32,191 nt of DNA from Planctomycetia bacterium (GCA_005808665.1 SYLG01000065.1:1-32191), one strand, 5' to 3'; numbered from the stretch's first letter, positions 1 to 32,191 are shown. Translations and numbers: made by a program. Notes: a model not told the origin generated them from the letters alone.

Positions 1-31
1 CAAGCGCTCTACCAGGCTGAGCTACGCCCCG
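1..31 (-). tRNA. tRNA-Pro, 5' half (cut by window edge)
   Basis: Read on the minus strand, the first bases form a tRNA 5' half: a 7-base acceptor strand CGGGGCG, then TA, a D arm GCTC-AGCCTGGTA-GAGC, G26 and the start of an anticodon stem CTTG. The anticodon and the 3' half lie outside the window. The initial C (C1-G72 pair in bacterial tRNA-Pro) and the CGGGGCG acceptor suggest proline. That isotype is an inference; the tRNA identity itself is well supported by the D arm. Confidence 0.75.
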
Positions 32-80
32 TGTGGTACGATAAGGATAGGGTTTTGCAACGGGGAGTCAAGGCGTTCGG

Positions 81-108
81 AAGGGCCCGGGAGCTTGGGA
101 GGGCCCTT
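81..108 (-). terminator. Possible stem-loop terminator
   Basis: A perfect 8-bp inverted repeat, AAGGGCCC (81-88) and GGGCCCTT (101-108), surrounds a 12-base loop. It lies 3' of the PseG-like gene and before the tRNA, where transcription from the gene at 132-1205 would end. No clear T-run follows, so it is not a textbook intrinsic terminator. Confidence 0.35.
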
Positions 109-131
109 CAAACCAACTCGTTTCCTGAAAA

Positions 132-1205
132 TCAGGCGGCGGCACTTTCCCCTACGGTTTTGAGCCACGGTTGCAGCATGACCTCAAGAGCCAAAACCAG
201 TCGATCAGGACCACGGCCGTCCACCAAATTCCTTCCACAACGAGTCATGGAATGGCGTTCCTGGGGGTTGGCCAACAAATCCGCGACGGCACCCTTCAGA
301 GTGTTTGGAGAAATTGTTTCGGCACTACCCAGAAGGGAGGCAACCCCTTCCTCCTCGAGGCGCCTGGCACATGGCCAATATTCCTCATCCTGAACCAGGA
401 TCAACTGCGGTACCCCCACGGTAGCAAACTCAAGCGACCATTGATCCGCACTAGTGATGGCCAAATGACACCGGATGATACGATGGCCCACATCGGCGGA
501 TTCCAAAGCAAGGCCGAGTCGGTCTTTGTGCTCCAGGGCCAGGTCTTCAAGTGCTTTCAGGTCGGGATGCCAGGGGCGAACGGCGACATCAATTTTGGCA
601 AGCCTGGTTGAGGAAAGCAGGGTTTTGACAACGCCCATTGTTTGGCGTGTTTTGTCATGGTCGCCCAAGGCAACCATGATTCGGAAATCTGCCTGGGGTT
701 CCTGGGCGCGAAGGGGCCTGGCCCGCCGCAGTTCCGGCCTGACAAAGGCATATCGTTCCCCGAGGAGGAGTTGGGCCTTGGGGTGATAGGAATAATCGAC
801 GCGGGAAGGTCCGGCCAGAGGGTTTACCACCATCCCTTTTGGAAATTTGGCACGGGCGCGATGGTCGATGCAGACGACCAAAATACCGGCCTTGTCCAGT
901 GCCTCAAAATAGGCCGTTTCGGCTTGGGGAAGGTCAATGATTACGGCGAGACATCCCTTGGCCCGAGCTTGGGCAATGGTGTTTTCCGCATCCTCCCTGG
1001 ACCCGGGGACAAGGTTTTGGGTGAGCCATTCGTTGCCGCCCTTTTTTAGTCCCATAACCAGATGATTGGGTTCGATGTTAGCCAAAAACCAGGCCGTCCT
1101 TCGACGGCGCTGGAGAGCTGCGGCGAAAACCATGCAGCGGTAAAACGATCCGTAGCCATTGGCTGGATCGGCGTCGACTCGAAAGAGAACGGGGGATCGT
1201 GTCAT
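132..1205 (-). CDS. PseG/SpsG-like GT-B fold protein, catalytic His replaced
   Basis: This 357-residue protein resembles the PseG/SpsG family (UDP-sugar hydrolase of pseudaminic acid synthesis; spore-coat sugar protein). The N-terminus RVDADPANGYGSFYRC matches the family's glycine-rich nucleotide-sugar loop. The C-terminal half has the expected SADQWSLEFATVGVP segment and a closing LVDGRGPDRL. In PseG the loop reads G-x-G-H-x-x-R and the His is catalytic; here the same position is Ser20 (GYGSFYR). The enzyme may therefore act differently, or only bind a nucleotide sugar. It starts at an ATG with purine-rich GAGG sequences upstream. It stands alone, with no other sialic or pseudaminic acid gene in view. 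Family assignment is fairly sure; the substrate is unknown. Confidence 0.75.
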   Translation of the reverse strand: MTRSPVLFRVDADPANGYGSFYRCMVFAAALQRRRRTAWFLANIEPNHLVMGLKKGGNEWLTQNLVPGSREDAENTIAQARAKGCLAVIIDLPQAETAYFEALDKAGILVVCIDHRARAKFPKGMVVNPLAGPSRVDYSYHPKAQLLLGERYAFVRPELRRARPLRAQEPQADFRIMVALGDHDKTRQTMGVVKTLLSSTRLAKIDVAVRPWHPDLKALEDLALEHKDRLGLALESADVGHRIIRCHLAITSADQWSLEFATVGVPQLILVQDEEYWPCARRLEEEGVASLLGSAETISPNTLKGAVADLLANPQERHSMTRCGRNLVDGRGPDRLVLALEVMLQPWLKTVGESAAA

Positions 1206-1886
1206 GCCTCTTTACACCTCGCAAAAGCGATGCGCTAAGGGAGTATTTATCCACCTGCATACGAGGCTTCACCGAAGCGGAAACAATCCGCATCGTTTCC
1301 CTCCCGGGATTTTGACTCGGGGAGGAAAAGGGTCCAGGCCGAAAGATGTCGTGGGTGTATTTTCAAGGAAGTGGGGTTCGGCCGGAAGGAAGTGTTACAT
1401 CGGATCCGAGGGGAAATTCGCCCCAAAGGAAATCCTGGATGTATCAGATCCATCCAGGGGTTTTCAAAGAAAACCCAGCCCGTGAGTCGTCGTAAACTTA
1501 AGGCGGATGTGCATCCTTGCGCCTCTCCGTTGGAAAAACAGACACCAGTTGCGGTTCCGGTCGCTTCCAGTGTTACCTGATCTTCGCGGTATCCCGGGGA
1601 ATTTGGCCGTCCTGGCCAGCTTCCGAATCCGGTGTGCCGTGTTGACAAGGGAAAGTCTAAGCGGGGTGTTTTGAAAAAAAAAGGGGAATATTTCCGGGGG
1701 GGGCCATTGGACCCTTGAGGGGAAGTACAAATGGGGCAAAAAATGCTTGTTTTATCGGAAAAAACCAATGATTGGCAAGCAGGCGGGGTTTGGACCTTTG
1801 GACGCCAAGAATGCCCAAAAGGTTGCCCACCTGTATAAAAAAACCATACGAACCAGAAAAAAATTCCCCGGTCCTAGAAAGGCCCC
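1206..1886. other. Intergenic stretch, no gene seen
   Basis: This divergent gap of about 680 bases separates the PseG-like gene from the radical SAM gene and should hold both promoters. Open frames exist on both strands (for example 1247-1768 minus), but their translations look like non-coding sequence: Pro/Ser/Arg-rich and without domain patterns. One perfect 8-bp hairpin, GGGTTTTC-AAA-GAAAACCC, lies at 1458-1476, without a T-run. An A-run and a G-run occur at about 1672-1706. I see no RNA gene. Confidence 0.5.
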
Positions 1887-3425
1887 ATGGCCGAAATTCT
1901 CCTCTCCACCTGTAACGCCCGCTATACCCACGCAAGTTTTGGATTACGGTATCTCTTCGCCAACATGGGTGACCTTTCTGGCCGGACGCAGATTCTGGAA
2001 TTTGACCTTAGCCGCCCGGCCCTTGATATGGCCGAGGCCATTCTCGCCGACAAGCCCCGGATCCTTGGCCTTGGCGTCTACATTTGGAATGTGAGTGAAC
2101 TCACCGAATTGGTTGCCCTCCTTAAACGGATCGCCCCCAAGCTCACCATCCTGTTAGGTGGACCCGAAGTAAGTCATGAGTCCCAAGGCCAACGCATCGT
2201 ATCCCTTGCGGATTACACAATCTGTGGTGAGGCGGATCTTGCCTTCCCCAAACTTTGTCGGGATCTGCTTGGAGGCAAGCGGCCCCTCAATAAAGTCATC
2301 GAAGCCACGCCTCCCCATTTTGCGGACATACTCTTGCCTTATGCCTACTACACCAAGGAAGATATTGCTCACCGGGTTATCTATGTTGAAGCATCAAGGG
2401 GGTGCCCTTTCACCTGCGAGTTTTGTCTCTCCTCCCTGGATATTCCGGTACGCAATGTCCCTTTGGAGCATTTTCTACTCGAGATGGAGAAACTGATTGA
2501 TCGCGGGGTACGCCAGTTCAAGTTTGTGGACCGGACCTTTAACCTTAATGCCTCGGTTGGCACAGCAATCCTTGGATTTTTCCTGAAGAAAATAGAGATT
2601 GGGCTTTTTATTCACTTTGAAATGATTCCCGATCGGTTACCTGATGTTTTGAAGGAGCAAATTAAAAAGTTTCCCTCGGGATCGCTTCAATTTGAAGTGG
2701 GCATCCAATCTCTCAACCCTGAAGTACAGGGTTTGATCAGTCGGCGGCAAAATAACCAAAGGACAGTCGAAAACCTCCGGTGGCTTCGGGCCGAGACGAA
2801 TGTGCATATCCACGCCGATTTGATTGCAGGACTTCCCGGGGAAACCCTTGAGAGTTTTGGAGCAGGGTTCGACGAACTTTTTGCCCTTGGCCCACAGGAA
2901 ATCCAGGTTGGGGTCCTGAAACGGTTGCGGGGTACCCCGATTGTCCGTCATGATGAAGAGTGGGAGATGGTGTATGGATGCGAAGCACCTTATGAAATTC
3001 TATCCAACAAACTGATCGACTTTGAAACCATGTGCAAGGTCAAGCGTTTTGCCCGCTATTGGGACTTGCTTGCCAACTCGGGTCGATTGCCACAAAGCCT
3101 ACCCCTTTTGTTGTCATCAGGATCAGCTTTTGACCGGTTTATGCACTTAAGCGACTGGTTTTGGAGGAAAACAGGCCAGGCCCATGGAATTGCCCTTGCC
3201 AGGACCTTTGAACTGGTATTTGCCTATGCCAAGGAACATTTTCCCGGATCATTGGAGACATTTGCCATGGCTCTTTGGCGTGATTATCATCGTGAGGGAA
3301 GGTCAGACAAGCCGCCATGGGCGGCGCATTTTGGCTTTGCAGGGCACCCCGACGGGAAACCGGTTGCAATCAAACGGGGAGCAGAACGACAATCGAGGCA
3401 TCAAGGATTCCCTTTGGGAAAATAG
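1887..3425 (+). CDS. B12-binding radical SAM protein (DUF4080 type)
   Basis: This 512-residue protein begins with a cobalamin-binding-like domain (about residues 1-140, with the LLGGPEVSHES stretch). A radical SAM core follows, with the iron-sulfur motif C173-x3-C177-x2-C180 in RGCPFTCEFC. The region after the core (EVGIQSLNPEVQ, HADLIAGLPGET) is typical of the B12-binding radical SAM superfamily, and the C-terminal third fits the DUF4080 extension. Such enzymes cleave S-adenosylmethionine to start radical chemistry, often methyl transfer or ring rearrangement; this subgroup has no assigned substrate. The ATG is preceded by AGAAAGG a few bases upstream. It is a single gene converging on the formate dehydrogenase operon, with only 3 bases between the two stop codons. 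Confidence 0.85.
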   Translation: MAEILLSTCNARYTHASFGLRYLFANMGDLSGRTQILEFDLSRPALDMAEAILADKPRILGLGVYIWNVSELTELVALLKRIAPKLTILLGGPEVSHESQGQRIVSLADYTICGEADLAFPKLCRDLLGGKRPLNKVIEATPPHFADILLPYAYYTKEDIAHRVIYVEASRGCPFTCEFCLSSLDIPVRNVPLEHFLLEMEKLIDRGVRQFKFVDRTFNLNASVGTAILGFFLKKIEIGLFIHFEMIPDRLPDVLKEQIKKFPSGSLQFEVGIQSLNPEVQGLISRRQNNQRTVENLRWLRAETNVHIHADLIAGLPGETLESFGAGFDELFALGPQEIQVGVLKRLRGTPIVRHDEEWEMVYGCEAPYEILSNKLIDFETMCKVKRFARYWDLLANSGRLPQSLPLLLSSGSAFDRFMHLSDWFWRKTGQAHGIALARTFELVFAYAKEHFPGSLETFAMALWRDYHREGRSDKPPWAAHFGFAGHPDGKPVAIKRGAERQSRHQGFPLGK

Positions 3426-3428
3426 GCC

Positions 3429-4412
3429 TCATTCCTCGATGTTTTGGACATGGGAGTAGCCGAAACGGCCCTTGATGCAGAGGTTGCCTTCGGTGATTTC
3501 CTGTTCAAACGGGGAGGTGACCTTTACTATTTTGTTTTCCTGAACATGTAGAGTCAAGGTACATCCGACCCCACAGTAGGAGCAAATGGTATCCGTTTGG
3601 GTCTGTAAGGATTCATCCCAGGTTCCGGCTTGGCGCATATCAAATTCGGACTTGAAACTAAGGGCTCCGGTAGGGCAAACGGCAATGCAGTTTCCGCAAT
3701 AAACACAGGCGGAATCGGGAAGAGGTTTGTTGTATTCGGTAGAGATTCGGCCATCAAAACCTCGTCCGGCAACAGCGATGGCAAAGGTATTTTGGGCGTC
3801 GGTCCCGCAGGCTTCGACACATTTGTAACACAAAAGGCACTTTGCATAGTCCCTGACATACAGGTTATTGTCCACTTTGGGAGGTTGTGCCACCGTTTGG
3901 GCCATTTCGCCGGAGGGGATTTCGTGGTGCCCTGCATGGTGATGGTCTCGTTCGTTTTGGATTGCAGGTGGGGAGGGATCACCATACCGGGCAGGGTTGG
4001 TTTGGTAACGCCTGGCCTGGTCCAGGATTTGGGGGGCGGTTGACAGGTCGACCGAGCTTTGCAAAAATTCCAAGACCATCTTTCGGGAATGCCTGACCCG
4101 ATCCGAGGCGGTTTGGATTACCATTTCGGGTTCGACTTTTCGTGAACAGGAGGGGACCAAAATGCGGGAACCCTCGACTTCGACCACGCAAACCCGACAT
4201 ACATTGACGGGTTCAAGGGTGTCATGATAGCAGATGGTGGGCGTATCCCGGCCGATTTTTTTGCAGGCGTCAAGGATGGTTGAACCGGCGGGGACAGATA
4301 CCTTTTCGCCATCAATGGAGACCTCTACAGGAGGTGAAATGGGCGTTTGTGGACGCATCGGAATGAGACTGGGCCTGGGGGGCGGCTGGAACCAATAGGA
4401 CGAATCGCTCAT
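3429..4412 (-). CDS. Formate dehydrogenase iron-sulfur head (N-terminal half of alpha subunit)
   Basis: This 327-residue protein corresponds to the N-terminal third of an NAD-linked formate dehydrogenase alpha subunit or NuoG. It has a plant-type [2Fe-2S] domain (C61, C72, C75, C89), then a His-rich linker near 155-163. Next are two [4Fe-4S] ferredoxin motifs (C192/195/198/202 and C236/239/242/246). It ends with the molybdopterin-oxidoreductase [4Fe-4S] domain (C277, C280, C284, C312). It stops at GRFGYSHVQNIEE, exactly where a normal alpha subunit would run on into the catalytic body, which is encoded two genes upstream. The usual His-Cys3 cluster segment after the [2Fe-2S] domain lacks its cysteines. 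The start overlaps the preceding stop as ATGA, with AGAGGT six bases upstream. Role inferred: an electron wire from the molybdenum/tungsten site to the FMN subunit. Confidence 0.88.
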   Translation of the reverse strand: MSDSSYWFQPPPRPSLIPMRPQTPISPPVEVSIDGEKVSVPAGSTILDACKKIGRDTPTICYHDTLEPVNVCRVCVVEVEGSRILVPSCSRKVEPEMVIQTASDRVRHSRKMVLEFLQSSVDLSTAPQILDQARRYQTNPARYGDPSPPAIQNERDHHHAGHHEIPSGEMAQTVAQPPKVDNNLYVRDYAKCLLCYKCVEACGTDAQNTFAIAVAGRGFDGRISTEYNKPLPDSACVYCGNCIAVCPTGALSFKSEFDMRQAGTWDESLQTQTDTICSYCGVGCTLTLHVQENKIVKVTSPFEQEITEGNLCIKGRFGYSHVQNIEE

Positions 4413-6283
4413 GGCTTTACCTCTGGGACTGGTTTTTGCATGGTTCGGGTGCCAAAAATCCGGAGGGCGGATTGGATGGCTCCCGAAGCGGTGTGCCCCA
4501 GGCCGCAAATGGAGGCATCGCGCATGACTTGGGCGATTTCGCCAAGAAGCGATACTTCTTGTCCCGCCGAGCCTTTTGGTTGCCCCACCCTTAACCGCTG
4601 CATCAATTCCTCCTGACGAATGGCTCCGACCCGGCAGGGAACGCACTGGCCGCAGGATTCATCGCGAAAGAAAGCGGCAATGCGCACAAGGATGTCGCCA
4701 AGGTCAGTGGTTTCATCAAAAACCATGACTACGCCGGATCCCAGGGACGCTCCAATGGCTCTGGTTCCCTCGAATGTAAGCGGAACATCCATTTGATCCG
4801 GGCCAACAAAAGTGCCAGCGGCTCCACCCAACAGGATGGCCTTGATTGGGGCACCAGACGGGGTACCCCCCGCAAGGGCGATCAATTGTTTCAGGGTGAT
4901 GCCAAAGGGGGTTTCAAAGACCCCCGGATTGGCCACATGGCCAGAGACGCAAAAGAGTTTTTGACCCTTTGAATTTCCTGTTCCAATGCCGGCATATTCG
5001 GCACCCCCCAGGCGAAGGATCCAGGGAATGTTTGCCAAGGTTTCGACATTATTGATAAGGGTTGGTTTGCCAAACAGGCCTACATGAACGGGGTAGGGGG
5101 GTTTGTTCCGGGGTTCGCCCCTCTTACCTTCGATGGAGTTGAAAAGTGCGGTTTCTTCCCCGCAAATGTAGGCTCCTGCCCCTTTTCGGATCTCAATATG
5201 AAAAGTATGGCCGGATCCCTGGATGTTACTGCCTAGCCAGCCGCTTGCAAGAGAGGCATCAATGGCATTTTGCACCCGGTTTACGGAAAGGGGATATTCG
5301 CCCCGAATATAGATGTAACCTTTGGTGGCCCCGGAGGCGATTCCCGCAATAGCCATTCCCTCGATTACGGCCAAGGGGTCTCCTTCCAGAAGGACCCGAT
5401 CCTTGAAGGTGCCCGGTTCCGATTCATCGGCATTACATACCACATATTTGGTTGGTCCACTGGCGTGGGCAACGGCCTCCCATTTTTTGCCGGTGGGAAA
5501 GGCGGCCCCTCCCCGCCCCATGAGGCCCGAGGCGATAACCTCGTTGATAATGGCAAGGGGACCGATGGCAATAGCATTGGTTAGACCCTCGAACCCACCT
5601 GTGGCTTGGTAACCGGAAATGGATTGGGGCAAGGTGTGGCCGACCCGGGCCAACAATCGCAATTGGGGTTGGCCCAATTGGGGAACGGAATGGGTTAGCC
5701 AATTTTGCTGTTGGTCAGGAAACGAATTGGTAGTGAGGGCATCCTGGACATTTCCCGGGGTGGCACAACCGATGGCTCCACCCGTGGGTTGCTCACCTGA
5801 TTTGAGAATCAAGGCTGCCGGGGCCCTTTCGCATAAGCCCAGACAGGGGCTTTTGCGAATGCCTATTTCGGTAGAACAGGCATGTGCGTTTACAAGGGCA
5901 TTAAACAACTCCCCGGAGCCCTTGATGCGGCAGGCTATATCCTCGCAAACGTGTACTTCCGTGGGCTTTCGGTGTTCCATGGAAAACAGGTGATAAAAGG
6001 TGGCAACACCGTAGGCCTCGGCGGGTGGGACCGTGAGGCGTTTGCAAATGTAATGGAAGGCGCCGGGTGGAATCCAACCGAATCGTTCCTTGACGGCATG
6101 AAAGGCGGGAAGGAGCCTATCACGAAAAGATCGGGCCTTGCTGCCTCCCAAAAGCGAAATGCGCCCTTCAAGGTCCATGTTTCGTTTGCCCCCGGCCCAG
6201 GCGGATTCTGGTGGCCCAAGGACGGCATCGACCGCCAATCTCTCGGCGGATGTTGGTTCCGGCCCGGTAAACTTGATGTCCAT
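4409..6283 (-). CDS. Fused NuoE-NuoF-like diaphorase subunit of formate dehydrogenase
   Basis: This 624-residue fusion joins a NuoE-like domain to a NuoF-like domain. The NuoE part (about 40-165) has thioredoxin-fold [2Fe-2S] ligands C113-x4-C118 and C147-x3-C151. The NuoF part (about 240-610) carries the FMN/NAD-binding loops GRGGAAFPTGKKWE (257-270) and NADESEPGTFKD (284-295), a KGAGAYICGEETAL segment, and the [4Fe-4S] ligands C544, C547, C550 and C593. It should pass electrons between the iron-sulfur chain and NAD(H), as FdsB/FdsG do in soluble formate dehydrogenases. Its start codon overlaps the catalytic subunit's stop by one base (TGATG), and its stop overlaps the next start (ATGA), so the three genes are translationally coupled. 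All cluster ligands are present. Confidence 0.92.
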   Translation of the reverse strand: MDIKFTGPEPTSAERLAVDAVLGPPESAWAGGKRNMDLEGRISLLGGSKARSFRDRLLPAFHAVKERFGWIPPGAFHYICKRLTVPPAEAYGVATFYHLFSMEHRKPTEVHVCEDIACRIKGSGELFNALVNAHACSTEIGIRKSPCLGLCERAPAALILKSGEQPTGGAIGCATPGNVQDALTTNSFPDQQQNWLTHSVPQLGQPQLRLLARVGHTLPQSISGYQATGGFEGLTNAIAIGPLAIINEVIASGLMGRGGAAFPTGKKWEAVAHASGPTKYVVCNADESEPGTFKDRVLLEGDPLAVIEGMAIAGIASGATKGYIYIRGEYPLSVNRVQNAIDASLASGWLGSNIQGSGHTFHIEIRKGAGAYICGEETALFNSIEGKRGEPRNKPPYPVHVGLFGKPTLINNVETLANIPWILRLGGAEYAGIGTGNSKGQKLFCVSGHVANPGVFETPFGITLKQLIALAGGTPSGAPIKAILLGGAAGTFVGPDQMDVPLTFEGTRAIGASLGSGVVMVFDETTDLGDILVRIAAFFRDESCGQCVPCRVGAIRQEELMQRLRVGQPKGSAGQEVSLLGEIAQVMRDASICGLGHTASGAIQSALRIFGTRTMQKPVPEVKP

Positions 6284-8193
6284 CAGGCCACCAGCCTTTC
6301 CACCCTGATGGCGCAGGCTTTGAATTCGGCGGTGCCCGACCGAGGGTCTGTTTCGTCAATGGTCAGGATGTTGGTGTTGATATTGTCCTGAAAATGAAAG
6401 GTCATGAAGGCAAGTCCCTGCCGAAGCGATTCTGTAACTCGAACAGGGGCCTGGATAGCCCCGCGACGGGAGACAACAAGCACGATTTCACCCGGAAAAA
6501 CACCCAGTTTTTGAGCATCTTCAGGGGAAAGGTCAAGGGTTTCACCCCGCCGCAATGGGGATGAATAACCGGAGGTTTGGACCCCGGTGTTATAGTCGTC
6601 GAGCCGCCTCCCTGTGGTAAGCCTAATGGGAAATTCCGGGCAAAGCCTTTCCACCGGGGGATCATGTGCCACTGGAGTAAAGGCTACGGGTGGCCCGTTT
6701 CTGGGTTTTTCCCAAAGGCGACCATGGAGAAACATTTCGCCTGGATGCGAATCGTCCCAACAGGGCCATTGGATTCCTTTTCCTGAAGCCAGCCTTTCGT
6801 AGGAAATCCCCGCATGAACCGGACTAAGGGACCTTAATTCCTCCCAAATTTCCCTGGCATGAGGTTTGCCCCAATCATGACCCAGGCGACGAGCGAGTTC
6901 AAAAAGGATTTCCAGGTCATCCTTGGCACCCTTGGGAGGCACCAAGGCTTGTCGAACCCTTTGGACACGCCTTTCGCTGTTGGTAACCGTCCCCTCGGAT
7001 TCACACCAACCTGCCGCAGCGGGAAGGACGACATCCGCCAATTCTCCGGTGGCGGTGAGGAACATGTCCTGAACGACCAGAAAATCCAAACCCCGCAGGA
7101 CTTTTTCGGCGTGTTTGCGATCCGCTTCGGATTGAAGGGGGTTTTCGCCAATTACATAAAGGGCTTTTAGGGATCCATTTTCCATGGCATGAAACATTTC
7201 CGTTAGGTTCAAGCCTTTTTTGGGGGGAAGGGTGGTGTTCCACTTGCGGTTGAATTTTTCCCGAAAGGCATCCACCTCAATATGCTGAAAACCTGGCAAT
7301 CTATCGGGCAGGGCCCCCATGTCACCGCCGCCCTGAACATTATTTTGACCACGCAGGGGATTCAAGCCACTTCCGTATTTGCCAATGTGACCGGTAAGGA
7401 GGGCCAGGTTTATGAGGGATTGGACATTGTCCACGGCGTTATGGTGTTCGGTGATGCCAAGGGTCCAGCAAATGATGGCTCGGTCCGCTTGAGCATAGGT
7501 ATGGGCCATTTCCCGGAGGGTTTCTTTGGGGACCCCACTTTCCCGTTCGGCAAAGTCCAAAGTAAAGGGTTCCACGGACCGGGCATACGCCTCAAAACCT
7601 TGGGTGGCATGGCGGATGAAATCGGGATTATGGAGTCCTGAGGCAATGATTTCCCGGGCCATGGCATTGGAGACCACAATATCGGTACCCACATCCAGGC
7701 CAAGCCATGAATCCGCCCAACGAGCGGAACTGGTCCGTCTGGGATCAATCGCAAAAAGTTTTGCGCCGTTGTGAATTCCTTTCAGGATGTGGTGAAAAAA
7801 GATGGGGTGGGTTTCCCTTGCATTGGAACCCCAAAGCAAAATCACATTGGTGTTTTCAATTTCCTCGTAGGAATTGGTACCACCTCCGGCCCCAAACACT
7901 GTCGCCAGACCGACGACACTGGGGGCATGTCAGGTTCGGTTGCAACTGTCGATATTGTTGGAACCCATGACCACCCGGATAAACTTTTGGGCCACGAAGT
8001 TCATTTCATTGGTAGTTTTCGAGCAACTAAAGATTCCAAAGGAACTGTCGCCATGGTTTTTCCGGTTGTTTGCGAAACCGGATGCAACCCGATCGAGGGC
8101 CTCGTCCCATGATGCGGGTTGAAGGGTGCCGTTTTCACGAATCAGGGGAGTGGCAAGCCTGAACTTAGCTTTGCGGGAATCCAAAGTGGTCAT
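6283..8193 (-). CDS. Formate dehydrogenase catalytic body, selenoprotein (TGA = Sec88)
   Basis: This is a molybdopterin-dependent oxidoreductase of 636 residues when the in-frame TGA at 7930-7932 is read as selenocysteine. The context NNIDSCNRT-U-HAPSVVGL matches the active site of formate dehydrogenases, where Sec or Cys coordinates Mo/W next to the catalytic His. Downstream are the expected bis-MGD binding segments: GSNARETHPI, IDPRRTSSARWAD, TGHIGKYGSGLNPLRGQNNVQG and a C-terminal TGRRLDDYNTG domain. The chain begins at a point equivalent to just after the N-terminal [4Fe-4S] domain of other FdhA proteins; that domain is in the gene at 3429-4412. The ATG at 8193 has GGAG seven bases upstream. 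Predicted reaction: formate to CO2 with NAD, or the reverse. Annotation pipelines would split it into two pieces at the TGA. Confidence 0.92.
7889..7932 (-). promoter_or_regulatory. Bacterial SECIS element with UGA codon
   Basis: On the minus strand the UGA (7932-7930) is followed after 18 bases by GGUCU (7911-7907). This is the apical loop sequence of the E. coli fdhF SECIS, and the spacing matches my recollection of that element. The loop is closed by the 7-bp helix UGUCGUC / GGCGACA (7918-7912 with 7906-7900, one G-U pair). An outer helix GCCCC (7926-7922) / GGGGC (7893-7889) extends it. It should recruit SelB with Sec-tRNA to read the UGA as selenocysteine. Confidence 0.9.
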
Positions 8194-8292
8194 TGGGCAA
8201 CTCCATCAAACAATCGATTTATGCCACGGATTATCCTACACCCCGTGGGGATAGGTGGGTTAAAAACCGTGGGAGTTACCCGGGTTGCCAAG

Positions 8293-8311
8293 GAATATTT
8301 GAGGAATATTC
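8293..8311. promoter_or_regulatory. Inverted/direct repeat upstream of formate dehydrogenase, possible operator
   Basis: GAATATT (8293-8299) and AATATTC (8305-8311) form a 7-bp inverted repeat with a 5-base spacer. The same bases also give two GGAATATT direct repeats 11 bases apart, about one helical turn. The site lies in the 204-base gap before the fdh genes, where a promoter would be. It could be a regulator site or chance; no -10/-35 or sigma-54 promoter could be assigned with confidence. Confidence 0.25.
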
Positions 8312-8397
8312 GTTTGGGGGAATGGAAAAAGGCACGAAACGAACCTTTGGGTGGTATTTTCCCAGTGAGGAAGAGAATCCGAGGACAGAATTATTGC

Positions 8398-8661
8398 CTA
8401 CTTTGCCTGAAGTTCCCCAACAAGCTCGGCAAGGCGAGCGGGATCCTGGCCATCCAAAAGGATCTTTATTCGAGAGGGAGGTACCGCCAGTTTTTCGAGT
8501 GCCTGGCCAGCCCGATCCCACAGTTTTTGTTTTTTTGGCCCTTCTGCCAAGTAAAGTTCGGTTACCAATTCCGCGAGCCTTTGGAGGCCCAAAGCTCCAG
8601 CATGGGAATAATACCCTTTGATGATTCCCTGTTGGTGTCGGCTGAAATCTTCCATTGCCAT
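8398..8661 (-). CDS. Small conserved-looking protein of unknown function
   Basis: This 87-residue, Leu/Ala/Glu/Lys-rich and probably all-helical protein begins MAMEDFSRHQQGIIKGYYSH and contains an ELVTELYLAEGPKKQKLWDRA-like amphipathic stretch. It has no signal peptide or membrane segment. Its start is convincing: a strong GGGGAGG ribosome-binding site sits seven bases before the ATG, and composition matches its neighbours. It lies between the lipoprotein gene (48 bases upstream) and the fdh genes (204 bases downstream), all on the same strand. I recall similar short proteins in planctomycetes but cannot name a function. A role as a small formate dehydrogenase accessory protein, by analogy with FdsD, is speculation. 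Confidence 0.65.
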   Translation of the reverse strand: MAMEDFSRHQQGIIKGYYSHAGALGLQRLAELVTELYLAEGPKKQKLWDRAGQALEKLAVPPSRIKILLDGQDPARLAELVGELQAK

Positions 8662-8709
8662 GGCTTGTCCTCCCCTCTAGTGGAGCAAAATGCGTGGATA
8701 GGATGATAA

Positions 8710-10194
8710 CTATGGTACCAGACCAACCGCCCATCGGGCAATTTCTCTAGGGGTTCCCAGGAAATTATTTTTGGTTCGATTTTTTGCTTCAATCGCCATT
8801 ATACCCCTGGTCCAATCTTCGTGAAACGATTGGACCAGGATGGGCCCAATCAATGGATCCAATAAGTGGGCCAAAAGGGCAGTCCTTTCGGAACCATCCG
8901 GCCGTCGTGGATAGGGTGCCGGATTTTTGAGGGTAGACCCTAACAGCTGTTCCCGAAGGATATCCCTGAGGGTTACAGTTGACTGACCATCCAGGTTGAA
9001 TCGATCCCATCGCATCCGAAGGACCTGCTCAGTGCGGGTGGCGCCGGCTGTTTGGGGATTTAAGGCAAAATGTTCCCCAGGGGGCGAGGCAAGGACAGAG
9101 GCAAAGGTCCAAGCGTTTTCGGCGTTAGTGCTATCAGTTCGAACGGCCGCCAAAATCCCTCCTGAACCAAGCATGGGACGATAGTTAGGTTGGGTTGTTT
9201 TTACGAGATTTCCCGAGGAATCGGCATGGACCAAAGAACCGGGAATCGGCCCGATGCCAATTTTCCCAATCAGGTTGGGAACAGTGGCTGCTTGGGCTAA
9301 AACCGAAAGGGGGAGTATGCCTAAAGCGGTTTCCCCAGAGAGAAACATTTCGGATGGTGGGGGGGTGCGGGTGGAATAGGTAAATCTTGGGACCTTGGGT
9401 GCCAAAGGAGCCAACGCGGCCCAAATCCTGGCAGCTTCCAAGGTAGCGTTTTTGCCCGGCTGAAAGGCCCCGGTTTGCAAATCATAGAGATACCCAAAAA
9501 GGGTTGTTTCAGGGGTTTCCTCGGTTTTTTCGTCCAAGGGAATGGCCCTTGTTGCAATGGAGGCATGGATCATGAAGAATAGGCGTTCCTTATCCTCAGG
9601 AGAAAATCCGATGGGCGAAAAACTGGCCGCCAGAGCTGGAAAATGTTTGGAAAGGTTTCCGGCAAGGTGTAGAAATTCTGTCCAGCTGGAGGGAGGGCCC
9701 GGCTTTTGGGAGGGATCCTTTCGGCACAGTTCTGCCAGGATGTCTTTTCGGTAAACAAGGACAAATCCTTCGCCGGAAAGTGGCAATGCCAACGGTATTT
9801 TCTTCCAACTGAGGGTGTGGTCCCTGATCCAAGGGATGAAATCTTCATACCGGAGGGGACTCCTGGATCGGGTCCATTCTTCGGGAACCGGGACAAAAGC
9901 CCCTCCTTTCGAGGTGAAATCCATCCTTTCGAGCAATTGAGGGGGAGTCATCCAGACCAAATCCGCCTTGTCCGGTTCTGTCCAATGAAGGACTAACCCC
10001 GTGCGTAGGGCTTGGGCTTCCAGCAAAGATTTTAGTTCGGATTGTAGGGGCTCAGGGAATCGGGCAACCGCAACGGAGGCCGATTTCTTGAATTCTGGTG
10101 AAAAATGAGCCTTTGGTGGTTCCTGTGACCCACAACCCGCCAGGAAACTTACAAGGAAAAAACCGATATTTGATGAAAACTTCATGAAATCCAT
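8710..10194 (-). CDS. Extracellular solute-binding lipoprotein
   Basis: This 494-residue protein starts with a short lipoprotein signal (hydrophobic GFFLVSFLAGC, lipidated Cys at residue 21; Met4 is an alternative start). The rest resembles family 1 solute-binding proteins of ABC importers. It has an early DLVWMTPPQLLERMD segment, a central PLSGEGFVLVYRKDIL motif typical of the ligand cleft, a SWTEFLHLAGNLSK helix, and a late LGSGGILAAV-type strand. It would sit on the outside of the cytoplasmic membrane and bind a small ligand, commonly a sugar. No ABC permease or ATPase genes are adjacent, so its partner and substrate cannot be inferred. It is the first gene of a minus-strand run leading to fdh, though the function looks unrelated. 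Confidence 0.75.
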   Translation of the reverse strand: MDFMKFSSNIGFFLVSFLAGCGSQEPPKAHFSPEFKKSASVAVARFPEPLQSELKSLLEAQALRTGLVLHWTEPDKADLVWMTPPQLLERMDFTSKGGAFVPVPEEWTRSRSPLRYEDFIPWIRDHTLSWKKIPLALPLSGEGFVLVYRKDILAELCRKDPSQKPGPPSSWTEFLHLAGNLSKHFPALAASFSPIGFSPEDKERLFFMIHASIATRAIPLDEKTEETPETTLFGYLYDLQTGAFQPGKNATLEAARIWAALAPLAPKVPRFTYSTRTPPPSEMFLSGETALGILPLSVLAQAATVPNLIGKIGIGPIPGSLVHADSSGNLVKTTQPNYRPMLGSGGILAAVRTDSTNAENAWTFASVLASPPGEHFALNPQTAGATRTEQVLRMRWDRFNLDGQSTVTLRDILREQLLGSTLKNPAPYPRRPDGSERTALLAHLLDPLIGPILVQSFHEDWTRGIMAIEAKNRTKNNFLGTPREIARWAVGLVP

Positions 10195-10340
10195 CGAACT
10201 TTCACACCCAAAGGTGTTGCACCTTGGCCAAACCTACCTTAACATAATCTTAAGGGCGACCCTTTGCAATCATTTTCGCTTTCATTTCCCTTCGGTTTTC
10301 GCCTGTTTTCGCCCCCAATGGTCAACTTCGGAGCTAGTTC

Positions 10341-11090
10341 ATGCGGCTGTTTTTAGTGGTACAAAATGAGGGGAAACAAAAGGGAATGAAAATCCCGGCT
10401 ACCGTACTGCCTTTTTTGGTAGGTCGCGATCCGGATTGCCAATTGCGTCCGGCAAGTGCGGTTGTTTCCAAAAAGCATTGCGGTTTTTCCCAAGAGGGGT
10501 CCCAATTTTTTCTAGAGGATTTTGAAAGCACCAACGGCACTTTTCTTCAGGGTGAAAAGGTCATTGGCAAAGTTCCCATCCAGTCCGGGGAACGGGTTCA
10601 AATTGGTCCTTTGGTATTTGATGTATTGATCGACGCAGGGGTTGTTGCCCCAGCTGTACCTGCCGGCAGGGTTGCCCCCTCCCCCCTCAAAGCAGGGAGT
10701 CCAGTTGGTCCCGGCATGGAAAAGCCTTCCTTTGCTAATGCACCTACCAAAACGATTGCCCCGTCCTTGATCCCACCCGTTTCTGCGGCAAAGGCTGATC
10801 CGGTTCCCGAGGTATCGTCTCGCCCAGAGGACCATAATGCCCTTAATGATGATATTGCCGCTCTCCTTTTGGGAGGGGATGGCCAAGGAACGGGAGAATA
10901 TCCTTCTTCCGGCGATGGAACGACGATCGTTGACCTTAACGCAGAAACCAACCAACCCCTTGGGGGTGAAACGGGTCAGCCAGGCCAAGCGAACAAACCG
11001 GGAGTAGGGGCTCCTCCTATTGTCAACTCGACGGATGCAGCCAAAGCCTTGTTGGATAAATATATGCGCCGGTCGCGCACTGGCTCCTGA
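10341..11090 (+). CDS. FHA domain protein
   Basis: This 249-residue protein has an N-terminal forkhead-associated domain (about 1-95) with the key pattern FLVGRDPDC, SAVVSKKHC and ESTNGTFLQGEKV. Together these form the phosphothreonine-binding face (Gly-Arg, Ser-x-x-His, Asn-Gly). A low-complexity Pro/Ala/Gly linker (about 100-230) follows. A short charged C-terminal helix, STDAAKALLDKYMRR, may dock to another protein. The ATG has GGAG seven bases upstream. It probably reads Ser/Thr kinase signals, since such kinases are abundant in planctomycetes; no kinase gene is in the window. The mutY gene follows by about 24 bases, but a functional link is not implied. Confidence 0.85.
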   Translation: MRLFLVVQNEGKQKGMKIPATVLPFLVGRDPDCQLRPASAVVSKKHCGFSQEGSQFFLEDFESTNGTFLQGEKVIGKVPIQSGERVQIGPLVFDVLIDAGVVAPAVPAGRVAPSPLKAGSPVGPGMEKPSFANAPTKTIAPSLIPPVSAAKADPVPEVSSRPEDHNALNDDIAALLLGGDGQGTGEYPSSGDGTTIVDLNAETNQPLGGETGQPGQANKPGVGAPPIVNSTDAAKALLDKYMRRSRTGS

Positions 11091-11114
11091 TCCACCCCCA
11101 GCCTAAAAAAAGCC

Positions 11115-12257
11115 TTGGCCCGAATCCCCTTACCCGCTTTTCACACACCTCCCCACCCGGAGGTGTTGTCCGTTCGTTTGGCTCCCCTCCTTCTTCATTG
11201 GTTTGATGCCAACAAACGACCGTTTCCGTGGCGAAAAGACCGTGATCCCTATCGCATTTGGGTCAGTGAGGTCATGTTGCAACAGACGGTTGCTGCCACG
11301 GTGATCCCTTTTTTCGAAAGATTTCTTGAGCGGTTTCCAAATGTTGAAAGCCTGGCCTTAGCCCAGGTTGACGAGGTCCTGCACCATTGGCAAGGGCTTG
11401 GTTACTATCGGAGGGCAAGGTTACTCCATCAGGCGGCTCAAAAGCTTGTTTCCCTTGGGCACAAAACCTTGCCCGACGATTCCGGGTTGGTAAGGGAATT
11501 GCCCGGCTTGGGGCGATATTCCACCAATGCCATTTTGAGCCAGGCATATGGTCGTCAGCTTCCCATTCTTGAAGCCAATACCTTTCGATTGCTGGCCCGA
11601 TTGTTCGGACTGCTTGACGATCCCAGGTCAAAATCTTCGGAAGTTTGGCTTTGGGAGGCTGCCGATGCCCTCGTTCCGGGGGACAGGCCGGGGGATTTCA
11701 ATCAGGCCTTGATGGAATTGGGATCGCAGATTTGTTTGAAAGATTCACCCACCTGTTTGGTCTGTCCAGCCCAAGGTTCGTGTGTGGCCAACCTTTGCGG
11801 TCTTCAGTCGAAAATACCCAATTCTCCACCCAAGGCTCCCGCTACCGCCGTTAGCGAGGTGGCCGTGTCGATCGTGGATGAACAAAATAGGTGGTTGGTG
11901 GTCCGTCGTCCCCCAGAGGGCAGGTGGGGGTTAATGTGGGAATTCCCCCGAGTGGAAATAAACCCCGGGGAAGCAATCATGGGGGCAATACAACGGGCGG
12001 CCCTGGGGTTGGCAGGGCTCTCCCTGGTAAATCTCAAAAAGGCCACCCGGATTCAATATGCGGTAACCCGTTTCAAGGTGAACCTGCAACTTTGGACGGC
12101 AGGGATGGCCTTTCCCCAGGAAAAGGTGGTTTTGTCTTTTCATTCGGAATCGGCATGGGTAAATCCCGGGGAATTTGCCTTGTTGGCGGCTCCCACACCG
12201 CAACGAAGGCTAATGGGTTGGATCAGGGAAAAGTATTCCCCCGATCGCCCTGGATAG
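11115..12257 (+). CDS. mutY: A/G-specific adenine DNA glycosylase MutY
   Basis: This protein removes adenine mispaired with 8-oxoguanine in base excision repair. The catalytic Glu52 lies in WVSEVMLQQT, and the helix-hairpin-helix is ELPGLGRYSTNAIL. The [4Fe-4S] ligands are C207-x6-C214-x2-C217-x5-C223. A C-terminal NUDIX-like 8-oxoG recognition domain follows (about 245-375). The residue matching the catalytic Asp138 of E. coli MutY is Glu153 here (PILEANT instead of PILDGNV), a noteworthy change. The start is uncertain: the TTG at 11115 lacks a clear ribosome-binding site, and the family normally begins near residue 17-25, so GTG at 11163 is a possible alternative. Length with the longer start is 380 residues, normal for the family. 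Confidence 0.9.
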   Translation: MARIPLPAFHTPPHPEVLSVRLAPLLLHWFDANKRPFPWRKDRDPYRIWVSEVMLQQTVAATVIPFFERFLERFPNVESLALAQVDEVLHHWQGLGYYRRARLLHQAAQKLVSLGHKTLPDDSGLVRELPGLGRYSTNAILSQAYGRQLPILEANTFRLLARLFGLLDDPRSKSSEVWLWEAADALVPGDRPGDFNQALMELGSQICLKDSPTCLVCPAQGSCVANLCGLQSKIPNSPPKAPATAVSEVAVSIVDEQNRWLVVRRPPEGRWGLMWEFPRVEINPGEAIMGAIQRAALGLAGLSLVNLKKATRIQYAVTRFKVNLQLWTAGMAFPQEKVVLSFHSESAWVNPGEFALLAAPTPQRRLMGWIREKYSPDRPG

Positions 12258-12263
12258 GACAAA

Positions 12264-12295
12264 TAGCCGGAATCCATCGCCGGTTTCCCGGGCTA
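12264..12295. terminator. Weak hairpin between convergent genes
   Basis: TAGCCGGAA (12264-12272) can pair with TTCC and GGCTA (12285-12295) with a two-base bulge, giving a 9-bp hairpin between the stop of mutY and the stop of the converging small membrane gene. No strong T-run follows on either strand, so termination is only a suggestion. Confidence 0.25.
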
Positions 12296-12484
12296 CTTGG
12301 GGGGATTAATCCCAGCCTTTGGTGGGGGTTGCCATTGGGTTGGGTTTTTGGGAAGGGTTAAAGCCAGAACCACCAGCAAAACAAAGCCCACAACCAGGCT
12401 CACTGTCACCAGGCCGATTTCCGCCCGGGCCAGTGGTTCGGCCGGGCCGGTGGGTAATTCGGAAGGATTATCCGGGTCGATCAT
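12293..12484 (-). CDS. Small single-pass membrane protein
   Basis: This 63-residue protein begins MIDPDNPSEL, has one hydrophobic segment (about residues 23-45, IGLVTVSLVVGFVLLVVLAL), and ends with a Pro-rich, Lys-containing tail. The start ATG overlaps the transporter stop as ATGA, a strong sign that it is a real, coupled gene. I do not recognise a family. Stoichiometric co-translation suggests a small partner or regulator of the adjacent putative sulfate exporter, but nothing in the sequence proves this. A longer open frame upstream (from 12688) only overlaps the transporter gene and is not credible. Confidence 0.65.
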   Translation of the reverse strand: MIDPDNPSELPTGPAEPLARAEIGLVTVSLVVGFVLLVVLALTLPKNPTQWQPPPKAGINPPK

Positions 12485-13926
12485 GGTAGCCCCACAAGGT
12501 TTGGCAAGGTTGCGGGAACACCATGAAAAAAGATCCACGAAATCCCAAGTGCAATCCAAAGGATGATGCCAAAGATTCCCACCAAATACACCATGGTTAG
12601 GCGACCCAGGCCTGCCGCGGCCAGGATTCTGAAATTGGCACCGACCCCCAGGCAAAAGAAAGCTGCTGCAAAAAACAGCTTCCGCCAAAGATCCATCTCG
12701 TCAGCCGCCTGCTTGAACCCTTTCATCCTTTCCGGAAGGAAAAGCCCCAAAGCAATCATTAAACCAAAAGCGAAAAAATACCCCAAAAGAAATTTGGGAA
12801 AGCGTTCCCAAACCTCGGTCCAACGGACTTTGCCGGATTGCCCCTCGCCGATAGTTCGCTCGGTGGGAAAATATTTTTCCCAAAGGAGAGCCAATACCAG
12901 GCACCAGATACCGATAAAAAGGTCAATGAAAACTTTTATGGTGGTTGTGGTAGCGACCAAAAGGCTTCCCTTGCCGGGATCATAAAGGCTTTCAACCACA
13001 GCCCCTGCAGCGATGGCGGCTCCATCGGTTTTTACGGCAAGGCCCATCCAGGCCGCTGCCACCATCGGTTCATTGGGCAAAAGCGAGTGTGCCAACCAGG
13101 GTAAAATCAACAATTCGAAAACCGAGAAAATCACAACCAGCGAAGAGACCACAACGGCCACCATCGGCTTGGCCCGAATGGCGGCCCCGGTGGCGATTGC
13201 GGCCGATACTCCGCAAATGGAAATGCCCGAAGCCAATGGAACTGCCCATTCCCTCGAAAAGCGAAAAACGACCCTGGCCAGCAGGTAAATCAGGGCCCAA
13301 TAAATGAGATAGGCCTCAATGATTGCTGCCAATCCCCGCCAAAGGACGGTTGCCGCCAAAGCCTGTTGCTCAAGGGCCTTAACCCCGACAGCCCCACCTA
13401 CCAACACGATGGCCGGTTTGATCCAAAGGTCGGCCCGCAAAATGTTGTCAAAGCGTCGAACAAATTGCGGAAAGAGATTACCAACGATGAGTCCCAGAGC
13501 CAAAGCCACAAGATATCCCGCTTCCCCGGTTAGGCCCAACGAGTTGGTTAGGCCCAGTTTTGTACGGTCACGGGCCGTAGCCGCCAAATGTCCTTCATGG
13601 CCCATTATCCAACACAACAAAACGACCGCCAAAAGGGAACCAAGGATAAAAAAAGGCGTGATCCCCAACTTTCCGCGGGTAAACCAAATTGCGACTGCGG
13701 CAACCGAGGTCCATGCGGCCCAGGTAAGGGAAAGGGAAGCCCATTGACCCATCTCCCAGGTGGGCCCAATGGGGGTAACGATTTTGGTCCAATCCACCCA
13801 GACTTTGACCCCGGCCGACCATCCCAAAAGGTCATAGGTCCAAACAGAAAGGAGAGCAAGTCCCACGATTCCCAACCCAAGGAACAGAGCTATGAGGTCT
13901 TCTGGTTTCCAGGATTGGGTTTTCAT
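12481..13926 (-). CDS. YeiH/UPF0324-family membrane transporter (putative sulfate exporter)
   Basis: This is a polytopic inner-membrane protein with about 11-13 hydrophobic helices. The segment PLASGISICGVSAAIATGAA is the signature of the YeiH (UPF0324, putative sulfate exporter) family, and LGLIVGNLFPQF and VKTDGAAIAAGAVV fit other conserved helices. Family members are about 330-350 residues; this one, at 481, has extra N-terminal helices and a charged cytosolic loop (KVRWTEVWERFPK). Function in the family is only predicted. I chose the Met at 13926 (MKTQSWKPED) because the 37 residues before it in the longer frame (from 14037) look non-coding, but no good ribosome-binding site precedes either start. 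It is divergent from mgtE and coupled to the 63-residue gene. Confidence 0.8.
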   Translation of the reverse strand: MKTQSWKPEDLIALFLGLGIVGLALLSVWTYDLLGWSAGVKVWVDWTKIVTPIGPTWEMGQWASLSLTWAAWTSVAAVAIWFTRGKLGITPFFILGSLLAVVLLCWIMGHEGHLAATARDRTKLGLTNSLGLTGEAGYLVALALGLIVGNLFPQFVRRFDNILRADLWIKPAIVLVGGAVGVKALEQQALAATVLWRGLAAIIEAYLIYWALIYLLARVVFRFSREWAVPLASGISICGVSAAIATGAAIRAKPMVAVVVSSLVVIFSVFELLILPWLAHSLLPNEPMVAAAWMGLAVKTDGAAIAAGAVVESLYDPGKGSLLVATTTTIKVFIDLFIGIWCLVLALLWEKYFPTERTIGEGQSGKVRWTEVWERFPKFLLGYFFAFGLMIALGLFLPERMKGFKQAADEMDLWRKLFFAAAFFCLGVGANFRILAAAGLGRLTMVYLVGIFGIILWIALGISWIFFHGVPATLPNLVGLP

Positions 13927-14142
13927 TCCGGAAAAATCCAAGTAAGGTGGGAAAGGGAATAGTTTAGTAGCTTTGCCATGTTGGGTTAGTTGCTTTGGTA
14001 CAAACCTATTCCTTTGGAAGGATGCAAAGGCTAACATGGCTTGAACCCTTGGGCCTTAATCGGGGAGTTTCGGTTTTCCCCTTGGAAATTGGAGCCAAAA
14101 TTGGCATCCTTTCCATGGGTGGGTTTTGTGGCGGGGGCAGGA

Positions 14143-15753
14143 ATGGCACACGATTTGTTTGGCCCTGAAGTGAAGGTCATGGTCCTGAAAGACGATGGCC
14201 CGGGTATGGCTGCGTTCTGCGAAGTGCTTCATCCGGCAACGGTCGCCGAGGCTCTGGAAGGGGAGTTTGGCCCCACCATCATTTGGGATTTCCTTCGTCA
14301 TGCATCGCCTGAAAATCAGTCCGCTATTTTTTCTTACCTTGCAACAGATACCCAAAACTCCCTGATCGGGGTGGCTCCTCCCGAACAAATGGCGCATGTC
14401 ATTGAGACCATGTCCCATGACGACCGGGCAGACCTGTTACGGCGGATGGAGCCTGCCGTCCGTGACCCGCTCATTCGTCATATGGCTGAAACCGAGCGCA
14501 GGGATATTGCGGCCTTGTCCCAATTCGACGAGAACACCGCTGGGGCGTTAATGACCACGGACTATGCGTGGTTGCCCGAAAACCTTTCGGTGGACGAGGC
14601 GTTTGAGCGACTGCGTCTCCAGGCTCCGGACAAAGAAACCATTTATTACATCTATATTGTAGATGATCAACGCCGGATCGTGGGAGTTGTCTCCCTTAAA
14701 AACCTCGTCCTTGCCAACAGGCAGGCCACCCTTAATGACATCATGGAGACAAGGGTCGTCGCCCTCAATGTCCACGAGGACAGGGAAAATGTCGCCCAGG
14801 AATTGGCCCGGTATGACCTGCTTGCGATTCCCGTGGTGGATGATGAACGGCGGCTGGTTGGTATCATTACCCACGACGATGTTATGGATGTGGTCGTCCG
14901 CGAAGCCACCGAAGATGCCCACCTCATGGGTGCAATGGCTCCCCTTGAAGGGGACTATCTCGATACCCCATTCAGTGTGATTTGGCGCAAAAGATCGATG
15001 TGGCTTGCGTGTTTGTTCCTCGCCGAGTTATTCACCTTTACCGCCCTTTCCTCCTATGCGGATTCCATTTCCAAGGTGATCATCCTCAGCCTGTTTGTCC
15101 CGCTGTGCATCTCCACAGGGGGAAACTCAGGGTCCCAGGCGGCAACTCTCATTACCCGTGCCATGGCCCTCGGACAAGTTCGGCTTTCCGATTGGTGGCG
15201 GGTGTTGGGGCACGAAGTTGTAATGGGAATAGTCCTTGGCCTAACGCTTGGCATAATAGGCTTTGGCCGGGCCTGGTTTACCCCCGAAGATATTCGCTCC
15301 TCCAGTCCGCCCCGCCACGAGGCGTTCCGTCTCCTTTTGCCACCTGGTACTTCGCCCCTTGTTCTGGGAGAGGATGGCCACATCCTTTTGCCCAAGTATG
15401 CAAAGCAGGAGATACTTCCCGCCGAATCCGAAAAACTTCGCCTTCCGGATAAGGCGACCATGCCAAACCCGGTGATGGAAAATGACTCCTTGGTCTATAA
15501 CTTTCCTCCGGGGTGCTTTTTTCCCAGAGAACCTGTCGATCGACTGAGCCTTGCAATGGTGGTTGCTGGATCGGTTGCCATGATTTGCCTTTGGGGTACC
15601 ATCATTGGGGCCATGTTACCTCTCTTTTTCAGGCGTATTGGGGTCGATCCCGCCGTGGCGTCCAGCCCTTTTGTCGCCACTGCCGTGGATGTCACCGGGA
15701 TCATCATTTACTTTACCATGGCCCGCCTGATTCTTGGCCCCCTGTTGGGATAA
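14143..15753 (+). CDS. mgtE: Magnesium transporter MgtE with large insertion
   Basis: This is an MgtE-type Mg2+ channel. It has the N-terminal superhelical domain (CEVLHPATVAEALEGE onward), then two CBS domains (MTTDYAWLPENLSVDEA and METRVVALNVHEDRENV). The membrane part contains the hallmark STGGNSGSQAATLITRA and DPAVASSPFVATAVDVTG motifs that line the pore. Between the third and fourth membrane helices lies an insertion of roughly 85-90 residues (about nt 15270-15540) that ordinary MgtE proteins lack. The start was set at 14143, because MAHDLFGPEV matches the family's usual N-terminus and GGGGG precedes it; the frame stays open up to 14041. The protein has 536 residues. Its neighbours are not functionally related. 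Confidence 0.92.
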   Translation: MAHDLFGPEVKVMVLKDDGPGMAAFCEVLHPATVAEALEGEFGPTIIWDFLRHASPENQSAIFSYLATDTQNSLIGVAPPEQMAHVIETMSHDDRADLLRRMEPAVRDPLIRHMAETERRDIAALSQFDENTAGALMTTDYAWLPENLSVDEAFERLRLQAPDKETIYYIYIVDDQRRIVGVVSLKNLVLANRQATLNDIMETRVVALNVHEDRENVAQELARYDLLAIPVVDDERRLVGIITHDDVMDVVVREATEDAHLMGAMAPLEGDYLDTPFSVIWRKRSMWLACLFLAELFTFTALSSYADSISKVIILSLFVPLCISTGGNSGSQAATLITRAMALGQVRLSDWWRVLGHEVVMGIVLGLTLGIIGFGRAWFTPEDIRSSSPPRHEAFRLLLPPGTSPLVLGEDGHILLPKYAKQEILPAESEKLRLPDKATMPNPVMENDSLVYNFPPGCFFPREPVDRLSLAMVVAGSVAMICLWGTIIGAMLPLFFRRIGVDPAVASSPFVATAVDVTGIIIYFTMARLILGPLLG

Positions 15754-15775
15754 ATCCCTGTCAGGATGCAAGCCA

Positions 15776-17179
15776 TTAGGCCAAAATGGGCTTGAGTACA
15801 TTGCCGGCGATGTCTGTTAGCCGGTAATCACGCCCTGCGTGTCGGTAGGTAAGTCGTTCGTGGTCCAGGCCCAACAGGTGAAGCATGGTGGCGTGGAGGT
15901 CGTGGGTGTAGGATTTGTCTTTGGTGGGCAGGATGCCATACTCATCGGTTGCACCATGAACCATGCCGCCTTTTACGCCTCCCCCGGCCATCCATGAAGT
16001 AAAAGCAAGGTTGTGATGTTCGCGGCCCGGGTGGTCGGCTTTGGCATTGAAAGCCGTGCGGCCAAATTCGGTGGTCCAAACGACGAGAGTCCTTTCCAAC
16101 ATACCACGCCTTTTGAGATCGGTAATCAGGGCAGCTATCGGGCGATCAATGGCTTTTGCCAAACGAATATGGTCGGCCATGTCGCCATGACTGTCCCAAT
16201 TGTTGCTTGAGCCAACATCAATCAGTTCCAGAAAGCGGACGCCTCGCTCGGCCAATCGTCTTGCGACGAGACATTGCCAACCGAAGCCGGAAGTGGTTTT
16301 TTGATCAATGCCGTAAAGCTTGAGGGTTTCCTCCGTTTCATGAGCTATGTTAAAAGCCTCAGGGGCTTCGGTTTGCATGCCGAAGGCGGTTTCAAAGGAG
16401 CGAATGCGTGCTTCCAGGGCGTTATCGGGACCGGATTGAAGAAGCCCATTCTGATTGATTCTTTTAAGGTGGGCAAGTTCCAACAATTGGAGATTACGGG
16501 AAGGGGTTCGCGGGCGAATGTGGGCCAAAGGTTCGGGTCCCGGGATGACATGGGTACCCTGATGACAAGCTGGCAGGAAATCGCTTCCCCAGGTTTGGGC
16601 TCCGGCATAGGGGGCTGCCGGGGCCAATACCATGAACGAGGGGAGGTTTTGGTTTGGGGTTCCCAAGCCATAGCTGATCCAGGACCCGGCACTTGGTCGT
16701 GCAAATTGGGCTGAACCCGTGTGGGCCGCCAGCGTCGCCTTGTCGTGGCCATCACTTTCGCACCACATGCCGTTTATTACGCAGACATCGTCCATGACCG
16801 ATCCCAATTGGGGGAATAGATCACTTACCCAGGTTCCGGACCGACCATATTGCTTGAAAGGAAAACGGGATTTAATCAAATAGCGGTCGAATTTGCCTGG
16901 CTTGTTAAGCCACCGACTTGCGGTGATTGTCTTGCCATGGTCCGCCGTCAGTTTTGGTTTTGGGTCAAATGTGTCGATGTGGCTGACACCGCCGGTGGAG
17001 TAAATGAAAATGACCCGGTCGGCCCTGGAAGGAAAATGGCCCTGTTTGGGGAATAAGGGATCAGAAGGGGGATCCTGGGAGCCATTTGCCTGTTGAAAAA
17101 GGCCCGCCAAAGCGATGGCACCGAAACCACCGGATGCCCTTTGGAGGAGTTCTCTTCGAGAGAATAGTGAGGGCTGCAT
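15776..17179 (-). CDS. DUF1501 protein with Tat-type signal
   Basis: This 467-residue protein of the DUF1501 family, typical of planctomycetes and verrucomicrobia, has an alkaline-phosphatase/sulfatase-like fold. The N-terminus SRRELLQRASGGFGAIALAG has a twin-arginine type signal, so it is probably exported folded. Typical motifs are VIFIYSTGGVSHIDTFDPKP, CESDGHDKA, GRTAFNAKADHPGREHHN and HATMLHLLGLDHERLTYR, the last near the C-terminus. The substrate is unknown. It starts five bases after the stop of the DUF1549/DUF1553 gene, an almost universal pairing in these bacteria, so the two proteins very probably act together at the cell surface or periplasm. Confidence 0.93.
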   Translation of the reverse strand: MQPSLFSRRELLQRASGGFGAIALAGLFQQANGSQDPPSDPLFPKQGHFPSRADRVIFIYSTGGVSHIDTFDPKPKLTADHGKTITASRWLNKPGKFDRYLIKSRFPFKQYGRSGTWVSDLFPQLGSVMDDVCVINGMWCESDGHDKATLAAHTGSAQFARPSAGSWISYGLGTPNQNLPSFMVLAPAAPYAGAQTWGSDFLPACHQGTHVIPGPEPLAHIRPRTPSRNLQLLELAHLKRINQNGLLQSGPDNALEARIRSFETAFGMQTEAPEAFNIAHETEETLKLYGIDQKTTSGFGWQCLVARRLAERGVRFLELIDVGSSNNWDSHGDMADHIRLAKAIDRPIAALITDLKRRGMLERTLVVWTTEFGRTAFNAKADHPGREHHNLAFTSWMAGGGVKGGMVHGATDEYGILPTKDKSYTHDLHATMLHLLGLDHERLTYRHAGRDYRLTDIAGNVLKPILA

Positions 17180-17184
17180 ACTAT

Positions 17185-20100
17185 TTAATCCACATGGAGG
17201 GCAGCATTGGAGGTAAACAATACCCGTGCCAGGGCAGTCCAGGCCATGGAACGCACTTGGGGGGAAGGGGTGCCATTGATTTTGAGGGCGGTTTCATAGG
17301 ATTGCAAAAATTCCAGCGATTCTGTGATTTCTGCGGGGGAAGGGCCTGTGCCCCTCGTGAATAGATGGGCTTGTTGGATACGGGTAACATCGTCCTGGTT
17401 TTTTGCCAACAGGCTCTTGGCAAAGCCTTTGGCTTGATCGTGAACAAATGGGCTGTTCATAAGGTAAAGGGCTTGGGTGGGTGTGGTGGTGGGAATGCGC
17501 TCTGCGGTGCTGATGTTGGGATCGGCGGCATCGAAAAGTGCCAGGTAGGGATGCCGCCTGTTGCGTTGGCTCATAAGGAACACGCTTCGGTGGTTGCTTT
17601 CATACAAGGCGTAAAAGGGAGCATGGATGGTAAAACCCCATGGTTCCGGGGGGAATGGGTGTCCCTTTGGAATGGTCAGATCAAGATTACCTCCCAGGGC
17701 AAGCATCATGTCACGAACCGATTCTGCATCCAGGGAGTGTTTGGAAAACCGCCAAAGCAAATGGTTATTGGGATCAAAGGCAAGGTTTGCTTCTTTGCCA
17801 TTGGATGAGCGCTGGTATGCGGCAGATGCCATGATGAGGCGGTGCATGCTTTTGATGGAATAGCCCGATTCCACAAATTGAAAGGCAAGCCAATCGAGAA
17901 GGTTGGGGTCGGTGGGTGGGTCGCCCCGGAGTCCAAAATCGCTGGGTGTGGGGACAATCCCCCGGCCAAAATGGCCTTGCCAAATCCGGTTTACCATTAC
18001 CCTGGCAAAGAGTGGGTTTTCCTTGCGTGTGATCCAGTGGGCCAATTCCATACGCCCACTCCCCCTGGATTTTGGATCCAAAAAATCTCCACCCAGGATT
18101 TGCAAAAATCGCCTTGGCACCTCGCTCCCCAACTTGTCGGGTTCCCCCCGTTTCTGGATTTTGGCATTGGTGGGCTGTCCCTCTGCGACTCCATAGGCGA
18201 CATCATGAAGCGGGCGGGCAACCTCCGCATTGAGCCTGGAGGTGGCTTCTTTTTGCAGCATGTCCAATTGGGCCATTTTTCCTTTGTCAGGAGTTGTGGC
18301 CAAAGGGAGAAGAGTCGTTGTTCCCGGCTTGGCAAAGGGAACCTCGCCAAGGGCAATGTTGTCCAAATCATGAACGGGCACAGAACCTGGGACATGGCCG
18401 ATCCCATCACAGATGAAAGTGTCAATCACCCCATCCCAGCCCGGGGCCAGTTTTTTTCCGGAAAAGGGAATGCTGGTTGAAGGGAGTTTTGGGGTGTCAA
18501 AAGTAGTAATCAGGCCATCATAGGTTTTGGAATCAGGATCGATCCGGATGTTCAGGGAGTGCCATGTGTCCGGATTCAATGGGCCAACCAAGTCCCACTG
18601 GGTCCCGTTTTTTACCATGATGGATTGGCTTGAAATGGAAATATCAAGGGCTGTGGAGGCAATGACACCCCGGCCAACATAGAGTCTGAAGGCACCAGGG
18701 GAAACACTTTTTCCGGGCACATGAAAGTCAATGGAGAAGTGGATTTTTTTGCCTGGACTGGCCATTACCGGATCGGCGAAAACATAGCGCACTCCATCAT
18801 TGGCGGCCCCTGCCGACATCCGGACCCCCTGTTTGCCTTGGGGGTGAATATGATTGAAAGGGCTTTGGGCCTGGGGCGAAAGAATGTTAGGGCCGAGGGC
18901 AAGCCATGGGCTACCAATTGGCGATTTGGGTTTTTGTTTTTCAAAACCCAAATCAGGCCCGCCGACGATGGGGTCGCCTGATAAATGGGCCTTTTGGAGC
19001 AGGATTTCGCGCAAACGGGTTTTGAGGGCCGCTACATTTTCCGCTTTTTGGGCAGCAAGGCGGTGGATTTCACCGGTGGTTACAACGGGAACCAACCGGT
19101 CTGGTTTTTTGTGCTCTTCGCCACCGGGAAAGGACCATTGGGAACTTTGAAAGATCCCGTAAAGGGCATAATAATCTTCCGTGCCAATGGGTTCGTATTT
19201 GTGATCATGACACCGGGCACAACCCAGCGACAGTCCCAGGAGTGAACGGCCGGTGGACTCGATGACATCGGCAAAGTCGAGGTATTGGTAATCGGTGTTG
19301 GGGGCGTATCCGTAGCGTTTGCCAATCGCCAAAAACCCGGTGGCGATGATCTGATCCGAAAGGGTTGTTGGGTGGGTTGGCCCTTTATTCCCCCTGTTTT
19401 CGTTGGCCAGGATGTCGCCTGCGATTTGTTCACGGACGAATTGGTTATAGGGCATATCCGAATTGAAGCTTCGGATGACCCAATTACGGTATTTCCAGGC
19501 TTCAGGAAGGGGATAATCGGCACCATCCCCTGCCGTGTCGGCATAGCGGGCAACATCGAGCCAATGGCGGCCCCATCTTTCCCCATAGCGGGGTGAAGCC
19601 AATAACCTGTCCACCAGGTGGGAAAATGCGTTAGGAGAGGAGTCTGCTTCAAAGGCAAGGATTTCCTCAGGAGTGGGCGGAAGCCCGATGAGGTCAAACG
19701 ATGCCCGGCGGATCAGGGTCGATTTGTTGGCTTTGTCCACAGGAATGAGATTCGAGCGTTCCAGGGTGGATTGGAGAAAACGATCCATCTCATTTTGCAA
19801 CAGTGCCGAATTTTTGACCTTGGGCGGAACGGGCCTTTTGAGTTGTTGAAAGGCCCAATGGGCCCGGTCAGAAGGCATGATCACCTGGGTCCGCCCGCCG
19901 GGGGTCGGGTTTTTCTCCGTGGGCCAGAAAGCACCCTTTGCTATCCAGAGTTCAATATCTTTTATTGTTTCCAAGGCCAATTTCCCTGAAGGGGGCATTT
20001 TCAGGTCGCCATGGTAAGCAAGGGCCCCAAGGAGTAAACCTTCACCGGTTTTGCCAGGAATGATAGCGGGTCCAGTATCGCCACCCTTAACCAGTCCGCT

Positions 20101-20358
20101 TCGGGTATCCAGCCTCAATCCCCCCTGTTGCTTTTGGGAACCGTGGCACTTTTGGCACTTTTCCACCAGGACTGGCCGGATTTTGCTTTCAAAAAAAACA
20201 TCATCGTCAAGGGCGGGGGTTATCCCCAGACAACTTGCCACAAAAAACAAGAGGATAGGTTGCACTAGGGGATGTCCACAAAAATGGCTGCCAAAGGGGA
20301 TAGGCACCCTTGCTGGGTACGGAAACCCTCGTGCTGATTGTACCACTTTGTTGGGCAA
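17185..20358 (-). CDS. Planctomycete cytochrome c / DUF1549 / DUF1553 protein
   Basis: This is a large secreted protein of up to 1057 residues. After a hydrophobic signal (VQPILLFFVASCLG) it has a planctomycete-type cytochrome c domain with heme motif C68-Q-K-C71-H72. DUF1549 follows (about 190-400; LIGLPPTPEEIL, YGERWGRHWLDVARYADTAGDG). A middle region of roughly 530-670 looks like a beta-rich LamG-type domain. DUF1553 closes the protein (about 760-1040; NPLFARVMVNRIWQGHFGRGIVPTPSDFG). The biochemical role is unknown; the DUF1501 partner gene follows by five bases. The ATG at 20358 would leave about 30 residues before the signal sequence; the GTG at 20265 is a plausible true start, though neither has a clear ribosome-binding site. 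Confidence 0.9.
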   Translation of the reverse strand: MPNKVVQSARGFPYPARVPIPFGSHFCGHPLVQPILLFFVASCLGITPALDDDVFFESKIRPVLVEKCQKCHGSQKQQGGLRLDTRSGLVKGGDTGPAIIPGKTGEGLLLGALAYHGDLKMPPSGKLALETIKDIELWIAKGAFWPTEKNPTPGGRTQVIMPSDRAHWAFQQLKRPVPPKVKNSALLQNEMDRFLQSTLERSNLIPVDKANKSTLIRRASFDLIGLPPTPEEILAFEADSSPNAFSHLVDRLLASPRYGERWGRHWLDVARYADTAGDGADYPLPEAWKYRNWVIRSFNSDMPYNQFVREQIAGDILANENRGNKGPTHPTTLSDQIIATGFLAIGKRYGYAPNTDYQYLDFADVIESTGRSLLGLSLGCARCHDHKYEPIGTEDYYALYGIFQSSQWSFPGGEEHKKPDRLVPVVTTGEIHRLAAQKAENVAALKTRLREILLQKAHLSGDPIVGGPDLGFEKQKPKSPIGSPWLALGPNILSPQAQSPFNHIHPQGKQGVRMSAGAANDGVRYVFADPVMASPGKKIHFSIDFHVPGKSVSPGAFRLYVGRGVIASTALDISISSQSIMVKNGTQWDLVGPLNPDTWHSLNIRIDPDSKTYDGLITTFDTPKLPSTSIPFSGKKLAPGWDGVIDTFICDGIGHVPGSVPVHDLDNIALGEVPFAKPGTTTLLPLATTPDKGKMAQLDMLQKEATSRLNAEVARPLHDVAYGVAEGQPTNAKIQKRGEPDKLGSEVPRRFLQILGGDFLDPKSRGSGRMELAHWITRKENPLFARVMVNRIWQGHFGRGIVPTPSDFGLRGDPPTDPNLLDWLAFQFVESGYSIKSMHRLIMASAAYQRSSNGKEANLAFDPNNHLLWRFSKHSLDAESVRDMMLALGGNLDLTIPKGHPFPPEPWGFTIHAPFYALYESNHRSVFLMSQRNRRHPYLALFDAADPNISTAERIPTTTPTQALYLMNSPFVHDQAKGFAKSLLAKNQDDVTRIQQAHLFTRGTGPSPAEITESLEFLQSYETALKINGTPSPQVRSMAWTALARVLFTSNAALHVD

Positions 20359-20605
20359 AGCGGCAAGAAACCGGGTGGGAAAGGTGAAATTGGGAGGTTA
20401 GGGATTGGGGGATAGGCAAGGAGGAAGGAAAGGAGGAGGAGGAAACAGTTTTGCCCATAGTTCTTGTATTCCCCATTTTGCGGCATCGGTTAACTTAACA
20501 ATTCGTGCTTGACCCCGGTTCTGCCCATTATTTACAATTATCTGACCCGAAGGGAGTGGACAGGGAGAGTCTGCCCGTAGGTTCCCACATTTCCAACGAC
20601 CATGG
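20359..20605. other. Divergent intergenic gap with purine tract
   Basis: This 247-base gap lies between the DUF1553 gene and lpxK and should hold both promoters. From about 20400 to 20452 the plus strand is almost pure A/G (repeated GGAGGA and AAGGA), followed by a more AT-rich stretch to 20540. No gene or clear promoter was identified. Confidence 0.4.
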
Positions 20606-21805
20606 ATGGTAATTGCTTTGTCCAAAAGCAGGCGAATCCTGACCGAAAAACTGCCCGCATCCCTGCGGGGATGGTTCGGGGTGATTTGGCCGTTTTTGGC
20701 TCTATTGTCCCTCTTTTATGGTGCTTTGATCGGGGTGAGAAACCTCTTCTTTCGGTTCCGCATTTTTCGGTCCAATCGCCTATTGGTCCCTGTTATTTCC
20801 ATTGGCAATCTGACAACAGGCGGAACGGGCAAAACGCCTTGTGCGGAATTTGTGGCAAGACACCTGCGCCAGCTAGGGTTAAGAGTGGCAATCATTAGCC
20901 GAGGTTATGGGGCTGTGAGTGGGAACAAGAATGACGAAACCAGGGTATTGGAGCAAAACCTCCCGGATGTTCCCCTCCTGGAGGGGGCGGATCGGACCGC
21001 CATGGGTCAAATCGCCATTGATCAACTCGAAACGGAAGTGATCCTTTTGGATGATGGTATGCAGCATCGGACCTTGGCAAGAAATCTTGAAATCGTCCTC
21101 CTTGATGCGACCGATCCGTTTGGGGGTGGTTGGCTTTTACCTGCCGGCCTTTTGCGCGAACCCAAGTCGGCTCTCCGTCGGGGCCATGCGATTCTCCTGA
21201 CCAATAGTGATCAGGTGGAGCCGACAGTTTTGGACCAGTTACACAAAAAGGTGGCTCAAATGGCCCCCAAGGCGGTGATTGCCCATGCCATTCACGAACC
21301 CAAAAATTGGATGGATGCCAATCTGCCGGGCGTGGATCTGCAATTGACTGAACGGCCGTTTGGTCCGGTTGCGATTGTGTGTGGCATTGGCAATCCTGAA
21401 GGCTTTGCCAGGACTCTGGAGCAGCTTGGCCTGAAGGTCACCCATCAAAGGCGATTTCCGGACCATCACGAATATTCCCTGGCAGACATAAAAGAGTTGG
21501 AAGCATGGGCAAAAAACCTGCCCGAAGGAACATGGCTGGCAACCACCCAAAAGGACATGGTCAAACTTCAAGTGGCGCAATTGGGTGGCCGCCAGTTGTT
21601 GGCACTAAAAATTGGGTTCAAGTTGACAATTGGTCGGGATCGGTTTTTGGCATTGATTGAATCGAAAGGTTTGGGTGGTTCCGATTATGTCAAGGAATTG
21701 GCCCCTGCCCCGCTTCGGCCGGAATTGGCTTTGGATGTTCCGCATTGGGACAAAAAGGTTCCGACCCTCAATCCTCAAACCCTTTCCGCCACGGGAGCCC
21801 AATGA
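20606..21805 (+). CDS. lpxK: Tetraacyldisaccharide 4'-kinase LpxK
   Basis: This lipid A enzyme phosphorylates the 4' position of tetraacyldisaccharide-1-phosphate at the inner-membrane face. The Walker A loop GNLTTGGTGKTP is at 67-78, preceded by a hydrophobic membrane-anchoring helix (about 24-45). It is followed by ISRGYGA (97-103) and LLDDGMQHRTL (148-158), all diagnostic for LpxK. The late segment FPDHHEYSLADI and the TTQKDMVKL motif also match. At 399 residues it is slightly longer than usual because of a C-terminal tail. The upstream ribosome-binding site is weak. It heads the plus-strand envelope operon; its stop overlaps the next start (ATGA). Confidence 0.95.
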   Translation: MVIALSKSRRILTEKLPASLRGWFGVIWPFLALLSLFYGALIGVRNLFFRFRIFRSNRLLVPVISIGNLTTGGTGKTPCAEFVARHLRQLGLRVAIISRGYGAVSGNKNDETRVLEQNLPDVPLLEGADRTAMGQIAIDQLETEVILLDDGMQHRTLARNLEIVLLDATDPFGGGWLLPAGLLREPKSALRRGHAILLTNSDQVEPTVLDQLHKKVAQMAPKAVIAHAIHEPKNWMDANLPGVDLQLTERPFGPVAIVCGIGNPEGFARTLEQLGLKVTHQRRFPDHHEYSLADIKELEAWAKNLPEGTWLATTQKDMVKLQVAQLGGRQLLALKIGFKLTIGRDRFLALIESKGLGGSDYVKELAPAPLRPELALDVPHWDKKVPTLNPQTLSATGAQ

Positions 21806-22824
21806 TGCCTAACCAGGATGATGGGTTTCCTCCTTTTGATCTGGCCGGATTAAAAACCTATTCCCTTGATTCAAGGGTTAGCAAAGTGTTTGCCGAGGAC
21901 CTTGGAAAGCCGGTTTCACCCGATGCGACTGTTGGGGAATGGTTGGAGGCCCTACCCAATCAACTTGCCGGAAAATGGATAAAGCGGGCTGCGACGGTGT
22001 TGGCAACCGCCGCGGAAGCCAAAGCGACCGTGGTAGCAGCCATTGGCGGCCATGTGATCAAAACAGGATGTGGTCCGTATCTCATTCGCCTTATGGAAGA
22101 AGGGGTAATCGGGGCGGTTGCCATGAACGGCGCAACCGCAATCCACGATTATGAATTGGCCCTTGCCGGGAAGACTTCGGAGGATGTGGGTGCTTGTCTT
22201 TTGGCGGGAACTTTCGGCATGGCCCGTGAGGTTGCGGATGCCTATTCCCATGCCGCAAGGGAGGGTGCCAAAGGGGGCGGGCTTGGTAGGGCTTTTGGTG
22301 ACCTCCTGGTCGACCAGGCCAACCGGGGGCTCCTTTCCCAACCCAAGGCCAGTGTTTTGCTTGCCGCAAGGAGGCTGGGCCTTCCTTTGACGATTCATGT
22401 TGCCATGGGGACGGACATTGTTCATATGCACCCCCAAGTGGGTGGGGCGGACTTGGGAGAGGCATCCCTCTTGGACTTTCGGCGGCTCTGCTCGGTGGTT
22501 GCCTCCATGAAAAACGGCGTCTGGTGGAACATTGGCAGTGCGGTCATCATGCCCGAAGTGTTTTTGAAGGCGGTGAGCGTGGTCCGCAACTTTGGCCACG
22601 ATATTTCCGGATTGATCGCTATCAACCTGGACAAAGAGGCCAAATACCGGAGTATGGTAAATGTCCTTCAGCGTCCCGCTTCCGAAGGGATCGAGCTAAC
22701 CGGACACCACGAGATCCTTTTGCCCCTTTTGTACCCTGCGATCCAATGGGCCAGGAGGCGATTGAACCCAACCGTTCCGGTTGAAAAGGTTTCCGATCCG
22801 GCCTCGTCAAGGAGTGCGGCATGA
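21802..22824 (+). CDS. Deoxyhypusine-synthase-like protein in LPS operon
   Basis: This protein of about 340 residues has a Rossmann-like character and resembles bacterial deoxyhypusine-synthase-family proteins. Key stretches are AAIGGHVIKTGCGPYLIRLM, AVAMNGATAIHDYELALAGK, HVAMGTDIVHMHPQVGGADL and GHHEILLPLLYPAI. Bacteria have no eIF5A, so the classical reaction is not expected. It lies between lpxK and hldE with 4-base ATGA overlaps at both ends, implying a role tied to LPS core or lipid A synthesis. ATGATG allows two starts (21802 or 21805); GGGAG at 21793-21797 fits the second better. The family name is a moderate-confidence reading and the function is unknown. Confidence 0.7.
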   Translation: MMPNQDDGFPPFDLAGLKTYSLDSRVSKVFAEDLGKPVSPDATVGEWLEALPNQLAGKWIKRAATVLATAAEAKATVVAAIGGHVIKTGCGPYLIRLMEEGVIGAVAMNGATAIHDYELALAGKTSEDVGACLLAGTFGMAREVADAYSHAAREGAKGGGLGRAFGDLLVDQANRGLLSQPKASVLLAARRLGLPLTIHVAMGTDIVHMHPQVGGADLGEASLLDFRRLCSVVASMKNGVWWNIGSAVIMPEVFLKAVSVVRNFGHDISGLIAINLDKEAKYRSMVNVLQRPASEGIELTGHHEILLPLLYPAIQWARRRLNPTVPVEKVSDPASSRSAA

Positions 22825-24398
22825 ATTCCACCACGGACTCAGGTGCGGCAAGCCTCAGCGAGTTGTCGGTGCTCGTCCAAAGTTTGGGCAGCCCAAAGAT
22901 CCTGGTTGTAGGCGACCTGATGCTCGATCGGTATGTCTGGGGAGATGCCTCACGCATTAGCCAGGAAGCCCCCGTAATCCTCCTCAAGGCCGATCGATCC
23001 GAAGAACGATTGGGTGGGGCGTCGAGTGTTGCCTCCCTGTTGGCGGCTCTGGGAGCCCGGGTGGATCTTTGTGGAATCACCGGGGAGGACGGAGCATCAC
23101 ACCGCGTCCGTTCCATTCTCGATGATTTGGGTATAGGGCATAAAAGCGTTTTCGCCGATCCCTCCCGCCCTACCACGGTGAAAGAGCGTTACATTGGCCG
23201 GGCCCAACATCGTCATCCCCAGCAGATGATTCGGGTGGACTACGAGGACTGCAAACCCATTCACAAAAACCTGGAGGAGCGGCTATTGGAAGCTGCCTTG
23301 GCAAGCCTTGAAGGGGTCGGTTGTGTCCAAATCAGTGATTATGACAAAGGTGTTTGCACTCCCGGCTTTTTGATCCCATTGATTCGGGAAGCACGCAGAA
23401 GGGGTATTCCCGTTTTGGCCGATCCGATCAGGGGAGGGGATTGGAACAAATACTCCGGTTCAAGTACCCTTACTCCCAATCGCCTGGAGGCAGGGCTTGC
23501 CGTTGGCCGAACCATTGAGACGGTAACCGATGCCTTGGCGGCAGGTGGGGAATTATTGGAAAAGTTTGGCCTCCAGGTTGGGATCGTGACCCTGGACAGG
23601 GATGGCATGGCCCTGGTTCGGCCCGATGGCAGGGCACATATTTTCCCGACCCGGCCGAGGCAGGTTTATGACATTACTGGTGCGGGCGACATGGTTATGG
23701 CGGTGTTGGGTATGGTATTGGCAACCGGGGCGGACTATCCCATGGCCATTCAGCTTGCCAATGTTGCAGGGGGCCTGGAGGTTGAAAAAATCGGGGTCCA
23801 ACCCGTGACCATTGCCGAAATACTGAGTGACCTGCATACCAGTGGGGCCACCTTGCCAATTCGCGAAAATGGCCGGGGGAAAATCGCCCTGGAATCCGAA
23901 ATTGGCCTACTCGTAAATGAAGCCAGGCAGATGGGCCGCCGGATTGTTTTCACCAATGGCTGTTTTGATCTGCTCCATGCCGGGCATGTCAGCTACCTTG
24001 CCGAGGCAAGGCGCCAGGGCGATTTTTTGGTGGTGGGACTCAATAGCGATGCATCGGTCCGTGGCCTCAAGGGACCTACCAGGCCCGTTCATCCGGAATG
24101 GGCCAGGGCAGCGGTTCTTGCCGGGCTGGAAGCGGTGGATATCGTCACCGTTTTTGGGGAAGCCACTCCCCTTTCGCTGATTCGCCGCATTCGTCCGGAT
24201 GTGTTGGTCAAAGGTGCCGACTATCGACTTGAAGATGTGGTGGGCGGGGATTTTGTAACCAGTCTTGGGGGTCGGGTTCACCTTGCGCCCCTTGAACCAG
24301 GTTTGAGCACAACCCAAGCTCTTGAAAAAACAAGGACGGTTGAAAAAAATCCATTGGCTGGAATGGGAGGGAATGAAACGAGGGCTGGGGCTGCCTAG
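22821..24398 (+). CDS. hldE: Bifunctional heptose-7-phosphate kinase / heptose-1-phosphate adenylyltransferase HldE
   Basis: This 525-residue protein makes the nucleotide-activated heptose for LPS core. The N-terminal ribokinase-like domain (about 25-335) contains GDLMLDRYVWGDASRISQEAP and the catalytic DITGAGD (Asp290). The C-terminal nucleotidyltransferase domain (about 370-500) contains FTNGCFDLLHAGHVSYL with the HxGH motif at 386-389. This is the standard two-domain HldE (RfaE) layout and length. The start overlaps the preceding stop (ATGA). An extra tail of about 30 residues after the transferase domain is low in complexity. A heptosyltransferase-like gene follows, so production and use of ADP-heptose are encoded side by side. 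Confidence 0.95.
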   Translation: MNSTTDSGAASLSELSVLVQSLGSPKILVVGDLMLDRYVWGDASRISQEAPVILLKADRSEERLGGASSVASLLAALGARVDLCGITGEDGASHRVRSILDDLGIGHKSVFADPSRPTTVKERYIGRAQHRHPQQMIRVDYEDCKPIHKNLEERLLEAALASLEGVGCVQISDYDKGVCTPGFLIPLIREARRRGIPVLADPIRGGDWNKYSGSSTLTPNRLEAGLAVGRTIETVTDALAAGGELLEKFGLQVGIVTLDRDGMALVRPDGRAHIFPTRPRQVYDITGAGDMVMAVLGMVLATGADYPMAIQLANVAGGLEVEKIGVQPVTIAEILSDLHTSGATLPIRENGRGKIALESEIGLLVNEARQMGRRIVFTNGCFDLLHAGHVSYLAEARRQGDFLVVGLNSDASVRGLKGPTRPVHPEWARAAVLAGLEAVDIVTVFGEATPLSLIRRIRPDVLVKGADYRLEDVVGGDFVTSLGGRVHLAPLEPGLSTTQALEKTRTVEKNPLAGMGGNETRAGAA

Positions 24399-24454
24399 GG
24401 CATATTAAAACAGAAGTAGTAATTGGTTTTCAAAGGACAAAGGAGATTGAAGAA

Positions 24455-25615
24455 GTGGCGGAGCGGATTGTGGCTTTCCTCCCTGGCTGGATTGGCGACG
24501 CCGTGATGGCGACCCCTGCGCTTCGTTCACTCCGTGAACGATTTGCCACGGCAAGAATCCTGTGGGTTGCCAAATCAGGCGTTGCCGCCGCTCTTCAGGG
24601 ATCTCCATGGAACGATGGAATCATCACCTCGGGTCCTGCAAGGGGATTGGCCAGGTTGGCGGAACCCCTGGCACTTGCCAGGATGGTTCGCACCCAACTG
24701 GGTGGAGCTCCCGATTTGGCCGTTTTGTTGTCCAACTCCATGCGTACGGGCCTTGCCGCCTGGTTATCTGGTGCAAATCGCCGGGTCGGCCAGGCACTTC
24801 ATTCAAGGCGGTTGCTCCTAAGCCATCCCATTGAACCCAAACGGGACGATAGTGGAAAACTTTTTCCCACCCCGATCATCGAGGTTTACAACCAGATCGC
24901 CAGGGAATCGGGTTGTGCCGAACCCGGTTTGGCTATGGAACTGTTCACGACCCGAAATGATGAATCCGATGCGGTTAGTGCGTTGTCGGTGGCAGGGTTT
25001 CGGCCCGGCATTCGCATCGTGGGCCTCCATGCTGGGGCGGCTTTTGGGGCCGCAAAACTCTGGCCCATTGACCGCTTTGCCGAGGTGGCCCGCAAGCTGG
25101 CCTCGATGGGCTTTGGGGTAATCGTTCTGGGTGGCCCATTGGAGGCGGCCCAGGCAAGAAACCTTGTTACCCAAGCGGCCCATCCCATGGTCCGGGCCTT
25201 GGCGGAACCTGGGATGCCTCCCCTTTCCCTGGGGTTGGTAAAAGCGGTTATCCGCAGGTTGGCTCTGCTGTTGACCACAGATAGTGGGCCAAGGCACATG
25301 GCTTCGGCCTTCAATCGGCCGGTGGTAACCCTGTTTGGTCCAACGCATATTGCTTGGACGGAAACATGGCAGGAAAATGCCATTCATCTGGCCTCACCGG
25401 TTTCGTGTGGACCCTGTCAAATGCGCATTTGCCCCATGGGGCATCATGAGTGTATGAATAACATTGGCACAGGACTTGTCCTGGATGTTATCCGGCAGGT
25501 AATGGAGGGGATTACCCCCCTTCCTGCAAGGCCTGGCGTCACCGGGGTCAGGGCCTTTGACCCGCCGAGGATTGCCCTTGGAATGAAGGCACTTGCCGAA
25601 AGGAAATCGGCGTGA
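24455..25615 (+). CDS. Glycosyltransferase family 9, heptosyltransferase (WaaF-like)
   Basis: This 386-residue GT9 protein begins at GTG with AGGAG about nine bases upstream. The N-terminus IVAFLPGWIGDAVMATPALRSL is the family signature for ADP-heptose:LPS heptosyltransferases. The C-terminal donor-binding half has GLHAGAAFGAAKLWP, TTDSGPRHMASAF and the VTLFGPTHIAWT motif, followed by a Cys-rich CGPCQMRICPMGHHEC typical of WaaF-type enzymes. It likely adds heptose to the lipid A-proximal core using the product of HldE next door. Whether it corresponds to WaaC or WaaF cannot be settled by eye; WaaF fits better. Its stop overlaps the next start (GTGA). Confidence 0.88.
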   Translation: MAERIVAFLPGWIGDAVMATPALRSLRERFATARILWVAKSGVAAALQGSPWNDGIITSGPARGLARLAEPLALARMVRTQLGGAPDLAVLLSNSMRTGLAAWLSGANRRVGQALHSRRLLLSHPIEPKRDDSGKLFPTPIIEVYNQIARESGCAEPGLAMELFTTRNDESDAVSALSVAGFRPGIRIVGLHAGAAFGAAKLWPIDRFAEVARKLASMGFGVIVLGGPLEAAQARNLVTQAAHPMVRALAEPGMPPLSLGLVKAVIRRLALLLTTDSGPRHMASAFNRPVVTLFGPTHIAWTETWQENAIHLASPVSCGPCQMRICPMGHHECMNNIGTGLVLDVIRQVMEGITPLPARPGVTGVRAFDPPRIALGMKALAERKSA

Positions 25616-28407
25616 TTTCTTCCTTGCTTCTCTTTTTGATTCTCTCCCTGATTGCCTTTCTGGCCTTTCGGGCCATGCCTTTGCAAAAGAGGGTGGTAAT
25701 CGCTCCGGGTTGCCGGGACCGATCCCATCGTTATGGCCTTGTTCATGCAAAAGATTTTTTGGATCTTCCTTGTGTACGAATCGGGGGGCACCGCCGTCGC
25801 TTCGTGGCAAGGGTTGGCCTCCCCGCCGGCTTCCAGGGAAATCCGCCAATCAATATTCACGATCCCTGTTCCGGGGGGGCCTGTCCTGAGGCGGCCTGGC
25901 CAGGGGCACTTTTGAAAGTTGAGGAACGCCTCCCTTTTGCCAAAAAACTGGTCTCCCCGATTTGGAACCTCCTTGGGAAATCAGGGACCAGGCTTGAGGC
26001 CTCAAACCTCGAAATGGCGGCGCGGTATGGACTGGCTGCTCCTTCATGGATCGCTTACGGCGCCCACCGGGGACGCTCCTTTCTTTTAATCGCCGAAATC
26101 CCAGGGGCAATGCCTTTGGTGCAGGCGGCAACATCGCCCTACCGGGCATTGCGTTTCGCCCTCTGGATGGGAAAAACCCTGGCAAGGATGCACGCCCTTG
26201 GGGTTGTCCACGGAGACCTTTTTCTCAAACATGTTTTGTTTGATCCCGAAAAAGGGGAGCCTGTTTTTGTGGATTGGCAAAGGGCAAGGCTGGTAATGGC
26301 ACCAACCCTTGCCGACCGCCTACGGGACCTTGCCGCCCTGGTGTTTTCCCTACCCAAAGCCTTTGAACCCTTTCATTCGCACACAATGTCTTCCCGGGTT
26401 GGCAAATTGATCCTGGACCATGCCCTTGGTGCCTACCTCCGGGAAGCGGAAAAATACCCTAATCCTGGGGCAATGCTACCCGGGTTTTCAATCCTATGCA
26501 AACTTGTCGAACGGGAGGTTGGCCAACTCTCGGCAAGGCACGGACCCCGGGGTAGCCAGTCCCAACAAGGACACCGCCCAGGCCATGACTGGGTGGTGGC
26601 CAACCGCCCAGACTGTCGCCATTTTGCCTGGACCACCCTTGGGATTGAGAAAACCGGGTTGGTGGAAAGCTCGATGGAATGGATGGGTCGTAGTGCCCAA
26701 AGGCTTTCGGAAAAAGGTCGAGCCAGGGGAATTGGGTGGGTCCGTGGCGGGGATGGCCACATAGTGACAGGCATTGCCTGGTGGCAGGAAAAACAAACCT
26801 CATGGACCTTTCGGTTGGGACATCGTTCCACCGCCCCTGAAATTGCCTTGGCAGGGAGGCTGTTCCACCTGGATAACCTTGGTATCGAGGTTTCCAAAGT
26901 CTTGGCCCGTGGCGTTTTCCTTTTTCCCGGACCGAAAAAAAACCGCCTCCATTTTCTTGTCTTTCAACCACCAAGGCAGGGGATGGGGATTGGGCTTTGG
27001 CTTCGAAAGACAGCATTTCAACCAGGGTCACGCCGGAAGGCAATCATGGAGGGAATGGGTAGGTCGTTGGCCCAACTTCATGCCAGGGGAGTCCATCTTT
27101 TCACGACTCATGGAGTCAAAAAAAGACCTAATGGATTATTGGTCCCTTTCAGCATCCAACCCGGGCGGTCGAAAGTGTGGCTTCAGTGTCCTTCGGAATG
27201 TACCTTTCAGGGAAAAAATCTGGTAGGAAGCCGTGAGGCATGGGCCGACCTTGGCTGCCTTATCAGGAGGCTCATTGGCTTGGGTGCCTCCCCTTTGGAG
27301 ACTTCCTGGCTTCAGCAGGAGTACCTCACCTCTGCCCTTCCGGAGACGCGTAAAACGGAACTCTTTTTCGAGGTTGAAAAATCCAAACCCATTCTGGTTT
27401 CGGCCATGGCCTCTTTGGGAGACTCCAAAACCTGGAAATCCCTCCAAAAGGAAGGAATCGGGCCGGGACCGCGGGGGTCCTTGCGGAATGAGCCTTCGTT
27501 TTTGGATCAAAGCCGGTCCTTGCCTCCCATTCAAAAGGGCCGTCGTACCTGGGCAGACGATGAGTGGGTCCGGTTTGTCGGTCCAAACTGGGCCGATTCG
27601 ATCATGGACATTAAACTCACGGATCGATTTCACGCAAAACAGGGCCGCTCCGTAGGGCGCTGGGAAATACCGGGTCCGGAAAAAACCGGAGAAAAGCTCA
27701 TTGTTTATCTGAAACGCCACAACATTCTTCCCATGCTCGATGGACTGCTGGCCCGTTTGATTGCCCGGTGGCCAAGGTCGCCCGCTCTCCAGGAATGGCA
27801 ACATTTAAGGTGGGCTTTGGAATTGGGAATTCCAGTCCCCCGGGGGCTTGCGGTTGCCGAATTTCATGGACCAGGCACCCGGTTGCAAAGCTGTTTGGTG
27901 GTTGCCGAGCTTACCGGGATGATCCCTTTGCACGAGGCTTTGCCATTGGCTTGTCAACGGATGGAGCAGGAAAGGTTCCACCATTGGAAACGGGGGCTGT
28001 TACGGGAAATGGCTCGTATTGCAAGGCTTTTGCATGACCGCTGCTATTTTCATAAGGATTTTTATCTTTGTCATTTCTACATCAGGGAATCCGATACTTG
28101 GCGCATCCCTGCTTCGTGGTTTAACCAGGTGGTATTAATCGACCTGCACCGGTTGGCAAGCCATCGCCTTTTTTGGCCCATTTACCAGATAAAGGACCTG
28201 GCCCAGTTACTTTTTTCCTCGGAGGTAACGGGTGTTTGTGCGAAGGACAGGATCGCCTTCTGGAGGGCCTATCAGGGATTGGCAACCGGGGATGGGCACG
28301 GCCAGGGGTGGTATCAACGGATCGTGGCCAGAATCATTCGCTGGAAATGGCAACGGTATCGCCACCACAATTTGAAGCTGGACCATGGGGTGCGTCGTGC
28401 CGCGTAA
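25612..28407 (+). CDS. Large protein with three WaaP/InaA-type kinase-like segments
   Basis: This 931-residue protein starts with a hydrophobic helix (residues 3-20) and then has three protein-kinase-fold-like segments of the LPS core kinase type. The first (about 100-300) has an intact catalytic loop H200-G-D202-L and metal motif D221-W-Q. The second (about 310-600) has the surrounding pattern (MGRSLAQLHARGVHLF) but no HxD. The third (about 615-925) has H814-K-D816-F-Y-L-C-H-F and D844-L-H-R, very close to WaaP (RfaP), which phosphorylates heptose in the core. It is coupled to the heptosyltransferase gene by a GTGA overlap. Likely role: LPS core phosphorylation, perhaps at two sites, with the middle part structural. 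An unusually long fusion; most family members have one domain. Confidence 0.75.
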   Translation: MISSLLLFLILSLIAFLAFRAMPLQKRVVIAPGCRDRSHRYGLVHAKDFLDLPCVRIGGHRRRFVARVGLPAGFQGNPPINIHDPCSGGACPEAAWPGALLKVEERLPFAKKLVSPIWNLLGKSGTRLEASNLEMAARYGLAAPSWIAYGAHRGRSFLLIAEIPGAMPLVQAATSPYRALRFALWMGKTLARMHALGVVHGDLFLKHVLFDPEKGEPVFVDWQRARLVMAPTLADRLRDLAALVFSLPKAFEPFHSHTMSSRVGKLILDHALGAYLREAEKYPNPGAMLPGFSILCKLVEREVGQLSARHGPRGSQSQQGHRPGHDWVVANRPDCRHFAWTTLGIEKTGLVESSMEWMGRSAQRLSEKGRARGIGWVRGGDGHIVTGIAWWQEKQTSWTFRLGHRSTAPEIALAGRLFHLDNLGIEVSKVLARGVFLFPGPKKNRLHFLVFQPPRQGMGIGLWLRKTAFQPGSRRKAIMEGMGRSLAQLHARGVHLFTTHGVKKRPNGLLVPFSIQPGRSKVWLQCPSECTFQGKNLVGSREAWADLGCLIRRLIGLGASPLETSWLQQEYLTSALPETRKTELFFEVEKSKPILVSAMASLGDSKTWKSLQKEGIGPGPRGSLRNEPSFLDQSRSLPPIQKGRRTWADDEWVRFVGPNWADSIMDIKLTDRFHAKQGRSVGRWEIPGPEKTGEKLIVYLKRHNILPMLDGLLARLIARWPRSPALQEWQHLRWALELGIPVPRGLAVAEFHGPGTRLQSCLVVAELTGMIPLHEALPLACQRMEQERFHHWKRGLLREMARIARLLHDRCYFHKDFYLCHFYIRESDTWRIPASWFNQVVLIDLHRLASHRLFWPIYQIKDLAQLLFSSEVTGVCAKDRIAFWRAYQGLATGDGHGQGWYQRIVARIIRWKWQRYRHHNLKLDHGVRRAA

Positions 28408-28551
28408 TCGTTTTCGGGGCTCCCAACTCAAGGTATGGACCCCAATTTCCGATAAAGGAGGGGTACTTGTTGCCTTGGGGTTCTCCTGGGTGGTTGATGA
28501 ATGGATCCGGGCCAGGCCAAAGGAGTTGTCCGTCCCTTTGGGGATGAACCT

Positions 28552-29724
28552 ATGAACATTGCCTTTTGCTATGAAAGTGTGCTCCCGGAACGGGGAGGCT
28601 GTGAAACCTATATTGCCGCCTTGGCACACCGACTGGTTGCCGATGGTCACAAAGTTCATCTGTACGCCTCCCGTTGGGATGCCGCCAAACTTCCCGCCAA
28701 ACTCACCTACCACGCTCTTCCCATTCCCTCCTGGCCCAGGTTTTTAAGGCCGTGGCGCTTTGGAAGTGCGGTGTTAAACGCCCTTGAGGGGCATGACCAC
28801 GATATTACCGTGGGTTTTGACAAGACTTGGGGATTGGATATTATTTACCCCCAGGGGGGGCTTTTTGCCGCAAGTGCCCATCAAAACCTTTTGAAAATTG
28901 CCAATCCGGTCCAACGCAAGATCATGGCTTTTCTCAAACAGTTCGACCTGGCCCATTTTTCCTTTACTTCCCTTGAACGGCGCCAATACCTTGGCAATCA
29001 CAAAAGCATCATCATCGCCATAAGCGACATGGTTCGGCAACATTTCCAAACCTATTACAAAATCTCCTCCACCGACCTTCGCATGGTTCGGATCGCTTTC
29101 AATCCCGACCGGTTCGTGGAGAAGGATCGGCCCAAAAGGAGGATGGATTGGAGAACCGCCTGGAACCTTGCCCCAGAGGATAATGTGGGACTTTTTTGTG
29201 GCATGAATTACCGGCTCAAGGGACTGGAACCGCTTCTGCATGCGGTAAAACTCATGCCCGAGACCCCAAAATTTCGGCTGGTGGTGGTGGGTTCGCCAAA
29301 AACTACCGCTTTCGAACGACTGGCCAAAAAACTGGGGATTTCAGACAAGGTTCGCTTTGTCGGTTATCAGGCCGATATGCGCAATGGCTATTTTGCCGCC
29401 GACTTTTTTATCCATCCCACCTTTTACGACCCTTGCTCCCATGTGATAACAGAGGCCATGGCCTGTGGCCTTCCCGTGATCACCTCAAAATACAACGGTG
29501 CCTCGGAATTGATGACTCCCCCAAACGAGGGATTCATTGTCGACAACCCGCACGACCATCAGAAACTTGCCGATTGCATGGTCCATTTCCTTGATCCGGC
29601 AAAACGCCTTGCGGCCGGCCAGGCGGGGAGGCGGACGGCCCAAAGTTGGACTTTTGATCATCATTATCGCCAAATGCTGGAAGTATTCCGGGAAGGTGCT
29701 CAACGCCGTCGCCAAGCCGCTTGA
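28552..29724 (+). CDS. Glycosyltransferase family 4 (WaaG-like)
   Basis: This 390-residue GT-B glycosyltransferase has the N-terminal acceptor half MNIAFCYESVLPERGGCETYIAALA. The C-terminal donor half has FCGMNYRLKGLEPLLHA, VVVGSP, VRFVGYQADMRNGYFAADFF and DPCSHVITEAMACGLPVITS. The usual GT4 E-x7-E motif is D-x7-E here. It resembles WaaG, which adds the first outer-core sugar, and its place at the end of the LPS operon agrees. The Met at 28552 was chosen because it begins the Rossmann strand and has GGGG upstream; the frame is open to 28501 but those residues look non-native. The gap from the preceding gene is about 144 bases. Confidence 0.85.
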   Translation: MNIAFCYESVLPERGGCETYIAALAHRLVADGHKVHLYASRWDAAKLPAKLTYHALPIPSWPRFLRPWRFGSAVLNALEGHDHDITVGFDKTWGLDIIYPQGGLFAASAHQNLLKIANPVQRKIMAFLKQFDLAHFSFTSLERRQYLGNHKSIIIAISDMVRQHFQTYYKISSTDLRMVRIAFNPDRFVEKDRPKRRMDWRTAWNLAPEDNVGLFCGMNYRLKGLEPLLHAVKLMPETPKFRLVVVGSPKTTAFERLAKKLGISDKVRFVGYQADMRNGYFAADFFIHPTFYDPCSHVITEAMACGLPVITSKYNGASELMTPPNEGFIVDNPHDHQKLADCMVHFLDPAKRLAAGQAGRRTAQSWTFDHHYRQMLEVFREGAQRRRQAA

Positions 29725-29741
29725 CCACCTCTTGGTGTTCA

Positions 29742-30180
29742 GCGGGCCAACGCCCCAGGAACCCTGGGCATCTTCAATTAACACCCTGGGGTGGGTGTGT
29801 CGTTTACCCCTGATAAGATAGGTCGGACTTTCAGCCCTTGGTGGCATTGGGACTAGTAACCTGGGGCGTTGCCCCAGGCTGTTAGGGTGCCACGCCCTTG
29901 GCGTTGAAAACAGGGTGGGTTGAGTGCAGGAAGGTGGCATTGCATTCTCATTTGTTGCCTGACAATACCGATCTGGCCGAAACTTGCCATGGCTTTTCTG
30001 CGGACCAACGGCCCGACCAATATCAGCCTGGGGCAACGGCTCAGGATTCGGACCGACCAAAAATCCAAGGGCTGAAAGCCCGGTTCAATGGCCATGGTAT
30101 CTCGAAACCCTTGAATCCTACCAATGCAATGGCTGTTGTGCGGGCCAACGACCCAGGTCCCCATTGCGTAAGGTGGGATC
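29742..30180. repeat. Decayed palindromic intergenic repeat cluster
   Basis: This gene-free stretch after the LPS operon is built of diverged GC-rich palindromes. CCCAGG-AAC-CCTGGG at 29754-29768 may also terminate the operon. A longer perfect hairpin follows at 29860-29878. Further fragments include GGGCTGAAAGCCC near 30071 and a CCTGGGGCAACGGCTCAGG near 30028. Words such as 'CAACGCCCCAGG' and 'CCTGGGGCGTTG' recur in both orientations. The pattern fits non-coding mobile repeats known from planctomycetes and verrucomicrobia. Open frames here are not convincing. Confidence 0.55.
29860..29878. repeat. Perfect palindrome, 8-bp stem
   Basis: CCTGGGGC-GTT-GCCCCAGG forms a perfect 8-bp hairpin with a 3-base loop. 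It is the best preserved unit of the surrounding repeat cluster. Confidence 0.7.
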
Positions 30181-30303
30181 ATGAATTCCCCTCCATGGAG
30201 GGGTGGCAGGCGAAGCCTGACGGGGTGGTTCCATACAAAAACACAAAAACCTACTTTAAAGATATATTGCAGGGTTAGAAAGTTGTTGTGGCAACCTCTC
30301 GGA

Positions 30304-30389
30304 ACCACCCCGCCCTGCCGGGCACCCCTCCATGGAGAGGAATAAAACCACCCCGCCCTGCCGGGCACCCCTCCATGGAGAGGAATAAA
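30304..30389. repeat. 43-base unit in tandem, two copies
   Basis: A 43-base unit beginning ACCACCCCGCCCTGCCGGGC and ending GGAATAAA occurs at 30304-30346 and, identically, at 30347-30389. A third copy, with one base change near its end (GAGAGG to GAGGGG), is in the right duplicate at about 30628-30670. Each unit is a shortened reverse complement of the forward arm at 30184-30230, so arms of opposite orientation face each other. Confidence 0.85.
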
Positions 30390-30407
30390 ACCACCCCGCC
30401 TGTTTTC

Positions 30408-30503
30408 CTACAACGCCAAGTTCCCCGCTTTTTCCCGAAGGGCCTCCTACAACCCGGCATCGGAAAGCAATATTTCCAGCAACCCCGCCCGGATCGAGTC
30501 CGA
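30408..30503 (-). pseudogene. Duplicated 3' end of hsdR, with nonsense mutation
   Basis: These 96 bases repeat the last 32 codons (including stop) of the hsdR remnant at 30689-30784. A TAG at 30447-30449 replaces the Tyr codon TAT at 30728-30730 of the other copy, and a GAC codon has become AAC. It has no start of its own and is plainly a non-functional duplicate. Confidence 0.85.
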
Positions 30504-30504
30504 C

Positions 30505-30784
30505 ATGAATTCCCCTCCATGGAGGGGTGGCAGGCGAAGCCTGACGGGGTGGTCCCATACAAAAACACAAAAACCTACTTTAAAGATATATTGCAGGGTT
30601 AGAAAGTTGTTGTGGCAACCTCTCGGAACCACCCCGCCCTGCCGGGCACCCCTCCATGGAGGGGAATAAAACCACCCCGCCTGTTTTCCTACAACGCCAA
30701 GTCCCCCGCTTTTTCCCGAAGGGCCTCATACAACCCGGCATCGGAAAGCAATATTTCCAGCAACCCCGCCCGGATCGAGTCCGA
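30505..30784. repeat. Tandem duplication, right copy
   Basis: This is the second copy of the segment described at 30181-30503, offset by 324 bases. Its right end coincides with the codons that begin DSIRAGLLEILL in the hsdR remnant, and the two copies diverge just after 30784. It has a single 43-base internal unit. Confidence 0.9.
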
Positions 30785-32057
30785 ATTGAGGGCCTGACTG
30801 CTCATGGTATTGTGGGCATCCAGCGCCCCCATGATCGCATTCAACAACTCCCGGGAAAGGTCAGGCGAGCTGGCAAACTGCTCCTTGGTGTTGCTGGACG
30901 CCTGCTGGGCCAGGGTGTGCGATTCCAGCAGCTTTCCCTTCAACACGCTGTTGACATAGACCAACTTGTCCTGGTCGGATAACTCCCCGGAAAAGAGATC
31001 GTTGACCTTCTCGATGATCTCCCGCAAAAGGGCCTTTTCCTTTTCCCGGACGCTGCCACTGCCCGCATCGGTGATCGGAGCCAAGGGGGATTGCTCCCCC
31101 TCCTTCAAATTCATCCCCTGCTTCCCCTGGTTTTTCAGGGTGTGATGGGTCAACACCACCCGGGAAAGGTCAATCCCCTCCCGCTCGCGGCCAAACTCCA
31201 GAAGCGGAATCAACACCTTGTAAAACAGGGCCCGCTTTTCGATCGCCGTATTCCCATAATCAAATATCTGACTCAAAAAAGTGTACAACCGGACAAAGGT
31301 AGCCATGTCGGTCTTGAAAAGGACCAAGGCATCCAGCTCGTCTTTTGCCGTTGCCTCCGCTTGGGTATTCCCCGCTTCCCGTGCCCCCAGCAAGGCTTCC
31401 CGGGCCTGTTTGTACCGCACCATCAACCGGTTAAGGACAGGCTCAATCGCCCCCACCAAATCCCCCTGCCTGGCACCCGGTTTCCTTTGAACCCCCACCA
31501 CCCGATCCACCTCAAAGTCATCGTAATACCCCGCCCCATCCAGCTTCGCCCGCAGGTTGAGGACCAGGGTGGGATTGGTCGTGGACACCAGTTCCGCCGT
31601 ATCGTAGTAGGTCTTGAATGCGGTCAGGACTTCCTCGGATTCATTGACAAAGTCGAGGACAAAAGTGGTTTCCTTGCCCGGATACGCCCGGTTGAGCCGG
31701 GATAGCGTCTGCACCGCCTGGATCCCCGCCAACCGCTTGTCCACATACATCCCGCACAAAAGAGGCTGGTCAAACCCCGTCTGAAACTTGTTGGCCACCA
31801 AAAGGATCTGATATTCCTCCCCCATGAAAGCAGTCCGTATATCCCTCCCCTTCAGATTCGGGTTAAGCTCCTTGGAGGTCTCCTTGAACGGTTCCGGGCC
31901 CGATTCCTTGTCCAACACCTCTCCCGAAAAAGCAACCACCGTCCCAATCGTGTACCCCTTGTTGCGAATGTATTTCTCGATTGATAATTGCCACCGCACC
32001 GCCTCAAGCCGACTTGCCACCACCACCATCGCCTTGGCCCGGCCTCCCAATATAAGG
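30689..32057 (-). pseudogene. hsdR: Type I restriction enzyme R subunit, C-terminal remnant
   Basis: The open frame encodes about 455 residues matching the C-terminal half of a type I restriction endonuclease HsdR, the ATP-driven motor and nuclease subunit. The visible part covers the end of the second helicase domain: GGRAKAMVVVASRLEAVR, ILLVANKFQTGFDQPLLCGMYVDK and motif VI QTLSRLNR. The helical C-terminal domain that docks to the methyltransferase follows. The nuclease domain and the first helicase domain (several hundred residues) are missing. Codons stay in frame up to about 32057, where an IS3-like end begins, so an insertion severed the gene. No hsdM or hsdS is in the window. The remnant keeps good coding character, which suggests a recent break. 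Confidence 0.85.
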
Positions 32058-32191
32058 TGGACCCCAAATGCTGGACAAAAAACGGGGTCAGCTAAGCTTT
32101 GAAATTCCCCCTGTTGAATCTTTCAATCCGTTAACCAAGCATGATTTTTCGGCACCGGACCCCTCACCAAAAGTGGGGGTTCGTGACGAAA
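32058..32191 (-). mobile_element. End of an IS3-family-like insertion sequence (continues off window)
   Basis: TGGACCCCAAATGCTGGACA at 32058-32077 resembles the terminal inverted repeat of IS3-family elements, whose ends often read TGNNCTGACCCCNAAANNTGGACA. It begins exactly where the hsdR reading frame loses its native sequence. The opposite end and the target duplication lie outside the window. Confidence 0.5.
32088..32189 (-). CDS. Possible transposase C-terminus (partial)
   Basis: One minus-strand frame is open from the window edge to a TGA at 32088-32090, just inside the proposed IS end, giving a 33-residue tail that ends GGISKLS. Position and orientation fit the end of an IS3-type orfB, which usually stops close to the terminal repeat. 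The segment is too short to recognise by sequence. Confidence 0.3.
   Translation of the reverse strand, partial: SSRTPTFGEGSGAEKSCLVNGLKDSTGGISKLS

What the first reader, a model, noticed from the sequence alone, without database searches (positions are those of the whole stretch)
25612..28407. Three kinase-like segments fused in one LPS-operon protein
Residues around 200 (HGDL...DWQ) and 814 (HKDFYLCHF...DLHR) look like two intact but different LPS kinase active sites. The middle third keeps the helix before the catalytic loop but not the HxD. WaaP, WaaY, KdkA and InaA are normally single-domain. A protein with two active kinases and a pseudokinase between them, anchored by an N-terminal helix, might phosphorylate two core positions.
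Basis: partly seen in the sequence, partly recalled or inferred. Interest (0 to 1): 0.6.

Follow-up and report, generated by a model that had tools for sequence, protein, structure and literature searches.

The report
Triple LPS-core kinase with dead middle
In one family of budding bacteria (Gemmataceae), two enzymes predicted to add phosphates to the sugar core of the outer-membrane lipid LPS have been joined through a third, conserved but catalytically dead copy into one membrane-anchored protein, an arrangement I found no description of in the open-access papers I could search.

Summary
The 931-aa ORF (25612-28407) contains three Kdo/WaaP-type kinase-fold domains: D1 (res. 33-310), D2 (310-625) and D3 (645-925). 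D3 carries every catalytic and substrate residue I checked against the WaaP crystal-structure paper. D1 carries Lys, Glu, HxD and DW. D2 is kinase-related by profile, but its HxD is gone in all 22 fused homologues, so it is a conserved pseudokinase (dN/dS about 0.15-0.18, like D1). AlphaFold failed (pLDDT 29-33), so the fold evidence is sequence profiles only. The gene sits in a conserved Gemmataceae operon: LpxK - GSU2086-type - HldE - heptosyltransferase - kinases - GT4. Comparison gives a ladder: a sister family has D1 and D3 as separate single-domain genes; most Gemmataceae examined have D1-D2 next to D3; some genera have D1-D2-D3 fused, and only these have the N-terminal hydrophobic helix and always an intact D1 HxD. 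In most unfused D1-D2 proteins the D1 His is lost. Best reading: a membrane-anchored inner-core kinase with two competent active sites and a scaffold or regulatory pseudokinase. The two-site chemistry is inferred, not shown. New variant of a known kind.

The parts
25612..28407 (+). triple-domain kinase ORF, 931 aa (D1-D2-D3)
   Evidence: fused in three congeneric genomes (66-78% id) and 22 examined loci in all
25612..25671 (+). N-terminal hydrophobic helix (res. 1-20), basic residues after it: predicted membrane anchor, kinase part cytoplasmic
   Evidence: Kyte-Doolittle 19-mer 2.72; hydrophobic N-terminal stretch in 22/22 fused homologues, absent from nearly all unfused D1D2 proteins
25708..26541 (+). 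D1, KdkA/WaaP-type kinase domain (res. 33-310)
   Evidence: KdkA model 19/19 members, WaaP model 18/19; 6DFL E 2.8e-17
25915..25917 (+). D1 catalytic Lys K102 (WaaP K51)
   Evidence: alignment; invariant 67/67
26209..26217 (+). D1 HGD (H200-D202; WaaP H161-D163)
26272..26280 (+). D1 DWQ (D221; WaaP D188)
26539..27486 (+). D2, pseudokinase of the Kdo/WaaP fold (res. 310-625)
27079..27111 (+). D2 degenerate catalytic loop (H490-H500, HxD lost: L496, T498)
27328..27543 (+). fast-evolving linker D2-D3 (res. 573-644; overlaps the end of the D2 profile match)
   Evidence: dN/dS about 0.4, identity 57% against 74-86% in the domains
27544..28386 (+). D3, WaaP-type kinase domain (res. 645-925)
   Evidence: PF06293 3.5e-34; WaaP model 19/19; 6DFL E 9.9e-24
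28051..28059 (+). D3 HKD (H814-D816; WaaP H161-D163)
   Evidence: invariant 81/81
28141..28152 (+). D3 DLHR (844-847; WaaP D188-R191)
24455..25615 (+). GT9 heptosyltransferase II-like, same operon
22821..24398 (+). HldE, ADP-heptose synthesis
21745..22824 (+). GSU2086-family protein of the operon (function unknown to me)
20606..21805 (+). LpxK, lipid A 4'-kinase
28501..29724 (+). GT4 glycosyltransferase, conserved downstream neighbour

Best explanation
A membrane-anchored, bifunctional LPS inner-core kinase. Shown by sequence: three Kdo/WaaP-type domains; complete catalytic residues in D1 and D3; loss of HxD in D2; conservation of D2 under purifying selection; an N-terminal hydrophobic helix; a lipid A/heptose/core operon. 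Inferred: the helix holds the protein at the cytoplasmic face of the inner membrane where lipid A-core is built; D3 acts like WaaP on an inner-core heptose; D1 (KdkA/WaaP-like) phosphorylates a second inner-core sugar (Kdo or the other heptose); D2 does no phosphotransfer but holds D1 and D3 in position or helps bind substrate. The fusion probably arose from adjacent genes, D1 gaining D2 and D1-D2 then joining D3.
For: D3 has WaaP K51, E78, H161, D163, Y165, H168, D188 and R191 equivalents; all but the last-named motif neighbours are invariant in 81/81 homologues. Mutation of K51, H161, D163, Y165, H168, D188 or R191 in P. aeruginosa WaaP abolishes growth, and E78A is listed at 128 on the EDTA-sensitivity scale where wild type is 1 (PMC6147952). 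D1 K102, E129, H207 and D221 are conserved and its HxD is intact in 22/22 fused proteins. D2 is Kdo/WaaP-like by profile with HxD lost. dN/dS between congeners: D1 0.18-0.19, D2 0.15-0.18, D3 0.08-0.09. Operon conserved across the Gemmataceae loci examined and partly beyond. Hydrophobic helix in 22/22 fused. Own genome has WaaA, LpxB and two GT9 genes. Sister-family genomes have D1 and D3 as separate 270-315 aa genes in the same operon.
Against: No structure: both AlphaFold runs failed (pLDDT 32.6 and 29.1). No activity data. Neither D1 nor D3 reaches NCBIfam's equivalog cut-off for KdkA (142 bits) or WaaP (170 bits). Most unfused D1-D2 relatives have lost the D1 HxD His (27 of 33 readable), so D1 catalysis is dispensable there. 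The link of fusion, helix and intact D1 rests on one or two evolutionary events.
Confidence: 0.6

Rival explanations
1. Only D3 is an LPS kinase in practice; D1 and D2 together are a binding, positioning or regulatory module for D3, D1 having been kept intact in fused lineages for ATP-dependent regulation.
For: In unfused Gemmataceae D1 keeps Lys, Glu and the metal Asp but has lost the HxD His in 27/33, while D3 is invariant. D1 evolves faster than D3.
Against: All 22 fused proteins and 7 of 8 D1 loci without a detected D2 keep the HxD His, which is unexpected for a dead module.
Confidence: 0.22
2. D2 keeps a non-canonical activity (nucleotide binding or another transfer reaction, as reported for some other pseudokinases), rather than being inert.
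For: The metal-site Asp position is still Asp in 9/22 fused D2 domains, and D2 is under purifying selection.
Against: No conserved Lys at the beta-3 position, alpha-C Glu variable, metal Asp absent in this window's D2, HxD lost in all fused homologues.
Confidence: 0.08
3. D1 phosphorylates something other than LPS, for example a protein, since it also resembles Bud32/TP53RK and APH kinases.
For: Bud32 model hits in 16/19 and TP53RK structures as next-best PDB hits.
Against: KdkA and WaaP are the most widely matched models and 6DFL the best structure; the operon is LPS-related.
Confidence: 0.06
4. The fusion is an assembly or frameshift artefact and the middle is an unrelated domain.
For: The window's own D2 alone matches no Pfam family.
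Against: Same full-length ORF in three congeneric genomes and many genera; D2 profile evidence.
Confidence: 0.02

Closest known systems
WaaP/RfaP, LPS core heptose(I) kinase (PDB 6DFL; E. coli waaP; NF011703)
   Same: D3 aligns across the kinase domain with the catalytic and substrate residues named in PMC6147952; same kind of gene neighbourhood (heptosyltransferases, GT4).
   Different: Single-domain, about 265 aa, soluble, separate gene; D3 is below the WaaP equivalog cut-off and joined to two further domains and a hydrophobic helix.
KdkA, Kdo kinase (NF002475 / PF06293)
   Same: D1's most consistent curated model (19/19), with HxD and Asp of the metal site.
   Different: Below the equivalog cut-off (32-41 bits against 142); fused; metal motif is DWQR.
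P. aeruginosa/P. syringae core kinase cluster waaP-wapP-wapQ-PA5006 (PMC8005017, PMC6147952)
   Same: Several core kinases encoded side by side in an LPS-core locus.
   Different: Listed there as separate genes; no fused protein with a pseudokinase is described in the passages read.
Eukaryotic kinase-pseudokinase tandem proteins (JAKs; plant tandem kinase proteins) - from general knowledge
   Same: Active kinase and pseudokinase in one chain, the latter with a regulatory role.
   Different: Protein kinases of eukaryotes; analogy only, no membership.

Membership tests
PF06293 Kdo/WaaP family | score over gathering cut-off | tested here: met
   whole protein 118.5 bits against 21.3, best stretch D3; both D3 and D1 over cut-off in the six-frame genome search
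PF06293 Kdo/WaaP family | D2 belongs to the same fold family | tested here: met
   18/19 D2 homologues match; profile hits 6DFL and E. coli WaaP; the window's own D2 alone does not match
WaaP (heptose I kinase), for D3 | catalytic and substrate residues K51, E78, H161, D163, Y165, H168, D188, R191 | tested here: met
WaaP (heptose I kinase), for D3 | NCBIfam equivalog cut-off 170 bits | tested here: not met
   97.4 bits for the whole protein, 83.9 for D3 alone
WaaP (heptose I kinase), for D3 | phosphorylates Hep I | not testable with these tools
   needs enzymology or mass spectrometry
KdkA (Kdo kinase), for D1 | NCBIfam equivalog cut-off 142 bits | tested here: not met
   40.9 bits, 32.3
KdkA (Kdo kinase), for D1 | catalytic Lys, Glu, HxD and metal Asp present | tested here: met
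   K102, E129, H200/D202, D221
Pseudokinase, for D2 | kinase homology with catalytic HxD lost | tested here: met
   no His at the HxD position in any readable D2 of 22 fused and 34 unfused loci; 22/22 fused have Leu
Pseudokinase, for D2 | no phosphotransfer activity | not testable with these tools
   needs a biochemical assay
Membrane-anchored protein | N-terminal transmembrane helix | tested here: inconclusive
   hydropathy only, conserved in 22/22 fused; no topology experiment

The most novel reading that the evidence does not exclude
The conserved middle pseudokinase acts as an allosteric or scaffolding regulator that couples two LPS-core phosphorylation sites in one membrane-anchored enzyme: a bacterial LPS-modifying counterpart of kinase-pseudokinase pairs.
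Probability: 0.35. Interest if true: 0.65.

Novelty: new variant of a known kind. Interest (0 to 1): 0.5.

Why it matters
It gives a traceable path from two single-domain LPS kinases to a fused protein with a conserved dead domain, with intermediates in related genomes, so the role of a pseudokinase in a bacterial small-molecule kinase system can be tested by swapping natural variants. It also bears on whether and how Planctomycetota phosphorylate their LPS core; I found no paper on that in the library searched.

Tried and rejected
A first domain tally misassigned some sister-family loci as having D2 because of cross-hits; redone with non-overlapping assignment. Literature searches found no description of such a fusion; the library is open-access papers only. 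Independent origins of the fusion: the best tree needs two changes, but one clade is not rejected (p-AU 0.415), so no claim is made. Correlation of fusion with intact D1: only 1-2 independent pairs, no statistical support. D2 outside the family: weak generic kinase-like hits only in 294 genomes drawn across the phylum (best 75 bits against 291 for the window).

Full report
The window is contig C35 of a 4.5 Mb, 186-contig genome. A 78%-identical homologue comes from a MAG titled Gemmataceae bacterium Baikal-deep-G173; I call the window's family Gemmataceae on that basis. The ORF 25612-28407 (931 aa) starts with GTG, overlapping the stop of the upstream GT9 gene by 4 nt. The congener aligned has the same GTG start and lacks the downstream Met22, so the start is probably right.

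Domains. Pfam finds PF06293 (3.5e-34, best stretch 720-887) and APH (196-227) in the whole protein. Alignments of 19 fused homologues were made for D2 (A1), D1 (A2) and D3 (A3). Profile comparison: D1-D3 98.7%, D2-D1 98.5%, D2-D3 95.9%. In the PDB the best match of all three profiles is WaaP 6DFL: D3 9.9e-24, D1 2.8e-17, D2 3e-6. 18 of 19 D2 homologues match PF06293 alone, best 6e-13, although the window's own D2 does not. D2 also hits E. coli WaaP with 29.5 bits. So there are three kinase-related domains.

Active sites. PMC6147952 names K51, E78, H161-R162-D163, Y165, H168, D188 and R191 of P. aeruginosa WaaP. Mutants of K51, H161, D163, Y165, H168, D188 and R191 did not grow; R162A was near normal and E78A strongly EDTA-sensitive. 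D3 has the equivalents K701, E728, H814, D816, Y818, H821, D844 and R847, each invariant in 81/81. D1 has K102, E129, H200, D202, F204, H207, D221 and R224. D2 has Leu496 and Thr498 at the HxD positions, no conserved Lys, Gln525 at the metal Asp position, but keeps the alpha-F Asp (D546). In all 22 fused homologues the HxD His position of D2 is Leu. The metal Asp remains in 9 of 22, so the loss is stepwise.

D2 is not decaying. Between the window and its 78% congener, dN/dS is 0.18-0.19 for D1, 0.15-0.18 for D2, 0.08-0.09 for D3 and 0.41 for the D2-D3 linker (only this pair is unsaturated at synonymous sites, so the values are rough).

Surroundings. LpxK, a GSU2086-family gene, HldE, GT9, the kinase and GT4 run in one direction. 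The order, or the part of it inside the fetched stretch, recurs in the Gemmataceae examined. The genome also has WaaA, LpxB and a second GT9 gene, so a Kdo- and heptose-containing core is likely.

Evolution. Non-overlapping profile assignment gives 22 fused D1-D2-D3 loci, 34 loci with D1-D2 next to D3, 8 with D1 and D3 and no detected D2 (six from the sister family, one from a further family, one Gemmataceae genome), 14 with D3 only and 5 broken or at contig edges. These loci were picked from search hits, so the counts are not frequencies. In the sister family f2 the two kinases are mostly separate genes of about 270-315 aa in the same operon; in one of them D3 is instead fused to the GT4. In the f3 loci checked, an epimerase and a mannosyltransferase-like gene stand where D1-D2 would be. 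Outside the family the D2 profile finds only weak generic hits. The D3 tree puts the fused proteins in two groups, but a single group is not rejected.

Two features go with fusion. All 22 fused proteins have an N-terminal hydrophobic stretch, usually followed by basic residues, and the unfused D1-D2 proteins nearly all lack it. All 22 have an intact D1 HxD, while 27 of 33 readable unfused D1-D2 proteins have Thr, Ser, Gln or another residue for the His. With one or two independent events this is descriptive only.

Mechanism. Most likely the protein sits at the cytoplasmic face of the inner membrane and phosphorylates two inner-core sugars, D3 as a WaaP-like heptose kinase and D1 on Kdo or a second heptose, with D2 as a scaffold or regulator. 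Active-site content, D2 loss and context are shown by sequence; substrates, the number of phosphates and the D2 role are inferred. Structure prediction failed for lack of usable alignment depth.

Known or new. D1 and D3 belong to PF06293, but neither reaches the curated cut-offs of KdkA or WaaP. Pseudomonas has several core kinases listed as separate genes (PMC8005017). Searches of the open-access library found no fused LPS kinase with a pseudokinase. I rate it a new variant of a known kind.

Noticed in passing
own genome C118, L127:6788-8380 (-): A second two-domain Kdo/WaaP-fold protein (530 aa) with two catalytic-like loops (HFHPDPHPGN...IDIHQ and VYNRDMKAAN...VDLGG), next to a glycosyltransferase and near smpB.
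   Followed up: partly
L078:4891-7149: In a sister-family genome the D3-type kinase is fused to the GT4 glycosyltransferase that otherwise follows it in the operon.
   Followed up: partly
L054, L058, L071-L073, L083-L087 and others: Unfused Gemmataceae D1-D2 proteins with the D1 catalytic His replaced (TPDL, SPDL, QPDL), so two of the three domains may be pseudokinases there.
   Followed up: partly
L118-L121: Some genomes with the fused gene (G066, G044, G038, G056) also have a second, stand-alone D3-type kinase, near another weak D1-like ORF.
   Followed up: no
L062, L066, L067: In class-level relatives an epimerase and a PMT_2 mannosyltransferase-like gene stand between GT9 and D3, where D1-D2 is found in Gemmataceae.
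   Followed up: partly
window 21745-22824: The GSU2086-family protein, of unknown role, recurs in this lipid A/heptose operon across the family.
   Followed up: no
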